Position numbers and translations under genes: made by a program. Below are positions 1-64,000 of a DNA stretch of 64,000 nucleotides, one piece after another (the first letter of the stretch is position 1; the number at the start of each line of letters is the position of its first letter). Below the pieces are notes generated by a model, which saw only the letters and a list, made by a program, of their open reading frames with translations, ran no database searches and was not told where the DNA came from. The stretch is from Celeribacter neptunius (GTDB lineage Bacteria; Pseudomonadota; Alphaproteobacteria; Rhodobacterales; Rhodobacteraceae): positions 62,001 through 126,000 of the forward strand of contig NZ_FORH01000002.1 in the NCBI RefSeq assembly GCF_900113955.1, read 5' to 3'.

Positions 1-75
1 GTGGTGCTGAGGGACGGAGATCCCATCGACCGCACCCTGCCCTCTTACCGTGAACTCGATGCAATCGTGAGCTGA
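1..75 (+). CDS. 3' end of a gene entering from the left edge
   Basis: The frame open from base 1 reads 24 codons to a TGA at 73-75, four bases before the next start codon, so it is probably the upstream member of the operon that follows. The last residues read GDPIDRTLPSYRELDAIVS. This resembles the closing segment of an amidohydrolase-type protein, but 24 residues are too few to name a family, so I leave the function open. Confidence 0.55.
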   Translation: MVLRDGDPIDRTLPSYRELDAIVS

Positions 76-79
76 TATC

Positions 80-1492
80 ATGAAACCCAATGTCGCTGCG
101 GCCAAGGCCGCCCTGTCCCATCTCGAATTGGACGAAAACCCCGCCACCATCCGCAACAAGAGCCGCGATTTCTTCTGGTATTCGCCGGTCTTGAAGGCCG
201 AGATGGACCATCTCGAGGCCGATTTCGTGGTCAATCCGAAATCCGAAGCCGAGGTGATCGAGGTCCTCAAGACCTGTTATGCCCATGACGTGCCGGTCAC
301 CTGTCGCGGCGGTGGCACCGGCAACTATGGTCAGGCCATGCCGCTGGCCGGTGGCTGTGTCATGCACCTGACCGGCATGAACAAGATCAAGGAGATCGGC
401 CAGGGCTATGTCGTCGCCGAACCCGGCATCATCATCAAGGAGATGGACGCCGAGCTGAAAGAGAAATCGGGTCAGGAGCTGCGCATGTTCCCCTCGACCT
501 ATTCGCAGGCCTCTTTGGGCGGCTTCATCGCCGGCGGTTCCGGCGGGGTCGGATCGGCCAATTGGGGCGCGCTCAGGGATCTGGGCAATATCAACCGCTT
601 GCGCGTGGTGACGATGGAAGCCGAACCGCAGGTGCACGACTTCACCGGCGAAGAACTGCACCGCGTTTCCCATGCCTATGGCACCAACGGCATCATCACC
701 GAGATCGAGATGCCTCTGGCCCCCGCTTATGAGTGGGTCGAGATGTTCGTGCGCTTCGACACGTTCCGCGCCGCCACCGAGTTTGCCGGCGCCCTGACCA
801 AGGAGCCGGGCATCCTGATCAAGCTCGCCTCGGTCTATGCCGCGCCGATCGCGCATAAGTATTTCCAGCGCGTCAAAGCCCATGTGACCGAAAACGATCA
901 CCTCTGCGGCCTCATGGTGGCCCCGCAATCGATGGACGGGTTCAAGACCCTTCTCGACCGCTTCGACGAGGGCGAGGTGATCTATCGCTCCGACAAGGTC
1001 GAGTGGGATCGCCATCCCGGCCCGGTCTATGAATATGGCTGGAACCACACCACGCTGCGCGCCCTCAAATTCGAGAAAGACCTGACCTATCTTCAGGTCC
1101 GTTACGGCGGCGATGTCGAGAAGGTGATGAACGCCTATGAGGCCTTCAAGGACGATCTCTACATGCATCTCGAGGTGATGCGTGAAGGCTCCGGGATCTC
1201 CTATGCCGGTCTGCCCATCGTCTTTCCAAAGGACAAGGCCGAGCTCGACGATCTGGTGGCACGCCACGAGGCGATGGACTGCATGATCTTCAACCCGCAT
1301 CGCTATACGCTCGAGGAAGGCGGACGCCAGTCCACCGACCAACGCCAGCTCGATTTCAAACGCGAGGCCGACCCGAAGGGGCTATTGAACCCCGGCAAGA
1401 TGATCGCCTGGGACGATCCCGAATTCGATTACGCCGACATGTACAGCTACGCCAAGATCTTGCCGAAACCGCAAGAGGAGCCGGCGCAATGA
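80..1492 (+). CDS. FAD-binding oxidoreductase (VAO/PCMH type)
   Basis: This 470-residue protein has the layout of the vanillyl-alcohol-oxidase/PCMH flavoenzymes. A FAD-binding domain spans roughly residues 45-220, with the pyrophosphate loop CRGGGTGNYGQ at 75-85 and GGFIAGGSGGVGS at 148-159. A substrate domain follows, and the usual closing motif GLLNPGKM is at 434-441. There is no signal peptide, so it should be cytosolic. The start is the ATG five bases after the preceding stop; the ribosome site is weak, suggesting coupling. The stop overlaps the next gene in an ATGA. Its substrate is unknown. With two reductases, an Fe(II) oxygenase and a creatininase-family hydrolase downstream, it probably oxidises a small N-containing molecule in a catabolic route. 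Family assignment is strong, role is inference. Confidence 0.85.
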   Translation: MKPNVAAAKAALSHLELDENPATIRNKSRDFFWYSPVLKAEMDHLEADFVVNPKSEAEVIEVLKTCYAHDVPVTCRGGGTGNYGQAMPLAGGCVMHLTGMNKIKEIGQGYVVAEPGIIIKEMDAELKEKSGQELRMFPSTYSQASLGGFIAGGSGGVGSANWGALRDLGNINRLRVVTMEAEPQVHDFTGEELHRVSHAYGTNGIITEIEMPLAPAYEWVEMFVRFDTFRAATEFAGALTKEPGILIKLASVYAAPIAHKYFQRVKAHVTENDHLCGLMVAPQSMDGFKTLLDRFDEGEVIYRSDKVEWDRHPGPVYEYGWNHTTLRALKFEKDLTYLQVRYGGDVEKVMNAYEAFKDDLYMHLEVMREGSGISYAGLPIVFPKDKAELDDLVARHEAMDCMIFNPHRYTLEEGGRQSTDQRQLDFKREADPKGLLNPGKMIAWDDPEFDYADMYSYAKILPKPQEEPAQ

Positions 1493-2088
1493 GCTCGCCC
1501 GCATCCAAGGGCCGGGTGTTGGTGCTCTACGCCCACCCCTGTCCCGAAAGCTTCAACGCGGCAGTACATGAGGTGGTCGTGGACACGCTCACCAAATCCG
1601 GTTGGGAGGTCGACGATTGCGATCTCAATGCCGAGGGCTTTCAGCCGGTACTGACCACCGAGGACCGTCGCGGCTATCACGACGAGCCCGACAATATCGA
1701 CCCGGTGCGCCCCTACGTGGAGCGACTTCAGGCCGCCGATGCGCTGGTCATGGTCTTCCCGGTGTGGAATTTCGGCTACCCGGCGATCCTCAAGGGCTTT
1801 CTCGACCGGATTTTCCTGCCGGGCGTGTCGTTCAAACTGAAGGACGGCAAGGTCCGCCCGGGCCTCACCAACATCAAGCGGCTCTATGCCTGCACCACCT
1901 ATGGCGGCACGCGGATGCGGGCGATGATGAATGGTGATCCGCCGCGCAAATGCGTCACACGGCCCGTCTGGTACGCCTGTGGCATGCCGAAAAAGAAATA
2001 CATCGGCCTCTATGACATGAACCGCAACGAGGCGCCGAAACTCAAGGCGCATCTCGAGCGGGTGCGACGCGAGATGGAGGCGATGTGA
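1489..2088 (+). CDS. NAD(P)H-dependent oxidoreductase, flavodoxin-like fold (copy 1)
   Basis: A 199-residue protein of the NQO1/KefF/YwrO family, which binds FMN or FAD in a flavodoxin-like fold and passes hydride from NAD(P)H to flavins or quinones. The phosphate-binding segment VLYAHPCPESFNAAVHE lies near the N terminus (about 11-27), and the family block FPVWNFGYPAILKGFLDR lies in the middle, followed by the expected Gly/Val turn. It overlaps the FAD oxidase by four bases (ATGA) and the next gene by one. It is clearly related to its neighbour at 2088-2708, so the operon carries a tandem pair. The two may form a heterodimer or feed reduced flavin to a partner; that is inference. Confidence 0.85.
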   Translation: MSSPASKGRVLVLYAHPCPESFNAAVHEVVVDTLTKSGWEVDDCDLNAEGFQPVLTTEDRRGYHDEPDNIDPVRPYVERLQAADALVMVFPVWNFGYPAILKGFLDRIFLPGVSFKLKDGKVRPGLTNIKRLYACTTYGGTRMRAMMNGDPPRKCVTRPVWYACGMPKKKYIGLYDMNRNEAPKLKAHLERVRREMEAM

Positions 2089-2708
2089 TGAAACGCGCCC
2101 TCGTGGTCTACTGCCACCCGCGCGAGACCTCGTTCAATTTCGGCATCAAGGCCCGGGTGATCGAGCGGCTCGAGGCGGCCGGTGTCGACTATCGCCTGCG
2201 CGATCTCTATGCCGAGGGGTTCGATCCGGTGCTCTCGGCGCATGATCACGAGGTCTATGAGAACGTGCCGGAGAACCGTGCCCTCGTGGAACGGGACTGC
2301 GACGATCTCCTGTGGTGCGACAGCCTGATCTTTGTCTACCCGACCTGGTGGTACGGGCTGCCGGCGATGCTCAAGGGCTGGCTCGACCGGACCATGGTCT
2401 CGGGCGTCGCCTTCATCATGCCGCAGAGTGACGGTGAGGATATCAAACCGGGGCTGACGCATATCACCAAACTGGGCGTCTTCACCACCTGCGGCGCCTC
2501 GCGTTGGCTCACCTTCATGGTCGGCGCGCCGGGCAAGCGCACGCTGATGCGCGGGCTCCGTGTGATCCTCGCCAAGCGTTGCAAGACCGCCTTTGCCGCC
2601 CATTATCTGATGGACAGCTCGACGCAGGCAAGCCGCGCCAAACATATCGAACGGGTCTCGACCAGGCTCGATCGCCTGATCAAGGCACCGACCCCGAAGG
2701 AGGGATGA
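2088..2708 (+). CDS. NAD(P)H-dependent oxidoreductase, flavodoxin-like fold (copy 2)
   Basis: The second member of the tandem pair, 206 residues from the ATG at 2088. A GTG at 2085 is possible, but GGAGG sits seven bases before the ATG and the TGATG junction is typical of coupled genes. The same blocks as in copy 1 are visible: VVYCHPRETSFNFG near the N terminus and FVYPTWWYGLPAMLKGWLDR in the middle. Sequence outside these blocks is quite different from copy 1, so this is an old duplication rather than a recent one. It should reduce a flavin or quinone with NAD(P)H in the cytosol. Its stop is directly followed by the next ATG. Confidence 0.85.
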   Translation: MKRALVVYCHPRETSFNFGIKARVIERLEAAGVDYRLRDLYAEGFDPVLSAHDHEVYENVPENRALVERDCDDLLWCDSLIFVYPTWWYGLPAMLKGWLDRTMVSGVAFIMPQSDGEDIKPGLTHITKLGVFTTCGASRWLTFMVGAPGKRTLMRGLRVILAKRCKTAFAAHYLMDSSTQASRAKHIERVSTRLDRLIKAPTPKEG

Positions 2709-3647
2709 ATGGACATACCTGTACTCGACTGGCAACGGTTTGCCACCGGTGCCGATACCGACGGATTCGTGAAAGACTTGGGCGCGGCCTGCCGCGACAC
2801 CGGGTTCTTCCTGATTTCCGGCCATGGCATTCCCGAGGCATTGATCGCTGATGTTTTCGCGAAAGGCGATGAATTCTTTGCCCTCCCCGTGGCAGAGAAG
2901 TCCGTGATCGACATCCGCAACAACCCGCACAATCGTGGCTGGGCCTGTCAGGGCTCCGAGGCATTGGACGAGACCTCCGGGATGATGGACCGCAAGGAAG
3001 CCTTCAATGTCGGGTTCGATCTGCCCGCTGACGATCCACGTGTTCTGGCCGGCGAGCCGTTTCGCGGCGTCAATGTCTGGCCCGAGGTGGACGGGTTCCG
3101 CGACACGATGCTCGGCTATTACAAGGCGGTGCTCGATCTCTCGGTGGCGCTGCACCGGGCGTTCGAGATGGACCTCGGCCTGCCCGAAGGCTATTTCCCA
3201 CCGCATTTCACCGAGCCGATGGCGACGCTCCGTGTGCTCTCCTACCCGGCCGCGCCGGATGGCGAAGGCATTGGTGCCGGCGCGCACACCGATTACGGCT
3301 CTGTGACCATGCTGATGACCGACGGTGTCGGCGGCTTGCAGGTCAAGCCGCGCGGCCCGGAAAACCAGAGCGGCTGGATGGATGTCCCGCATGTGCCGGG
3401 TGCCTTTGTGGTCAATATCGGTGACTGCCTGATGCGCTGGTCGAATGACATCTATGTCTCGACCCCGCACCGGGTGCTGCCGCCGAAACAAGCCCGACGC
3501 TCCATCGCCTTTTTCCTCGACCCGAACCCCGACAGCGTCATCGCAGCGCTGCCGGGCACGGGTGAGGCCAAATACCCCGCGATCACCGGCGCCGATTATC
3601 TGCGCGCCCGGCTGGACGCGACCTACACGCCAAAGGAAGTCAAATGA
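2709..3647 (+). CDS. Isopenicillin-N-synthase-like Fe(II)/2-oxoglutarate dioxygenase
   Basis: A 312-residue non-haem iron oxygenase with a DIOX_N-like N-terminal half and a double-stranded beta-helix half. The iron triad is visible as H193-x-D195 (in AHTDYGS) and H254 (in TPHRVLPP), and the 2-oxoglutarate-type R-x-S is R263-R-S265 followed by IAFF. It begins on the base after the previous stop, with AGGAGG five bases upstream, and overlaps the next gene by four bases. The family includes hydroxylases and ring-forming or ring-opening oxygenases; bacterial copies in such operons are rarely characterised. Here it probably hydroxylates or oxidatively opens the operon's substrate before hydrolysis by the creatininase-family enzyme. 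Substrate not determinable. Confidence 0.88.
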   Translation: MDIPVLDWQRFATGADTDGFVKDLGAACRDTGFFLISGHGIPEALIADVFAKGDEFFALPVAEKSVIDIRNNPHNRGWACQGSEALDETSGMMDRKEAFNVGFDLPADDPRVLAGEPFRGVNVWPEVDGFRDTMLGYYKAVLDLSVALHRAFEMDLGLPEGYFPPHFTEPMATLRVLSYPAAPDGEGIGAGAHTDYGSVTMLMTDGVGGLQVKPRGPENQSGWMDVPHVPGAFVVNIGDCLMRWSNDIYVSTPHRVLPPKQARRSIAFFLDPNPDSVIAALPGTGEAKYPAITGADYLRARLDATYTPKEVK

Positions 3648-4432
3648 AACGCTATGACTGGGCCGAATACCGCACCACGGAATTCGCCAATTTCGACCCC
3701 GAGAAAACCATCGTGATCCTGCCCACGGCCGCCGTGGAACAGCACGGGCCGCATCTGCCGGTCGGTGTCGACACCTATATCAACGAGGGCATGCTGGCGG
3801 AATTGCGCGCCTGCTGCCCCGAGGATCTCGACATTCTCATCCTGCCGGTGCAGGCGGTGGGCAAATCCAATGAGCATATCCATGCCAAGGGCACGCTGAC
3901 CTACACGGCCAAGACCGCTTTGGACGCCTGGACCGAGATCGGGCTGTCGGTGGCGCGCGCGGGGCTCAAGAAGATGGTCATCGTCAACTCCCATGGTGGC
4001 AATCTCGATCTGATCTCCATTCTGGGCCGCGAATTGCGGGTGCAGGCCGGAATGATGGTGGTGAAATGCCAATGGGGCAATTTCGGCAAGCCCGAGGGCA
4101 TGTACAGCGAGCAGGAAAGCAAATTCGGCATCCATGGCGGCGATTTCGAAACCTCGCTGATGCTGCATTTCAAACCGCATCTCGTCGACATGGAACAGGC
4201 CGAGGATTTCCGCTCGACCGCCGAAACCGCGCCGATCTCCCCCATCGGGCCGGTGAACCTGGCGTGGGTGTCGAAAGACCTCAATCCCAAGGGCACGGTG
4301 GGGGAAGCCCATCTGGCCACGGTCGAGAAAGGCAAGGCCACCGCCGAGCATATGGTGGCGGGTTTCATCGAGATGCTGAAACAGTTCCGCGATCTCTCGA
4401 CCGAGGGCTATGCGCGGACCATTCCGGAGTGA
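3644..4432 (+). CDS. Creatininase-family amidohydrolase
   Basis: A 262-residue protein with the creatininase metal-site layout: E32-Q-H34-G-P-H37 and D43 near the N terminus, a NSHGGN segment near the middle, and GGDFETSLM with a further acidic ligand. Members hydrolyse cyclic amides (creatinine), formamides (ArfB) or related C-N bonds with a pair of divalent metals, so true creatininase activity cannot be assumed. It is the last gene of the left operon and overlaps the oxygenase by an ATGA. A strong bidirectional hairpin follows within 60 bases. The role as the C-N-cleaving step of an N-heterocycle or amide route is inference from the neighbours. Confidence 0.85.
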   Translation: MKRYDWAEYRTTEFANFDPEKTIVILPTAAVEQHGPHLPVGVDTYINEGMLAELRACCPEDLDILILPVQAVGKSNEHIHAKGTLTYTAKTALDAWTEIGLSVARAGLKKMVIVNSHGGNLDLISILGRELRVQAGMMVVKCQWGNFGKPEGMYSEQESKFGIHGGDFETSLMLHFKPHLVDMEQAEDFRSTAETAPISPIGPVNLAWVSKDLNPKGTVGEAHLATVEKGKATAEHMVAGFIEMLKQFRDLSTEGYARTIPE

Positions 4433-4462
4433 GAAGCCGCGCGAGGACGGCAAGACAGACGT

Positions 4463-4490
4463 AAAAAGGGGGCCATTGGCCCCCTTTCCT
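4463..4490. terminator. Bidirectional rho-independent terminator
   Basis: GGGGGCC and GGCCCCC pair around a 3-base loop at 4468-4484, with a T-rich stretch on each side (TTTCCTTTT on plus, TTTTT on minus). It sits between two convergent operons, the oxygenase/creatininase operon ending at 4432 and the ABC importer ending at 4493, and can stop both. Confidence 0.85.
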
Positions 4491-4492
4491 TT

Positions 4493-5692
4493 TCACTCCT
4501 CCAGTTTCGGCGCGGTGATGCCGCCAAAGGCGCCCCCGAAGGCCGAGGGGCTTTCAGGTTTTGGTGCGGCGGGTTCAGCCGATTCCGGCGCAGGCGTCGC
4601 CCCGCCCAGCCCACCGAACGCGCCGCCAAAGGCCGAATTGGACTTGGGCAAGGTGCTTTGTTGCTTTTGCTCGGCTTCGATCCTGGCCTTTTGTGCTGCG
4701 CGCAACTCTTCCTGACGGTCGAGCTTTTCTTGCAGCACCGCCGCCTCGCACATGGAACTGTCATGGCGTGACCCGGCAAAGCTCACCACGGCGATGATCC
4801 CCACGAGAATGGCAAAGACCACCCCCGGATGGGTCAGCGCCCGGGTCACCGGATTGGCATAGAGCGGCGAGCGCGACGCCCGTCCGCCCATCTCCGCCTC
4901 CTTGCGGCGCTGATAGGCTTCGTTGGTCAGAGCCCCCACCAGGGTGATGGTGATGATGATCACCGCCAGCGCCGACAGCGAGGGATCGGTGCCGTGACGG
5001 ACTTTCGAGGCCAGCGCCGTGGTGAATGTGCTCTCGGAGAGCACGGTGAACACGGTGGTGTTGTAATTCTCGAAAGAGGCCAGAAGCGTGATGAAGGCGG
5101 CAGAGCCGATGGCGGGCGCCATGAAGGGCAAGAGGATCTTGCGAAACGCCTGTCCCGGCGTGGCACCCAGATCCAGCGCCGCCTCGGTCTGGGTCGCGTC
5201 AAAGCGCTGCAGACGCGCGATGAACACCAGCATGGCATAGGCGGAGATGAAGGTGATCTGGCCCACGATCGTGAGGAAATAGCCATTGTACAGCCCGCCT
5301 GCCCCGAACCCGCGCGAGATCTGGCCCCACAAGACGATGGTCGAGATCCCCAAGACAACGCCCGGGATCAGGATCGGCAGGATCAGCACGGTGTAGAGCG
5401 TGGCGCGGAGTTTCGAGGGCAGCTCGGAGAGCGCCAGAGCGCCGGCCAACCCGATCGGCACGGCGAGCGCCACCACGCCCGCGCCGATGATCACCGAGTT
5501 CAGGAGCCCGTCCATCAGGCGCTGGTTGCCGAACAACTCGCCGAACCAGCCGGTGGTGAAGCATTCCCATGGCACGACGCGCGGGAATTTCGACGAGTTG
5601 AAAGCGGTGATCACCATGATCACCAGCGGCCCGAACAGGAAGGAAAAGAAAGCCACGGCATAGGCGCCGCCGAAAAGCGTGTTGCGGTTCAT
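4493..5692 (-). CDS. ABC importer permease (PotC/PotI type) with a long extra C-terminal domain
   Basis: The first 265 residues are a normal spermidine/putrescine-type inner-membrane permease with six hydrophobic segments and the ATPase-docking motif EAALDLGATPGQAFRKILLP at 170-189. The protein then runs on to 399 residues, where PotC/PotI proteins end near 260-280. The extra part has a seventh membrane segment (289-306, VVFAILVGIIAVVSFAG), a charged, probably coiled-coil stretch (about 315-345) and a Pro/Ala/Gly tail in which SAFGGAFGG occurs twice (353-361 and 383-391). If the usual topology holds, the tail is periplasmic. The start is the ATG at 5692, overlapping the other permease by ATGA; the frame is open further upstream, but that is the shadow of the neighbour. 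Confidence 0.88.
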   Translation of the reverse strand: MNRNTLFGGAYAVAFFSFLFGPLVIMVITAFNSSKFPRVVPWECFTTGWFGELFGNQRLMDGLLNSVIIGAGVVALAVPIGLAGALALSELPSKLRATLYTVLILPILIPGVVLGISTIVLWGQISRGFGAGGLYNGYFLTIVGQITFISAYAMLVFIARLQRFDATQTEAALDLGATPGQAFRKILLPFMAPAIGSAAFITLLASFENYNTTVFTVLSESTFTTALASKVRHGTDPSLSALAVIIITITLVGALTNEAYQRRKEAEMGGRASRSPLYANPVTRALTHPGVVFAILVGIIAVVSFAGSRHDSSMCEAAVLQEKLDRQEELRAAQKARIEAEQKQQSTLPKSNSAFGGAFGGLGGATPAPESAEPAAPKPESPSAFGGAFGGITAPKLEE

Positions 5693-6612
5693 TTGCCGAT
5701 CTCCCCGACCGAGACCTTGAAGACCCGCATGGTCAACAACACAAAGGAGATACAGGTGAACAGCAGCACCACGGCATAGGCCGAGCCTCTGGGCCAGTTG
5801 GAGCTTTCGTTGAACCACTGATAGATCACCTGCGTGAACCACAAGGACGACGGCCCGCCCAAGATCTGCGGCGCGGCCAGTGCGCCTGCGGTGAGCATGA
5901 AGACCATGGTGGCGCCCGAGACGATCCCCGGCTTGGCAATCGGCAGGACCACCCGCCAATGTACCCGCCACAAGGGCGCGCCCATATCGCGCGCGGCCTC
6001 GACCTGGGTATGATCCAGCGCCTCGATGGCGTTGTACATCGGGAAGATCATCAACAGGATATAGGCGTAGGACAGGCCGAAATAGAGCGCCACATCGGCA
6101 CGGATGAAATCCACCGGCACGTCCCAGAGCCCGATCTGCATCCCGACCGTATTGACCACACCGGTGGCGCCAAAGAGCACGCGAAAGGCAAAGGCCCGCA
6201 GGATCTCGTTGATCCAATAGGGGATGATCAAACCGATCACCATCAGCCTTGCCGCGACGCCCTTGGCCCCATGTGCCAGAATATAGGCAATCGGGTAGCA
6301 GATCAGCACATCGATCAGCGTGACAATCACCGCCGCCACAATCGTGCGCAGCAGGATCATCAGATCGAGCGTGTTCACCGAGCCGTCATTGTTGAAGAAA
6401 AAGCTGCGATACTGATCGAGCGTGTAGTGATCCGCCTCTGTGCCGATCTGATCCGCTGGCAGGTTGAAACGGAAGGAATAATCGAGCATCGAGAGCTGCG
6501 GCAGGGTGATGAAGACCACCACCCAGAGCGTCACCGCAATGGCGACGAACAGCGCCGCCCCCATACCATGTTTCGCAAGCATCGTGTCATAGGCGAGTTT
6601 CAGCTGTTTCAT
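5689..6612 (-). CDS. ABC importer permease (PotB/PotH type)
   Basis: A 307-residue inner-membrane protein with six predicted membrane helices and the EAA loop VEAARDMGAPLWRVHWRVVL in its last third, which docks to the ATPase. A large periplasmic loop after the first helix (residues about 45-90) is typical of PotB/PotH. It overlaps the ATPase gene by ATGA upstream and the second permease by ATGA downstream, so all three are co-translated. Together with the binding protein it should import a small organic cation or zwitterion such as a polyamine; the aminotransferase and aldehyde dehydrogenase nearby make a 2-aminoethane sulfinate/sulfonate possible. Confidence 0.9.
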   Translation of the reverse strand: MKQLKLAYDTMLAKHGMGAALFVAIAVTLWVVVFITLPQLSMLDYSFRFNLPADQIGTEADHYTLDQYRSFFFNNDGSVNTLDLMILLRTIVAAVIVTLIDVLICYPIAYILAHGAKGVAARLMVIGLIIPYWINEILRAFAFRVLFGATGVVNTVGMQIGLWDVPVDFIRADVALYFGLSYAYILLMIFPMYNAIEALDHTQVEAARDMGAPLWRVHWRVVLPIAKPGIVSGATMVFMLTAGALAAPQILGGPSSLWFTQVIYQWFNESSNWPRGSAYAVVLLFTCISFVLLTMRVFKVSVGEIGK

Positions 6613-7727
6613 GTGTCACTCGCCATATCGGCCACCGGCAGGATGGTGGCGTTCATCGGCGCAAAACCGAGAGACAGGGTTTCACCGGCGGCAGGCAGGC
6701 TGCCCGCGAGCCCGGCATTGACCATGGAGACGCGCAATTCGCTGTCCCCCGCCTTGGCAAAGACATGGTTCGTGGCGCCCTCAAACTCCTGACGGGTGAG
6801 TGTCGCCTCGAACGCGTTGTCACCGGCGCCGGGAACAAGCTGTTCCGGCCGCACGAACAAAAGCGCCTTGTCCCCGGCCTTGTATTTGCGACCGCCCCCG
6901 ACCCGGGCCTCAAACGTCCCCATCGGTGTGTCGAGCGCCGCCGTCTCGCCGCTTTGCACCTTGATGACGCCCTGCAAGGCGTTGTTTTCCCCGACGAAAG
7001 AAGCCACGAAGGCCGAGCGCGGCCGGTTGTAGATCCGATCCGGTTCACCGACCTGCTCGATCACCCCCTTGCTCATCACCGCGACGCGGTCGGACATGGT
7101 CAACGCCTCGCCCTGATCGTGGGTGATGTAGATAAAGGTCACGCCCACCTGTTTCTGAATGGCGCGCAGTTCCGTGCGCATATGCTGGCGCAGCTTCAAG
7201 TCCAACGCCGAAAGCGGCTCATCGAGCAACAGGATATCCGGCTCCACCGCCAGCGCACGGGCAATCGCAACGCGCTGTTTCTGGCCGCCCGACAGCTCCG
7301 AGACCTTCTTGTCGCCAATCCCCGGCAGGGCGATCATCTCCAACAGCTCATCGGCCCGTTTGCGGCGCTCTTTCTTGGATACCCCGCGCACCTCGAGCGG
7401 AAAGGCGATATTATCGGCGACCGACATCAGCGGAAACAGCGCGAGATGCTGGAAAATCAGCGCAGTGGGGCGCTTGTTCGGACCGACACCGGCCATATCC
7501 TTGCCGCCGATCAGCACCTTGCCCTCGGTCGGCTCGGAAAAGCCGGAGATACAGCGCAACAGCGTGGTCTTGCCGCAGCCTGACGGGCCCAGGAAAGAAA
7601 AGAATTCGCCGGAATTGATCTTGAGATTGGCGTTGTCGACGGCGGTGAAATTGCCGAACCGGATGGAAACGTGATCGAGGAGGACGGAGCGATCCGGGGT
7701 CTGGTCGGGCCGGGATGTATCGGGCAT
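6609..7727 (-). CDS. ABC importer ATPase (PotA/PotG type)
   Basis: A 372-residue ATPase of the importer. Walker A GPSGCGKT is at 47-54, the signature LSGGQ at 145-149 and Walker B LLLDE at 166-170. About 110 C-terminal residues look like the TOBE domain found in PotA-like proteins. I start it at the ATG at 7727, which has AGAGAGG eight bases upstream and gives MPDTSRPD; the frame is open for 16 more codons without support. It lies 81 bases after the binding-protein gene, with a stem-loop in between (7758-7795), and overlaps the first permease by four bases. Confidence 0.92.
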   Translation of the reverse strand: MPDTSRPDQTPDRSVLLDHVSIRFGNFTAVDNANLKINSGEFFSFLGPSGCGKTTLLRCISGFSEPTEGKVLIGGKDMAGVGPNKRPTALIFQHLALFPLMSVADNIAFPLEVRGVSKKERRKRADELLEMIALPGIGDKKVSELSGGQKQRVAIARALAVEPDILLLDEPLSALDLKLRQHMRTELRAIQKQVGVTFIYITHDQGEALTMSDRVAVMSKGVIEQVGEPDRIYNRPRSAFVASFVGENNALQGVIKVQSGETAALDTPMGTFEARVGGGRKYKAGDKALLFVRPEQLVPGAGDNAFEATLTRQEFEGATNHVFAKAGDSELRVSMVNAGLAGSLPAAGETLSLGFAPMNATILPVADMASDT

Positions 7728-7757
7728 GTTGCCTCTCTTATGAATTGGATATGAAAA

Positions 7758-7795
7758 GGCCCCGCGCAGGCACATCCATGGGCGCGCGCGGGGCC
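7758..7795 (-). terminator. Stem-loop between binding-protein and ATPase genes
   Basis: A perfect 10-bp stem (GGCCCCGCGC at 7758-7767 with GCGCGGGGCC at 7786-7795) is followed on the minus strand by TTTT. It lies 13 bases after the binding-protein stop. I read it as a partial terminator or mRNA-end protector that gives more binding protein than membrane components. Confidence 0.7.
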
Positions 7796-7808
7796 AGATC
7801 TTCAGCGT

Positions 7809-8957
7809 TTAGGCAGAGAGGAACTTGTTGGTGAACTCGGTGCGCATTTCCGAGTACCACGGCGCCTCGGCCGGCCATGCGTTCAGGTTGGCCAGCGCCT
7901 CGCCCGGATAGGCATCGGCAAAGTTCTTGGCATAGATCTCGCCACCATAGGCATCGGCGCCCAGAACCGGCGAGTTGTAGCCATGGGTCTTGATCGCCTC
8001 ACCGGCCCATTCGGGGTTGTAGCAAGCGTCGATGAAGGCGTAGATCTGATCGATGTTCTTGGCCCCCGTGGGCATCGCCATACCGTCGACCCAGGCCATC
8101 GCGCCTTCGATCGGCGCGCGGTACATCACCGGCTCGCCTTCGTTCTTCAGCGCGATCGGCGGACCGTCCCAGGTCTGGCCGACCACGACGCCCTCGTTCA
8201 GAAGACCGTTCTTCTGGGTGTCGGCATCGTTCCAGATCAGCTTGATATTGCCTTTCTTTTCAATCGCGTGATCGACGAGCTTGGTCCAAACCTCGGTCAT
8301 TTTCTCGGGCGTCTCATAGGCGGCCCACATGGAGCCCGGCTCGAGCAGACCGAGGCGCTCCATGCCGAGGCCAAGCCCCAAGAGCATGGAGTGACCACGG
8401 CCCATGGTCTTGCCGGCGTTGGCATCGTCCCAGATGTCATAGTAGGACGGGAATTCGCCCGCGGGCGTGAACATGTCGGTGCGCCAGGCGACCCCTTCGG
8501 TGCCCCAGATATGCGGCACCCAGCAGGTGCCCCCGAAGTTCCAGTGTTTCTCCCCCAGGGCCATCGCCGGGTTCACCTTGGTGATGTCGATCTTCGACAT
8601 GTCGAAGGGCTGCAACAGGCCCAGCTCGGCCCAGAGAAGGTTGCGGTTCACGGTCGGCGAGACGATGTCGAAGCCCTCGCCACCGGTGGCCTTGAGCTTG
8701 TTGATGATCTCTTCGTTGGAGCCGATGCCGGTAAAGTTGAGCTTGATCCCGGTGGCGCCTTCAAAGGCGGTCACGAAGCTTTCCGGCAGGTAGTCGGACC
8801 ACATCATCACGTTGATCTCGCCCGACGAGGCCAGAGCGGAACGGCTCACGATGGCCGGGGCCGCGATGCCGCCCAGAACCGTCGCCGTGCCCTTCAGGAA
8901 CGAGCGGCGTTTGAGACCGCCCGCTTGTGAAACCGTGGTGGATTTGAGTTTTGTCAT
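7809..8957 (-). CDS. Extracellular solute-binding protein, spermidine/putrescine type
   Basis: A 382-residue periplasmic binding protein of the PotD/PotF class (type 2 fold). The N terminus carries a twin-arginine signal: R17-R18-SFLK, then a hydrophobic stretch and an Ala-x-Ala site near residue 43, so export by Tat in folded form is likely. The mature part opens with INVMMWSDYLPESF, typical of the family. The start at 8957 has GGGGAG close upstream; the frame is open 40 codons further, but that part crosses the untranslated leader. First gene of the importer operon, divergent from the MocR regulator. The leader carries a MocR-type direct repeat (9078-9110). Ligand not settled: polyamine by family, hypotaurine/taurine by context. 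Confidence 0.9.
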   Translation of the reverse strand: MTKLKSTTVSQAGGLKRRSFLKGTATVLGGIAAPAIVSRSALASSGEINVMMWSDYLPESFVTAFEGATGIKLNFTGIGSNEEIINKLKATGGEGFDIVSPTVNRNLLWAELGLLQPFDMSKIDITKVNPAMALGEKHWNFGGTCWVPHIWGTEGVAWRTDMFTPAGEFPSYYDIWDDANAGKTMGRGHSMLLGLGLGMERLGLLEPGSMWAAYETPEKMTEVWTKLVDHAIEKKGNIKLIWNDADTQKNGLLNEGVVVGQTWDGPPIALKNEGEPVMYRAPIEGAMAWVDGMAMPTGAKNIDQIYAFIDACYNPEWAGEAIKTHGYNSPVLGADAYGGEIYAKNFADAYPGEALANLNAWPAEAPWYSEMRTEFTNKFLSA

Positions 8958-9291
8958 GTCACTCCCCGTGAACTTTCTTTGCGTTGTCTTGATCTTGTCT
9001 TGTTGTTTTGTTCTGCGCAGCTCCGGGAGCCCCGAAAGCCGCTCGCACATCAGCCTAGGAGTGGCCCAAACGCCCAATTTAGAGCCAGAATTGCGAAACT
9101 ATGGGGCCAGAGGGGCTTTCCCCACTGGACGCCCGCGCCCTGCACAATAGAGTGGCGCTAACAGGGCGCAGCTGCCCGCCGAGCGAGCAGGATCAGGACC
9201 GGAAATCTGCCCCGAAAACCGGACTTGGCCCGCCCGCGACGACCGCAATGACCGCGCCCCTCCCAAAGCGCTTGCAAGATGAGACAAGACG
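8958..9291. other. Intergenic regulatory region between importer and MocR regulator
   Basis: This 334-bp divergent region holds no convincing gene. On the importer side lies a T-rich stretch (8975-9015 on plus) that becomes an A-rich untranslated leader. The MocR-type direct repeat is at 9078-9110. On the regulator side GC-rich DNA leads to the ATG at 9292. Short open frames here have no ribosome site and no family features. Confidence 0.7.
9078..9110 (-). promoter_or_regulatory. Candidate MocR operator upstream of the importer (direct repeat, 22-bp period)
   Basis: Read on the minus strand, CTGGCCCCATA starts at 9110 and CTGGCTCTAAA starts at 9088, exactly 22 bp apart. The same half-sites with the same spacing occur before the aminotransferase (12395-12427) and, more weakly, before the aldehyde dehydrogenase (12309-12341). 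MocR-family regulators bind direct repeats with dimeric winged-helix domains, and the motif resembles the CTGGAC-type repeat I recall for R. capsulatus TauR. Confidence 0.55.
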
Positions 9292-10764
9292 ATGCTGGAT
9301 CGCTATTTCGATGCGCCGTTCAATGACAGCGCCTCGCTGCAACATCAGATTCAGGAACGCCTGATCCAGGCCATTCTCGACGGCGCGGTCTCGCCCGTCG
9401 ATCCGCTGCCCTCGTCGCGGGTCTTCGCGCAGCGGCTCAAGGTCTCGCGCAACACGATCTCCATCGTCTATGAGCGGTTGCATCAGGACGGGTTCATCAC
9501 CGCAAAACCACGGCGCGGTTATTTCATCGATGAGAATTTCGTGCGCGAAAAGCTCGATGTCGCGCCGCCGCGGCATCGCCCGGGCGGCAATACCGCGCCG
9601 GATTTCGCGGCGATGATGCCGCATCGGTTCAGCACCCAGGAAAATATCGAGAAATTGCCGGACTGGCGGCGTCACCCCTACCCGATGATTTTCGGTCAGG
9701 TGGCGCGCGATGATATTTCGGTGGCGCGCTGGCGCGATTGTCTGCGCCGTGCCGGTACCTCGCGCCATGTCGGAACCTGGGCCGACGATCTGATCAACAG
9801 CGACGATCCGCTCTTGTTGGAACAAATCGCCCGCCGGGTGCTGCCACAGCGCGGATTTCGCGCCTCGCCCGATGAGCTCCTGATCACCGTGGGCGCGCAA
9901 AACGCGCTCTGGATGGTGGCGACGCTGTTTCTCGCCCCGGGCAAGTCGATCCATATCGAGGACCCGGGCTATGTCGATGCCCGCAACATCTTCCTGTCGC
10001 AGGATTGCGAGGTCCTCCCCGTGCCGATCGACCGCAACGGGTTGAAACCCGGACCCGGGCTCGCCGTGGCCGATATGGTCTATGTCACGCCGGGGCATCA
10101 GTCGCCGACCAATGTCACCATGCCGATGGAGCGGCGTCTGGCGCTTCTGGAGGCGGCGAACCGGCATGATTTCCTCATCCTCGAGGATGATTACGAGCAC
10201 GAGCTGAATTTCGTCGGCGCCCAGCACCCGACCTTGAAAGCGCTTGATGCCAATGGCCGGGTGATCCATGTCGGCTCACTCACCAAACCGCTGTTTCCCG
10301 GCATCCGTCTCGGCTTTGTCGCCGCCGACCGCGAGGTGATCCACGAGCTGCGCGCATTGCGGCGGCTGATGTATCGTCATCCTTCGGCGCTGGCGCAACG
10401 CGCCATGGCGCTGTTCCTGTCCGAGGGCCATTACGATGCCCATATCCGTCGGCACCGTCGCGGCATGGCGGAGAAATGGCGGGTGATGCTGCGCGAACTC
10501 GACCGGCAACTGCCGGATTGCGAGGGCACGATGACTACCGGCGGCTCCGGCATCTGGCTCGCCCTGCCGGAAAACGTCAGCGCGGCGGCGGTGAAGCAAG
10601 CCGCGTTGGAGCGCGGCGTGGTGGTCGAGGACGGGACATTGTTCTACATGCGCGAAGATGCGCCACAGAACCGGCTGCGGCTTGGCTTCGGCGCCATCGA
10701 TCTCGCCAAGATCGCCCCCGGCGTGGCCGAGCTGAAGGCCGCGATCGACAGCGTCCGACCGTGA
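9292..10764 (+). CDS. MocR-family (GntR-aminotransferase fusion) transcription regulator, TauR-like
   Basis: A 490-residue regulator. Residues about 15-80 form a GntR winged helix (LPSSRVFAQRLKVSRNTISI then FITAKPRRGYF), followed by a linker and a fold-type I aminotransferase domain that binds pyridoxal phosphate through K332 in GSLTKPLFPG. Such proteins (GabR, PdxR, TauR) sense an amino compound as an aldimine and switch nearby promoters. It is transcribed away from the ABC importer and towards the convergent aldehyde dehydrogenase, and its likely sites lie before the importer, the dehydrogenase and the aminotransferase. The inducer is probably the imported amine. TauR/hypotaurine regulator is the best guess; a polyamine sensor is the alternative. 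Confidence 0.9.
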   Translation: MLDRYFDAPFNDSASLQHQIQERLIQAILDGAVSPVDPLPSSRVFAQRLKVSRNTISIVYERLHQDGFITAKPRRGYFIDENFVREKLDVAPPRHRPGGNTAPDFAAMMPHRFSTQENIEKLPDWRRHPYPMIFGQVARDDISVARWRDCLRRAGTSRHVGTWADDLINSDDPLLLEQIARRVLPQRGFRASPDELLITVGAQNALWMVATLFLAPGKSIHIEDPGYVDARNIFLSQDCEVLPVPIDRNGLKPGPGLAVADMVYVTPGHQSPTNVTMPMERRLALLEAANRHDFLILEDDYEHELNFVGAQHPTLKALDANGRVIHVGSLTKPLFPGIRLGFVAADREVIHELRALRRLMYRHPSALAQRAMALFLSEGHYDAHIRRHRRGMAEKWRVMLRELDRQLPDCEGTMTTGGSGIWLALPENVSAAAVKQAALERGVVVEDGTLFYMREDAPQNRLRLGFGAIDLAKIAPGVAELKAAIDSVRP

Positions 10765-10785
10765 GTCATTTCTGAAGTTCCGCCC

Positions 10786-12276
10786 TCAATCCATTGCAAT
10801 CACGATGGTTTTCGAGCGCGTGAAATGCGCCAGCATGGCTTCGAGAGAGGCTTCCTTGCCCAAGCCCGAACGCCCGAAACCGCCATAGGAGACATTCGGC
10901 TGGATCGTCAGGTTCTGGTTCACCTGCACATAGCCGGCGTGGAGCCTTGAGGTGGCATCGAGCGCCCGCGACAGGTTTTCGGTCCAGACCGTGGCGGCGA
11001 GCCCATAGCGGCTGTCATTGGCCCGGGCGATCACATCGTCGTAATCCGACCATTTCTGGATCACCGCGACCGGCCCGAAAATCTCGTCTTGCACGCAGGC
11101 GTGATCCTCCGGCAAGTCAAGCAAGAGCGTCGGCATGGCGAAGAGATCGGGCGAGAGACCCATGCCCACCGGCGGCTGGCCACAGCGGACAACGGTGGCG
11201 CCTTCGGTCGCTTCCGCCTCGGCGACATAGCCCGCGACCACGGCCGCCTGTTTGGCATTGATGATCGTGCCGATATCGGTCGCCTCATCGAGCGGATCGC
11301 CGATCACCAATTGGTCGAGCTCGGCCCGCAGTGCCGCGATGAACGTCTCATAGAGGCTCTCATGCACATAGATGCGCGATGCGGCGGTGCAGCTTTGGCC
11401 CTGACGGGTGAAGCGCATGCCGGACATCGCACCGGCAACGGCTTTCTCGAGGCTCGCATCTTCACAGACGATCATCGGGCTTTTGCCGCCCAATTCCAGT
11501 GACACCGGCACGATGCGTTCGGCCCCGGCCTTGTAGACCGTTTCGCCCACGGCTTCGGAGCCGGTGAAGGTGATCTTCGCAACATCCGCATGCGCGGTCA
11601 GCGCCGCGCCACACTCCGCCCCGGTGCCATTGATCACGTTGAGCACCCCGTCGGGCAGGTATTGCATCAGGATCTCAGCGGCGAGATAGGTGGCAAAGGG
11701 GGCCTCTTCCGAGGCTTTCACCACCGCCGTATTGCCCGCCACCAGCGCCGGTGCGATTTTCAGCATCATCAGCACCAGCGGCACGTTCCAGGGCACGATG
11801 GCGGCGACCACGCCCAGTGGCTCCCGCGTCGTCATGGTGAGCATGCGCGGGCTGAACGGAATGGTTTCACCTTTCAGCTCAGAACCCAAACCGCCATAGA
11901 ATTCAAGGATATCTGCGGCGGTCTTCACCTCACCACGGCATTCGGTGCGGATGGCCTTGCCGGTCTCGCGCGCCAGCACCTGCGCGACAATCTCGAAATG
12001 CTCCAGAAGCGCCCGACCGGCGGCGGCCACCGCCTTGCCCCGCGCGCGCGCCGGTGTGGCGGCCCAAAGGGGACCGGCCGCTTTCGCCGCTTTCACCGCC
12101 TGATCGACCTCCGACGCGCCCGAGGCCGCCGCCTGCCCGAGCACCGCACCGGTGGCCGGGTTCAGCACATCGAGCCCCCGGATGACCGGCACATGGGCGC
12201 CGCCCACGAGGTTGAGGTTGCGGTAAGCGGCAATCGCCGCCTGCGGATCGGTGGGTGGGGTGAAAATCTGGCTCAT
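10786..12276 (-). CDS. NAD-dependent aldehyde dehydrogenase
   Basis: A 496-residue enzyme of the ALDH superfamily that oxidises an aldehyde to its acid with NAD(P). The general base is E261 in ELGGKSP, the catalytic cysteine is C296 in GQSCTAASR, and the Rossmann PWNVPL block is present. I start it at the ATG at 12276, which has AAGG eight bases upstream; an ATG six bases earlier is too close to it. It converges with the MocR gene (21-bp gap) and diverges from the aminotransferase. By analogy with the Paracoccus hypotaurine pathway it would oxidise acetaldehyde to acetate; an aminobutyraldehyde or succinate-semialdehyde substrate is also possible for this family. Confidence 0.88.
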   Translation of the reverse strand: MSQIFTPPTDPQAAIAAYRNLNLVGGAHVPVIRGLDVLNPATGAVLGQAAASGASEVDQAVKAAKAAGPLWAATPARARGKAVAAAGRALLEHFEIVAQVLARETGKAIRTECRGEVKTAADILEFYGGLGSELKGETIPFSPRMLTMTTREPLGVVAAIVPWNVPLVLMMLKIAPALVAGNTAVVKASEEAPFATYLAAEILMQYLPDGVLNVINGTGAECGAALTAHADVAKITFTGSEAVGETVYKAGAERIVPVSLELGGKSPMIVCEDASLEKAVAGAMSGMRFTRQGQSCTAASRIYVHESLYETFIAALRAELDQLVIGDPLDEATDIGTIINAKQAAVVAGYVAEAEATEGATVVRCGQPPVGMGLSPDLFAMPTLLLDLPEDHACVQDEIFGPVAVIQKWSDYDDVIARANDSRYGLAATVWTENLSRALDATSRLHAGYVQVNQNLTIQPNVSYGGFGRSGLGKEASLEAMLAHFTRSKTIVIAMD

Positions 12277-12308
12277 ACCCATGTCCTTGCCCGAAATCCG
12301 CGCCGCGC

Positions 12309-12341
12309 CTAGGGGCCAGAATTTCGAAATGATGAGTCCAC
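12309..12341 (-). promoter_or_regulatory. Candidate MocR operator upstream of the aldehyde dehydrogenase
   Basis: On the minus strand GTGGACTCATC begins at 12341 and CTGGCCCCTAG at 12319, again 22 bp apart. The first half-site is degenerate, but the stretch between matches the importer site closely: TTTCGAAATTCTGGC here and TTTCGCAATTCTGGC there. The downstream half-site ends 32 bases before the start codon. Confidence 0.45.
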
Positions 12342-12394
12342 TGGCATGATCGGTTTTTCTTGCCGAATTTTGACCAATCGATATAAAACATGCA

Positions 12395-12427
12395 CTGGCC
12401 CAATAAAACTTGAACGCTGGCCCTATA
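12395..12427 (+). promoter_or_regulatory. Candidate MocR operator upstream of the aminotransferase
   Basis: CTGGCCCAATA at 12395 and CTGGCCCTATA at 12417 form a direct repeat with a 22-bp period, two helical turns, ten of eleven bases identical. It ends 54 bases before the start codon of the aminotransferase. It is the best preserved of the three copies. Confidence 0.6.
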
Positions 12428-12481
12428 GTCGCGCGTGACAAGCGGTGCTTTACTCATGTCCAAGAAACCAGGGAGTCCCCC

Positions 12482-13855
12482 ATGCACGACAATGATCTCT
12501 CCGCCATCGTCGAGGCCGATCGCGCCCACGTCTGGCACCATATGTTCCAACACCAGCTTCTGGAGAGCCGCGATCCGCGGATCATCGTCGAGGGCAAGGG
12601 CATGACCGTCTGGGACCAGAACGGCCGTGAATTCCTCGATGCCGTCTCCGGCGGCGTCTGGACGGTGAACGTCGGCTATGGCCGCGAACGCATCGCCAAT
12701 GCGGTGCGCGACCAGCTCTTGAAGATGAACTATTTCGCGGGCTCCGCGGGGTCCATCCCGGCGGCAAAATTCGCCGAGGTGCTGACCGCGAAAACCCCCG
12801 GATTGAGCCGCATGTATTACTGCAACTCTGGCTCGGAAGCCAATGAAAAGGCTTTCAAAATGGTGCGTCAGATCTCGGCGCAACGCTACGGCGGCAAGAA
12901 ATCCAAGATCCTTTATCGTGACCGCGATTACCACGGCACGACGATTGCCACGCTCTCGGCCTGCGGCCAGGAGCAGCGCGCCAGCCATTACGGCCCCTTC
13001 GTGCCGGATTTCGTCCCCGTGCCGCATTGTTTGGAGTATCGCAAACAATGGGACGTCGAGAATTACGGTGAACGCGCTGCCGAGGAGATCGAGGCCATCA
13101 TCCTGCGCGAAGGCCCGGACACGGTCGGCGCGCTCTGCCTCGAGCCGGTGACCGCCGGCGGTGGCGTGATCACCCCGCCCAAGGGCTATTGGGAGAAGAT
13201 CCAGGAGATCTGCCGCAAATACGACATCCTGTTGCATATCGACGAGGTGGTCTGTGGCATGGGCCGCACCGGCACCTGGTTCGGCTATCAGAACTACGGC
13301 ATCGAACCGGATTTCGTCACCACGGCAAAGGGCGTGGCCTCCGGCTATGCCGCCATCGCGGTGATGCTGACCTCGGACCGGGTGTTTGACATGTTCAAGG
13401 ACAAGCCCGAGGACCCGCTGAATCATTTCCGCGACATCTCGACCTTTGGCGGCTGCACCGGCGGTCCGGCGGCGGCGTTGGAAAACGTTGCGATCATCGA
13501 GGAAGAGGGCCTCCTGGAAAACACCAAGGCCATGGGCAAACGTCTGATGGACGGGCTCGACGCGCTGATGGACAAACATCCGCTGATCGGCGACACCCGT
13601 GGCAAGGGCCTGTTCTGCGGCGCCGAGCTGGTGGCCGATCGCGAAACCAAGGAGCCTCTGTCCGAGAAGCTGGTGCAGGCGGTCGTGGCCGAATGCGACA
13701 AGCAGGGCGTGATCATCGGCGCCACCATGCGCTCGCTGCCCGGCTTCAACAACACGCTGTGTTTCTCGCCGGCGCTGATCTCGAAAGAGGACGATATCGA
13801 CCGCATCCTCGACGCGGTGGACAATGGCCTCACCACGGTGGCGGCCGCGATGTAA
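12482..13855 (+). CDS. tpa: Class III aminotransferase, taurine/hypotaurine-pyruvate type
   Basis: A 457-residue PLP enzyme. K283 in TTAKGVASG is the Schiff-base lysine, and IDEVVCGMGRTG is the usual Asp-containing segment. The stretches DAVSGGVWTVNVGYGRERI, SGSEANEKAFK, RDYHGTTIATLSACGQ and RDISTFGGCTGGPAAALE agree closely with what I remember of taurine-pyruvate aminotransferases. The same enzyme in Paracoccus acts on hypotaurine, giving alanine, sulfite and acetaldehyde. The ATG at 12482 has GGGAG just upstream; an upstream in-frame ATG at 12410 overlaps the operator and is rejected. No sulfoacetaldehyde acetyltransferase (xsc) is in this window, which favours hypotaurine over taurine. A general omega-amino-acid transaminase remains possible. 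Confidence 0.8.
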   Translation: MHDNDLSAIVEADRAHVWHHMFQHQLLESRDPRIIVEGKGMTVWDQNGREFLDAVSGGVWTVNVGYGRERIANAVRDQLLKMNYFAGSAGSIPAAKFAEVLTAKTPGLSRMYYCNSGSEANEKAFKMVRQISAQRYGGKKSKILYRDRDYHGTTIATLSACGQEQRASHYGPFVPDFVPVPHCLEYRKQWDVENYGERAAEEIEAIILREGPDTVGALCLEPVTAGGGVITPPKGYWEKIQEICRKYDILLHIDEVVCGMGRTGTWFGYQNYGIEPDFVTTAKGVASGYAAIAVMLTSDRVFDMFKDKPEDPLNHFRDISTFGGCTGGPAAALENVAIIEEEGLLENTKAMGKRLMDGLDALMDKHPLIGDTRGKGLFCGAELVADRETKEPLSEKLVQAVVAECDKQGVIIGATMRSLPGFNNTLCFSPALISKEDDIDRILDAVDNGLTTVAAAM

Positions 13856-13886
13856 GATCACCCCCTAGCGGTTTGAAAGAAAAGGA

Positions 13887-14648
13887 TTACGCCTCGTCGA
13901 TCGACGGGGCGTTTTCTTGTGAAATGGCGCCGCTCTCTTCCTTCAACCCCGTTCCCGTCAGCCCACGCTCCAGCGCGGCGCGGGAGAGCCACGCAATCTT
14001 CTCCGCCGCCTGATCGTAGCTCATGCCGCCCTTGCCATGGATGTTCGACAGGCAGTTGCGCTGGCTGTCCTTCACTCCCGGCTTGGGATCATAGGTCAGG
14101 TAGGCACCGAGGCTGTCGGCCACGGTGAGCCCGGGGCGTTCCCCGACCAAGAGCACCACGAGACGCGCGCCGAGCACCTGCCCGATCTCGTCGCCAATCG
14201 CCACACGTGCCTCGGAGGCCACCACCACAGGACCGAAGCTCAGCCCCTCGAGCCTAGCCGACGCTGCATGGACCACCGCCGCCGCGTGCGCCTGCACCGC
14301 CGCCGAGGACAGACCATCGGCAATGACGAAAGCCACATCGCAGGGCGTGCGAGCGTTGAGCTTCTCCGCCTCGCCCGTCGCGAGCTTGCGGCCGAGATCG
14401 GGACGGCGCAGATAGCTGGCCCGATCCGACGCGGCGGAGTTGACGCGGATCACCTCGAAGGGCTGGAGCCCCGCCGCCAAAGCGTCGAGATCGAGCGGCG
14501 AATGCACCGCATCGCGCGCCCGGGCATGGGCGAATTGAAACTCGAGATTGGCGCCGGTGGGCAGGCCCGCGCCGGTGCGCCCCAGGGCGATGCGCGCGGG
14601 GGTGGCCTGTCGCAGCGCCGCCCATTTGTCGCGCATAAGATCGCTCAT
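13887..14648 (-). CDS. eutC: Ethanolamine ammonia-lyase small subunit EutC
   Basis: The 253-residue light chain of adenosylcobalamin-dependent ethanolamine ammonia-lyase, which with EutB splits ethanolamine into acetaldehyde and ammonia. Family marks visible are the N-terminal TPARIALGRTGAGLPT, the FVIADGLSSAAVQAHA block and the SLGAYLTYDPKPGVKDSQRN segment near the C terminus. It overlaps eutB by an ATGA. No microcompartment shell genes, EutR, EutH or EutA reactivase are visible nearby. The last codons overlap a terminator serving the opposite strand. The acetaldehyde could be used by the aldehyde dehydrogenase at 10786-12276. Confidence 0.93.
   Translation of the reverse strand: MSDLMRDKWAALRQATPARIALGRTGAGLPTGANLEFQFAHARARDAVHSPLDLDALAAGLQPFEVIRVNSAASDRASYLRRPDLGRKLATGEAEKLNARTPCDVAFVIADGLSSAAVQAHAAAVVHAASARLEGLSFGPVVVASEARVAIGDEIGQVLGARLVVLLVGERPGLTVADSLGAYLTYDPKPGVKDSQRNCLSNIHGKGGMSYDQAAEKIAWLSRAALERGLTGTGLKEESGAISQENAPSIDEA
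13889..13916 (+). terminator. Terminator of the aminotransferase gene, inside the eutC 3' end
   Basis: ACGCC and GGCGT enclose the self-complementary CGTCGATCGACG with one mismatch, followed by TTTTCTTG on the plus strand. It lies 34 bases after the aminotransferase stop and covers the last codons of eutC on the other strand. The minus-strand transcript also runs into T-rich sequence (CCTTTTCTTTC), so it may serve both genes. Confidence 0.7.
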
Positions 14649-16027
14649 TGCGCCGCCTCCAAAAGCCGCTGTGCGCCAATGCCACTGTCCAACAGGTGCC
14701 CGGTCTCGCTGACCAGCCCCATGGAGGTGAGCCAGGCCTCGAATTCCGGCGCCGCTTTCAGCCCGAGAGAATTGCGCAGATAGGCAATGTCATGGAAGGA
14801 CAGGCTTTGGTAATTCAGCATGATGTCATCGGCGCCGGGCACGCCGATCAGGAATTGCGCCCGGGCGTCCGCCAAGAGCGTCATCAGCACATCCATGTCG
14901 TTCTGATCGGCCTCGGCATGGTTGGTGTAACAGACGTCACAGCCCATCGGCAGGCCGAGAAGCTTGCCACAGAACACGTCTTCGAGCCCGGCGCGGATGA
15001 TCTCCTTGCCATCGTAGAGGTATTCCGGCCCGATGAAGCCCACCACCGTGTTGACGATCAGAGGATCATAGGCGCGACAGACCGCATAGGCACGAGCCTC
15101 GAGCGTCTGTTGATCGATGCCGTGATGCGCGTCCGCCGAGAGCGCAGAGCCCTGCCCGGTCTCGAAATACATGACATTCTGGCCGACCGTACCACGCCCG
15201 AGCGACAGTCCCGCCTCATGCGCCTCTTTCAACATCGCGAGCGTGACGCCAAAGCCCTCGTTCGCCGCTTCGGTGCCGGCAACGGATTGGAACACCAGGT
15301 CCAGGGGCGCGCCGCGCTCGATGATCTCGATCGAATTGGTGACATGGGTCAGCACGCAGCTTTGCGTCGGGATCTCGTAGCGCTGTCGCAGCTCGTCGAG
15401 CATGTCCAGAAGCACCATGGCGGTGGGGATATTGTCGGTGGCCGGGTTGATGCCGATCACCGCGTCACCCACCGCGTAGCTCAACCCATCGAGTGTCGAG
15501 GCGACGATGCCCTTCAGGTCATCCGCCGGATGATTGGGTTGTAGCCGCGAGCCGATCCGGCCCTCGAGCCCCAAAGTGGAGCGAAACGCGGTAATGACAC
15601 GGATCTTGCGGGAGACCGCGATGAGATCGCGATTGCGCATGAGTTTCGACACGGCGGCGGCCATTTCCGGCGTCAATCCGGGGGCAAGCGCCGCGAGCGT
15701 TGCGGTGTCCGCGGCATCGGAGAGGAGCCAATCTCGGAACTGCCCGACGGTCATATGCGCCACGGGGACAAAGGCGTCGGCGTCGAATGTGTCGACGATG
15801 AGCCGGGTCACCTCGTCCTGCTCATAGGGAATGAGCAGCTCTTCGAGAAAGGCTTTCAAGGGCAGATCGGCCAACACCATCTGGGCGGCGACACGCTCGA
15901 CATCGCTCTGGGCGATGAGACCGGCAAGCGCATCGCCCGAGCGCGCGGGCGTCGCCTTGGCCATGACCTCGGCCAGATCGGAAAACCGGAATGTCTCGCC
16001 GCCGAGACTGCATCTGTAGGCGCTCAT
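14645..16027 (-). CDS. eutB: Ethanolamine ammonia-lyase large subunit EutB
   Basis: The 460-residue heavy chain of ethanolamine ammonia-lyase, close to the usual 453-465. The TIM-barrel segments are recognisable: VGDAVIGINPATDN, the FQSVAGTEAANEGFGV block and ETGQGSALSADAHHG. It binds ethanolamine and the adenosylcobalamin cofactor with EutC. I start it at the ATG at 16027 (MSAYRCSLGG), which has GGAG close upstream; the frame is open 27 codons further without family similarity. First gene of a two-gene operon. The cobalamin need implies B12 synthesis or uptake elsewhere. Confidence 0.93.
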   Translation of the reverse strand: MSAYRCSLGGETFRFSDLAEVMAKATPARSGDALAGLIAQSDVERVAAQMVLADLPLKAFLEELLIPYEQDEVTRLIVDTFDADAFVPVAHMTVGQFRDWLLSDAADTATLAALAPGLTPEMAAAVSKLMRNRDLIAVSRKIRVITAFRSTLGLEGRIGSRLQPNHPADDLKGIVASTLDGLSYAVGDAVIGINPATDNIPTAMVLLDMLDELRQRYEIPTQSCVLTHVTNSIEIIERGAPLDLVFQSVAGTEAANEGFGVTLAMLKEAHEAGLSLGRGTVGQNVMYFETGQGSALSADAHHGIDQQTLEARAYAVCRAYDPLIVNTVVGFIGPEYLYDGKEIIRAGLEDVFCGKLLGLPMGCDVCYTNHAEADQNDMDVLMTLLADARAQFLIGVPGADDIMLNYQSLSFHDIAYLRNSLGLKAAPEFEAWLTSMGLVSETGHLLDSGIGAQRLLEAAQ

Positions 16028-16141
16028 GCTCCGCCATATCCTGTCGTATCTTGATCTCTCTCCCGCGACCCTAACGCGACGGCGGGCGAAGGCCCGTCTT
16101 TTCGTCACCCGCCCGGCACCGACGAGGGGCTTGCCCCTTTT

Positions 16142-16831
16142 TCAGGCAGCGCCGCCCAAATCTTTCGCAGCGCAGCCGCCTAAGAACAGGTCGATCGCCA
16201 GATCGCGGCGCTGCGTCATGTCCTCGGGACCCGGATGCGGCAGGCTGGGATCGAGCATGCGCGGGATCGGGTCCTCGAACACCATATCCACAAGGATGGC
16301 CCCCGCCAGTTCGATCCGCTCGGCGGGCACGGCGATCTCGCCGCGCGCCACGGCCCGGAGCAATTCGGCGGTGACGAAGCCGACCAGCCGCCCCCGCCCG
16401 TTCTCGAGCAATTGCCGCGCCAGCGTCGGATAGGTCTGGGCCTGGGCGATGATGGTGCGCAGGAATTCGAGCTTCTGCGCCTCGCTCCCCACCGGCTTGT
16501 TCAAGGTCAGCAGCAGCTTCAGGCGCTCCGACAGGGGCCGCTCGGTGTCTTCGAGGGCCAAAGGCCGGAAAATCGTTTCGCCGATCCGGGCAATCACCTT
16601 GCCGAGCAAGGCCTCGCGCCCGTCAAAATGCTCATAGAGGGTGCGCTTCGACATGCCGGCCCGCCGGGCGATGGCCGCCATGGTGACATGATCAACCCCC
16701 TGTTCAGAGAGAAGATCCCCCGCAGCCTCGAGAATGGCCTCTTCCCGCGCCTGCAGATCCATCTGCACCGGACGACCGCGCCGCCGCACGAATGTGCCAC
16801 AGCATTCTCCCTCTGCCCGAATTTTCACCAT
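16142..16831 (-). CDS. TetR-family transcription regulator
   Basis: A 229-residue repressor-type protein. The helix-turn-helix is at about residues 40-65 (VTMAAIARRAGMSKRTLYEHFD), and the C-terminal part resembles the AefR/AcrR-like ligand domain. The start at 16831 has GGAAAG seven bases upstream; a longer frame to 16888 lacks a site. It is divergent from the RND efflux pair that begins at 17042, the usual arrangement for a local efflux repressor relieved by a toxic ligand. The 15-bp palindrome at 16923-16937 is its probable operator. Regulation of the adjoining eut operon is a less likely alternative. Confidence 0.88.
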   Translation of the reverse strand: MVKIRAEGECCGTFVRRRGRPVQMDLQAREEAILEAAGDLLSEQGVDHVTMAAIARRAGMSKRTLYEHFDGREALLGKVIARIGETIFRPLALEDTERPLSERLKLLLTLNKPVGSEAQKLEFLRTIIAQAQTYPTLARQLLENGRGRLVGFVTAELLRAVARGEIAVPAERIELAGAILVDMVFEDPIPRMLDPSLPHPGPEDMTQRRDLAIDLFLGGCAAKDLGGAA

Positions 16832-16922
16832 ATGCCGCTTTCCACACCTCTTGTTCAGACGCGCACAACCGGGGGGTCGTGCTGTCACTTTACAAAACTA
16901 TCCGGTTTCATTAATCGAATTC

Positions 16923-16937
16923 AAGAGTAACTCTTGT
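16923..16937. promoter_or_regulatory. Candidate TetR operator
   Basis: CAAGAG-TAA-CTCTTG is a perfect 6-3-6 inverted repeat in the 210-bp space between the divergent TetR and efflux genes, 104 bases before the adaptor start. Its length and place suit a TetR dimer. Confidence 0.5.
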
Positions 16938-17041
16938 CACCATGACGATCGCACAGACTCGAAACGCAAGATCTGCCGGGCAATGACCCGGCGCTCCCCG
17001 TCCCGCTGTTACGGTTCGGGGCTGTTTTTACGGAGACTTAC

Positions 17042-18241
17042 ATGCCCAGCCCATTGTCGGCCGCTCGCAGCCGGACCCTCCCCGCCCTTCTCCTCTCCCT
17101 GATGGCCTTGGCGCCGGTTGTGACCCCGCTTGCGGCCTCTGCCCAGGCCCCGGGCGGCGGCGCACCGGCCATGCCGGTGACCGTGGTTACGCTCTCGGCA
17201 GAAGACGTCACGCTCTCGAGCCCGCTGCCGGGCCGGGTCGCGGCCTCGGCGCTTGCCGAAGTCCGTCCGCAGGTCGGCGGCATCATCCAGGAGCGCCTGT
17301 TCGAGGAAGGTACCCCGGTGATCCAGGGCGATCCGCTCTACACGATCGACCCCGCCTCCTATGAAGCCGCGAAAGCCGCTGCAGAAGCCAGCCTCGCACA
17401 GGCGAAAGCGGCGCTGAAATCGGCGGAGATCGAGTTCGAACGGCAAGAGGCGCTAAAGGCCCGCAACGTGGTCGCGCAACAGAATCTCGACAGCGCCATC
17501 GCGGATCGTGATTCCGCCGCCGCCGCGGTGAAGGTCGCCGAAGCCAATCTTCTGGCCGCCAATATCGATCTCGATCGCACCACGATTCGCGCCCCTCTGG
17601 CCGGCGTGACGGCGCTCAGCGAGGTCAGCCAGGGCGCGCTGGTGACCTCTGGTCAGGCCACGGCGCTGACCACGATCCGGGCGCTCGACCCGATCTATGT
17701 CGACGTCACCCAATCCGCCGCAGAAATGCTGCGCTGGCGCCGCGCCGGAGACGGCAGCGAATTTGCCGAGCAACTCGGTCAGAGCGTTTCGTTGAGCCTC
17801 GCCGATGGCAGCAGCTATGAGTTCAAGGGCGAACTTGCCGCCGCCGAACCCTATGTGAACGAGCAGACCGGCACGATCGTCCTGCGCCTGTCCTTCCCGA
17901 ACCCGGATCATTTCCTGCTGCCCGGCATGTATGTCCAGGTCGAGATGCCGCAGGGCGTGGTGGCCGGCGCCATCAAGGTGCCGCAGGAAGCAGTGAGCCG
18001 CGATCGCCGCGGCCGTCCGATGGCGCTGGTGGTGAATGCCGAGAACGTGGTCGAGCAACGCGTGCTCGACGTGGTCAGCGATCAGGGCACCTCCTGGGTG
18101 GTCACCGGCGGTGTCGCCGCAGGTGAGCGCGTGATCGTCGCAGGTCTGCAGAAGACCGCCCCGGGCGCCACCGTGGTGCCGCAGGAACGCGGTGCCGAAG
18201 CCGCAGCCCCCGCAACCGCCCCAGCAGCCCCCAGCGAATAA
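17042..18241 (+). CDS. RND efflux periplasmic adaptor (AcrA/MexA type)
   Basis: A 399-residue membrane-fusion protein. The signal peptide is residues 1 to about 35, with cleavage after AASA in ASAQAPGG; there is no lipobox cysteine, so it appears not to be lipidated. A lipoyl half-motif (RVAASALAEVRPQVGGII), an Ala/Glu-rich helical hairpin (about 95-160), the second lipoyl half (TIRAPLAGVTALSEV) and a beta-barrel domain follow in order. It bridges the pump at 18263 and an outer-membrane channel that is not encoded here. GGAG precedes the ATG at 17042. Regulated in all likelihood by the divergent TetR protein. Confidence 0.93.
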   Translation: MPSPLSAARSRTLPALLLSLMALAPVVTPLAASAQAPGGGAPAMPVTVVTLSAEDVTLSSPLPGRVAASALAEVRPQVGGIIQERLFEEGTPVIQGDPLYTIDPASYEAAKAAAEASLAQAKAALKSAEIEFERQEALKARNVVAQQNLDSAIADRDSAAAAVKVAEANLLAANIDLDRTTIRAPLAGVTALSEVSQGALVTSGQATALTTIRALDPIYVDVTQSAAEMLRWRRAGDGSEFAEQLGQSVSLSLADGSSYEFKGELAAAEPYVNEQTGTIVLRLSFPNPDHFLLPGMYVQVEMPQGVVAGAIKVPQEAVSRDRRGRPMALVVNAENVVEQRVLDVVSDQGTSWVVTGGVAAGERVIVAGLQKTAPGATVVPQERGAEAAAPATAPAAPSE

Positions 18242-18262
18242 CGCGCGGCGAAAGGACCTTTC

Positions 18263-21200
18263 ATGGCACGCTTTTTCATCGACCGCCCGGTTTTTGCCTG
18301 GGTGATTTCCATTCTCATCATGGGGATCGGCCTGTTGTCGATCTTCACCCTGCCCGTGGCGCAATATCCGCAGATCGCGCCGCCCTCCGTCTCGGTGCGG
18401 GCCACCTACCCCGGTGCCTCGGCAGAGACCGTGGCCAATACCGTCACCCAAATCATCGAACAACAGATGACCGGGCTCGACGGCATGCGCTACATGTCCT
18501 CCTCGTCAACCTCCTCGGGCTCGGCCTCGATCACCCTAACCTTCGAGACCGGCACCGACCCGGACATCGCCCAGGTGCAGGTGCAGAACAAACTGTCACA
18601 GGCCACGGCGCTTCTGCCCGATGCGGTGCAGCGTCAAGGTGTGACGGTGCAGAAGAGCTCCGCCGGCTTCCTGATGGTGATCGGTGTGATCTCCGAGGAC
18701 GGCAGCATGGATCAGGCCGACCTCTCGGACTATCTCAACTCCAACCTCGTGGATGCGTTCAGCCGCGTCGAAGGTGTCGGCGGCACCCAGGTGTTCGGCG
18801 CCAAATACGCCATGCGGATCTGGCTCGACCCGTCGAAACTTACGGCGTTCGACATGACGCCCTCGGATGTGACCAACGCGGTCTCCGGCTATAACGCGCA
18901 AATCTCGGCCGGGTCTTTCGGCTCTCTGCCCTCGCCCGGCGGTCAGGCCTTTACCGCGACCATCACCGCACAGTCGCTGTTGGAAACACCGGAAGATTTC
19001 CGCAACATCATCCTGCGCTCCGAACAGGACGGCGGGCTTGTCCTGCTCGGCGATGTCGCCCAGGTCGAAGTCGGCGCGGAAAACTACATGACCATCGCCG
19101 AATACAACGGCAAACCCGCCTCCGGCATGGCGATCCAGCTGGCACCGGGGGCCAACGCGCTCGACACGTCGAACCGTGTGCGCGCGATGATCGAGGATTA
19201 TGCCGAGTTCTTCCCCGAGGGCATGACCTATGTGATCCCTTACGACACGACCCCCTTCATTGAGATTTCGATCCATGAGGTGCAGAAGACCCTGATGGAG
19301 GCCATCGTCCTGGTGTTCTTCGTGATGCTTCTGTTCCTGCAGAATATCCGCGCCACGCTCATTCCGACGCTGGCGGTTCCGGTGGTTATCCTGGGCACTT
19401 TCGCGATCCTGGCGGCCTTCGGCTTTACCATCAACGTGCTGACCATGCTCGCCATGGTTCTGGCCATCGGCCTTTTGGTCGATGACGCCATCGTGGTGGT
19501 GGAAAACGTCGAACGGATCATGGAAGAGGAAGGGCTCGGGCCACGCGAGGCCACCAAGAAATCCATGGATCAGATCACCGGTGCGCTGATCGGTATCGCG
19601 CTCGTGCTCTCCGCCGTGTTCGTGCCGATGGCTTTCTTCGGCGGTTCCACCGGCGTGATCTATCGCCAGTTCTCGATCACCATCGTCTCGGCCATGGGCC
19701 TGTCGGTGCTGGTGGCGTTGACGCTGACTCCGGCACTCTGTGCCACGCTCCTGCGCGGCAAGGATGCGCATCACACCCATCGTGGTCCGTTCGGCTGGTT
19801 CAACACCGCCTTCGAGAAACTCTCCGGTGGTTATGGCGGCACGGTCGGCTTTATCATTCGCCGCCCGCTGCGCATGTTCATGGTCTACGCCCTGATGGGC
19901 GGCGGCATCGTCTGGCTGTTCATGCAGACCCCCACGGGCTTCCTGCCCGATGAGGATCAGGGCATCATGATGGCGCTGGTACAGGGGCCGTCCGGCTCGA
20001 CCGCAGAGAACACCCAGGCCGCCACCGACCAGATCCGTGACTATTTCCTCTCCGCCGAGAGCGACAATGTGGACTCGGTCTTCTCCGTGGTCGGCTTCTC
20101 CTTCTCCGGCGTGGGGCAGAACAACGGCCTCGCCTTCGTCCGGCTGAAAGACTGGGAAGAACGCCCCTCGCCCGCACAATCGGCGCAAGCCATGGCGGGG
20201 CGCGCCTTCCCGGCGATGATGGGCATTCAGGAGGCCATGGCCTTCCCGATCGTGCCGCCGGCGGTGATCGAACTGGGCAATGTCTCGGGCTTTGACTTCT
20301 ACCTGCAGGCGCAGGGCGGTCAGAGCCACGAACAGCTCCTCGAGGCCCGCAACATGCTCCTCGGCATGGCCGGGCAAAGCCCGCTCATCGCCTCGGTGCG
20401 CCCCTCGGGCCAGGAAGATGCGACCCAGTTCAAACTCGACATCGACTGGCGCGCCGCCGGGGCCATGGGCGTGTCGCCCTCCGAGGTCGGCACCACCCTG
20501 TCGATTGCCATGGCCGGGTCCTATGTCAACGACTTCAACGACAGCGGCCGGACCAAACGCGTCTATGTCCAGGGCGACCCGGACAGCCGCGCCACCCCGG
20601 CAGATCTGCAGAAATGGCGGGTGCGCAACAACGCCGGCGAGCTGGTGCCCTTCTCCAACTTCACCTCGGAGCGCTGGGTCTACGGCCCGCAGGGTCTGAC
20701 CCGCTACAACGGCACGCCCTCGATGCAGATCCAGGGCTCGCCCGCCCCGGGCGTCTCGACCGGCGAAGCCATGGCCGAGATCGAAAACCTGGTCAGCCAG
20801 ATCCCCGGCGGGTTCTCGGTGGCCTGGACCGGCCTGTCGCTCGAGGAGAAGGACAGCGGCTCGCAAGCGCCGATGCTCTATCTGCTGTCGCTGGCGGCGA
20901 TCTTCTTCTGTCTCGCGGCGCTCTACGAGAGCTGGGCCATTCCCTTCTCGGTCATGCTCGCCATGCCCGTGGGGATCCTCGGCACCCTGTTCACCGCCTG
21001 GCATTTCGGCTTCCAGAACGGCGTGTTCTTCCAGGTCGGCCTGCTGACCGTGATCGGTCTGACCGGCAAGAACGCCATCCTGATCGTCGAATTCGCCCGC
21101 GAACAGGTGGAGGCTGGCAAGGATCTGTTCGAGGCCGTGCTGACCGCGGCGAAACAGCGCTTCCGCCCGATCATCATGACCTCGATGGCCTTCTCGCTCG

Positions 21201-21373
21201 GCGTGGTGCCGCTGGTGCTCTCCTCGGGCGCGGGCGCCGGTGGCCGGACCGCCGTGGGCGCCGCCGTGCTCGGCGGGACCATCACCGGGACGGTGTTCGG
21301 CATTCTCTTCGTGCCGCTGTTCTTCGTGATCATCTTCAAGATCTTCGGCGGGCGCAAAAAAGCCAGCGCCTGA
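18263..21373 (+). CDS. RND multidrug efflux pump (AcrB/MexB type, HAE1 family)
   Basis: A 1036-residue inner-membrane pump, the normal length for the HAE1 family. It starts MARFFIDRPVFAWVISI, as AcrB-like pumps do, and has the proton-relay aspartates in the TM4 segment GLLVDDAIVVVENVERI. Two large periplasmic loops separate the helix bundles. It would export hydrophobic or amphiphilic drugs by proton antiport together with the adaptor 21 bases upstream. It is closed by a strong terminator at 21396. No TolC/OprM gene follows, so a channel encoded elsewhere must be shared. Confidence 0.95.
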   Translation: MARFFIDRPVFAWVISILIMGIGLLSIFTLPVAQYPQIAPPSVSVRATYPGASAETVANTVTQIIEQQMTGLDGMRYMSSSSTSSGSASITLTFETGTDPDIAQVQVQNKLSQATALLPDAVQRQGVTVQKSSAGFLMVIGVISEDGSMDQADLSDYLNSNLVDAFSRVEGVGGTQVFGAKYAMRIWLDPSKLTAFDMTPSDVTNAVSGYNAQISAGSFGSLPSPGGQAFTATITAQSLLETPEDFRNIILRSEQDGGLVLLGDVAQVEVGAENYMTIAEYNGKPASGMAIQLAPGANALDTSNRVRAMIEDYAEFFPEGMTYVIPYDTTPFIEISIHEVQKTLMEAIVLVFFVMLLFLQNIRATLIPTLAVPVVILGTFAILAAFGFTINVLTMLAMVLAIGLLVDDAIVVVENVERIMEEEGLGPREATKKSMDQITGALIGIALVLSAVFVPMAFFGGSTGVIYRQFSITIVSAMGLSVLVALTLTPALCATLLRGKDAHHTHRGPFGWFNTAFEKLSGGYGGTVGFIIRRPLRMFMVYALMGGGIVWLFMQTPTGFLPDEDQGIMMALVQGPSGSTAENTQAATDQIRDYFLSAESDNVDSVFSVVGFSFSGVGQNNGLAFVRLKDWEERPSPAQSAQAMAGRAFPAMMGIQEAMAFPIVPPAVIELGNVSGFDFYLQAQGGQSHEQLLEARNMLLGMAGQSPLIASVRPSGQEDATQFKLDIDWRAAGAMGVSPSEVGTTLSIAMAGSYVNDFNDSGRTKRVYVQGDPDSRATPADLQKWRVRNNAGELVPFSNFTSERWVYGPQGLTRYNGTPSMQIQGSPAPGVSTGEAMAEIENLVSQIPGGFSVAWTGLSLEEKDSGSQAPMLYLLSLAAIFFCLAALYESWAIPFSVMLAMPVGILGTLFTAWHFGFQNGVFFQVGLLTVIGLTGKNAILIVEFAREQVEAGKDLFEAVLTAAKQRFRPIIMTSMAFSLGVVPLVLSSGAGAGGRTAVGAAVLGGTITGTVFGILFVPLFFVIIFKIFGGRKKASA

Positions 21374-21379
21374 TCGGCC

Positions 21380-21678
21380 CTACAAAACAAGAAAAGGCCG
21401 GGCGTTTTGCCCGGCCTTTTTCGTTTCGCACCACGCTTGCCCTCGGGAGTGCCCGGCCATGAAGAGCCCGGCAAGTTTGCGCCAGAGCCATCGAACCATC
21501 GTGTTTCGAACAACAACAAGAACGAAGAGCAACACCAGTAGCCCACCGCACACATGATGCATCCTATGGCATGCAGCATATGGCGCGCGCCCCCCCCATG
21601 CGCCAGGACCGAAAGCGCCAGAATCAAAAGTGTCAGGATCAAAAGCGCCGGCATCAGGCGTGCAATCGGATGTCGCAT
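21380..21678 (-). pseudogene. Possible small membrane-protein gene with a frameshift
   Basis: An ATG at 21678 has GGAG eight bases upstream and lies just after mntR. It begins MRHPIARLMPALLILTLLIL, a convincing membrane segment. That frame then runs on far into the antisense of the pump gene. A different frame, from 21562, supplies a second membrane stretch (GGLLVLLFVLVVVRNTMVRW) and stops at 21380. Joining the two near 21560 would give a sensible two-helix protein of about 100 residues. It could be a frameshifted remnant, a sequencing error, or chance. I recognise no family. Confidence 0.22.
21396..21421 (+). terminator. Rho-independent terminator after the RND pump gene
   Basis: GGCCGGGC-GTTTT-GCCCGGCC followed by TTTTT, 22 bases after the pump stop codon. 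Textbook hairpin and T tract on the plus strand. Confidence 0.9.
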
Positions 21679-21700
21679 GGCCGGTCTCCAGCCCGCCCGG

Positions 21701-22129
21701 TCACCGCGCTTTGAGAAACCGTTCGAACGCCTGCAGGCTCTGTTCCGAAACATGGTGTTCGATGCCTTCGGCGTCGAGCTCCGCCACCTCTTCGGGCACG
21801 CCGACGGCGACCAGAAGCTCCACCACGGTGCGATGACGCGCCCGCACCTTATCGGCCAGGGCGGCGCCCTCTTCGGTCAGGAACACCCCGCGATAGGGGC
21901 GCGAGGTGGCGAGCCCCTCGCGTTTGAGCCGGGCAATCGCCTTGGTCGCGGTGGGTTGCGCCACCCCCATGCGGGCGGCGATATCGGCCACACGGGCCTC
22001 GCCCAGCTCCTCGATCAGATCACCGACCATTTCGACGTAATCTTCCAGAATCGCCATGGATTGCGCCTCGCGGGCACGGGCAAACCGGTCTGCGGGTGTC
22101 TGGATCTCGTCCGCCTGCTGCTCTGCCAT
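21701..22129 (-). CDS. mntR: Manganese-responsive regulator MntR (DtxR family)
   Basis: A 142-residue DtxR/MntR-type regulator: an N-terminal winged helix (ARVADIAARMGVAQPTATKAI, about 55-75) followed by the dimerisation and metal-binding helices, including ALADKVRARHRTVVELL and EGIEHHVSEQSLQAFERFL. It lacks the SH3 domain of DtxR, as MntR proteins do. The start at 22129 has GGGAGGG close upstream; a longer frame to 22237 would run over one of the boxes. It is divergent from mntH, with two MntR-type boxes between, so it probably represses mntH and itself when Mn(II) is sufficient. Confidence 0.92.
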   Translation of the reverse strand: MAEQQADEIQTPADRFARAREAQSMAILEDYVEMVGDLIEELGEARVADIAARMGVAQPTATKAIARLKREGLATSRPYRGVFLTEEGAALADKVRARHRTVVELLVAVGVPEEVAELDAEGIEHHVSEQSLQAFERFLKAR

Positions 22130-22211
22130 ACTGCCCTCCCGGCTGATCAAAGAGGCGTGCCTTTCACCCGAAACCCCGGACAAAGGCAAGTCGCTTTCGT
22201 GGGAAAGATTT

Positions 22212-22225
22212 ATAGCCAAGGCTTC
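22212..22225. promoter_or_regulatory. MntR box, mntR side
   Basis: ATAGCC-AA-GGCTTC, a slightly degenerate copy of the perfect box at 22300-22313. It lies 83 bases before the mntR start, fitting autoregulation. Confidence 0.5.
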
Positions 22226-22299
22226 AGATCTTGCCAATGCTTTTCAATCACCGGCCTGAGCGACATTGGAACGGTTCGAAATTCACGATTGCAAATGAA

Positions 22300-22313
22300 A
22301 TAGCCTTGGCTAT
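22300..22313. promoter_or_regulatory. MntR box, mntH side
   Basis: ATAGCC-TT-GGCTAT is a perfect palindrome 52 bases before the mntH start. It shares the ATAGC-N4-GCTAT core with the E. coli MntR site at mntH as I remember it. Confidence 0.65.
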
Positions 22314-22364
22314 ATTTTCCAGCAAAAGCAAACTCGGCATTCCGCACATAGGATTCTTCCTGCG

Positions 22365-23654
22365 ATGAACGATCTTACCCATTCGGCCCGCGCCGGCATG
22401 TCCGCCGTTCTGAGCGGCGAGCGCCGCGGCTGGCGCGGCAGGCTTCTGTTCGCCGGCCCCGCGATCATCGCCTCGGTGGCCTATATGGACCCGGGCAATT
22501 ACGCCACGAACATCCAGGCCGGCGCCGGCTACGGGTACACGCTCCTCTGGGTCGTCCTGATGGCCAATCTGATCGCCATGCTGTTTCAGGCGCTCTCGGC
22601 GCGTCTGGGCATCGTCACCGGCAAGAACCTCGCGGAACTTTCGCGCGACAATTTCCCCCGCCCCGTGGTCTGGGTCATGTGGGCGGTGAGCGAGGTGGCG
22701 GCGATGGCCACCGACCTCGCGGAATTCCTCGGCGGCGCCATCGGGTTGTCGCTCTTGTTCAACCTGCCGCTGATTGTCGGCATGGCGATCACCGCGATTG
22801 TCACCTATGCGATCCTGGTGTTCGAAGGCCGCGGCTTCCGGCCGATGGAGCTGATCATCGGCGCGCTCGTCGGTGTCATCGGGTTGTGTTACCTGGCCGA
22901 GATCCTGATCGCGCCGATCGACTGGCCGGCCACCGGCATGGGGCTGATCACCCCCGACCTGCCCGATGCCGCCGCGCTGACCATTGCCGTCGGCATCATC
23001 GGTGCCACGGTGATGCCGCACGCGATCTATCTGCACTCCGGCCTCACTCAGGGCCGCGCCGTGGTCCGCAACGAAGACGACCGGCGCAAGGTGCTCAAAT
23101 TCTCCAACACCGAGGTGGTGCTGGCGCTCGCCGTCGCGGGCATGGTCAATATGGCGATGGTGATGATGGCCGCCTCGGCCTTTCATCAGGGCCATTCCGA
23201 AGTGGCCGAAATCGAAACCGCCTATCACACGCTCACCCCGCTTCTCGGGGCGGCGGCGGCGGGGATCTTCCTGACCTCGCTGATTGCCTCCGGGGTCTCC
23301 TCCTCGGTGGTGGGCACCATGGCCGGTCAGATGATCATGCAGGGGTTCCTGCATATCCGCATCCCGATCTGGCTCCGGCGCCTGATCACCATGGTCCCGG
23401 CCTTTGCCGTGGTCGCCGCCGGCGTGAATGCCACGCAGGCGCTGGTGATCTCGCAGGTGATCCTCTCGATCGCCTTGCCGGTGCCGATGATCGCGCTGAT
23501 CATCTTTTCCGGACGGCGCGACATCATGGGGAATTTCGCCATCGGGCCGGTGATCCGCATCTTGGCGATCCTTGGCGCCATTGCCGTTCTGTCGCTGAAC
23601 TTCATCCTGCTGGCGCAGGCCTTCGGCGTGCCGATCCCCTTCCTGGTCGGCTGA
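22365..23654 (+). CDS. mntH: Mn(II)/divalent metal transporter MntH (Nramp)
   Basis: A 429-residue, eleven-helix proton-coupled metal importer. The metal-binding motifs of both repeats are present: DPGNYATN in TM1 (residues about 45-52) and MPHAIYLHSGL in TM6, with the Met of the latter being the Mn-selective residue. It should take up Mn(II), and less well Fe(II), across the inner membrane. Expression is probably shut off by MntR-Mn through the palindrome at 22300-22313. The ATG at 22365 is preceded by a weak purine stretch; no better start exists. Confidence 0.95.
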   Translation: MNDLTHSARAGMSAVLSGERRGWRGRLLFAGPAIIASVAYMDPGNYATNIQAGAGYGYTLLWVVLMANLIAMLFQALSARLGIVTGKNLAELSRDNFPRPVVWVMWAVSEVAAMATDLAEFLGGAIGLSLLFNLPLIVGMAITAIVTYAILVFEGRGFRPMELIIGALVGVIGLCYLAEILIAPIDWPATGMGLITPDLPDAAALTIAVGIIGATVMPHAIYLHSGLTQGRAVVRNEDDRRKVLKFSNTEVVLALAVAGMVNMAMVMMAASAFHQGHSEVAEIETAYHTLTPLLGAAAAGIFLTSLIASGVSSSVVGTMAGQMIMQGFLHIRIPIWLRRLITMVPAFAVVAAGVNATQALVISQVILSIALPVPMIALIIFSGRRDIMGNFAIGPVIRILAILGAIAVLSLNFILLAQAFGVPIPFLVG

Positions 23655-23901
23655 TCGCCCCCCGAACACTGCCTGTGCGCCCTCTGGCATGGACATGCGC
23701 GGCCGGCTCTGGCAGGTTCCGTGCATGACCTATCCTGTTCAACAGATCACCCTGCATCGCGCGGCGACACAGACCGCGCGAATTATCATCCCGGCCTGAT
23801 GCGGCGCGGACCCAGACGGGCCGGGCCTGCGCCGGGTCGGGTTCTGTCCCTCACGTGATCGCTTTCCCGCGCAGATCTGCGCCCTTTTGAACAGGTTTCT
23901 C

Positions 23902-24396
23902 ATGTCCAAGACCTCTCCCATGCTGCATCTTCTGTGCGGCAAAATCGGCTCCGGCAAATCCACCCTCGCGACCCGGCTCGGGCAAGCGCCCGGCACGGTG
24001 GTGATCTCCGAAGACCACTGGCTCAACGCGCTCTACGGCACAGAGATGGCGACGATTCCGGATTATATCCGCTGCGCCGAGAAACTGCGCGGGGTGATGG
24101 CGCCGCATGTGCTGGCGCTTCTGCGCGCCGGCACCTCGGTGGTGCTGGATTTTCCGGCCAACACGCTGGAGACCCGCCACTGGATGCGCGAACTCATCGC
24201 CCGGACCCAAGCCGCACATGAGCTGCATTTTCTCGATCTGCCCGACGAGATCTGTCTCACGCGGATGCGGGCGCGCTCTGCCGCAGGGGAGCATCCGTTC
24301 GAGGTCAGCGAAGAGCAATTCCGCAAGATCACCAGCCATTTCGTCCCGCCGACGGAGACCGAAGGTTTCCATGTGGTGAGACACGGAGCTGAGTGA
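23902..24396 (+). CDS. Small P-loop kinase (AAA_33/zeta-like ATPase)
   Basis: A 164-residue soluble protein with Walker A GKIGSGKST near the N terminus and a putative lid with Arg residues (LTRMRARSAAGEHPF) near residue 125. Such proteins phosphorylate small molecules, nucleotides or, in zeta toxins, UDP-sugars; the length and lack of an antitoxin partner argue against a toxin. The ATG at 23902 has AGG upstream; a TTG five codons earlier is less likely. It stands alone between mntH and the glycogen operon, with 247 empty bases before it. No specific substrate can be assigned. Confidence 0.75.
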   Translation: MSKTSPMLHLLCGKIGSGKSTLATRLGQAPGTVVISEDHWLNALYGTEMATIPDYIRCAEKLRGVMAPHVLALLRAGTSVVLDFPANTLETRHWMRELIARTQAAHELHFLDLPDEICLTRMRARSAAGEHPFEVSEEQFRKITSHFVPPTETEGFHVVRHGAE

Positions 24397-24436
24397 CGAA
24401 AACCGGGGGGATGGGCCCTTTGGGGACGTTGGGACA

Positions 24437-24531
24437 GAGCGCCTGCGCTCGCCCGCCGGGACGGGGTCATGCCGGAGGCATGCTTTCAGCATGGCGCAGG
24501 CGCGGCGGCTTCGCCTTGTTCCGCGCCAAGA
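24437..24531. repeat. Structured intergenic sequence with nested inverted repeats
   Basis: GCGCCTGCGC (24439-24448) is repeated as its reverse complement GCGCAGGCGC (24494-24503). Between them lies the palindrome CATGCC-GGA-GGCATG (24468-24482), and the left arm is itself part of GAGCGC-CT-GCGCTC (24437-24450). The whole lies in 175 bases between the convergent kinase and pgm genes. It resembles a REP/BIME-type intergenic element, but only one copy is in this window. Confidence 0.4.
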
Positions 24532-24558
24532 GGTCCGCTTTGTCCGGCAAAGCAGACC
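24532..24558 (-). terminator. Hairpin after pgm, probable glycogen-operon terminator
   Basis: GGTC-C-GCTTTG and CAAAGC-A-GACC pair around a 5-base loop with one mismatch, 13 bases beyond the pgm stop on the minus strand. The T tract after it is poor (CTCTTGG), so it may act as a processed or rho-assisted end. Confidence 0.5.
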
Positions 24559-24571
24559 CTCATCTCCTGCC

Positions 24572-28212
<3,641 letters not shown>

Positions 28213-28220
<8 letters not shown>

Positions 28221-30303
28221 TATAGGCCTCCAGTTCCAGCGCCAATGTGCTCTCATGGCTGGCGCGCAACAGCGGCCCGTCGATCACCTCGCCCTCGATC
28301 TCGGGATGGCCCGTGTCGATCCAGAGCCGCCAGCGCCGGCCCGGCGGACAATCGGGCAATTTGACCGAGACCGCCTCGCCACGGTTGAAAATCAGGAACA
28401 GGGCCTCTTCGCGCTGCGCATAGGCGGGCGTGCCCGACGCGATGCGCATTTCGGCACAGAGCGCCTTGATCTCTGGCGCCGACCAGTCGAGATCCCGCAT
28501 CGGCGTGCCGTCCGGGCGCCACCAGAACAGATCTTCCATACCGTCGAGAATGCGTTCGCGCGAATGCAGGAAGCGCTTCTGCCGCAGGATCGGGTGTTCG
28601 CGCCGGAAGGCGATCAGCCGCTGCACGAATTTCAGGAAATCCGGGTCGCACGCCGACCAGTCGATCCAGCCGATTTCATTGTCCTGACAATAGGCGTTGT
28701 TATTGCCCATTTGCGAATTGCCCAGCTCGTCGCCCGCGAGGATCATCGGCGTGCCTTGCGAAAACATGACCGTGGCCACGAGGTTGCGCCGGCGTCGCGC
28801 CCGTGCCTCGAGGATCTTCTCGTCTGAGCTCGGGCCTTCGACGCCCAGATTGGCCGAAGCGTTGTCATTGTGGCCGTCGCGATTGCCCTCGCCATTGGCC
28901 TCGTTGTGTTTCTGGCTGTAGCTGACCACATCCGTCAGCGTGAACCCGTCATGGGCGGTGACGAAATTGACCGAAGCCGTGGCCGGGCGTCCGGAATGAT
29001 CGAATTGCAGGGCCGAGCCGGTGATCCGGTCGGCCAGCACCGGCACATGGCCCGCGTCACCGCGCCAGAACCGGCGGATACCATCGCGGAACTTGTCGTT
29101 CCATTCGAGAAACGGCGGCGGGAAGCCCCCGACCCGATAGCCCCCCGGGCCAATGTCCCAGGGCTCGGCGATGAGTTTGACCCGAGTGAGCACCGGATCC
29201 TGACGGATCGCATCAAAGAAAGAGGCGCCACGGTCGAACCCCGTCGGCGTGCGTCCCAGCGTGGTGCAAAGATCGAAGCGGAAGCCGTCGACATGCATCA
29301 CCTCGACCCAGTACCGAAGACTGTCCAGAACCATGCGCAGCACCATCGGGTGATCGATATTGAGCGTATTGCCGGTGCCGGTGTCGTTGATGTAATAGCG
29401 CGGATCGTCGGCCAGGCGATAATAGCTTCGGTTGTCGAGACCACGGAAAGACAGCGTCGGACCCAGCTCGCTGCCCTCGCCTGTGTGGTTGTAGACCACG
29501 TCCATGATCACTTCGATGCCGGCGGAATGCAGCCGGGCGACCATGTGCTGGAACTCGGCGATCTGATCATGGGCGAGATAGCGCGGATCGGGGGCAAAGA
29601 AGCCGAGCGTCTGATAGCCCCAGTAATTCACCAGGCCTTTCTCGACCAGAAACCGATCATTGAGAAAGGCTTGCGCCGGCAAAAGCTCGATCGCCGTCAC
29701 CCCGAGCTTAACGAGGTGATCGAGGATCGGCTCTGAAGCCAACCCGAGAAACTTGCCCTTATGCTGCACCTCCGGGTGCAGCTGGGTCAGGCCTTTGACA
29801 TGGGCCTCATAGATCACCGATTGCGAGGTCGGCGTGTGCGGCGGCTTGTCCCGTCCCCAGGCAAAGAGCACATCTTCGACCACGCAGCGCGGCATGTAGC
29901 GCGCTGAATCGCGCTTGTCGAAACTGAGATCCACCGCGTCATGGCCGACCTTGTAGCCCATCAGACTGTCATGCCAGTCGAGATGCCGGGTCAGGCGTTT
30001 GGCATAGGGATCCAGGAGCAGCTTGTTGTAATTGAAGCGATGGCCCTCATGCGGCGCATAGGGCCCGTCGGCGCGCAAACCGTAGAGCTGACCGGGCCGG
30101 AGCCCCGGCACATAGCCGTGCCAGACATCGCCATCGCGCTCCGGCAGGTCGATGCGATGGGTCTCCGCCCGCCCGTCCGGCGAGAACAGGCAAAGCGTGA
30201 TCCGACGGGCATGTTGGGAAAACACCGCGAAATTAACGCCTTCGCCATCGAATGTGGCGCCAAGAGGTGCGGCATGACCGCCAAGGATCGTCAATGAACT
30301 CAT
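28213..30303 (-). CDS. glgX: Glycogen debranching enzyme GlgX
   Basis: A 696-residue GH13 isoamylase-type enzyme that removes limit-dextrin branches (alpha-1,6). An N-terminal CBM48 domain is followed by the barrel with DVVYNHTGEG, the nucleophile segment GFRFDLCTTLGR, the acid/base LIAEPWDIGPGGY and VTAHDGFTLTD. It overlaps glgA by an ATGA and malQ by eight bases. Works after GlgP has shortened outer chains. Confidence 0.95.
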
Positions 30304-31733
30304 TTCGTGTCGTCTGCCTCACCGGTCGGGTCAAGCATCTCCCGGAACAGATCCGCATAGGCGGCTGCGGACGTGTCCCATCCGACGGGCTGGGCCATGG
30401 CGTTTTTCATCATCTGCTGCCAGATCTTCGGTTTGCGATAAAGCTCGCAAAGCCGTGTCAGCGCCTGCGACAGGGCGCGCGCCGTGGTCGGGTAGAATTG
30501 CAGCCCGGTGGCCACGCCGGCGGAGAGCGCCGCCGGATTGGCATGGATCACCGTGTCGGCCAGACCGCCGGTCAGCGAGACCACCGGCAATGTGCCGAAC
30601 CGCAAGCCGTAGAGCTGGGTCAACCCGCAGGGCTCAAACCGTGACGGCACCAGAATGGCATCGCCACCCTCGATCAGCCGCCGGGCAAAGGCCTCGTCAT
30701 AGCCGATCCGCACCGCGACATGCGGCGACTTGAGCGCAGCATCGCGAAACGCGCTCTCGAAATAGCCTTCGCCCGAGCCGAGAAGCGCCAGTTGCCCGCC
30801 CTGTTCGAGAAACTCCGGCAGCGCCTCGAGCAGCAGATCGAACCCCTTTTGGCCGGTCAGCCGCGAGATCACCACGGCCAGCGGCCCGTCGCTCTCGGGC
30901 AGGTGCATTTCCTCGCGCAGCGCTGCCTTGTGTTTCGCTTTGCCCGCGGGAGTCTTGTAGGAGGGGTTCCAGACCTCTTCGTCGATGCCGTTGAGGATGC
31001 CGGTGAAATCATTGCCGCGGCTCGCCAGAATGCCTTCCATGCCGAGGCCGAACTCGCCGGTCAGAAGCTCGCGCGCGTAGGTCGGCGAGACGGTGGAGAC
31101 CTTGGTCGAGGCAGTGATCCCCGCCTTGAGCGTCGAGACCTGGCCCCAATATTCGAAGCCGTTTTCGGAAAACCCCTGCGGCGGCAGACCGAGGGTCCGG
31201 ACCATATCCGCGCCAAAACATCCCTGGAAGGCGATGTTATGGATGGTCATTAGGGTCTTGACCCGTTCCGCCGCGCCCAGTTCGCGCAGGTAAATCGGCG
31301 TCAACCCGGCCTGCCAGTCATGCAGATGCAGGACTTCGGGGACCCAATCCTCGATCCCGTGCGCGGCAATCATCGCGGCGGCCAGAGACAGGGCGGCAAA
31401 GCGCTGCGGATTGTCCCACCAGTCATGGCCATCTGGGCCGATATAGAGCGAGCCGTCGCGATCATAGAGATGTGGCGCGTCGAGAATATAGAGCACACCA
31501 TCGCCCAGCTTGCCGCGCCGAATGCGGGCAAAGCCGCCGAAGAGATCCCAGACCTCGAAGACGGTCTCGGCCTCTGGCTGCGCCTCGAGCACCGCGCGGT
31601 AACCGGGCAGAAGCGTGCGCATTTCGACCCCCAGCGGCGCCAGCGCGCCGGGCAGCGCGCCCGCGACATCCGCCAGACCGCCGGTTTTCACCAGCGGCAC
31701 ACATTCCGAGGTGACAGAGAGAACCCGTGTCAT
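30300..31733 (-). CDS. glgA: Glycogen synthase (ADP-glucose)
   Basis: A 477-residue GT5 enzyme adding glucose from ADP-glucose to the glycogen chain. The ADP-glucose binding motif KTGGLADVAGALP is at residues 16-28, and the C-terminal Rossmann domain has PSRFEPCGLTQLYGLRFGTLP. Normal length. It overlaps glgC at its start and glgX at its end by four bases or fewer, so synthesis is tightly coupled. Confidence 0.96.
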   Translation of the reverse strand: MTRVLSVTSECVPLVKTGGLADVAGALPGALAPLGVEMRTLLPGYRAVLEAQPEAETVFEVWDLFGGFARIRRGKLGDGVLYILDAPHLYDRDGSLYIGPDGHDWWDNPQRFAALSLAAAMIAAHGIEDWVPEVLHLHDWQAGLTPIYLRELGAAERVKTLMTIHNIAFQGCFGADMVRTLGLPPQGFSENGFEYWGQVSTLKAGITASTKVSTVSPTYARELLTGEFGLGMEGILASRGNDFTGILNGIDEEVWNPSYKTPAGKAKHKAALREEMHLPESDGPLAVVISRLTGQKGFDLLLEALPEFLEQGGQLALLGSGEGYFESAFRDAALKSPHVAVRIGYDEAFARRLIEGGDAILVPSRFEPCGLTQLYGLRFGTLPVVSLTGGLADTVIHANPAALSAGVATGLQFYPTTARALSQALTRLCELYRKPKIWQQMMKNAMAQPVGWDTSAAAYADLFREMLDPTGEADDTK

Positions 31734-32992
31734 CAGCCTTCTGCCCTCCGGTCGAGCATATCCTGGGTGATCAGGGTGATGCCGCCCTCGGAGACCCTGA
31801 ACCAGCGGGCATCGACCTCTGCGTCATAGCCGACCACCAGCCCTTCGGGCACTTGCACACCGCGGTCGATCACCACGTTTCTGAGCTGGCAATGCCGGGC
31901 GATCTCGACACCGGGCAGAACCACGGCGCGCTCCAGCGACGAATAGGAATTGGTGCGCACATGGGTAAAGAGCAGGCTCTCGCGAATTTCCGTGCCGGAG
32001 ATGATGCAACCGCCCGAGACCATGGAACTCACCGCCGAGCCGCGCCGGTCGGGTCGGTCATGGATGAATTTCGCCGGCGGCGTGTTCTCGGAATAGGTCC
32101 AGATCGGCCAGTTGCGGTCCCAGAGGTCGAGCTCCGGGGTGAAATCGGTCAGGTCGATATTGGCCTTCCAATAGGCATCCACCGTACCGACATCGCGCCA
32201 ATAGGCCTCGCCGCCTTCGGGGCGCACGCAGCTGTCGGTGAAACGATGCGCCTGCGCCTTGCCGTTCTTGACGATCTCCGGGATCAGGTCATTGCCGAAA
32301 TCATGGCTGGAATTCTTGTCTTCCATATCCTTGATCAGCAGCTCGCGCAGGAATTTCCAGTTGAAGACATAGATCCCCATCGAGGCCAGAGATTTGTTCG
32401 GCATCCCCGGAATGGCCGGCGGATCGGCGGGTTTTTCGAGAAACGAGGTGATCCGGTCGCTGTCGTCCACGCCCATGACGCCAAAGGCTTTGGCCTCTTT
32501 GCGATCAACCGTGAGACAACCGATGGTGACATCGGCCCCGGTCTCCACATGCTGACGGATCATCAGCTCGTAATCCATCTTGTAGATGTGATCGCCGGCG
32601 AGGATCAGGATGTAATCCACATCATAGCTGTCGATGATGTCGATGTTCTGTGCCACCGCATCGGCAGTGCCGCGATACCAGGTGCTTTCCTCATAGCGCT
32701 GCGACGCCGGCAGGATGTCGATGAATTCGTTGCGCTCGGCCCGAAAAAAGGTCCAGCCGCGCTGGATATGGCGAATGAGCGAATGCGCCTTGTATTGCGT
32801 GGCGATGGCCATTTTGCGGATGCCGGAATTCAACGCGTTCGACAGGGCGAAATCGACGATCCGGTTCTTGCCGCCGAAATAGACGGCGGGTTTCACCCGA
32901 TCATTGGTCAATTCCCTGAGCCGTGAGCCCCGCCCCCCGGCCAGGACGAAAGCCATTGTGCGTGGTGCGAGCCGGTTTGTCGAATGTGGCAT
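31733..32992 (-). CDS. glgC: Glucose-1-phosphate adenylyltransferase
   Basis: A 419-residue ADP-glucose pyrophosphorylase, the committing step of glycogen synthesis. The nucleotide loop [20 protein letters not shown] is at about 17-36, YRGTADAV and [12 protein letters not shown] form the active site, and the left-handed beta-helix domain is at the C terminus. The start at 32992 has GAGAGG upstream. In purple bacteria these enzymes are typically activated by fructose 6-phosphate or pyruvate; that is family knowledge, not visible here. Confidence 0.96.
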
Positions 32993-33049
32993 CTCAATCC
33001 TCTCTGCGCGGTTCCAAGCGATCCGGGTTGCCCCGGCTCCCCCCTTTGG

Positions 33050-35254
33050 TCACGCGTCTTCCTTGATGAAAATCAGTGTCGAAAGTGGCGGCAGGGTAAT
33101 CTGCGCCGCGGCAGGCTGGCCCTGCCACTCACCGGCAAGGGCCTCGGCCTGGCCCATGTTGCCGCGCCCGCCGCCGCCATAGGCCTCGGAATCGCTGTTG
33201 AAAGCTTCCAGCCATGTGCCGGCCGACGGCAACCCGAGCTTGTAATCGAGGCGCTCGACCGGTGTGAAATTGCACACCACGACCACCTCCGGATCGCCCT
33301 CCGCGCCGCGCCGGACCCAGGCGTAGATCGAGGATTCCGCATCATTGGCCTCGATCCACTGGAACCCGCCCTCTTCGCAATCCTTGACATAGAGCGCCGG
33401 GGTTTCCCGATAGAGCGTGTTGAGATCGCGCACCGCCGACTGCACGCCTTCATGCATATGATAGCTGAGACAGGACCAGTCGATCTCGGTCTCGTGGTTC
33501 CATTCCTGCCATTGCGCAAACTCCTGCCCCATGAACAGAAGCTTCTTGCCCGGGTGCCCCCACATGAAGCCGTAATAGGCGCGCAGGTTGGCGAATTTTT
33601 CCCAATCCGAGCCGGGCATTTTCGTCAGCATCGAGCCCTTGCCATGCACCACCTCGTCATGGCTGATCGGCAGGATGAAATTCTCCGAGAAGGCATAATG
33701 GATGCCAAAGGTCATCTGGTGATGATGGTATTTGCGATGCACCGGCTCGCGCGACATGTAGTCGAGCGTGTCGTTCATCCAGCCCATGTTCCATTTGAAC
33801 CCGAAGCCGAGCCCGCCCGTCTCCACCGGCGCCGAGACCCCGGCATAGGCGGTGCTTTCCTCGGCCACGGTCATCACCCCGGGCATTTCACCATAGGCCA
33901 GCGTGTTCATGTTCTGCAACATGGCTATGGCCTCGAGGTTTTCGCGACCGCCCATAGCATTGGGAATCCACTGGCCCTCTTCGCGCGAGTAATCGCGGTA
34001 GATCATCGAGGCCACGGCATCCACCCGCAGCCCGTCGACATGATATTCCTCGAGCCAGTAGAGCGCGTTGGAAACCAGGTAATTGGCGACCTCGTGACGG
34101 CCGTAATTGTAGATCAGCGTGTTCCAGTCCTGATGAAAGCCTTCGCGCGGATCGGCATGTTCGTAGAGCGCGGTGCCGTCGAAATGCGCCAGGCCGTGAA
34201 TATCGGTCGGGAAATGCCCCGGCACCCAGTCGACCAGAATGCCGAGACCGGCCGCGTGCGCCGCGTTGACCAGATCGCGAAACTCATGCGGCGGGCCAAA
34301 CCGGATCGTCGGCGCGAACAATCCGATCGGCTGATAGCCCCAGGAGCCGTCGAACGGGTATTCGGAGATTGGCATCAGCTCGATATGGGTAAAGCCCATG
34401 CCCTTGGCATAGTCCACCAGCTCGACCGCCGCCTCCTTGTAGGAAATCGGCCGCTTTTCCCCATTGGCGCCCTCTTTGCGCCTCCAGGAGCCGAGCTGCA
34501 CCTCGTAGATCGAGATCGGCTGATCGCGGCCCTGCAATTTCTCGCGCGTGTCGATCCAGGCCTTGTCGGACCAGCCATAGCCCGAGATGTCGCGCACCAC
34601 GGAGGCGGTCTCCGGCGGGTGTTCGGCGCCGAATCCGACCGGGTCGGCCTTGAGCCGGACATCGCCATAGGCGCCCATGACCTCGTATTTGTAAACCGTG
34701 CCCTCGCCGAAGCCGGGCATGAAAATTTCCCAGACCCCGGTGGCGCCGCGACGGCGCATGACGTGACGGCGACCGTCCCAGGCGTTGAACCCGCCGACCA
34801 GAGAAACTCGCCTTGCATTCGGCGCCCAGACCGCGAAATGCGTGCCCGCCGTGCCCTCATGGGTCATGACATGCGCGCCCAGCGCCTTCCAAAGATGGTG
34901 ATGCGTGCCCTCGCCCAGAAGATATTCGTCGATCTCACCCAACACAGGCCCGAAACGGTAAGGGTCCTCGACCTGCCAGGTCTCCTCGCCACGCTGCCCT
35001 TCGAGCAGATAGGGCTTGGCGCCGGTGACCTTGCCATGGAACAGACCCTCTGCCCCCTCGACCGGCACGAGCGGATACCGCTTGCCACCCGAGAGCGCGC
35101 TCATCGCCTCGGCGCCCGGGTCATAGGCGGTCACGTAGCGCGACCGACCGAGCTTGTGGGGACCGAGAATGGCAAACGGATCGTCGTAACGCCCCTCGCA
35201 AATCTGAGTAAGGACCAGGGGGTCTGCGAAGTCGTTCACAACAGTCGGCGCCAT
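33050..35254 (-). CDS. glgB: 1,4-alpha-glucan branching enzyme
   Basis: A 734-residue GH13 branching enzyme, the usual length for the two-domain N-terminal form. CBM48 (about 120-210, THFAVWAPNARRVSLVGGFN) precedes the barrel with VDWVPGHFPTD, the nucleophile segment GLRVDAVASMIYRDY and the acid/base TVAEESTAY, plus ISHDEVVHGKGSM. It makes alpha-1,6 branches. GGGA precedes the ATG at 35254. It is 48 bases after glgP, with a weak hairpin overlapping the glgP stop. Confidence 0.96.
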   Translation of the reverse strand: MAPTVVNDFADPLVLTQICEGRYDDPFAILGPHKLGRSRYVTAYDPGAEAMSALSGGKRYPLVPVEGAEGLFHGKVTGAKPYLLEGQRGEETWQVEDPYRFGPVLGEIDEYLLGEGTHHHLWKALGAHVMTHEGTAGTHFAVWAPNARRVSLVGGFNAWDGRRHVMRRRGATGVWEIFMPGFGEGTVYKYEVMGAYGDVRLKADPVGFGAEHPPETASVVRDISGYGWSDKAWIDTREKLQGRDQPISIYEVQLGSWRRKEGANGEKRPISYKEAAVELVDYAKGMGFTHIELMPISEYPFDGSWGYQPIGLFAPTIRFGPPHEFRDLVNAAHAAGLGILVDWVPGHFPTDIHGLAHFDGTALYEHADPREGFHQDWNTLIYNYGRHEVANYLVSNALYWLEEYHVDGLRVDAVASMIYRDYSREEGQWIPNAMGGRENLEAIAMLQNMNTLAYGEMPGVMTVAEESTAYAGVSAPVETGGLGFGFKWNMGWMNDTLDYMSREPVHRKYHHHQMTFGIHYAFSENFILPISHDEVVHGKGSMLTKMPGSDWEKFANLRAYYGFMWGHPGKKLLFMGQEFAQWQEWNHETEIDWSCLSYHMHEGVQSAVRDLNTLYRETPALYVKDCEEGGFQWIEANDAESSIYAWVRRGAEGDPEVVVVCNFTPVERLDYKLGLPSAGTWLEAFNSDSEAYGGGGRGNMGQAEALAGEWQGQPAAAQITLPPLSTLIFIKEDA

Positions 35255-35296
35255 TTGGATTTCCCTTTATTTATGGCTAGATTAGAAGGTTTTAAC

Positions 35297-35323
35297 CCCC
35301 AATCAACTCTTTGATTTTTGGGG
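35297..35323 (-). terminator. Weak stem-loop at the glgP-glgB junction
   Basis: On the minus strand CCCC-AAA-AATCA pairs with TGATT-GGGG around AAGAGT, with an A-rich bulge, overlapping the glgP stop codon. It could reduce read-through from glgP to glgB, but the stem is imperfect. Confidence 0.3.
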
Positions 35324-37708
35324 AATAAGGCTTTCAGCTCCCCAAATATCGCACATATAGCCGCGAATGGTGCGATCGGATGAGAACCAGCCCGACCGCG
35401 CGACGTTCAGCGCGGCCATCTTAGCCCATTTCTCAGGTTGTCGATAGGCCGCGTCCACCTCGCGCTGCGCCCGCCAGTAATCGGTGAAATCGGAACAGAC
35501 GAGGAAGTAATCCGACCAGGTGAGATTGTCGGCGATATGGGCGTAACGCCCCGGGTCCTCGGGGCTGAACGTGCCGTCACGCAGCGCATTCAGAGCCCGG
35601 GCCAGTCGCGGGTCGGCATGGATCGCCTGCTGCGCATGATCGTGCATCATCCGGCGCTGCATCACCTCATCGGCGAGCATGCCGAAGAGGAAGAAATTGT
35701 CCTCGCCCACATGTTCACGAATCTCGACATTGGCACCGTCGAGCGTGCCGACGGTCAACGCACCGTTGAGCGCGAATTTCATGTTGCCGGTGCCGGAGGC
35801 CTCCTTGCCGGCCGTCGAGATCTGTTCCGACAGGTCCGCCGCCGGGATCAGCCGCTCGGCGAGACTGACATTGTAATTCGGCAGGAAGATCACCTGCAGG
35901 TAATCGCGCGTCGCGGCATCGGCATTCACGAGCTTCGAGACATCGTTGATCAGCCGGATGATATCCTTGGCGAAATGATAGCCCTGCGCCGCCTTGCCGG
36001 CGAAGATCTTGACCCGTGGCGTCCAGTCGCCATTCGGGTTGTCCTTGATCTCCTGCCAATGGGCGATGGCCTCGAGAATGTTGAGGTGCTGACGCTTGTA
36101 TTCGTGCATCCGCTTGATCTGGATGTCGAACATGGCATTTTCGTTGAGCTTGATGCCATGGGCGGTGGCGACATAATCGACGAGCGCCTTCTTGTTCGCC
36201 GCCTTCACCGCCCGGAACCGGTCGAGCCAGGCCTTGTCCTCGATCGCCGGTTCGAGCTTTTGCAATTGCTCGAGATCGGCGACCCATTCGTCACCGATGG
36301 TGTCGGTGATCAGATCCGAGAGCCCGTGGTTGCAGGAATGCAGCCAGCGGCGCGGCGTCACGCCGTTGGTCTCGTTGACGATCCGGTCCGGATGCAGCGC
36401 GTGCAGATCCTTGAACACCGTCTGTTTCATCAGATCGGTATGGAGCGCGGAGACACCGTTGACCTTGTTGGCGACGATGAACGACAGCTCGCCCATTTTC
36501 ACCTGCCCGTCCGAGCGCGCGGAAAGCGGCCGGTTCGGATGAGCCTTGTAATGGGCGTCATCGATCCGGTCGATGATCTGCAAATGCCGCGGCAGTAGAC
36601 GCCCGAACAACCGCTCGTCCCAGCGCTCCAGCGCCTCGGGCAGAAGCGTGTGGTTGGTGTAATTCATGCAGCCATGGGTGATCTCGAGCGCCTCCTCGAA
36701 GGACAACCCGCGTTCGTCATGCAGGATGCGACAGAGTTCCGGCCCGGCAATCGCCGGGTGGGTGTCGTTCAATTGGATCGCCACCTTTTGGGGCAAGAGG
36801 CGAATGTCGTCATGGGCACTGTCGAAGCGGCGCAGAATGTCGCGGATCGAGGCGGCCGAGAAGAAGAATTCCTGCTTGAGGCGCAGCTCCTTGCCGGCCT
36901 CGTTGCTGTCTTCCGGATAGAGCACGCGGGAGATCGTCCGGGCCAGCGCCTCATGTTCGGCGGCGGCAGCGAAATCGCCGGAGTTGAACAGGCCGAGATC
37001 GAACGGGTCGACGGCGCGCCCGGCCCAGAGCCGCAGCGTATTGGACCAGCGCCCCTGCCAGCCGATGATCGGCGTGTCGAAGGCCTCGGCCTGGATGAGC
37101 TCGGAGGGCCGCCAGAAGGTCCGGCCATTCTCGAAGATCACATCGCCGCCGAACCCGAGGGTAAAGCGGACTTCCGGGCGTTCGAATTCCCAGGGGTGCG
37201 GTTCTTGCAACCAGGTCTCCGGGCTCTCGACCTGACGGCCATCGACGAAACTCTGTTTGAACAAGCCGTTTTCGTAGCGGATGCCATAGCCCATGGCCGG
37301 GCAGCCAATTGTGGACAGGCTGTCCAGAAAACAGGCCGCGAGCCGCCCGAGACCGCCGTTGCCCAGCGCCGCGTCGGGTTCGTCATCGAGAATGGTGCGC
37401 ATGTCCATGTCGAAGGAGGCCAGTGCCTCCTGCACCTCTTGGTACATCCCGAGATTGACGATGCCGTCCTCCAACAGCCGCCCGATCAGGAATTCCATCG
37501 ACAGGTAATAGACCCGTTTGCCATCGATCTCGTAGGTCTCCCGCGTCGAGGCGACCCAATGGTCGACGATACGGTCGCGGATCGCGTGGCTCAGCGCCAT
37601 GCGCCAGTCAAAGAACTGCGCGTGTTCCGGGTCTTTGCCCATCGTGTAGGTGAGATGTTGCAGGAGGGATTCACGAAAATCGGAGGTTTTGCGGGAGGTT
37701 CGCACCAT
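35303..37708 (-). CDS. glgP: Glycogen/maltodextrin phosphorylase
   Basis: An 801-residue GT35 phosphorylase that releases glucose 1-phosphate from chain ends. The PLP lysine lies in EASGTGNMKFALNGALT, and LSMEFLIGR and GNGGLGRLAACFLDS are present near the N terminus. Slightly shorter than the 815-840 of enterobacterial enzymes. It is the first gene of the glycogen operon, with AAGG before the ATG at 37708 and about 245 bases of promoter region upstream. A degradative enzyme leading an operon that also makes glycogen suggests joint turnover control. Confidence 0.95.
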   Translation of the reverse strand: MVRTSRKTSDFRESLLQHLTYTMGKDPEHAQFFDWRMALSHAIRDRIVDHWVASTRETYEIDGKRVYYLSMEFLIGRLLEDGIVNLGMYQEVQEALASFDMDMRTILDDEPDAALGNGGLGRLAACFLDSLSTIGCPAMGYGIRYENGLFKQSFVDGRQVESPETWLQEPHPWEFERPEVRFTLGFGGDVIFENGRTFWRPSELIQAEAFDTPIIGWQGRWSNTLRLWAGRAVDPFDLGLFNSGDFAAAAEHEALARTISRVLYPEDSNEAGKELRLKQEFFFSAASIRDILRRFDSAHDDIRLLPQKVAIQLNDTHPAIAGPELCRILHDERGLSFEEALEITHGCMNYTNHTLLPEALERWDERLFGRLLPRHLQIIDRIDDAHYKAHPNRPLSARSDGQVKMGELSFIVANKVNGVSALHTDLMKQTVFKDLHALHPDRIVNETNGVTPRRWLHSCNHGLSDLITDTIGDEWVADLEQLQKLEPAIEDKAWLDRFRAVKAANKKALVDYVATAHGIKLNENAMFDIQIKRMHEYKRQHLNILEAIAHWQEIKDNPNGDWTPRVKIFAGKAAQGYHFAKDIIRLINDVSKLVNADAATRDYLQVIFLPNYNVSLAERLIPAADLSEQISTAGKEASGTGNMKFALNGALTVGTLDGANVEIREHVGEDNFFLFGMLADEVMQRRMMHDHAQQAIHADPRLARALNALRDGTFSPEDPGRYAHIADNLTWSDYFLVCSDFTDYWRAQREVDAAYRQPEKWAKMAALNVARSGWFSSDRTIRGYMCDIWGAESLIPQKSKS

Positions 37709-37920
37709 GGATCACCTTATGACAATGGCAAGGGTTATGCGCAGGCATACACGTTCAATCGTATCCATTCACCTAAGCCGCAAAGAAAACTTATCGCAAG
37801 GAGCTCGGCGCAGTTTCTGACGGGTTGCAGAAGATTTCGTCGCAAAATCTCTTGATCTGCCAGTGTATTATTCAACGGCTGCCGCATGATCCCGCCCGAG
37901 TTGCACCGGGCAATGCGCCC

Positions 37921-37946
37921 TGCGCGCCCTTCCTATCGGGCGCGCA
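37921..37946. terminator. GC-rich stem-loop after the glutathione S-transferase gene
   Basis: TGCGCGCCC and GGGCGCGCA form a perfect 9-bp stem with an 8-base loop, 8 bases beyond the minus-strand stop at 37955. No T tract follows, so it may need rho or act as an mRNA 3' protector. Confidence 0.45.
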
Positions 37947-37954
37947 TGACAGTT

Positions 37955-38578
37955 TTATGCAGTGGCGTTCGGAAACCCCCGCTCAAGCGCCGCGGCCACC
38001 GCGGGCCTTTGCGTCAGGGCGTCGTAATAGCTTTGCAGCGGCGCAGGCAGCGCCACCCCGATACGGTCCGTCCAGGACATCAGATAATAGGCTGCCGCAT
38101 CGGCGATGGTGAAATCCTCGAACAGATACGGCCCCTCACCCAGTTGCTCGGCAAGACGGTCGAATCCCTCGCGCACCACCTCCTGCCCGTGCTGGCGCAG
38201 ATCCGCCTGCGCCGCCGCGTCGGCGGTGAATTTCTGCGGCACCATGGCAAAGACCGAACCGCGCATATGCAGCCCCGAAACGATATGTTCGGTGAGTTCC
38301 ATCACCCGCACCTCGTCTTCGAGACCCGCGGGCAGAAGCCCGGCTCCGGGATGGGATTTGGCGAGCCAATAGGCGATCACCGGGAATTCGGTGAGCATGC
38401 CGCCCCCGTCACGCATCAGCGCGGGGACCTTGCCCTTGGGGTTCAGCTCCAGATACTGCGGCTGGCGATGGGCGCCCTGTTGCAGGTTGGTGATCTCAAG
38501 CTCATAGGGTTGGCCGATCTCTTCGAGCAGGATGAGAATGCCCAAAGAGCATGAGCCGGGGGAATGAAAGAGTTTCAA
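37955..38578 (-). CDS. Glutathione S-transferase family protein
   Basis: A 207-residue cytosolic GST: thioredoxin-like N-terminal domain with MKLFHSPGSCSLG (Ser/Cys at the glutathione thiol position), the cis-Pro segment GKVPALM and the LTEFPVIAYWLA helix, then an all-helical C-terminal domain. AGGAG precedes the ATG at 38578. It diverges from an AhpD-like gene and lies beside the aromatic meta-cleavage island, so a role as a ring-product isomerase or in detoxifying reactive intermediates is possible, but the sequence alone only supports GST. Confidence 0.9.
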   Translation of the reverse strand: MKLFHSPGSCSLGILILLEEIGQPYELEITNLQQGAHRQPQYLELNPKGKVPALMRDGGGMLTEFPVIAYWLAKSHPGAGLLPAGLEDEVRVMELTEHIVSGLHMRGSVFAMVPQKFTADAAAQADLRQHGQEVVREGFDRLAEQLGEGPYLFEDFTIADAAAYYLMSWTDRIGVALPAPLQSYYDALTQRPAVAAALERGFPNATA

Positions 38579-38650
38579 TGCGCGTCTCCTGTGCTAGATG
38601 CTCCTCGAGATAGACCGCTCCGACGGCGGGACAAAGCCCAAAGGACAGAT

Positions 38651-38665
38651 GTCCGGTCGACGGAC
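38651..38665. promoter_or_regulatory. Candidate operator palindrome between GST and AhpD-like genes
   Basis: GTCCG-GTCGA-CGGAC, a perfect 5-5-5 inverted repeat in the divergent region, overlapped by GGACA-GA-TGTCC (38643-38654). A related sequence with the same 5-base spacer occurs before the TRAP operon at 46743-46761. Confidence 0.35.
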
Positions 38666-38732
38666 GGAACCGACGGCCTGCTTGCCCTGCCCGTCAGGCA
38701 CGGTTTTGAACAAGAAAAACGGAAATACGCCC

Positions 38733-39308
38733 ATGACCAATACCCCCATGACATCCGATACGCCCCGCCCTGCCCTCGCGCCTCTGTCCGATGCGGACTG
38801 GCCCGCCCCCGTGGCCGATCTGCGCGACGGTTTTGCCGGGGCGCTCAATGTCTATCGCACCATGGCGCATCACCCCGCGCTTCTGCGCGGCTGGGCACCG
38901 TTGCGCCAGCATGTGGTGAAGGACACATCTCTGGGGCTTGAGCGCTCCGAGGTGGTGATCCTGCGCACCGGAGTGCGGTTGGGCTCGGCCTATGAATGGG
39001 CGCATCACGTGTCGCGCGCCCGCGCACTCGGGTTTTCGGACGACCGTATCGCCGCGATCCGCTCGGCGCCGGAGCCCCTGCCGGAGGGCGAAGACGGGCT
39101 GCTCATTCGCGCGGTGGATGCGATCTTCGATCACCATCGCCTGCCCGCCGACCTGGAAGCCGAGCTGCGTGACGCGATCGGCAAGGACGGCGTCTTCGAT
39201 CTCATCGCCACGGTCGGGTTCTATTCCGTGCTGGGCACGATCCTGATGACCTATGAGGTGCCGGTGGACGCCAATATCGCCGCCGAGATGGCCGAAAATC
39301 CGCTCTGA
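38733..39308 (+). CDS. Carboxymuconolactone decarboxylase/AhpD-like protein
   Basis: A 191-residue all-helical protein with the family signature EWAHHVSRARALGFSDDRIAAI (about 90-112) and no CxxC pair, so it is more like carboxymuconolactone decarboxylase-type proteins than the AhpD disulfide reductase. The ATG at 38733 has GGAAA seven bases upstream; an in-frame ATG at 38598 has no site and translates the intergenic palindromes. It may act on an aromatic ring-cleavage lactone or on peroxides. A 15-bp tandem repeat follows the stop. Confidence 0.8.
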   Translation: MTNTPMTSDTPRPALAPLSDADWPAPVADLRDGFAGALNVYRTMAHHPALLRGWAPLRQHVVKDTSLGLERSEVVILRTGVRLGSAYEWAHHVSRARALGFSDDRIAAIRSAPEPLPEGEDGLLIRAVDAIFDHHRLPADLEAELRDAIGKDGVFDLIATVGFYSVLGTILMTYEVPVDANIAAEMAENPL

Positions 39309-39316
39309 GATCCTTT

Positions 39317-39349
39317 CAGAAACGGTTCGGGCAGAAACGGTTCGGGCAG
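39317..39349 (+). repeat. 15-bp tandem repeat
   Basis: CAGAAACGGTTCGGG occurs twice head to tail, followed by a partial third unit (CAG). It fills the 45-bp gap between two convergent genes. Probably a replication-slippage product. Confidence 0.8.
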
Positions 39350-39353
39350 CCGA

Positions 39354-40196
39354 TCAATCCGAGAGGCTGCCGCCGATCCGGGCGGCGATCTCCTTCAGGG
39401 GCTCGGCGTAATCCTCGAGCGCCTTTTTCGTGTTCATCGCCGTGCGGATCCAGATCATCGACACACAGCCCAGCACGGTCTCCGAGCTCCGGGCATCCGG
39501 GGCGCGGATCGGCACGGCAATCGAAGAGGTCTGCGGGTTGAATTCGCCGCTGTCGCGAATGGCCACACCGCGCGCCCTGATCTCGGAAATCAGTCGATTG
39601 AGCCAGCGTTCCTCGAGATAGGGGAGATCCTGCTCATCGCCCAAGCGGCGCAGATGCTCGAGGATCAGCCCGCGTTCCTCTTCCGGGCAAAAGGCGAGAT
39701 AGGCCCGCCCTGCCGAGGTGCGCAGCACCGGCAGGCGATAGCCGGTCATGCCCCGGTCGATGGACAGAGGCGAGCGACCATGCGTGGTCTCCTGAATCAC
39801 CATGGCGGCATTGTTGTAGACCGTGAGATCGAGCGGCCAGACCATGCTCCGCCCGTATTTGGCAAAGAGCGGCCCGGCGGTCTGCGACATCTCGCTGGTG
39901 AGCGCATAGCCATCGCCCAAGGCGGCCGCCAGACGGGTCACCCGGACATAGTTCGAGGTGGCGGAAAAGGTGACATAGCCCAGCTCCTCGAGCGTTTCCA
40001 GGAGGCGATAGACGGTCGGGCGCGGCAGGGCGAGCGCCTTGGCGATCTCACCGGGGCGGGTCTCACCCAACTTGTTCACGTAGCGCAGGATCGACAGCCC
40101 CCGGGCGAGCGCGCGCACAGAGCCTTTGGGCGGAGCTTTCATGAATTCTGCTTCCGGGTCTGAGACGGGGAGCGGCGTGGCAGGATCGATGGTCAT
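39354..40196 (-). CDS. IclR-family regulator, MhpR-like
   Basis: A 280-residue regulator (262 if it starts at 40142, where GGAAG sits eight bases upstream; the longer start has no clear site). The winged helix covers LGETRPGEIAKALALPRPTVYRLLETLEELG in pieces; the ligand domain contains VVWPLDLTV-like and ETTHGRSPLSIDRGMTGYRL blocks and AFCPEEERGLI, which match E. coli MhpR as I recall it. MhpR activates 3-(3-hydroxyphenyl)propionate genes on binding the aromatic acid. Here it is the last gene of the aromatic island, 84 bases after the hydrolase gene, and probably controls it. Confidence 0.88.
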   Translation of the reverse strand: MTIDPATPLPVSDPEAEFMKAPPKGSVRALARGLSILRYVNKLGETRPGEIAKALALPRPTVYRLLETLEELGYVTFSATSNYVRVTRLAAALGDGYALTSEMSQTAGPLFAKYGRSMVWPLDLTVYNNAAMVIQETTHGRSPLSIDRGMTGYRLPVLRTSAGRAYLAFCPEEERGLILEHLRRLGDEQDLPYLEERWLNRLISEIRARGVAIRDSGEFNPQTSSIAVPIRAPDARSSETVLGCVSMIWIRTAMNTKKALEDYAEPLKEIAARIGGSLSD

Positions 40197-40280
40197 GGGA
40201 GGACCATTTCACATGCCACGCCGGGTTGAAAGCGCGAAGGATCGCGCGCGGGATCACACGAAGGCGTCCGGGCCTGTGGC

Positions 40281-41135
40281 TCAGACTTCGGCCTTCACCG
40301 GGTTCGACAGCACGCCGACACCGGAGACCTCGACCTCGCAGATATCGCCGTCTTTCATGAACAGCGGCGGGTTGCGGCGCGCGCCGACACCGCCCGGGGT
40401 GCCTGACACGATCACATCGCCGGGCAGCAGCGGCAGGATGGTCGAACAATACGAGATCAGCCGCGGGATCGAGCACACCAGCATGTCGAGCGTGGTGTCC
40501 TGCACGGTCTCGCCATTCAGGCGGGTCTGCAGGCGCATCTTGGTGTGATCCCCAATCTTGTCCGCGATCTCGTCGGCGGTCACCATCCAGGGGCCGAACC
40601 CGCCGGTGCCGGCGAATGTCTTGCCCGGCATGAACTGATGCGTGTGCTTCTGCCAGTCGCGCACGGAGCCGTCGTTATAGCACGCATAGCCCGCGACGTA
40701 ATCCATCGCATCTTCTTCGGAGATGCGGCGGCCTTCCTTGCCGATGATCACGGCGACCTCGCCCTCATAGTCGAACATGTCGCTCTCGAGCGGTTTGATC
40801 AGCGGCTGGTTGTGACCGATCTGCGAGCCTTGGTAGCGGGCGAAGAGCACCGGATTCGGGGTCTCTTCGCGGCCCGTCTCCTCGATATGCGCATGGTAGT
40901 TCAGACCGACACAGATGATCTTGTCCGGGTTCGGGATGACCGGATCGTGGGTGACGTCGTCAAAGGCGTAATCGGCCTCGGTTGCCGCGAGCGCTTCGGC
41001 GGCAGCCATATCGCCCGTGGCGAGGAAATCGCGCAGCGTCGGCGCGTCAAAGCGTTTGCCGAGATCGACGATACCTTGATCAGTGACGAGCCCGTAGGAG
41101 GACACGCCGTCTTTGGTAAAAGAGCAGAGTTTCAT
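40281..41135 (-). CDS. Fumarylacetoacetate hydrolase family protein
   Basis: A 284-residue FAH-superfamily enzyme. The metal and active-site blocks are visible: CVGLNYHAHIEETG, FDYEGEVAVIIGK (two acidic ligands), and YNDGSVRDWQ. The family covers hydrolases, isomerases and decarboxylases of ring-cleavage products such as 2-hydroxymuconate derivatives and acylpyruvates. Following an extradiol dioxygenase and a flavin hydroxylase, it probably hydrolyses or isomerises the meta-cleavage product. The gene starts three bases after the hydroxylase stop. Confidence 0.9.
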   Translation of the reverse strand: MKLCSFTKDGVSSYGLVTDQGIVDLGKRFDAPTLRDFLATGDMAAAEALAATEADYAFDDVTHDPVIPNPDKIICVGLNYHAHIEETGREETPNPVLFARYQGSQIGHNQPLIKPLESDMFDYEGEVAVIIGKEGRRISEEDAMDYVAGYACYNDGSVRDWQKHTHQFMPGKTFAGTGGFGPWMVTADEIADKIGDHTKMRLQTRLNGETVQDTTLDMLVCSIPRLISYCSTILPLLPGDVIVSGTPGGVGARRNPPLFMKDGDICEVEVSGVGVLSNPVKAEV

Positions 41136-41138
41136 GGG

Positions 41139-42647
41139 TTAAGCCATTTCCGGTTGTTGCGTTTCAGAAGAGGGTTGAAGCGGGCTGGGCAGGATGCGCG
41201 TGATCAGCGCCTCCAGCTCAGCTCTGGTGTCGGCCCCGCCGAGCGTGTGACGGTCGGGGCGCAAAACGGTGGCGCGGGCGCCCAGGCGGGCAAGGTGGTC
41301 GGCGGCGTTGGAAGTGTCTGTGGTCACCAGACCGACGCCCTCGGGGAGATCGAGCCCCTCGACCAGACCGGCCTCGGCCACCACCACGAAAGCATGCGGG
41401 AACACGTCATCCATACGGCTGCCATCCGACATGCGCGGCTGACCGAACAGACGCCCGGCCTTGTCGCTGCCGTCCCCGAGCCCCGGCCCGATCGGCGGCG
41501 CGATGCTTTCCATCCGGGCGGAACCATCGGCGGAGGGCAGCGCCGCACGCAGCGCTTCTTCGGTGCCAACCGTGTTGATCAGCCCGCCCAGCCGCACCGC
41601 GGTCTTGATATATTCGGCGGCGTTGGGTTTGCGCTCGCTCTCGTAAGTGTCGAGCAGGCGTTCCGCCGCCTCGCCGGTGACAAGGCCTTTGCAGATCAGC
41701 GCCAGTTTCCAATAGAGATTGACCACATCGCGAGTGCCGGCGCACATGCCCTGCCCCATGAACGGCGGCGTCTGATGACAGGCATCGCCGGCCAGCAAAA
41801 GCCGCCCCTCGCGCCAATCCTCGGCCACCAAGGAGTGGAAGGTGTAGACGGCGGTGCGCTCCAACTCCGCCTCTTCCGGCTTGAGCCAGTCGGACAAGAG
41901 CTCCCAGACCCGTTCCGGTTTCGAAATGTCGTGGCTCGTCTCCTCGGGCAGGACGGTGATCTCCCAGCGCCGTCGCATCCCAGGCGTGCGCACATAGGTG
42001 GCGGGACGTTCGGGCACGCAATACTGGATCGAATGATCGCCGAGGCTCGGCTTGTCCTCATTGAGGATCACATCGACCACGAGCCAGCGTTCGTGGAAAC
42101 CGTAATCCTCCATATCGCTCTCGATATAGCGGCGAATGAGCGAGCGCGCGCCATCGCAGCCGACCACATAGGAGGCACTGACGTGATGGACCTTGCCCTT
42201 GGTCATGTCCTCATAGCGCAGCTCGACCTTGTCGCCCTGATCGTCGATGTTGAACACATCGCAACGGGTGCGCACGGTGACCTCGGGGCGATCCGCAAGC
42301 CGGTCGCGCAACAGCTCCTCGAGATCGGGCTGGTGGAAGCGATAATTGGCGTTCCAGGCCTGCGGCCCCTCGCCCTGCGGGCGCGGCCAATCCAAAAGAA
42401 TCTTGCCATCTCGGTCGACGAATTGCATGCCCGGGTGGCGATGGGTCTTTGCGGCCATCTCATCGGCAATGCCGATCCATTGAAAGGCGCGCATCACCTC
42501 GGCATCGAAATGCACCGCGCGCGGCAGGTGATAATGTGCCGCCTCGCGTTCCAAGACCAGAGTCTTGAGGCCGCAAGCCGCCAATAGATGCGCCAGCGTG
42601 GCACCCGCAGGCCCGTAGCCCACGATGGCAACGTCGAAATGTTCCAT
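41139..42647 (-). CDS. FAD-dependent aromatic hydroxylase (MhpA-like)
   Basis: A 502-residue class A flavoprotein monooxygenase. The Rossmann motif GYGPAGATLA is at 10-19, VGCDGARS marks the second FAD/NADPH block, and GDACHQTPPFMGQGMCAG is the ribityl-binding motif near residue 290. A thioredoxin-like C-terminal region, typical of MhpA/PheA, follows. It ring-hydroxylates a phenolic acid using NAD(P)H and O2 to give a catechol. The ATG at 42647 has AGG eight bases upstream; an ATG at 42653 overlaps the dioxygenase stop as ATGA and is the alternative. The natural substrate could be 3-hydroxyphenylpropionate or a relative. Confidence 0.9.
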   Translation of the reverse strand: MEHFDVAIVGYGPAGATLAHLLAACGLKTLVLEREAAHYHLPRAVHFDAEVMRAFQWIGIADEMAAKTHRHPGMQFVDRDGKILLDWPRPQGEGPQAWNANYRFHQPDLEELLRDRLADRPEVTVRTRCDVFNIDDQGDKVELRYEDMTKGKVHHVSASYVVGCDGARSLIRRYIESDMEDYGFHERWLVVDVILNEDKPSLGDHSIQYCVPERPATYVRTPGMRRRWEITVLPEETSHDISKPERVWELLSDWLKPEEAELERTAVYTFHSLVAEDWREGRLLLAGDACHQTPPFMGQGMCAGTRDVVNLYWKLALICKGLVTGEAAERLLDTYESERKPNAAEYIKTAVRLGGLINTVGTEEALRAALPSADGSARMESIAPPIGPGLGDGSDKAGRLFGQPRMSDGSRMDDVFPHAFVVVAEAGLVEGLDLPEGVGLVTTDTSNAADHLARLGARATVLRPDRHTLGGADTRAELEALITRILPSPLQPSSETQQPEMA

Positions 42648-42649
42648 TC

Positions 42650-43642
42650 TCATGTCCTTCCAGATGCGTTCTTTTTGGCGAGCTCGCCGTAGAGCCACGG
42701 GCACTCCGCCACCGGCGGGCTGCGACGGCCGCGTTCGGCGGCGTCCAAGCGCATGTCGCGCAGGCGTTTGCGGCCCTGTTCCTCTTCGAGATAAAGCCGC
42801 TCATGACCCCAGAAGCTCGGCCCGTCATGGGTCTGATGCGGCTCCCATGTCTCGGGCTCGATCAACCGCCCGCCCCAGCCGTTCTCGACAAAGAAACCCG
42901 AGGGCGAATGGGCGTAATAGGAGGTCATGTAATCATTGGTATGGCGGCCGAGCGTATAGGCGACCCGGCCCTCTTCCCGTTGCGCCAGATCATAGCCCTG
43001 CCCCACGTCGTCAAGGTTCTGGAATTCGACCATGAAATGGTGAAAGCCCAATTGGCCGGAGCCGACCATGGCAAAGCTGTGGTGGCGCTCATTGAGATGG
43101 AAGAAGTAGAGCCCGTAAGGTTCCAGCCCGTAATCGGAGACATGAAAGTCCAGAAGATCGCGGTAGAAGGGCATCATCACCTCGATGTCCTTGACGTGCA
43201 GAACCGCATGGCCCATGCCCAGCGGACCGGTCATGAACCCGTCGATCGGGCGCCCCGGCACGAACGGGTCAGAGGCGATCATCGGATTGAAAAACAGCTC
43301 GACCCGGTTGCCGCCCGGGTCCTCGAACCAGATCAGCCCCTCGACAAAGCGCCGATCGCAGAGCTCCTTGGAGCCGAGCGTGACCCGAACGCCCGCCGCA
43401 TCGAGCCGGCCCGCGTAATGTTGCAGATCGTCCTTGTGGGCCACTTCGAAACCCAGAAACGCCAGCGTCTCTCCGGGTTCATCGGACACCAGAAGCCGCT
43501 GCATCTTGTCATCCATGCGAAAGGCCAGCGCCTTGCCGCCGCGGTCGATTTTCTGCATGCCCAGAAGCTTGCCGGCAAAATCGGACCAGTCGTCGAGCTT
43601 GTCGGAGCGCACACCGAGATAGCCCAGAGCAATGATCGCCAT
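42650..43642 (-). CDS. Extradiol (type I) ring-cleavage dioxygenase, BphC-like
   Basis: A 330-residue two-domain vicinal-oxygen-chelate enzyme that cleaves a catechol next to the hydroxyls. Iron ligands fit H145 (GMGHAVLHV), H201 or H202 (FHHFMVEF) and E253 (GFFVENGWGG); H187/188 and Y242/243 match the usual catalytic His and Tyr. The start at 43642 (MAIIALGYLGV) has GGAG six bases upstream and is the classic beginning of the family; an ATG four codons earlier is rejected. It is directly followed by the hydroxylase that makes its substrate. Confidence 0.92.
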   Translation of the reverse strand: MAIIALGYLGVRSDKLDDWSDFAGKLLGMQKIDRGGKALAFRMDDKMQRLLVSDEPGETLAFLGFEVAHKDDLQHYAGRLDAAGVRVTLGSKELCDRRFVEGLIWFEDPGGNRVELFFNPMIASDPFVPGRPIDGFMTGPLGMGHAVLHVKDIEVMMPFYRDLLDFHVSDYGLEPYGLYFFHLNERHHSFAMVGSGQLGFHHFMVEFQNLDDVGQGYDLAQREEGRVAYTLGRHTNDYMTSYYAHSPSGFFVENGWGGRLIEPETWEPHQTHDGPSFWGHERLYLEEEQGRKRLRDMRLDAAERGRRSPPVAECPWLYGELAKKNASGRT

Positions 43643-43684
43643 GGTTGTCTCCATTGGTTGAATTCGGGATGCCTCAGTTTAAAA

Positions 43685-43739
43685 GGTCAGCGCCCTGACC
43701 CCGAGGCGAGATCCCTGTCCGTCCGAAGAGCGGACAGGG
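43685..43739 (-). terminator. Two tandem stem-loops after the TRAP binding-protein gene
   Basis: CCCTGTCCG/CGGACAGGG (43713-43721 and 43731-43739, perfect 9-bp stem) lies just after the binding-protein stop. GGTCAG-CGCC-CTGACC (43685-43700) follows and on the minus strand is trailed by TTTT. Together they should end or thin out transcription before the dioxygenase gene. Confidence 0.7.
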
Positions 43740-43746
43740 CATGCGA

Positions 43747-44751
43747 TCAGTGACCGGCCACCTCATGGGCACGGCTCAGCGCCGCGTCGGCCGCCGCGGT
43801 ATCGGATTGCTCCGCCACCCAGGCTGCGGGCGCGCCCTCGAAGGCTTTGGCCCAGGCCGCCATGCCGGCCGCGTCCGGGTCGACGAAAGTGACCTCGCCC
43901 GCGTCACGAAAGGCTTGTTCGATCTCCGCATCGGTCTGATCGACCACGGAGGCGATCCAGTCGGCGGTGGCGCGACCGGACATCTCGTCAATCACCGCCT
44001 TGTCGGCGTCAGACAGGCTGTCATAGGCGCGCTGGTTCATCAGGATCGACATAGGTTGAGCCATGAAACCGGTAGTGGAGATGTTCGGCGCCACCTCGTT
44101 GAGGCGGAAGGTGCGATAGGCATCCATCACCCAGACCGCGCCGGAAACCACGCCGCGTTCGAGATTTTCATAGACCTGCGGCGCCGGGATGCCGACGCCC
44201 GAGGCGCCGACCATGCCGAAGAGTTCGGAGCCGAATTTCGACGGCGAGCGCAGCTTCAGCCCGTCGAGATCGGTGGGGGTCTCGGCGGCTTTGTCCGTCA
44301 TGAAAAACCGGTAGGCGGGCGTGGTGAACAGCGCAATCACCTTGTAATCGGCATATTCCGCATCGAGCGCGCCATCTTCGGACAATGTGTTGAGGATATC
44401 GGCGCCGGTCGCGCCCTTGTCGACCAGCCCCGGCAGCTCCACCACACCGCTCAGCGGGAACAGCCCCGGCGTGTAGGTCGGCACCACCAGGGCGACATCG
44501 GCGACACCGGCCTTGACCAGTTCGGCCTGGGCCGGCGGGGCACCGAGGATGGAGCCGGGGTAGAGCTTGAACTGCGCTTTCGGCGAGAGTTTCGCATTCA
44601 CCTGATCGATCCAGGGCTGCAGGATTTTCGACGAATAGAAGCCCTGCGCCGGCTCGAAGGACGAGACGCGCATTTCCCGGGCCTCTGCGGCGGTGACCGA
44701 TGCGGTCAATGTGAGAGCCATGGCGGCGGTTTTCAGCAGTCGGTTGAACAT
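43747..44751 (-). CDS. TRAP transporter solute-binding protein (DctP family)
   Basis: A 334-residue periplasmic receptor with a Sec signal peptide (MFNRLLKTAAMALTLTASVTA, cleavage near AEA at residue 24). The mature start MRVSSFEPAQGFYSSKI and the LKLRSPSKFGSELFG segment, which contains the conserved Arg that binds the substrate carboxylate, fit DctP. GGGAGG precedes the start at 44751. In front of aromatic catabolic genes it most likely binds an aromatic carboxylate. It is the last gene of the three TRAP genes and is followed by strong stem-loops. Confidence 0.92.
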   Translation of the reverse strand: MFNRLLKTAAMALTLTASVTAAEAREMRVSSFEPAQGFYSSKILQPWIDQVNAKLSPKAQFKLYPGSILGAPPAQAELVKAGVADVALVVPTYTPGLFPLSGVVELPGLVDKGATGADILNTLSEDGALDAEYADYKVIALFTTPAYRFFMTDKAAETPTDLDGLKLRSPSKFGSELFGMVGASGVGIPAPQVYENLERGVVSGAVWVMDAYRTFRLNEVAPNISTTGFMAQPMSILMNQRAYDSLSDADKAVIDEMSGRATADWIASVVDQTDAEIEQAFRDAGEVTFVDPDAAGMAAWAKAFEGAPAAWVAEQSDTAAADAALSRAHEVAGH

Positions 44752-44779
44752 GGTTTCCTCCCAGATGTTCTTATGCGGT

Positions 44780-46081
44780 TCAGATGGCGTTGAGCGGCAG
44801 CCAGATCACGATGGCCGGAATGGCGATGATGATGGCGACGCGGATGAAATCGGCGATCACGAAAGGCGCAGCGCCTTTCCACAGTTCGGTGAGCTTGACA
44901 TCGGGCTGCACGGTCTTGAGCACGAACAGGTTCATCCCCACCGGCGGGGTAATCAGCCCCATTTCCACAACCATGACGGCGAAGATGCCGAACCAGACGA
45001 GATCGATCCCGGCGGCCTGGGCGATCGGCACGAAGAGCGGCACGGTCAGAAGCAGCATGGCAAGACTGTCCATCAGCGTGCCGAGACCGAGATAGATCAC
45101 CAGCATCAACAGGATCACCAGAAGCGGCTGATCGAGGATGCCAGAGAACATGCCGGTCAGAGAGAAGGGCAGGCCCGAGAGCGCCAGAAAGAAATTGAAC
45201 AGGTTGGCCCCGATCAACACCAGATAGAGCGCACCGCAGGTCATCGCCGTGTCCATCATCGCGGACAGGAAACCCTCGCCCGACAGGCGCCGCGAGATCA
45301 CCCCATAGGCCAGCACCACGGCGGCGCCGATGGCGGCGGTCTCATTGGCGGTGAAAACCCCACTATAGAGCCCGCCCATGATCAGACCGAAGATGCCGAT
45401 GGGGGGCAAAAGCTCCCTGAGCGCGGCGTTGCGTTCCTGCGCCGTGGCCCGGGCGCGTTTCGGCGCAGAGGACCAGCCCATCCAGATCGGCACCCAGATG
45501 GCGAGACAATAGAGCGTGACGGCCAAAATGATCGGCCCGGCGGTGGCCAGCAAAAGCTCGCGAATGGACTGCTCTGCAATAAAGGCATAGATCACCAGCA
45601 CGGTCGAAGGCGGGATCAGGATGCCCAGCGTGCCACCGGCGGCCACGGAGCCGGCCGAGAGCGAACGCGAATAGCCCGCGTCTTGCATTTCCGGCATGGC
45701 GATCCGACCCATGGTGGCGGTGGTCGCCAGCGAAGACCCGGAAATCATGCCGAAACCCGCAGAGGCCCCGATGGTGGCCAGTGCCAGCCCGCCGCGCCGG
45801 TGCCCGATCAGCACCGACATCGATTGATAGAGCTTGGCCGACAGCCCGGAGCGCGCGGCGATATTGCCCATCATCACGAAGAGCGGCAGCATGGTCAGCG
45901 TATAATTCGTCAGGCTGTCCCAGGTGGTGGTGGCACCGATGGCCATGGCCCCGTCCATGCCGATGATCATCGCGGAGCCGAGAAGACCCACCAGCCCCAG
46001 CGCCACAGCGACGGGCACTTCGAGGAAAATCATGACAATGGCGGCGGCAAAGCCGAGACCGCCCAAAAGCAACCCGCTCAT
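44780..46081 (-). CDS. TRAP transporter large permease (DctM family)
   Basis: A 433-residue inner-membrane protein with about twelve membrane segments that drives uptake with the sodium gradient. Recognisable DctM parts are FLEVPVAVALGLVGL near the N terminus, LPLFVMMGNIAARSG and IPPSTVLVIYAFI. The ATG at 46081 overlaps the stop of the small permease as TGATG; GTG or TTG codons just upstream are possible. 28 bases separate it from the binding protein. Confidence 0.93.
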   Translation of the reverse strand: MSGLLLGGLGFAAAIVMIFLEVPVAVALGLVGLLGSAMIIGMDGAMAIGATTTWDSLTNYTLTMLPLFVMMGNIAARSGLSAKLYQSMSVLIGHRRGGLALATIGASAGFGMISGSSLATTATMGRIAMPEMQDAGYSRSLSAGSVAAGGTLGILIPPSTVLVIYAFIAEQSIRELLLATAGPIILAVTLYCLAIWVPIWMGWSSAPKRARATAQERNAALRELLPPIGIFGLIMGGLYSGVFTANETAAIGAAVVLAYGVISRRLSGEGFLSAMMDTAMTCGALYLVLIGANLFNFFLALSGLPFSLTGMFSGILDQPLLVILLMLVIYLGLGTLMDSLAMLLLTVPLFVPIAQAAGIDLVWFGIFAVMVVEMGLITPPVGMNLFVLKTVQPDVKLTELWKGAAPFVIADFIRVAIIIAIPAIVIWLPLNAI

Positions 46082-46566
46082 CACCAATCCCTCTCATTGC
46101 GTGCCGCGAACCAGAGCCCGGCGATGGCCGCGATCAGGGCAAAGCCGAGCGTCACCGCCGCGACACTGATCGCCAGCGGAATCGGCAGGCCCAGATCCGC
46201 CGTGGTTTCCGGAGAGCCCCATTTCGAGACCACGTTCTCGCCCATGATCCAGAGCAGCAGCGCCGCGAAGATCAGCGACCCGATCGCTCCGACAAGACCC
46301 AGAGGCCTGGTGAAACGGTTCGGGCTCAGTTCCGACAGCAGCTTGGCGGTGACATGGGTGCGCTTGGCGTAGCACACGGGCATCGACAAGAGCGCGCCCA
46401 GACCGATCGACAGCGAGGTCAGCTCGATCGCACCCGGCACGTTCTTGCCAGCAACGGCGCGCAGGATCACATCGCTCACGGTGACGCCGGTGCCGAAGAG
46501 AAAGCACAGCCCTGCAGAGGCCAGGAGCGCGCCCGACACGATCTTCTTGGATTTCGAATGGATCAT
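46081..46566 (-). CDS. TRAP transporter small permease (DctQ family)
   Basis: A 161-residue protein with four membrane helices, the small subunit that partners the large permease. The ELTSLSIGLGALLSMPVCYAKRTHVT segment matches DctQ (in pieces: ELTSLSIGLGALLSMP, then RTHVT). The likely start is the ATG at 46566 (MIHSKSKKI); the frame is open to 46638, but that extension has no family similarity. First gene of the TRAP and probably of the whole aromatic operon, with a 261-base upstream region. Confidence 0.88.
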   Translation of the reverse strand: MIHSKSKKIVSGALLASAGLCFLFGTGVTVSDVILRAVAGKNVPGAIELTSLSIGLGALLSMPVCYAKRTHVTAKLLSELSPNRFTRPLGLVGAIGSLIFAALLLWIMGENVVSKWGSPETTADLGLPIPLAISVAAVTLGFALIAAIAGLWFAARNERDW

Positions 46567-46742
46567 CTTGCCCGGCGCTCCTGTGGCAGGGCGCAGGCGG
46601 GCCAGAAACAAGCAGGCCAGAAATGCGTGGCGGGACATGCCCCCACGGCGTTCAGTCTCATGTGCGTTTTCACGGCGTTCCTCCCGTCGCTTTCCTTTGA
46701 TCTACAAAAGATGTGAGCGGAAACAGGACCGTTAATCACGAT

Positions 46743-46761
46743 GTGTCCGCCTGACGGACAC
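46743..46761. promoter_or_regulatory. Candidate operator palindrome upstream of the TRAP operon
   Basis: GTGTCCG-CCTGA-CGGACAC, a perfect 7-5-7 inverted repeat between the LysR gene end and the TRAP operon. It is about 180 bases before the small-permease start. No T tract follows, so an operator is more likely than a terminator. The IclR-family regulator at 39354 is the obvious candidate to bind it. Confidence 0.4.
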
Positions 46762-46827
46762 CCTCTTTCCGATCCCGATGGAGCTGCACGCCGAAAGGCC
46801 GGCCAAAGCGCACTCACAGGCACCAGC

Positions 46828-47784
46828 TCAGGCGTAGGTCCGCTCCGCCACATCGGTGTCGCGCAGCATGGCGCTCAGCTCGGTGAGAAAGGCAGCTTCC
46901 GCATCGGAGCGTTTGCGCCGCGGGTTGGTCAAAAGGAAAATATCGATCAGCGGCAGCTCGTCGTAAGGCGGCAATTGTCGCAACAGTCCGAGCCCCACGT
47001 CCCGCGCCGCCACGTGCAGCGGCAACGCGCCAATGCCGACATTGGCGACGATCATCCGGCGAATCTCATGCAGGTTCGAGGAGATACCGCTCAGGCTGGT
47101 GGCGATCTTGGCCCTGAGCCGCATCCGCGTCACCGGCTCGAGCCCGCCACCTTCGGTCTCGGTCTGAAACGACACGGAGCGTTCATCCTCAAGCTCGGAG
47201 AGATCAATCGAGTCGCTATGGAACAGCCGGTGATTGGGACCGCAGAACAGACCGAAATACTCGCGGTAGAGCACCTCGGCTTTCAACTCTGCCGGGATTT
47301 TGTGCAAAAGACAGATGCCAAGCGAGGCGCGGTTCTGGCTGATCCGGGTGACGACCTCGTCGCTTTCGGCCACGGCGAAGGAAAAACTGACCTTCGGATG
47401 CCGCGCCGAGAACTGCCCGAGCACCCGATCGAAATGTTCCGAATTCACATGCGAGGTGATGGCGATCGAGATATGGCCGCGCAATTCGGCGCCGCCGACC
47501 TCGAGCAGAGAGGGCAGTTGCGACACCGCTCCGAAGATCGAGGAACATTCGGCATAGAGCAGTTGCCCGGCGCGGGTCACCTTGAATTCATTCGGTTTTC
47601 TGATGATAAGCTGATGCCCGGTGGTGTCCTCGAGACGCTTCAGCGCCGAGGAGATCGTTGGCTGTTTGAGGCCAAGGAAATCGGCCGCGCGCGAGATCCC
47701 GCGCTGTTCCACCACCACCATGAAAGTGCGCAGCAGGTTCCAGTCGAGATGCCAGGGGAAACGTTGTTGGCGCGGTTGCTTCAT
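46828..47784 (-). CDS. LysR-family transcription regulator
   Basis: A 318-residue regulator: LysR helix-turn-helix at about 15-75 (LLRTFMVVVEQRGISRAADF, then KQPTISSALKRLE) and a periplasmic-binding-protein-like inducer domain. It is divergent from the amino-acid importer/CoA-transferase operon with 150 bases between, the classic LysR arrangement, and probably activates that operon when the imported compound or a breakdown product binds. A 15-bp palindrome lies 16 bases before its start. Control of the TRAP operon behind it is less likely. Confidence 0.92.
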   Translation of the reverse strand: MKQPRQQRFPWHLDWNLLRTFMVVVEQRGISRAADFLGLKQPTISSALKRLEDTTGHQLIIRKPNEFKVTRAGQLLYAECSSIFGAVSQLPSLLEVGGAELRGHISIAITSHVNSEHFDRVLGQFSARHPKVSFSFAVAESDEVVTRISQNRASLGICLLHKIPAELKAEVLYREYFGLFCGPNHRLFHSDSIDLSELEDERSVSFQTETEGGGLEPVTRMRLRAKIATSLSGISSNLHEIRRMIVANVGIGALPLHVAARDVGLGLLRQLPPYDELPLIDIFLLTNPRRKRSDAEAAFLTELSAMLRDTDVAERTYA

Positions 47785-47799
47785 TGACCAAATCTATGT

Positions 47800-47814
47800 T
47801 AATGATTGTCATTA
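47800..47814. promoter_or_regulatory. Candidate LysR binding site
   Basis: TAATGA-TTG-TCATTA, a perfect inverted repeat of the T-N11-A type, in the AT-rich divergent region just upstream of the LysR start codon and 120 bases before the binding-protein gene. Confidence 0.45.
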
Positions 47815-47934
47815 TTTATTTGCGCAATAGACGGCCTCATGCAAGCGTTTTTGAAAGGGCGTCAAAAGCCTTTGGCCGGTGGGCGTGATCTGCGTGCCCT
47901 GCCGGTTGGATGTCTAACAGGAGAGAGAAGACTT

Positions 47935-48720
47935 ATGACCGACCGTAGATCCTTTATCAAAACCGCGCTGATCATGGGCAGCTTTGCCGTGTCCGGGCTG
48001 AGCCTCGCCGCGCCGCTGGCCGCCGAAGAGCTCGACACGCTCAAGGAAAAAGGCGTGATGCGCATCGCCATGTCCGGCGCCTACCCTCCGTTCAACTTCG
48101 TGAGCGATTCCAATGAGGTGGTCGGTTTCGACCCGGCCATCGGCACCGAGATCAACAAACGCATCGGGCTCGAGACCGAGATCGTCACCACCGCCTGGGA
48201 CGGCATCATCGGCGGGCTTCTGGCCAATAAATACGACGCCATCGTCGGCTCGATGACGATCACCGACGAGCGCGCCGAAGTGGTCGATTTCGTCGGCCCC
48301 TATTACACCACCGGCCGTGCCATTTTCAGCAAGCCGGGCAGCGGCATTGCCTCGCTCGACGATCTCAAGGACGTCAAGGTCGGCGTGACCTTGGGCGAGA
48401 CCCACGAAGCCTGGGCCAAGGAAAAAGGCTACAAGGTGCGCACCTACAAGGGCCTGCCGGAACTTCTCCTCGAACTTGAAAACGGCCGTGTCGATGCCAT
48501 CGTCAACGATTCCATCGCCGCCATCCTCGCGCTTAAGGAAAACGGCTACGAATATGAGATGTTCAACGATCCGGAGACCGAGCCCTTCGGCGCCGGCATC
48601 GCCATCCGCAAGAACAACCCGGAGCTGAAAGCGGCCATGCAAGAGGCGCTCGATGCGATGATGGAAGATGGCACCTATACCGCCATCGCCGAAGAGTGGA
48701 TCGGCGAAGACATCCGCTGA
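47935..48720 (+). CDS. Polar amino-acid ABC transporter binding protein
   Basis: A 261-residue family 3 solute-binding protein. The signal peptide has a twin-arginine-like start (RRSFIKTALIMG) and ends near AAPLAA. The mature protein begins LDTLKEKGVMRIAMSGAYPP, and VGFDPAIGTEINKRIG follows, standard for the GlnH/ArtJ class. The start at 47935 has AGGAGAG upstream; the frame is open 43 codons further into the promoter. It is the first gene of an eight-gene-plus operon and is followed by a 10-bp stem-loop before the permeases. Ligand unknown, expected to be an amino acid or acylated amino acid. Confidence 0.92.
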   Translation: MTDRRSFIKTALIMGSFAVSGLSLAAPLAAEELDTLKEKGVMRIAMSGAYPPFNFVSDSNEVVGFDPAIGTEINKRIGLETEIVTTAWDGIIGGLLANKYDAIVGSMTITDERAEVVDFVGPYYTTGRAIFSKPGSGIASLDDLKDVKVGVTLGETHEAWAKEKGYKVRTYKGLPELLLELENGRVDAIVNDSIAAILALKENGYEYEMFNDPETEPFGAGIAIRKNNPELKAAMQEALDAMMEDGTYTAIAEEWIGEDIR

Positions 48721-48745
48721 GCCTATCGCTCCCCCCTGTCCCTGC

Positions 48746-48778
48746 CCGGCCCGTCGCCAAATCTGTCTGACGGGCCGG
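48746..48778 (+). terminator. Stem-loop between binding-protein and permease genes
   Basis: CCGGCCCGTC (48746-48755) and GACGGGCCGG (48769-48778) form a perfect 10-bp stem 25 bases after the stop, followed by CGTTTGTC. A likely partial terminator or stabiliser. Confidence 0.6.
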
Positions 48779-48847
48779 CGTTTGTCGCCGCGCGTTCTCG
48801 CGGTCTCCGCTCCCCCTTGAGAAAGCCCCGAAAGGAAGCCCATCCCC

Positions 48848-49495
48848 ATGGATTTCGAGCTGATCTTAAAGGTCTATCCCTATTTCCTCGAGGCCGCGGT
48901 GGTCACCGTCGAACTGTCGGTGCTCACCATCATTCTCGGGCTGATCTGTGGCGCCCTGGGCACCGCTGCCCGGCTGTCGCGGTTTCGTGTCCTGCGCTTT
49001 CTCGGCGCCGCCTATGTCAGCGTATTTCGCGGCACCCCGGCACTCATTCAGCTGTTTCTGCTGTATTTCGGCGGGCCGCAGATCGGCATTCAACTCGATG
49101 CGTTCGAAGCGGGTGTGATCGGGCTCGGCCTCAACATCGGCGCCTATATGACCGAGACCATGCGCGGCGCGATCATTGCCATCGATCATGGTCAGGCAGA
49201 GGCGGCGCGCACGCTGGGCCTGTCGAAAGCCCAGGCCTTTCGCAAGGTCACGCTGCCGCAGGCGTTGCGCCTGATGATCCGGCCCCTTGGCGTCAATATC
49301 AACGCCCAGATCAAGGGCACCGCGTTGGTCGCGGCGATCTCGGTCGTCGAGCTGACCTATACCGCCCAGCGCTACATCGGATCGACCTACAAGCCTTTCG
49401 AAATGTTCTTTCTCGCCGGCATTCTCTACATCATCCTGATCACCATCACCGGCAAGGGCGTGGCCTATCTCGACCGCAAGGTGCGCCTGCCATGA
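48848..49495 (+). CDS. Amino-acid ABC transporter permease (HisM/GlnP type), first
   Basis: A 215-residue inner-membrane permease with about five helices. The RGTPALIQLFLLYFG block (residues about 59-73) and the EAA loop AEAARTLGLSKAQAFRKVTLP match the polar amino-acid class. GGAAG precedes the ATG at 48848. It pairs with the permease at 49538, 42 bases downstream, to form the channel for the binding protein's ligand. Confidence 0.94.
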   Translation: MDFELILKVYPYFLEAAVVTVELSVLTIILGLICGALGTAARLSRFRVLRFLGAAYVSVFRGTPALIQLFLLYFGGPQIGIQLDAFEAGVIGLGLNIGAYMTETMRGAIIAIDHGQAEAARTLGLSKAQAFRKVTLPQALRLMIRPLGVNINAQIKGTALVAAISVVELTYTAQRYIGSTYKPFEMFFLAGILYIILITITGKGVAYLDRKVRLP

Positions 49496-49537
49496 TGTTG
49501 ATTTTCCGCACAAAACCCGCAAAGAAAGGCGCGTATC

Positions 49538-50194
49538 ATGGGACTTGATTTCTCCGTGGTGCCCGGCTACCTCGACACGATCCTGCTCGGGGTGATCTGG
49601 ACCATCGCCATCACCGTCGCCGCCGCCGTGGTGAGTTTTTTCGGGGGCATTCTGTTCGCCGTCATCGCGCTCTACGCACCGTGGTTCATCCGCCTGCCGG
49701 TGCGCTTCTTTGCCTGGCTGTTCATGGGCACGCCGCTGCTGTTGCAGCTGTTCCTGATCTATTTCGGCCTGGTCGAACTGGGCATCGATCTGCCCGCTTT
49801 CGTCGCCGGTGTCATCGGACTCGGGCTGCATTTCGCAGTCTACAATTCCGAGCTGATCCAGACCGCCATTCTCGCCGTCGACAAGGGCCAGATGGAAGCC
49901 GCCCGCACGCTTGGCTGTTCGCGCGGTCAGGCGCTGCGCAAGGTGGTGATCCCGCAGGCGGTGCGCGATGTCATCCCGCCGATCGGCAACAACATGATCG
50001 CGCTGTTGAAGGATTCCGCACTGGTCTCGGTGATCGGTGTGTCGGAGCTGACGCTCTCGGCCCAGCTCGCCATCGGTCGCACCTATCGGCCGTTCGAATT
50101 CTACGCCGTCGCCGCCGTGCTCTATTACATCGTCAATCTCGGGATGGAAGCCGTCCTGCGCCGCATCGAGCGCAAGACCGCGCTGTCGCGCTAA
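49538..50194 (+). CDS. Amino-acid ABC transporter permease, second
   Basis: A 218-residue permease of the same class. GTPLLLQLFLIYFG and the EAA loop MEAARTLGCSRGQALRKVVIP are present. The ATG at 49538 is preceded by AAAGAAAGG. It is followed 18 bases later by the ATPase. The two permeases are clearly related but divergent, as expected for the heteromeric HisQM/ArtQM layout. Confidence 0.94.
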   Translation: MGLDFSVVPGYLDTILLGVIWTIAITVAAAVVSFFGGILFAVIALYAPWFIRLPVRFFAWLFMGTPLLLQLFLIYFGLVELGIDLPAFVAGVIGLGLHFAVYNSELIQTAILAVDKGQMEAARTLGCSRGQALRKVVIPQAVRDVIPPIGNNMIALLKDSALVSVIGVSELTLSAQLAIGRTYRPFEFYAVAAVLYYIVNLGMEAVLRRIERKTALSR

Positions 50195-50212
50195 AGCCTC
50201 TGAGGACCCCCT

Positions 50213-51019
50213 ATGTCTGATACATCGACCACTCAGAAATCAGAAACGCAGAAGTTCGTGGACATCCGCCACGCCCAGAAATCCTATGGCGAACTGGAGG
50301 TGCTCAAGGATATTTCGCTCACCGTCGACCGGGGCGAGATCGTCGCCATCATCGGCCCGTCGGGCTCCGGCAAATCCACCCTGTTGCGCGCCATCAACGA
50401 TCTCGACCCGCTCACCGGCGGTGAGGTCTGGCTCGACGGGGTGCAGATCAACAAGGATCTGCCGCATCGGCAATATGAAAAGCATATCAACGAGATGCGC
50501 CAACAGGTCGGGATGGTGTTCCAGCATTTCAACCTCTTCCCGCATCTCTCGGTGCGCGAGAATGTCACCATGGCGCCGAAGCTCCTGAAGGGCATTTCCG
50601 ATGCCGAGGCCAATGCGCTGGCCGAGCAACAGCTCACCCATGTCGGCATGCTCGAGCGGATCGACTATTACCCGTCGCAGCTTTCCGGCGGTCAGAAACA
50701 GCGCGTCGCCATTGCCCGCGCCCTGGCAATGAACCCGAAACTCATGCTGTTCGATGAGGCCACCTCCGCGCTCGACCCGGAACTGGTCGAAGAGGTCAAC
50801 CTGGTGATGAAGCGCCTCGCCGAAGAGCATATGACGATGATCATCGTCACCCATGAAATGGATTTCGCCGCCTCGGTCTGTGACCGGGTGATCTTCATGG
50901 ACAAGGGCGTGGTGGTCGAGGAAGGCCCGCCCTCGGTGGTGTTCAAGAACCCGACGCAGGAACGCACCAAGGAATTCCTGCGCAAACATCTCTCTCAATA
51001 TGCTGAAAGTGCAAAATAA
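50213..51019 (+). CDS. Amino-acid ABC transporter ATPase (GlnQ/HisP type)
   Basis: A 268-residue ATPase. Walker [10 protein letters not shown] lies near residue 50, the signature [15 protein letters not shown] and Walker [15 protein letters not shown] in the middle, and the switch His in VTHEMDFA. Size and motif set are those of the polar amino-acid family. GAGGA is upstream of the ATG at 50213. Its TAA is immediately followed by the ATG of the aminotransferase, so transport and catabolism are co-translated. Confidence 0.95.
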
Positions 51020-52378
51020 ATGACCCAAGATCGGAGTCACATGTTCTCCCTCACCAAATTGCCGCGGCCGTTTCTCGACCGGGGCGAGGGGATCTATTTC
51101 TTTGATGAATCCGGCAAGCGCTATATCGATGGCTCTTCGGGCGCCATGGTGTCGAATATCGGCCATTCGAACCCACGGGTTCTGGCCAAGATGAAAGCCC
51201 AGATGGATCGCTCCACCTTTGGCTACCGTCTGCATTTCCGCACCCATGCCTCCGAGGATCTGGCAACGAAGATTGCCGAGATGATGCCCGAGGGGCTGGA
51301 CCGGGTGTTCTTTGTCTCCGGCGGCTCCGAGGCGGTGGAATCCTGCATCAAGCTGGCCCGGCAATATGCGCTGGCCAAGGGCGAGCCCGACCGTTGGAAG
51401 GTGATTTCGCGCTTCCCCTCCTATCACGGATCTACCCTGGGCACGCTGGCGCTCACCGGCTATGACCCGCTGGCCCGGCCTTTCGATCCGATGCTGCAGG
51501 ACATGCCGAAGATCGCCGCGCCCCGCACCTATCTCGACCGCGACAACCTCACCGAGGAGGAACGCGGGCTGAAATACGCCGAACTCCTGCGTGACAAGAT
51601 CCTCGAAGAAGGCCCGGAGAGTGTCGCCGCTTTCATCATGGAGCCCGTGGGCGGTGCCTCCACCGGCGCGCTGGTCGCCCCCGACAGCTATTTCAAACGC
51701 ATCCGCGAGATCTGCGACGAGTTTGGCATCCTGCTGATCTTCGACGAGGTCATGACCGGCGCCGGGCGCACCGGCAAATTCGTCGCCTCGGAACATTACG
51801 ATGTCATCCCCGATATCGTGGCCATGTCGAAAGGCCTCGCCGCAGGCTATGCGCCACTGGGCGCCATGGTGGCCAAGGGCGAGATCGTCGAGGTGGTCGA
51901 GGCCCATGGCGGTTTTCTGCATGGCTATACCTATTCCGGCAACCCGCTGGCCTGCGCCGCCGGTCTCGCCGTCTTGGAAGAGATGGAAGAGCAAGGGATC
52001 ATCGAGAATGCCGCCAAGATGGGCGAGATCCTCAAAGCCCGGCTCATGGCGTTGATGACGCGTTACCCGTTCATCGGCGATGTGCGTGGCAAGGGGCTGT
52101 TGCTGGCCTTCGAGCTGACACAGGACCGCGAGGAGATGGCGCCGCTGCCGAAGGCCTGGAACGCCTATCTCGAGCTGGTGGAACTGGCGTATGAGCGCGG
52201 GTTGATCATCTATTCGCGCCGCACCCGTGGCGGCTCCGAAGGCGATCACTTCCTGATCTGCCCGCCGCTGATCGTCACCGAGGCGCAGATCGACGAGATC
52301 ATGGCGATCCTGACCGCCGCGCTTGACGCCTTTGCCGCCAATCATGACCTGCCGGTGCTGCGCCATGAAACTGCCTGA
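51020..52378 (+). CDS. Class III aminotransferase
   Basis: A 452-residue PLP enzyme. The lysine lies in VAMSKGLAAGYAPLG, the Asp segment is LLIFDEVMTGAGRTG, and SGGSEAVESCIKLARQYA binds the cofactor phosphate. Class III enzymes act on beta-, gamma- or omega-amino groups or on amines rather than ordinary alpha-amino acids. Placed between an amino-acid importer and a 3-oxoacid-type CoA transferase, it most simply converts a beta-amino acid to a 3-oxo acid with pyruvate or 2-oxoglutarate. The exact substrate is unknown. Confidence 0.9.
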   Translation: MTQDRSHMFSLTKLPRPFLDRGEGIYFFDESGKRYIDGSSGAMVSNIGHSNPRVLAKMKAQMDRSTFGYRLHFRTHASEDLATKIAEMMPEGLDRVFFVSGGSEAVESCIKLARQYALAKGEPDRWKVISRFPSYHGSTLGTLALTGYDPLARPFDPMLQDMPKIAAPRTYLDRDNLTEEERGLKYAELLRDKILEEGPESVAAFIMEPVGGASTGALVAPDSYFKRIREICDEFGILLIFDEVMTGAGRTGKFVASEHYDVIPDIVAMSKGLAAGYAPLGAMVAKGEIVEVVEAHGGFLHGYTYSGNPLACAAGLAVLEEMEEQGIIENAAKMGEILKARLMALMTRYPFIGDVRGKGLLLAFELTQDREEMAPLPKAWNAYLELVELAYERGLIIYSRRTRGGSEGDHFLICPPLIVTEAQIDEIMAILTAALDAFAANHDLPVLRHETA

Positions 52379-53057
52379 CAAGAGCCTCTCTCTCGACGCC
52401 GCCGTGGCGCGTATCCCGGATGGCGCGACCGTCCTGGTCGGCGGCTTCGGGGTGCCCGGCACTCCCTTCACGCTCCTGCGCGAGCTGATGCGGCAGGGTC
52501 AGAAGGACCTGACTCTGGTCAAGAATGACGCCAATGAGGCGGGCATGGGGATCGATCATCTTCTGGCCAATGGTCAGGTGAAAAAGCTGATCACCACCCA
52601 TCTCGGGCTCAATGCCAATGCCATCGCGATGATGAATGACGGGCGGCTCGAGGTCGAATTCTGCGCGCAGGGCATCCTGGCCGAGCGCATTCGTGCCGGC
52701 GGTGCCGGGCTCTCGGCCATTCTCACCGATATCGGGCTCGAAACCGAATTGGCAGAGGGCAAGCAGATCGTCGAAATGGACGGAAAACGGCTTCTGGTCG
52801 AGCCCGCGCTTCGCGCTGATGTGGCGCTCATCCATGCTGACCGCGCCGATCCTTTCGGCAATCTCGCCTATGCCGCCACGGCACGCAATTTCAACCCGGC
52901 CATGGCCATGGCCGCCGATCTGGTGATCGCCGAGACCGAGCGTCTCGCGCCGCTAGGCGGGCTGTCGCCGGAAGAGGTCGAGACCCCGGGTGCCTTTGTC
53001 GATCAGGTGGTGCGGCTCTCCGAGATCAGCGAGGAGTATGGCGTTGTCAGACGTTAA
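52365..53057 (+). CDS. 3-oxoacid-type CoA transferase subunit A
   Basis: A 230-residue alpha subunit of a family I CoA transferase (AtoD/ScoA/PcaI relatives). The glycine-rich CoA-binding segment VLVGGFGVPGTPFTLL lies at about 27-42. The start is the ATG at 52365, which overlaps the aminotransferase by 14 bases; a longer frame from 52323 overlaps more and lacks similarity. It works with subunit B to move CoA from succinyl-CoA or acetyl-CoA to a 3-oxo acid. Acceptor unknown. Confidence 0.92.
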   Translation: MKLPDKSLSLDAAVARIPDGATVLVGGFGVPGTPFTLLRELMRQGQKDLTLVKNDANEAGMGIDHLLANGQVKKLITTHLGLNANAIAMMNDGRLEVEFCAQGILAERIRAGGAGLSAILTDIGLETELAEGKQIVEMDGKRLLVEPALRADVALIHADRADPFGNLAYAATARNFNPAMAMAADLVIAETERLAPLGGLSPEEVETPGAFVDQVVRLSEISEEYGVVRR

Positions 53058-53076
53058 AGAAAGACAGGCGAACCCC

Positions 53077-53727
53077 ATGGACGCACGCACACGCATGGTG
53101 GCCCGGGCGGCCCGCGAGATCACCCCCGGCATGGTGGTCAATCTCGGCATCGGCCTGCCGACGAAAGTGGTGGATTTCCTGCCCGAGGACATGCCGGTCT
53201 GCCTGCATACGGAAAACGGCATGACCGGGATCGGCCCGACCTTGCCCGATGAAGAGGCCGACCGCAATCTGATCGATGCCGGCGGCGCTTACGTGTCGCC
53301 GATCCCCGGCTCGGCCTATTTCGACAGCACGGTGTCTTTCGCGCTGGTGCGCTCGGGCCGGCTCGACCTGACGCTCCTGGGCGCGTTCGAAGTGGCCGAA
53401 AACGGCGATCTGGCGAACTGGAAAATCCCCGGCAAATTCTCCCCCGGCGCGGGCGGAGCGATCGAGCTGGCGCAAAAGGCGCGGCGCGTGGCGGTGATGA
53501 CCACCCACACGGACCGCAAAGGCAATCCGAAGCTTTTGAGCCGTTGCACCCTGCCCCTGACCGCCCGAGGCCGCGTGGCGCGGATCTTCACCGATCTGGC
53601 GGTGGTCGACGTGACCCTCGAGGGCTTTGTGCTCCGCGAATTGGCAGACGGGGTTTCGGTCAAAGAGGTCAGCGAGGCCACCGGTGCCAAGCTGATCCTC
53701 CCCGACACAGATATTCCACGTTTCTGA
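53077..53727 (+). CDS. 3-oxoacid-type CoA transferase subunit B
   Basis: A 216-residue beta subunit, exactly the length I recall for AtoA. The catalytic glutamate is in HTENGMTGIGP, and the NLGIGLPTKV and SFALVRSGRLDLTLLGAFEV blocks are present. The start at 53077 (MDARTRM) is chosen because the family begins here; an ATG at 53038 overlapping subunit A is possible, but GGAG is then only one base away. The thiolase two genes on is its natural downstream partner. Confidence 0.92.
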   Translation: MDARTRMVARAAREITPGMVVNLGIGLPTKVVDFLPEDMPVCLHTENGMTGIGPTLPDEEADRNLIDAGGAYVSPIPGSAYFDSTVSFALVRSGRLDLTLLGAFEVAENGDLANWKIPGKFSPGAGGAIELAQKARRVAVMTTHTDRKGNPKLLSRCTLPLTARGRVARIFTDLAVVDVTLEGFVLRELADGVSVKEVSEATGAKLILPDTDIPRF

Positions 53728-53737
53728 GGCAATGCAC

Positions 53738-55030
53738 ATGGAACAAGAGCTGCAAACCCGCATCCTGCACGCGGTCGATGACCTGTTCGAGCGCGAGATT
53801 TCCTTTCTCACCGAGCTGACATCGCACCCCTCGACCCGCGGCAACGAGCAAAGCGCGCAGACCTTCATGACCTCCGAGCTAAAAAGCCGTGGCCTCGAGG
53901 TCGATCAATGGCAGATCGATGTCGATGAGATCTCTCACCTGCCCGGCTTCTCTCCGGTGCTTGCCCCCTATGAGGATGCCCAGAACGTCGTCGGCACGCA
54001 TCGGAGCCGGACCCGAAAGGGCCGCTCGCTGATCCTCAACGGTCATATCGACGTGGTGCCCGCTGGCCCCCTCGACATGTGGGACCGCCCGCCGTTTGAG
54101 CCGCATGTGGACAGCGGCTGGCTCTATGGTCGTGGTGGCGGCGATATGAAGGCCGGGCTCGCGTCGAACCTTTTCGCCCTTGAGGCGCTCAAACATCTCG
54201 GCCTCGCCCCGGCGGCGGATCTGTTCTACCAATCCGTGGTCGAGGAAGAATGCACCGGCAATGGCGCGCTGGCCTGTCTGGCGCGCGGCTACAGGGCCGA
54301 TGCGGCACTGATCCCGGAGCCTTTCGCCGAGCAGCTGGTGACCTCGCAGATCGGCGTGATCTGGTTTCAGGTGCATCTGAAAGGCCTGCCGACCCATGTC
54401 GCCTATGCCGGCGCCGGCGCCAATGCGATCGAGGCGGCGATCCCGCTCATCGCCGCGCTCCATGAGATGGAGCACCGCTGGAACGCCGCCGAACATCGCC
54501 ATCCGGATTTCGCCCATCACGACCATGCGCTCAATCTCAATGTCGGCAAGATCCAGGGCGGCGACTGGACCAGTTCCGTGCCGGCCTGGTCCACGCTCGA
54601 CCTGCGCATGGCGATCTTCCCAGGACAGGATATCGAGGCCGCGAAAGCCGAGATCGAAGCCACGATCCTCGAAGCGGCGCGACAGAATGATTTCCTGAAG
54701 AATTCCCTGCCGGAGGTGGTCTATCACGGCTTCCTCGCCGAGGGATACGCGCTCTCCGAGGACAAGAGCAGCACCGCGAAAGCCGCCATCGGCGCGCTTG
54801 AGACGGCGCATCTGGCGACGACCGGCGAAGCGCTCGAGACATCGGCGATCACCGCCACCACCGATGCGCGGTTCTTCGGGCTCTATGCCGATACACCGGC
54901 GCTGGTCTATGGCCCGCGCGCCGAGGCGATCCACGGGTTCAACGAACGTGTCGAGCTCGAAAGCATCCGCCGCATCACCCAATCCACCGCCCTGTTCATC
55001 GCCGACTGGTGCGGTGTCGAAGATATTTAA
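53738..55030 (+). CDS. M20-family deacylase (ArgE/DapE type)
   Basis: A 430-residue zinc amidohydrolase. Metal ligands are visible in NGHIDVVPAG (His), YGRGGGDMKAG (Asp), VVEEECTGNG (the catalytic Glu-Glu) and, near the C terminus, IHGFNE (His). The family removes acyl groups from amino groups, for example N-acetylornithine, N-succinyl-diaminopimelate or N-acetyl-diaminobutyrate. The ATG at 53738 has GAGG eight bases upstream; the one at 53732 is too close. Inside this operon it suggests that the imported compound is N-acylated, with the aminotransferase acting next. No signal peptide, so it is cytosolic. Confidence 0.9.
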   Translation: MEQELQTRILHAVDDLFEREISFLTELTSHPSTRGNEQSAQTFMTSELKSRGLEVDQWQIDVDEISHLPGFSPVLAPYEDAQNVVGTHRSRTRKGRSLILNGHIDVVPAGPLDMWDRPPFEPHVDSGWLYGRGGGDMKAGLASNLFALEALKHLGLAPAADLFYQSVVEEECTGNGALACLARGYRADAALIPEPFAEQLVTSQIGVIWFQVHLKGLPTHVAYAGAGANAIEAAIPLIAALHEMEHRWNAAEHRHPDFAHHDHALNLNVGKIQGGDWTSSVPAWSTLDLRMAIFPGQDIEAAKAEIEATILEAARQNDFLKNSLPEVVYHGFLAEGYALSEDKSSTAKAAIGALETAHLATTGEALETSAITATTDARFFGLYADTPALVYGPRAEAIHGFNERVELESIRRITQSTALFIADWCGVEDI

Positions 55031-55039
55031 GGACTTCCC

Positions 55040-56221
55040 ATGACCAAGCGCGACGCCGTCATCGTTTCCACCGCCCGCACGCCCATCGGCAAAGCCTATC
55101 GCGGCGCCTTCAACAATCTCGAAGGTCCCGCCATGGCCGCCCATGCCGTCCGCGCCGCCGTCGCCCGCGCCGGGCTTGAAGGTGGCGAGATCGAGGAGGC
55201 GGTGTTCGGCTCGGCGCTGACCCAGGGCTCTACCGGCATCAACGTGGCGCGCCATATCGCCATTGCCTCCGGCCTTCCGGACACGGTGGCCGGCGTCACG
55301 CTCGACCGGCAATGCGCCTCGGGCCTGAACGCCATCGCCAATGCCGCGCATATGGTGATGGCCGAAGGGGTCGAAGTGGCGCTGGCCGGTGGGCTCGACA
55401 GCATCTCACTGGTCCAGAACAATCACTGGAACTCCTATCGCTACAAATCCCCCGGCGTTCCGGACAGCTATTACATGTCGATGATCGAAACGGCCGAAGT
55501 GGTGGCCGAGCGCTATGGCGTCAGCCGTGCCGCGCAGGACGCCTACGCGCTGCAAAGCCAGCAACGCACGGCAGCGGCGCAAGGGGCGGGGCTTTTTGCC
55601 GATGAGATCGTCCCGGTCGAGGCGGTGAAACTGGTCACCGACAAGGCCACAGGTGAAAGCCATGAGGAGGCGATGACGCTCAGCGCCGATGAATGCAACC
55701 GCCCCGGCACTACGCTTGACGGGCTGTCCGGGCTCAAACCGGTGATGGGGCCGGGCAAATGCGTCACGGCGGGCAATTCGAGCCAGCTCTCCGACGGAGC
55801 CTCTGCCGCGATCATCATGTCCTCCGAGGAAGCCGCGCGACGCGGCCTCACCCCGCTCGGCGCCTTCCGGGGCTTTGCCGTCGCCGGTGTGGCGCCCGAG
55901 GAGATGGGGATCGGCCCGGTGGTGGCGATCCCGCGTCTTCTGGAGCGCGCGGGGCTCACCATCGACGACATCGATCTCTGGGAGATCAACGAGGCTTTTG
56001 CCGCGCAACTTCTCTATTGTCGCGACAAGCTCGGCATCCCGGACGAAAAGCTCAACGTCAATGGTGGCGCGATTTCCATCGGCCATCCCTATGGCATGTC
56101 GGGGGCGCGCATGGCCGGACATATTTTGCTCGAGGGCAAGCGCCGCGGCGCCCGCTATGGCGTGGTCTCCATGTGCATCGGCGGCGGTCAGGGCGCGGCG
56201 GGGCTGTTCGAGATCTTCTGA
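55040..56221 (+). CDS. Thiolase (acetyl-CoA acyltransferase)
   Basis: A 393-residue thiolase. The nucleophile is the Cys in [12 protein letters not shown] (about residue 90). The His of [16 protein letters not shown] and the second Cys in SMCIGGGQG complete the active site. In a degradative operon it would split a 3-oxoacyl-CoA with CoA into acetyl-CoA and a shorter acyl-CoA. Starts nine bases after the deacylase stop with AAGGA upstream; last gene of the operon, convergent with hypE (34-bp gap, no clear terminator). Confidence 0.94.
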
Positions 56222-56255
56222 GCCCTGCCCATAAAGCGCCGCCCCGAACAGCGGC

Positions 56256-57281
56256 TCAGCAGATCCGCGGCAGCTGTTCGCCCACCAACATATCGACGAT
56301 GCGCGCGCCACCGAACAGCGTGCGCATGGTCACCAGCGGGCCTTGGCCCTTGGGTTTCGCGCGACCGATGACCACGGCGCCTTGCCCCTCGGGGACGGAG
56401 CGCATGGCGGCCAGCGCCGCCTCGGCCTCTTCTTCCGGCACGAAAAGCACCAAAGTGCCCTCATTCGCGAGATAGAGCGGGTCGAGCCCGAGGATCTCGC
56501 ACATGCCCTTGACCTCGGTGCGCAGCGGCAGGGCGGTTTCCTCGATTTCCACCGCCACATCGGCACTCTCGGCGATCTCGTTAAGGGCCGATGCCAGACC
56601 GCCCCGGGTGGCGTCACGGGCGCATCTGAGCCCAGGACAGGCCGCCGCCACGGCGGCCATGAGATGGCCCAGCCCGGCGCAATCGGATTGGATGTCGGTG
56701 GAGAGCGCCATATCGCCGCGTGCCGCCAGAATCGCCGCGCCGTGATCGCCCAGCACACCATTGACGATGGCCACGTCTCCCGGCTGCACCGCCTCTGCCC
56801 TGAGATCCCGCCCCGGCGGGATCACACCGACACCTGTGGTGGTGACAAACACCTTGTCGGCAGAGCCACGCCCGACCACCTTTGTGTCGCCGGTGACGAT
56901 CTTGACGCCTGCCTTCTCCGCCTCAACCTTCATCGTCGCGACGATGCGTTTCAACAGCGCGATCTCGGTGCCCTCCTCGATGATGAAGGCCGCCGAAAGC
57001 CAGAGCGGCGTGGCTCCACCGACGGCGAGATCGTTGACCGTGCCGCAGATCGCGATCTTGCCGATGTCGCCGCCGGGGAACTCCACCGGATCGACCACGA
57101 AACTGTCGGTGGTGAGCGCCAGACGCGCGCCCGGTTCGGTGAGCGCACCGGACATCAGACGGGCCTGATCCTCCATGCTTTCCGGCTCGAAGACCGAGGT
57201 AAAGACCTCCTCGATCAGATCGCGCATCGCCCGGCCGCCACCGCCATGGGCGAGCGTCACCTTGTCCCCTCTGAGTGCCAT
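56256..57281 (-). CDS. hypE: Hydrogenase maturation protein HypE
   Basis: A 341-residue PurM-like enzyme that dehydrates the carbamoyl group on its own C-terminal cysteine to a thiocyanate, the source of the cyanide ligands of [NiFe] hydrogenase. The conserved end PRIC is intact, C341 being the last residue. LAHGGGGRAMRDLIEEVF near the start is the usual opening. The ATG at 57281 (MALRGDKVTLAHGGGG) is chosen; the frame is open 36 codons upstream without similarity. Last gene of the hup/hyp cluster, 43 bases after hypD. Confidence 0.96.
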   Translation of the reverse strand: MALRGDKVTLAHGGGGRAMRDLIEEVFTSVFEPESMEDQARLMSGALTEPGARLALTTDSFVVDPVEFPGGDIGKIAICGTVNDLAVGGATPLWLSAAFIIEEGTEIALLKRIVATMKVEAEKAGVKIVTGDTKVVGRGSADKVFVTTTGVGVIPPGRDLRAEAVQPGDVAIVNGVLGDHGAAILAARGDMALSTDIQSDCAGLGHLMAAVAAACPGLRCARDATRGGLASALNEIAESADVAVEIEETALPLRTEVKGMCEILGLDPLYLANEGTLVLFVPEEEAEAALAAMRSVPEGQGAVVIGRAKPKGQGPLVTMRTLFGGARIVDMLVGEQLPRIC

Positions 57282-57324
57282 ATTCCGTCTTTCTCTTCTG
57301 CCCGCCTCGGGCGTTATCGGGTCG

Positions 57325-58479
57325 TTACTCTGCCGGTTCGGAGGCCACCTCGGAACTCCGGGCGCCACCGTATTGGTAATAGGCGGCACAGGCGCCTTCC
57401 GAGCTGACCATCAGCGCGCCGAGCGGCATTTCGGGCGTACAGCCCTTGCCGAATTGCGGGCAACCGGTGGGTTTCAGCCGCCCGGTCATCACCTGACCAC
57501 AGGCGCAGCCCTCGGGTTCCTCGACCGACCGTTCGCCTGCCGCATAGCCGATGCCGAATTTTTCCTCGGCGTCGAAGGCGCTGTATTTGTCACGGATACG
57601 AAGCCCGGATTTGTCGATCTCGCCCAGCCCCCGCCATTCGAACGAGGGGCGCATTTCATAGACATCCTCGATCGCGGCGAGGCTGACCGGGTTGCCATGT
57701 TCGGGCACGACGCGGGCATATTGGTTCTCGACCTCGGCACGGCCGTCACGAATTTGCTCCAGAACCATCAGCACGGATTGCAACAGATCGAGCGGCTCGA
57801 ACCCCGCGACGACGATGGGTTTTCCGTAGTCTTCGGCAATGAAATCATAAGGATGCGTGCCGATCACCATCGACACATGCCCCGGCCCGACAAAACCGTC
57901 GAGCATCATATGCGGATCATCCAGCAGCGCCTTGATCGGCGGCGGCACGGTGATGTGATTGCAGAAGACCGAGAAATTGGTGAGATCCTCGCGCGCCGCC
58001 TGTTGGATCGACAGCGCGGTCGAAGGCGTCGTGGTCTCGAAACCCAGGCCGAAGAACACCACCTCGCGATCCGGATTGCGCCGCGCCAGTTCGAGCGCGT
58101 CCAGCGGGCTGTAGACCATGCGGATATCGGCGCCGTCGGCCTTGGCCTGAAGGAGCGATTTCTTCTGTCCCGGCACCCGCATGGCGTCGCCGAATGTGGT
58201 GAAGATCACCTCCGGCCGTTCGGCGATCTCGACGCATTCATCGACGCGCGCCATCGGCAGGACACAGACCGGGCAGCCCGGCCCGTGGATGAACTCGACC
58301 CCACCCGGGGTCAGCTTGTCCAAGCCATAGCGAAAGATCGCATGGGTGTGCCCGCCACAGATCTCCATGATATAGACCGGCTTTTCCGCCGTGGCGCCGA
58401 TCTCGTCGGTGATCTCGGCAATCTTGGCCAGAAGCGCCTTGGCGGCTTTCGGGTCGCGGAATTCCTCGGCGTATTTCAT
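57325..58479 (-). CDS. hypD: Hydrogenase maturation protein HypD
   Basis: A 384-residue [4Fe-4S] scaffold protein on which, with HypC, the Fe(CN)2CO unit is built. Cysteine motifs CGGHTH, GPGCPVCVLP and the C-terminal CACGQVMTG...GCPQFGKGC are all present, as is GFETTTP. GGGGGGAAG precedes the ATG at 58479. Forms hypCDE with its neighbours. Confidence 0.96.
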   Translation of the reverse strand: MKYAEEFRDPKAAKALLAKIAEITDEIGATAEKPVYIMEICGGHTHAIFRYGLDKLTPGGVEFIHGPGCPVCVLPMARVDECVEIAERPEVIFTTFGDAMRVPGQKKSLLQAKADGADIRMVYSPLDALELARRNPDREVVFFGLGFETTTPSTALSIQQAAREDLTNFSVFCNHITVPPPIKALLDDPHMMLDGFVGPGHVSMVIGTHPYDFIAEDYGKPIVVAGFEPLDLLQSVLMVLEQIRDGRAEVENQYARVVPEHGNPVSLAAIEDVYEMRPSFEWRGLGEIDKSGLRIRDKYSAFDAEEKFGIGYAAGERSVEEPEGCACGQVMTGRLKPTGCPQFGKGCTPEMPLGALMVSSEGACAAYYQYGGARSSEVASEPAE

Positions 58480-58492
58480 GACTTCCCCCCTT

Positions 58493-58783
58493 TTATGCGC
58501 GCGCTTCAAGTGCTTTGGCGCCTTCGGCCATCGCTTCGAGCGTTTCCTGTGCCTCGCCCAGCCCCTTGAGCGCCTCAAGCGTCGCCGCCGCCTCGTCCTC
58601 GTCGATCAGGGCCATGGCAAAGCCGACATGAATGAGCACCCAGGCGCCGATGAGATCATGGATCTCGCCGGTCAGGACCGGGGCGATATTGACCTCGCGG
58701 CGCACCCCCGACACATCGGCCAGCGCCATGAGCCGCGCCTCATCGGTGATCTCGATAATCTGTCCCGGGATGCCCAGACACAT
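58493..58783 (-). CDS. hypC: Hydrogenase assembly chaperone HypC
   Basis: A 96-residue chaperone with the essential N-terminal Met-Cys (MCLGIPGQI), which carries iron and binds the large-subunit precursor and HypD. An Ala/Glu-rich C-terminal helix of about 25 residues extends it slightly beyond the usual 75-90. It begins two bases after the hupR stop. Confidence 0.95.
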   Translation of the reverse strand: MCLGIPGQIIEITDEARLMALADVSGVRREVNIAPVLTGEIHDLIGAWVLIHVGFAMALIDEDEAAATLEALKGLGEAQETLEAMAEGAKALEARA

Positions 58784-58785
58784 GG

Positions 58786-60324
58786 TTATTCCTCCTCTTG
58801 GCTGTTCTCTTCGCCGTTCCCCGCGCTCTGTCGCTGCGGTTCGGCGATGCCGTAGCGTTCGATTTTCGCCCGGAGGCCAACGCGGGACAGGCCCAGCTCA
58901 TTGGCGGCACGGCTCTTGTTCCATTTCAGACGGGTCAGCGTCTCGCGCAGGATGCGCATTTCGATCTGTTCCACCCGGTCCTTGAGCGTGCCGGTGCCGA
59001 TCAGCACCTGATCCACGGCTGTCTCGCTCTCGCCCGGAACCGCGAGCGGATGCGACGGGGTAGCCTGCAGGATATGGCGCGAAATCAGCTCCGGTCCGAG
59101 AAGCACGTCCTGCGAAAAGATCAGCATGCGCACCATCTCGTTTTCCAACTCGCGCAGGTTGCCCGGCCAATCGTAATCCATCAGGAACTGGATCGCATCG
59201 TCCGAGAGCCCATGCACCGGCTTGCCATGCTCGGAAGCGGCATCGAACAGGAAGGTCTGCGCCAGGATCGCCAGATCGCCCGGTCGCGCCCGCAAGGGCG
59301 GCACGTCGAGCGTGACCTTGGCCAGAGCATAGTAAAGCTCGGCATTGAACCGCCCCTCGGCCACCTCATGGCGCAGATCGCGGTGACAGCCGATCAGCAG
59401 CCGTACCTGCGAGCGCATCATCTCATGTGCCCCCAGGGGCCGGAACGCACCATCGCGCACCGCGCGCAGGAGCAGCAGTTGCAGGCGCGGCGACAGATCC
59501 GCGATGCCGGAAATATAGAGCGTGCCGCGATCCGCCTTCTGGAACAACCCGGTCTTGTGCCCGCTCAGCCCGGGCACCGCACCACGGCGCGCGCCGAACA
59601 GTTCCATTTCCAGGATGTCATCGTCGACGGCGGTGCAATTGATCTCGAAATAGGGCCGGTCGGAGCGCAGGGAGGCGTAATGCATCGCCCGCGCGATCCG
59701 GCCCTTTCCCGTGCCCGGCTCGCCGGTGAGGATCACCGGCACGTCGAAAGAGGCAAACTGGCGCGCCTGTTCGATCACCGGGTTCATCGGCGAATTGCCG
59801 GCGCGCAGCACGGTCTCGAACCCCATGCCCTCGCGCAGCGCCTTGCGTTGTTCTTCGAGTTTGAGCTCCACCGAGCGCGACAGGTAGCGCATCTCCAGCG
59901 ACATGCGATCGTGCTCGCGGGTGAGCTGGAACAGATCGGCGGCATTCTTGGCCACCATCATCAGATGTTCGGGATGCCAGGGCTTGGTCAGAAACTGATA
60001 GATCCCCGCCTCATTGATCGCCGAGATCATGTCACCGGTCTCGGTATAGCCGGTGATGATGATGCGCACCGTATCGGGCCAGCGCTCGCGCACCTCGGTG
60101 AGGAATTCCACCCCGGTCTTGCCCGGCATCCGGTGATCGCAGAAGATCACCTGGACGAATTGCTCCTCCATATGGGCGCGGGCCTCGTCGGCGCCGCGCG
60201 CGATCAGGCAATCGAACGCGTCCTCGAGCGCCATGCGCATGGCGGCGAGGCTGTGCTCCTCGTCATCGACGAGAAGGACGGTGGGCAATTGTGCAGTCAT
60301 GGATGCGGCCATGGGTGCAGTCAT
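58786..60324 (-). CDS. hupR: Hydrogenase response regulator HupR/HoxA (NtrC-like)
   Basis: A 512-residue regulator from the first Met (three in-frame Met codons at 60324, 60312 and 60300; the first couples best to the hypB stop). The receiver domain has the phospho-acceptor D63 in [10 protein letters not shown]. The central AAA+ domain is present but altered: Walker A GEPGTGKG (200-207) is recognisable, the sigma-54 contact loop GAFTGA reads GAVPGL (247-252), and the Walker B acidic pair is replaced (GTLYISGI at 266-273). A Fis-type helix-turn-helix closes the protein. R. capsulatus HupR is known to act with sigma-70 and in its unphosphorylated state, which fits. It activates the uptake hydrogenase genes; the HupT kinase is not in the window. 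Confidence 0.93.
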
Positions 60325-60327
60325 CGG

Positions 60328-61335
60328 TCAGGCCCCGAGCGTCTCGGTGGGAAATGTCTCGGTGGAACGTGTCTCTGTGGGACCTGTCTCTGTGGCGGGC
60401 GTTTCGGCGGCCTGCACGCTTTGCTGCTTTGCCTTGAGCCTTTGGTCGAGCCAGTCGAGCCAGTCCTGCATGCCCTCGCCGGTGCGGGCCGAGAGGCGCA
60501 GCACCCTGATGCCGGGGTTCACCCGTCTGAGGTTGGCCTCGTAGAGATCGAGATCGACGTCGCAATGCGGCGCCAGGTCCACCTTGTTCAGGAGCGCGAT
60601 TTCGGAAACGGTGAACATATCCGGGTATTTCAAAGGCTTGTCCTCGCCTTCCGTGACCGACAGGATCGCTACCTTGCAATCCTCGCCAAGATCAAACCCG
60701 GCCGGGCACACCAGATTGCCGACATTCTCGATAAAGAGATAAGACGCCGGATCGATCTCCAGATGTTCCATCGCGTGACCGACCATATGGCCGTCGAGGT
60801 GACAGCCCTTGCCGGTGTTGACCTGCACAGCCCTTGCCCCCGTCGCGCGGATGCGCTCGGCGTCATTGGCGGTCTGCTGATCGCCCTCGATCACGGCGAG
60901 CGGCGCGTCTCCGGCGCGGGCGTTCAGCATCTCGATCGTCTTGCACAGAAGCGTCGTCTTGCCGGAGCCGGGCGAAGACACGAGGTTCACCGCAAAGGCC
61001 CCGAGGTTGCCCAGCACCCGGCGATTGCCCTCGGCGTAGCGGTCGTTCTTGGCCAGAATATCGGTCTCCAGCGCGATCAGCCGCTCCTGCGACATGCCCG
61101 GCACTTCGGTACCCGCCGGGCCCTGGCCGAAATGCATGTCATCGCCATGATGGTGATGCGAATGCTGATGGTGATGGTGACCATGATCGTGGTCGTGATC
61201 GTACTCATGGGGATGATCGTGAGAATGGTCATGCCCGCGAGAATGCCCGTGAGAATGACTGTGAGAGTGGCCGTGCGCATGACCATGCGCCTCCCCCTCA
61301 ACGCTCGAAGTGCCGCAGCCGCATACCGTACACAT
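60328..61335 (-). CDS. hypB: Hydrogenase nickel-incorporation GTPase HypB
   Basis: A 335-residue GTPase that delivers nickel to the hydrogenase with HypA. The N-terminal CxxCGC nickel site is MCTVCGCG. Residues 17-68 hold 26 histidines, a nickel store. The G1 loop SPGSGKTT follows at 121-128, with NKVDL further on. The last 25 residues are five five-residue units beginning ET ([25 protein letters not shown]), which I do not know from other HypB proteins. GGAGG precedes the ATG at 61335, which overlaps the hypA stop as TGATG. The frame is open 42 codons upstream inside hypA antisense-free sequence but without similarity. Confidence 0.95.
60331..60405 (-). repeat. 15-bp repeats encoding an ETxxT tail of HypB
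   Basis: Five consecutive 15-base units encode [20 protein letters not shown] and ETLGA at the very end of hypB. Units share a GACA/GAGA-CG core with scattered changes. Confidence 0.75.
61132..61287 (-). other. Histidine-rich nickel-storage segment of HypB
   Basis: The codons for residues 17-68 of HypB encode 26 His among 52 residues, mixed with Asp, Ser and Gly. Such segments in Rhizobiales and Rhodobacterales HypB bind several Ni(II) ions. Confidence 0.85.
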
Positions 61336-61676
61336 CAGGTAACCTCCAAATCCTTGATCCGCATTTCGTCCCCGCCCATCGGCATCAGCTTGCCGCCGCC
61401 GCAGAGCGGACAGTCGTCCAGCCGGTGCGCGATCTCCACCTCTTTGGCACAATCGTAACACATCGCACGCCCCGGCAGGTCGATCATCTCAAGCGCCGCG
61501 CCCTCGGCCACGGAACCCCGCATCACCACATCAAAGGCAAAGGCCATCGCGGGTTTCTCCACCCCCGCGAACCTGCCGATCTCCAACCGAACCCGCGACA
61601 CAGACGAAAACCCGTTCGCCAGAGCCGCATCCTCGATCACAGACCGAACCCCTTCGCACAAGGACATCTCATGCAT
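61335..61676 (-). CDS. hypA: Hydrogenase nickel-incorporation protein HypA
   Basis: A 113-residue metallochaperone: H2 and E3 for nickel (MHEMSLCEG), and a zinc loop C73-x2-C76 with C89-x2-C92. It hands nickel to the hydrogenase large subunit with HypB. It overlaps hypB by one base and the HupJ gene by an ATGA-type junction. In R. capsulatus a hupK gene precedes hypA; here it is absent. Confidence 0.96.
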
Positions 61677-62569
61677 CAGCCTCGCGCTCCGCCCTGTTCC
61701 AAGTCCTTGTCCTGAATCAGAGAGTCGCGTTCAATTTCTGCCTCTTGGCCGTTTTCCGCAAGCCCGGCGGTCAAAAGCTGACGGCGCGTGGGGGCGCTGA
61801 GCGCTTCTTCCCCCGGCTCTTCGGCGGCTTTCACCGCCTCGGCTTCGGCCTCGGCGGTCAGCGCGTCTTCGCGGGCGGCGCGAATATCGGCGCTGCGATC
61901 GGTTTCGGCGCGATGTTCTTCCTGAAACAGCGCCTGCATCACCGCCTGCGCCACTTCGACCGCCTGGGCCTGTGTCTTGAACTCGCCCATGAGCGAGAAC
62001 AGAGAACAGGCCTTGTAGCCGCCGGTCTGCTCGCGCGCATTGTGGATGAACTCATAGTCGCCCGAGGGAAAAGGCAGCACCTCCTTGTCGCCTGCGGTGA
62101 GATGCGACCAATCCTCGCCCTCGCCGGGCAATTGCACCAGATTCATGAACCACGGGCTCAGCAGCACGCCCAGGGGCCGGCCCTCATGTTCGATGAAGCC
62201 CACGGCCTGCACATGCAGGAGCTTGTTGACCATCGGCACATCGCGCATTTTCGCGTGCCAGACCTCGGTGAAATCCGCCACCAGCGCTTCGGTCTTGCGC
62301 GCCAGACGGGCGGCTTCGAGCATGGCGTCCGATCCAGGGTCCTCGGAGACCAGAAACTGCGCCTTCGGCGCGTCGCAATTGGGGCATTTCCAATCCTCGG
62401 GCAGCGCGGTGAAAGGCGTGCCCGGCAGGACCTGGCGGGTGTCGTCGCCCTCGGCGGGATCATAGGGCGTCCAGCAGATCTTGCATTCCATGATCGCCTG
62501 ATCGGAAATCTTGTCATTGGCGCCCAAGTAAGACCCTTCGAACCCGGTCTGGGTGTTGGCAAAGCTCAT
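61676..62569 (-). CDS. hupJ: Rubredoxin-HybE fusion protein (HupI+HupJ)
   Basis: A 297-residue protein with three parts. Residues 27-75 are a rubredoxin (C29-x2-C32 and C62-x2-C65; PLEDW-like [11 protein letters not shown]). Residues about 85-215 match the HupJ/HybE chaperone family ([42 protein letters not shown]). About 80 acidic Ala/Glu-rich residues follow and are probably disordered. HupI and HupJ are separate in Rhizobium; I recall that the Rhodobacter HupJ is fused in the same way. It helps assemble the FeS small subunit, particularly under oxygen. Overlaps hupH by ATGA. Confidence 0.9.
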
Positions 62570-63399
62570 CTGATCGCCTCCAGCACTTCGCGGATACGTT
62601 CCGAACTGTCGGCGAGATCTTCCTGTGCGGCCAAGGCCACCTCCGGCATGTCGGTGACTTCAAACGTGTCGAGAATGAGCGTGTCCATGGAGTTGAAGAA
62701 TTGCACCCGCCAGACATGATTGAGCGCGGTTGCACTGACCCGGCAATTGCCATAGCCGCGCGACAGGATGTCGGTCGCCCCCTGCCCCAGCGCCGCGTCC
62801 AGCCAGTCGAGATCGGGCTCGGTATGCGGCAGCAGCGTCAGGTTGATGACATGGCTCTCGTCTCCGGGTTTGAACCCTTTCGACTTGTCCTCCAGCTCCA
62901 CCAGAAGCGGCGGTGCGTTCACAACACCCAAGGGGCGTTCGGCCTTGTGCATCCGGGCCGGGCGGCGCGGCTCGAAAGCGCGATCTTGCGCAAGCTGTGG
63001 CACGGCGCCGACTTCGATCACGTCCTCATCTGCGCTCTTCAACAGCCAGACCCCGGCGAAGACGCTTTCCTGCACTGCAACGGCGGGAATGCCATGGATG
63101 CGCATGGCGACCTCGCCCTCGCCCATGGTCTCGGCAATGAGGGCGCGGTTTTTCGCGTCCAGCTCCGAGAGATCGAACCGGGCATTGGTGCCGGTTTCGG
63201 CGGCATGGGCACAGGCCTGCGACAGGCCCGCCAGAAGCGTCAGCGCCGGGCGCAGATCCTCGCTCAGCTCGACCTCGGGCGAATGCATGGAATAGGTCCG
63301 CATGTCCTGCGGCATTTCCATATATTCGAGCTCGCCATCCTCAACCGGCTGCGATCCGGGACCGAAGCCCATGGGCGGCAATTGGAAATTATTGACCAT
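62566..63399 (-). CDS. hupH: Hydrogenase expression/formation protein HupH (HyaF family)
   Basis: A 277-residue protein of the HupH/HyaF family, needed for full activity of uptake hydrogenases; the exact reaction is not known. Visible family parts are the Pro/Gly-rich start FQLPPMGFGPGSQP, the central PPLLVELEDKSKGFKPGDESHVINL region, and ILSRGYGNCRVSATALNHVWRVQFFNSM. It lies between hupG (12 bases) and the rubredoxin fusion (ATGA). Confidence 0.93.
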   Translation of the reverse strand: MVNNFQLPPMGFGPGSQPVEDGELEYMEMPQDMRTYSMHSPEVELSEDLRPALTLLAGLSQACAHAAETGTNARFDLSELDAKNRALIAETMGEGEVAMRIHGIPAVAVQESVFAGVWLLKSADEDVIEVGAVPQLAQDRAFEPRRPARMHKAERPLGVVNAPPLLVELEDKSKGFKPGDESHVINLTLLPHTEPDLDWLDAALGQGATDILSRGYGNCRVSATALNHVWRVQFFNSMDTLILDTFEVTDMPEVALAAQEDLADSSERIREVLEAIR

Positions 63400-63411
63400 C
63401 TCTCGCGCTCC

Positions 63412-63798
63412 TCACACCTGTTCCGGCACAGCCATCGCAAGGATCTGTGCGAGGCGGTTCATGTAGTCGTCCCAATCGCGAACCTTGGGGATGCCGGCAA
63501 GAAAATGCCCGTCACGATAGGTCAGAAGCGACGGGGTCTTGAGCACGCCCGTGGCCTCCCTGAGCGCGGTCTCGATCCCGTCACCGACCACGGCACAGTC
63601 GAAACGGCCCTGGAATGCCAGTTTGAGTTCCGGCAGGATCACCGCCACATCTGCGGTCTCGAGATTGCGTTTCGCATCCCCTGGCACGAAGAGCACATGC
63701 GCCCCCGGACGGCTGGTGAATTCGGTCACGTCATGCATGCTGTCGAGCTGCGGCCAGCCGAATTCGCTGGTCAGCCTGTCGATCAATGGGTGGCTCAT
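63412..63798 (-). CDS. hupG: Hydrogenase assembly protein HupG (HyaE family)
   Basis: A 128-residue thioredoxin-fold protein without the CxxC pair, typical of HyaE/HupG, which act as chaperones for the Tat-exported small subunit. [22 protein letters not shown] and [23 protein letters not shown] (in pieces) match. It overlaps hupF by four bases. Confidence 0.92.
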
Positions 63799-64000
63799 GC
63801 GGTGGTCTCCCCTTTGTCCAATGCGGCCTGCAGATGCGGTGGCAATTGCGGGTCTCGCGCCTCGAGATCGGCGAAAGCGTCACCGAGGCCACGCCCCTCC
63901 ATCAGCGCCTGCAAGCCGCCGAGTGCGTTTTTGATTTTGATGGCTTCGTCTTCCGAGAGCACTTCGCGGGCGGCGCCGAGAAAGGTCAGCACCCATGTGC
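63795..64000 (-). CDS. hupF: Hydrogenase assembly chaperone HupF, 3' part
   Basis: The frame runs in from the right edge and ends at 63795. About 68 residues are visible, opening with [14 protein letters not shown], the conserved tail of HypC/HupF proteins. HupF is a HypC paralogue that protects the large subunit under oxygen. Its N-terminal Met-Cys lies outside the window. Structural genes hupSLCD are expected just beyond. Confidence 0.88.

Follow-up and report, generated by a model that had tools for sequence, protein, structure and literature searches.

A 64,000-nucleotide stretch of Celeribacter neptunius DNA (the window) carries a mocR-type gene between the genes for an importer on one side and those for an aldehyde dehydrogenase and an aminotransferase on the other (Table 1). 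This arrangement raises two questions: does the regulator act on all three promoters, and which compound would such a regulon serve?

Three direct-repeat sites around a mocR gene

Direct reading of the window places an 11-mer, repeated at an exact 22-bp period, in front of the importer, the dehydrogenase and the aminotransferase, as an earlier note on this DNA had claimed. Read 5' to 3', the importer site (minus strand) consists of CTGGCCCCATA from 9110, the spacer GTTTCGCAATT and CTGGCTCTAAA from 9088; the dehydrogenase site (minus strand) of GTGGACTCATC from 12341, the spacer ATTTCGAAATT and CTGGCCCCTAG from 12319; and the aminotransferase site (plus strand) of CTGGCCCAATA from 12395, the spacer AAACTTGAACG and CTGGCCCTATA from 12417. 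The description of the 11-mer as CTGGC-like is right in general, but the first dehydrogenase half-site starts with GTGGA. The importer and dehydrogenase spacers do share the TTTCG-AATT pointed out at the same time; this combination, however, is confined to these two among 34 importer and dehydrogenase sites, and we dropped it as a separate element. TTT does recur at spacer positions 2–4 (20 of 22 importer sites, 9 of 12 dehydrogenase sites), but most of the extra match is coincidence.

Table 1. Genes, operators and predicted promoter elements of the locus (window coordinates).
Feature	Positions	Strand	Remarks
Importer permease, PotC/PotI-like	4493..5707	-	family matches
Importer permease, PotB/PotH-like	5689..6612	-	family matches
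Importer ATPase	6609..7727	-	family matches
Importer binding protein, PotD/PotF-like	7809..8957	-	all NCBIfam matches below their cut-offs
Predicted -10 of importer promoter, TAGGCT	9052..9057	-	31 bp from box 2 start; putative role
Operator, importer promoter	9078..9110	-	box 1 9110-9100, spacer, box 2 9088-9078; read directly
Possible mocR promoter	9125..9153	+	CTGGAC 9125-9130, 17 bp, TAGAGT 9148-9153; putative -35 and -10
MocR-type regulator	9292..10764	+	GntR HTH and class I/II aminotransferase domain; GSLTK lysine is residue 332
Aldehyde dehydrogenase	10786..12276	-	73% identical to one in Donghicola (L118), in a cluster with a TauR-like gene
Operator, dehydrogenase promoter	12309..12341	-	box 1 12341-12331, box 2 12319-12309; read directly
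Operator, aminotransferase promoter	12395..12427	+	box 1 12395-12405, box 2 12417-12427; read directly
Class III aminotransferase	12482..13855	+	family matches; identity to aminotransferases near TauR-like regulators

At the importer promoter, box 2 (roughly -43 to -33 relative to the predicted start) would stand in the place of a -35 element, and a TANNNT-like hexamer lies downstream of it at an offset of 31 in 13 Celeribacter loci and of 30 in nine Rhizobiales-type loci. This combination of box 2 at the -35 place with a conserved -10 suggests that the regulator most likely activates, as reported for TauR. At the dehydrogenase promoter, box 2 leaves about 32 bp before the start codon and no -10 is found at the expected offset, which makes activation there doubtful; the aminotransferase promoter has a weak -10 signal. 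Farther upstream, the 10 Celeribacter rows of the importer-region alignment largely keep a block that reads CACTCTATTGTGCA in the importer direction. We rejected it as a third box: judged by eye, it is off the 22-bp period, and it resembles the putative mocR promoter.

Specificity and conservation of the operator

The short core CTGGM-N17-CTGGM matches the window 24 times with up to one mismatch, against 24.0 expected, and its 80 exact matches in the genome compare with 90 for the reversed pattern. The CTGG core pair is thus at chance level and by itself proves nothing; finding no excess above controls, we dropped it as evidence. The full operator, CTGGMYCNATA-N11-CTGGCYCTA, has two perfect matches in the genome, the importer and aminotransferase sites, none with one or two mismatches, and four with three. 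One of these four (L189) was retained as a probable site of a GNAT acetyltransferase gene; L190 and L192 were rejected as lying inside longer open frames, and L191 falls within a 129-codon frame. Within the window, the fuller pattern with up to three mismatches yields two matches against 0.04 expected; a pattern fitted to all three sites after these were known yields three against 0.06. Five of 32 matches across the genus (L203, L217, L218, L219 and L220) were set aside as lying inside long open frames.

The importer operator is present in 22 of the 23 loci with a window-type MocR, including those of Rhizobiales-type bacteria, whose regulators are 56–58% identical to that of the window; part of the co-occurrence of operators with the regulator is trivial, because the importer site adjoins mocR. 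Between Celeribacter and the Rhizobiales-type bacteria the operator is kept while the surrounding intergenic DNA has diverged. Of the 23 importer regions, 17 entered a 406-column alignment; the operator accounts for 18 of its 20 invariant columns. Upon scanning periods from 8 to 59 by mean best-pair score (out of 14), we found period 22 to be best at the importer promoters (13.17 vs 10.47, sd 0.30; 23 loci), the dehydrogenase promoters (12.23 vs 9.73, sd 0.35; 13 loci) and the aminotransferase promoters (12.08 vs 9.99, sd 0.33; 13 loci). Among 13 Celeribacter genomes, 12 have a clear dehydrogenase operator, in each case with box 1 located 64–65 bp from the start codon, and nine a clear aminotransferase operator, the other four (L049, L051, L052, L163) showing no pair above background there. 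The earlier note had staked its case on half-sites and spacing in orthologous intergenic regions; these are kept at the importer and the dehydrogenase, but not at the aminotransferase in those four genomes. The aminotransferase ortholog of G155, a genome without a window-type MocR, has no operator.

The sites can also be predicted from one lineage to the other. A profile of the boxes of nine Rhizobiales-type importer sites ranks the window importer and aminotransferase sites first and second, and the Celeribacter profile puts the importer site first in all nine Rhizobiales-type loci. Scoring the spacer as well puts two unrelated positions of the window ahead of the aminotransferase site in the Rhizobiales-trained profile. 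With that profile, the window dehydrogenase site, which departs from consensus, ranks fifth with the full 33-mer and outside the top ten with boxes only.

Away from the locus, the operator precedes a distant TauE/SafE-family gene in every one of the 13 Celeribacter genomes that have a window-type MocR (score 12–13) and in none of six that lack it (8–9), again at period 22 (12.23 vs 9.85, sd 0.35); in C. neptunius this promoter lies at G000:C18:165524. Five of these six genomes without a window-type MocR have a more distant TauE/SafE gene (55–60% identical; only that of G155 reaches 73%), and part of the contrast may therefore reflect divergence of the gene. In Rhizobiales-type loci, a non-orthologous AptA-type aminotransferase gene carries the operator in all nine loci having one (period 22, 13.78 vs 10.63, sd 0.44). 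These two promoter classes and the three of the locus thus all show direct TGG boxes at a near-constant, whole-turn spacing, as in MocR-type operators. The regulon would be wider than the importer, dehydrogenase and aminotransferase, taking in the TauE/SafE-family gene and probably the GNAT acetyltransferase gene, for whose sites we took the conserved beginning of the protein to mark the start codon (were translation to begin earlier, some mechanical frames would cover the site).

The regulator and its relation to TauR

The window regulator has the composition of a MocR protein: PF00392 and PF00155 both exceed their cut-offs, and GSLTKPLFPGIR contains the PLP lysine (residue 332). Of 53 extracted regulators, 43 carry a motif of this form. 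TauR is a MocR-type activator of taurine dissimilation in Rhodobacter capsulatus with the consensus box CTGGACYTAA, according to PMC5320631, which cites Wiethaus 2008. The window boxes, CTGGMYCTA, agree with this consensus, bearing out the resemblance to TauR repeats that the earlier note had pointed to. The likeness extends to the direct orientation of the repeats, to domain architecture and to the kinds of target: an aminotransferase, a TauE-family gene and a transporter. Of the taurine genes that TauR controls (tauABC/tauMLK, tpa, xsc, tauE), two have counterparts carrying sites here, the Tpa-like aminotransferase gene and the TauE/SafE-family gene. By contrast, the window importer is of the PotD/F type, and the period is exactly 22 bp in the window and 23 bp at the TauR-linked aminotransferase promoters of L182 and L183. 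The window regulator is 37–42% identical to TauR-like regulators, none of the proteins compared being an experimentally proven TauR. In a tree, the regulators of the window and of the Rhizobiales-type loci cluster together with support of 100/99, and the TauR-like gene of L182 and L183 lies elsewhere; 17 other TauR-like rows also fall outside this group, and long branches leave the deeper joins unsure. By sequence comparison, the window regulator belongs to a separate clade and is not TauR itself, nor its ortholog. One genome, G154, holds both regulator kinds, its TauR-like copy having one internal stop.

The regulator marginally passes the PdxR model (NCBIfam NF052282; 321.8 vs a cut-off of 320 bits), for which the TauR-like L182 protein scores 308.3; no PLP biosynthesis or salvage gene was seen after the operator among the examined sites, whose flanking genes were read by eye. 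Two further systems were compared by description, not sequence, from PMC5320631. TauR2 has a TauR-like motif and a regulon including tauE and a COG1012 aldehyde dehydrogenase, as here, but its regulons also hold oppABCDF, COG523, COG1574 and TRAP genes, none of which turned up at the sites that we classified. OapR, too, is a MocR protein and controls an omega-aminotransferase in alphaproteobacteria; in Rhizobiales its motif is made up of three boxes that alternate in direction, whereas the Rhizobiales-type loci here show two direct boxes in a search for direct pairs, outside which a separate inverted box would fall. None of the titles and abstracts that our literature search brought up deals with this regulon; the supplementary tables of PMC5320631 or RegPrecise may contain an earlier prediction.

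Could the sites be chance matches, or remnants of copied promoter DNA that have no function? The C. neptunius genome is indeed rich in CTGG pairs at 22 bp, but the excess of the full pattern in the window (two against 0.04 expected) and its persistence from Celeribacter to Rhizobiales-type bacteria in otherwise diverged DNA make this extremely improbable. It is also very unlikely that the sites are used by a true TauR, encoded elsewhere in the genome, in place of the adjacent regulator. TauR-like regulators do use the same CTGG box at 22–23 bp; however, a search of 20 Celeribacter genomes with the L182 TauR-like gene found relatives (E <= 1e-110) in three, C. neptunius not among them, and the operator at the TauE promoter tracks the window-type MocR.

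The computations establish the sites, their conservation and spacing, and their co-occurrence with the regulator; binding by the window MocR, activation, the ligand and the substrate are inferences. The three sites are very probably operators of the MocR encoded between them, which would be a TauR-like activator of genes that import a C2 amino-sulfur compound, transaminate it, oxidise the resulting aldehyde and export the product. The earlier note's assignment of importer, dehydrogenase and aminotransferase to one MocR regulon is well supported by conservation of sites and period, cross-lineage prediction, a distant gene whose operator occurs together with the regulator, and a box that agrees with the TauR consensus (PMC5320631). 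A head-to-tail MocR dimer would read the two CTGGMYCTA-like boxes, 22 bp apart on one helix face.

The predicted regulon and its candidate substrates

The predicted regulon comprises a PotD/F-type importer with a PotF-like binding protein, a Tpa-like aminotransferase, an aldehyde dehydrogenase, the distant TauE/SafE-family gene and probably the GNAT acetyltransferase gene. Gene families and linkage point to a C2 omega-amino sulfur compound as the most likely substrate, which would be imported, transaminated to an aldehyde and oxidised, with export of sulfite if it is hypotaurine or of sulfoacetate if taurine nitrogen is used. A EutBC neighbour is conserved as well; the amino-sulfur reading does not account for it.

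Hypotaurine is a tentative candidate: transamination would be followed by spontaneous desulfination to acetaldehyde, the acetaldehyde would be oxidised to acetate, and a TauE-type protein would export the sulfite. The catabolism of hypotaurine in Paracoccus denitrificans reportedly (Felux 2013) uses a Tpa-type aminotransferase and an inducible aldehyde dehydrogenase, which the window genes match by that description, not by sequence, and the operator before the TauE/SafE-family gene is in line with such a route. The same genes, however, fit use of taurine as a nitrogen source, and acetaldehyde and sulfoacetaldehyde dehydrogenases are not separable on present evidence. Taurine nitrogen, by way of a transaminase, a SafD-like sulfoacetaldehyde dehydrogenase and sulfoacetate export by a SafE-like permease, as reported for Neptuniibacter caesariensis, is possible but doubtful; against it, the window importer is PotD/F-like. 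In its favor, the Donghicola cluster (L118) groups a TauR-like gene, a 72% identical aminotransferase, the 73% identical dehydrogenase, a TauE/SafE-family gene, operator-like pairs and ABC genes read by eye as tauABC. Both routes agree with there being no Xsc above cut-off in the C. neptunius genome, in a search in which no control genome passed either; across the genus, none of the controls matched at threshold, so the genus-wide Xsc search carries no information.

A polyamine or ordinary omega-amino acid (putrescine, GABA, beta-alanine), with the TauE/SafE-family permease exporting something else, would suit the PotD/PotF matches of the binding protein and the AptA-type omega-aminotransferase under the operator in Rhizobiales-type relatives. 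We consider it rather unlikely: the Asp of the PotF motif WAGD, which we take to be a ligand-binding residue, is not kept (the aligned window residues are WDGP), the TauE/SafE-family gene carries the operator, and the window aminotransferase is 67–75% identical to those encoded close to TauR-like regulators (in L182, L183 and 20 of 61 loci, L065–L125). A C2 amino-sulfur compound seems a likelier substrate than putrescine. Judged less likely, too, is 2-aminoethylphosphonate, suggested by an ATPase that is PhnT2-like in the family search and by a TIGR03364 FAD oxidoreductase in L055. The binding protein has no PhnS-family match in the NCBIfam search, and its best Pfam is PF13416, with PF13343, the family of the 2AEP binding proteins described in PMC8316502, below cut-off (21.7 vs 24.6 bits).

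The first reading of this locus was essentially right. What is gained is a sharply defined operator and a predicted regulon with a distant member. More speculatively, a MocR group distinct from TauR may have kept the TauR box while its regulon was rewired, with a Tpa-like aminotransferase, dehydrogenase and distant TauE/SafE exporter in Celeribacter, a non-orthologous AptA-type enzyme in Rhizobiales-type bacteria and a nearly constant PotD/F-type importer, all dedicated to hypotaurine or another C2 amino-sulfur compound. If so, this would be an import and catabolism regulon for such a compound with its importer identified, and a case in which a regulator has retained its DNA site but controls different aminotransferases in different lineages. 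In marine bacteria, the importer would be connected with an amino-sulfur-type pathway, and the question of its substrate becomes testable.

Three predicted operators and their neighborhood

Read directly from the sequence, the importer, dehydrogenase and aminotransferase promoters each carry an 11-mer and its copy exactly 22 bp on; the three sites and the exact period described in an earlier note are thus correct. The core pair (CTGGM-N17-CTGGM) is common in both the window (24 matches versus 24.0 expected) and the 4.4 Mb genome (80 matches versus 90 for the reversed pattern). The fuller pattern, CTGGMYCNATA-N11-CTGGCYCTA, matches twice in the window versus 0.04 expected, neither time upstream of EutC/EutB. 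Across the whole genome it has two perfect matches, none with one or two mismatches and four with three, and because these six do not exceed the ten of the reversed control, only the perfect matches carry weight in the genome search. The fuller pattern does not cover the dehydrogenase site, and of the three sites in this genome that one is the weakest. Opposite the dehydrogenase operator, a further single half-site runs along the other strand from that operator's first base.

Features of the locus, with predicted operators spanning box 1 and box 2
Feature	Position	Strand
PotD/F-like ABC importer	4493-8957	minus
Importer operator	9078-9110	minus
MocR-type regulator	9292-10764	plus
Aldehyde dehydrogenase	10786-12276	minus
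Dehydrogenase operator	12309-12341	minus
Single extra half-site (CTGGCATGATC)	12341-12351	plus
Aminotransferase operator	12395-12427	plus
Class III aminotransferase	12482-13855	plus
EutC, EutB (after the aminotransferase)	13887-16108	
TetR gene (after EutB)		

EutC and EutB score over cut-off as ethanolamine ammonia-lyase, and EutB adjoins the aminotransferase in all 13 examined Celeribacter genomes with this MocR; acetaldehyde from the lyase could share the aldehyde dehydrogenase. The NCBIfam name of the regulator, PdxR, passes by under 2 bits (321.8 versus a cut-off of 320) and is likely a misannotation, because none of the apparent targets is a gene of vitamin B6 metabolism.

Conservation and further targets

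Outside the window's own genome, the best regulator match in a sample of 150 genomes from the family is only 42% identical. Within the genus, 13 of 20 genomes encode a window-type regulator (74-100% identical), and a 14th match (G159) reaches 37%. In a survey of named genomes, the best 80 of 126 loci comprise 9 from Celeribacter (78-83% regulator identity), 10 at 53-58% (Agrobacterium, Martelella, Stappia, Labrenzia, Roseibium, Jiella and one unassigned MAG) and 61 TauR-like loci at 37-42%. The window's genome is taken as Celeribacter from the relatives at 78-83%. In one of the 13 genus members with the window type (G152), mocR is split into two open frames (locus L164, from 2099) while the importer and dehydrogenase operators are still there; the split may be a sequencing error or a recent loss.

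We assessed conservation in the 23 loci with this regulator, 13 from Celeribacter and 10 of the Rhizobiales type, counting a site as clear at a pair score of at least 11 of 14. Of these, 22 have the importer site, the exception (L063) having no orthologous importer, and the dehydrogenase site is clear in 12 of the 13 Celeribacter loci; in the remaining one (L047) the promoter scores 10 and a degenerate pair is discernible by eye. The expectation that orthologous regions keep the half-sites and their 22-bp spacing holds for these two promoters but only in part for the aminotransferase, where 9 of 13 loci show a clear site and L049, L051, L052 and L163 stay at background (9-10). With the box fixed as CTGGMYC and the period varied from 8 to 59, each of the three promoters scored highest at 22, ahead by about 6 to 9 SD of the other periods, a margin to be read as a contrast rather than a probability, since the loci are related and hence not independent. 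When 17 of the 23 importer regions are aligned, 20 columns are invariant, and 18 of these fall inside the operator. Sites are kept even where gene order is interrupted, as in L181, where about 9.6 kb separate the dehydrogenase from mocR.

Counted from the start of box 2, a TANNNT-like hexamer occurs in the importer promoter at 31 bp in the 13 Celeribacter loci (weighted score 4.5 versus a mean of 1.43) and at 30 bp in nine Rhizobiales-type loci (4.81 versus 1.52). Box 2 would then lie over the -35 region, as expected of an activator in contact with RNA polymerase. The nine clear aminotransferase promoters give a weak hexamer signal at 32. The dehydrogenase promoter has no such hexamer at the expected offset and its site lies 64-65 bp from the start codon, which makes activation there doubtful.

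Across the 20 Celeribacter genomes, the fuller pattern with up to two mismatches has 32 matches, which are confined to the 13 genomes with this MocR, the other 7 having none; the reversed pattern has no match. Thirteen precede the importer, six the aminotransferase, three the dehydrogenase, four a GNAT acetyltransferase gene (divergent from a 2OG-Fe(II) oxygenase) and one a TauE/SafE-family gene, and five lie inside open frames. In the window's own genome, the TauE/SafE site is present and the probable GNAT site carries three mismatches. Because importer and mocR are neighbors, the importer's share of this co-occurrence is partly trivial. The TauE/SafE-family gene provides a fairer test, since it is distant (on another contig than mocR; 1.2 Mb apart in G167) and found in both sets of genomes. 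At period 22, its promoter scores 12-13 in 13 of 13 genomes with this MocR, versus 8-9 and no site in all six without it (the seventh, G166, lacks a match to the gene), a contrast weakened by the distance of five of those six genes (55-60% identical; only that of G155 is close, at 73%). G155 also retains an 85% identical aminotransferase, and no site was found at its promoter.

A site kept across lineages

Profiles built in one lineage find sites in the other. Built from nine Rhizobiales-type importer sites and scored on the boxes alone, a profile puts the window's importer site at the top and its aminotransferase site next; once the spacer is scored too, the latter drops to fourth and the dehydrogenase site comes fifth, below two unrelated positions. 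Conversely, a profile from 30 Celeribacter sites has its top hit at the importer site in each of the nine Rhizobiales-type loci that have the importer, and places a site upstream of an AptA-type aminotransferase in the top three in eight of them; L056 lacks an AptA-type gene adjoining the regulator. In L063 the AptA-type site ranks first. Both proteins tested (L055, L060) pass the AptA cut-off, and the 22-bp pair stands at all nine existing AptA-type promoters (13-14 of 14). These enzymes are only 27-31% identical to the window aminotransferase, so the lineages share the regulator's site but not the aminotransferase. Across that operator in L055, divergent from the AptA-type gene, lie a YdfG-like SDR (under cut-off) and a TIGR03364 (HpnW, over cut-off) FAD oxidoreductase (10971-12877); L060 likewise has a YdfG-like SDR at this position.

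TauR-like kin and the probable substrate

PMC5320631 gives CTGGACYTAA as the TauR consensus, describes TauR as an activator and MocR as a head-to-tail dimer, and assigns direct repeats at a spacing of two or three turns to several MocR proteins. In the 61 TauR-like loci the same box is found on the divergent strand; there period 22 scores highest (10.80), 23 follows (10.54) and the others lie at about 10.0, a much weaker contrast than for window-type loci. Five of them (L079, L081, L086, L099, L120) have a MocR 38-39% identical near the same importer (parts 56-65% identical). Here a 22-bp CTGG pair (score 11-12 each) precedes the binding protein, whereas the pairs upstream of the regulator are spaced by 23 bp, as is the box at the aminotransferase promoters of two further TauR-like loci, L182 and L183. 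L182 runs TauE-family gene, TauR-like regulator, aminotransferase, binding protein, the last scoring 144.7 bits against TIGR01729, under the cut-off of 304. In a midpoint-rooted tree that carries a long-branch warning, window and Rhizobiales-type regulators form one group (100/99), to which neither TauR-like group belongs.

On gene content, the substrate is most likely a C2 amino-sulfur compound, although not with certainty. The window aminotransferase is 67-75% identical to enzymes that lie close to TauR-like regulators in 20 of the 61 loci (L065-L125) and in L182 and L183, and the dehydrogenase is 73% identical to that of a Donghicola cluster (L118) with operator-like pairs before dehydrogenase, aminotransferase and regulator. 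The operator at the TauE/SafE-family gene and the shared importer in the five loci with 23-bp regulator pairs point the same way, as does the lack of an Xsc over cut-off in this genome, though control genomes likewise have none over cut-off. As caveats, the binding protein is PotF-like and the gene families do not separate hypotaurine from taurine.

The earlier note's reading of importer, dehydrogenase and aminotransferase as one MocR regulon is supported, and extended, by site conservation, the cross-lineage profiles and the TauE/SafE promoters. The window regulon belongs to the TauR-like MocR operator kind, and its aminotransferase differs between lineages under a conserved site.
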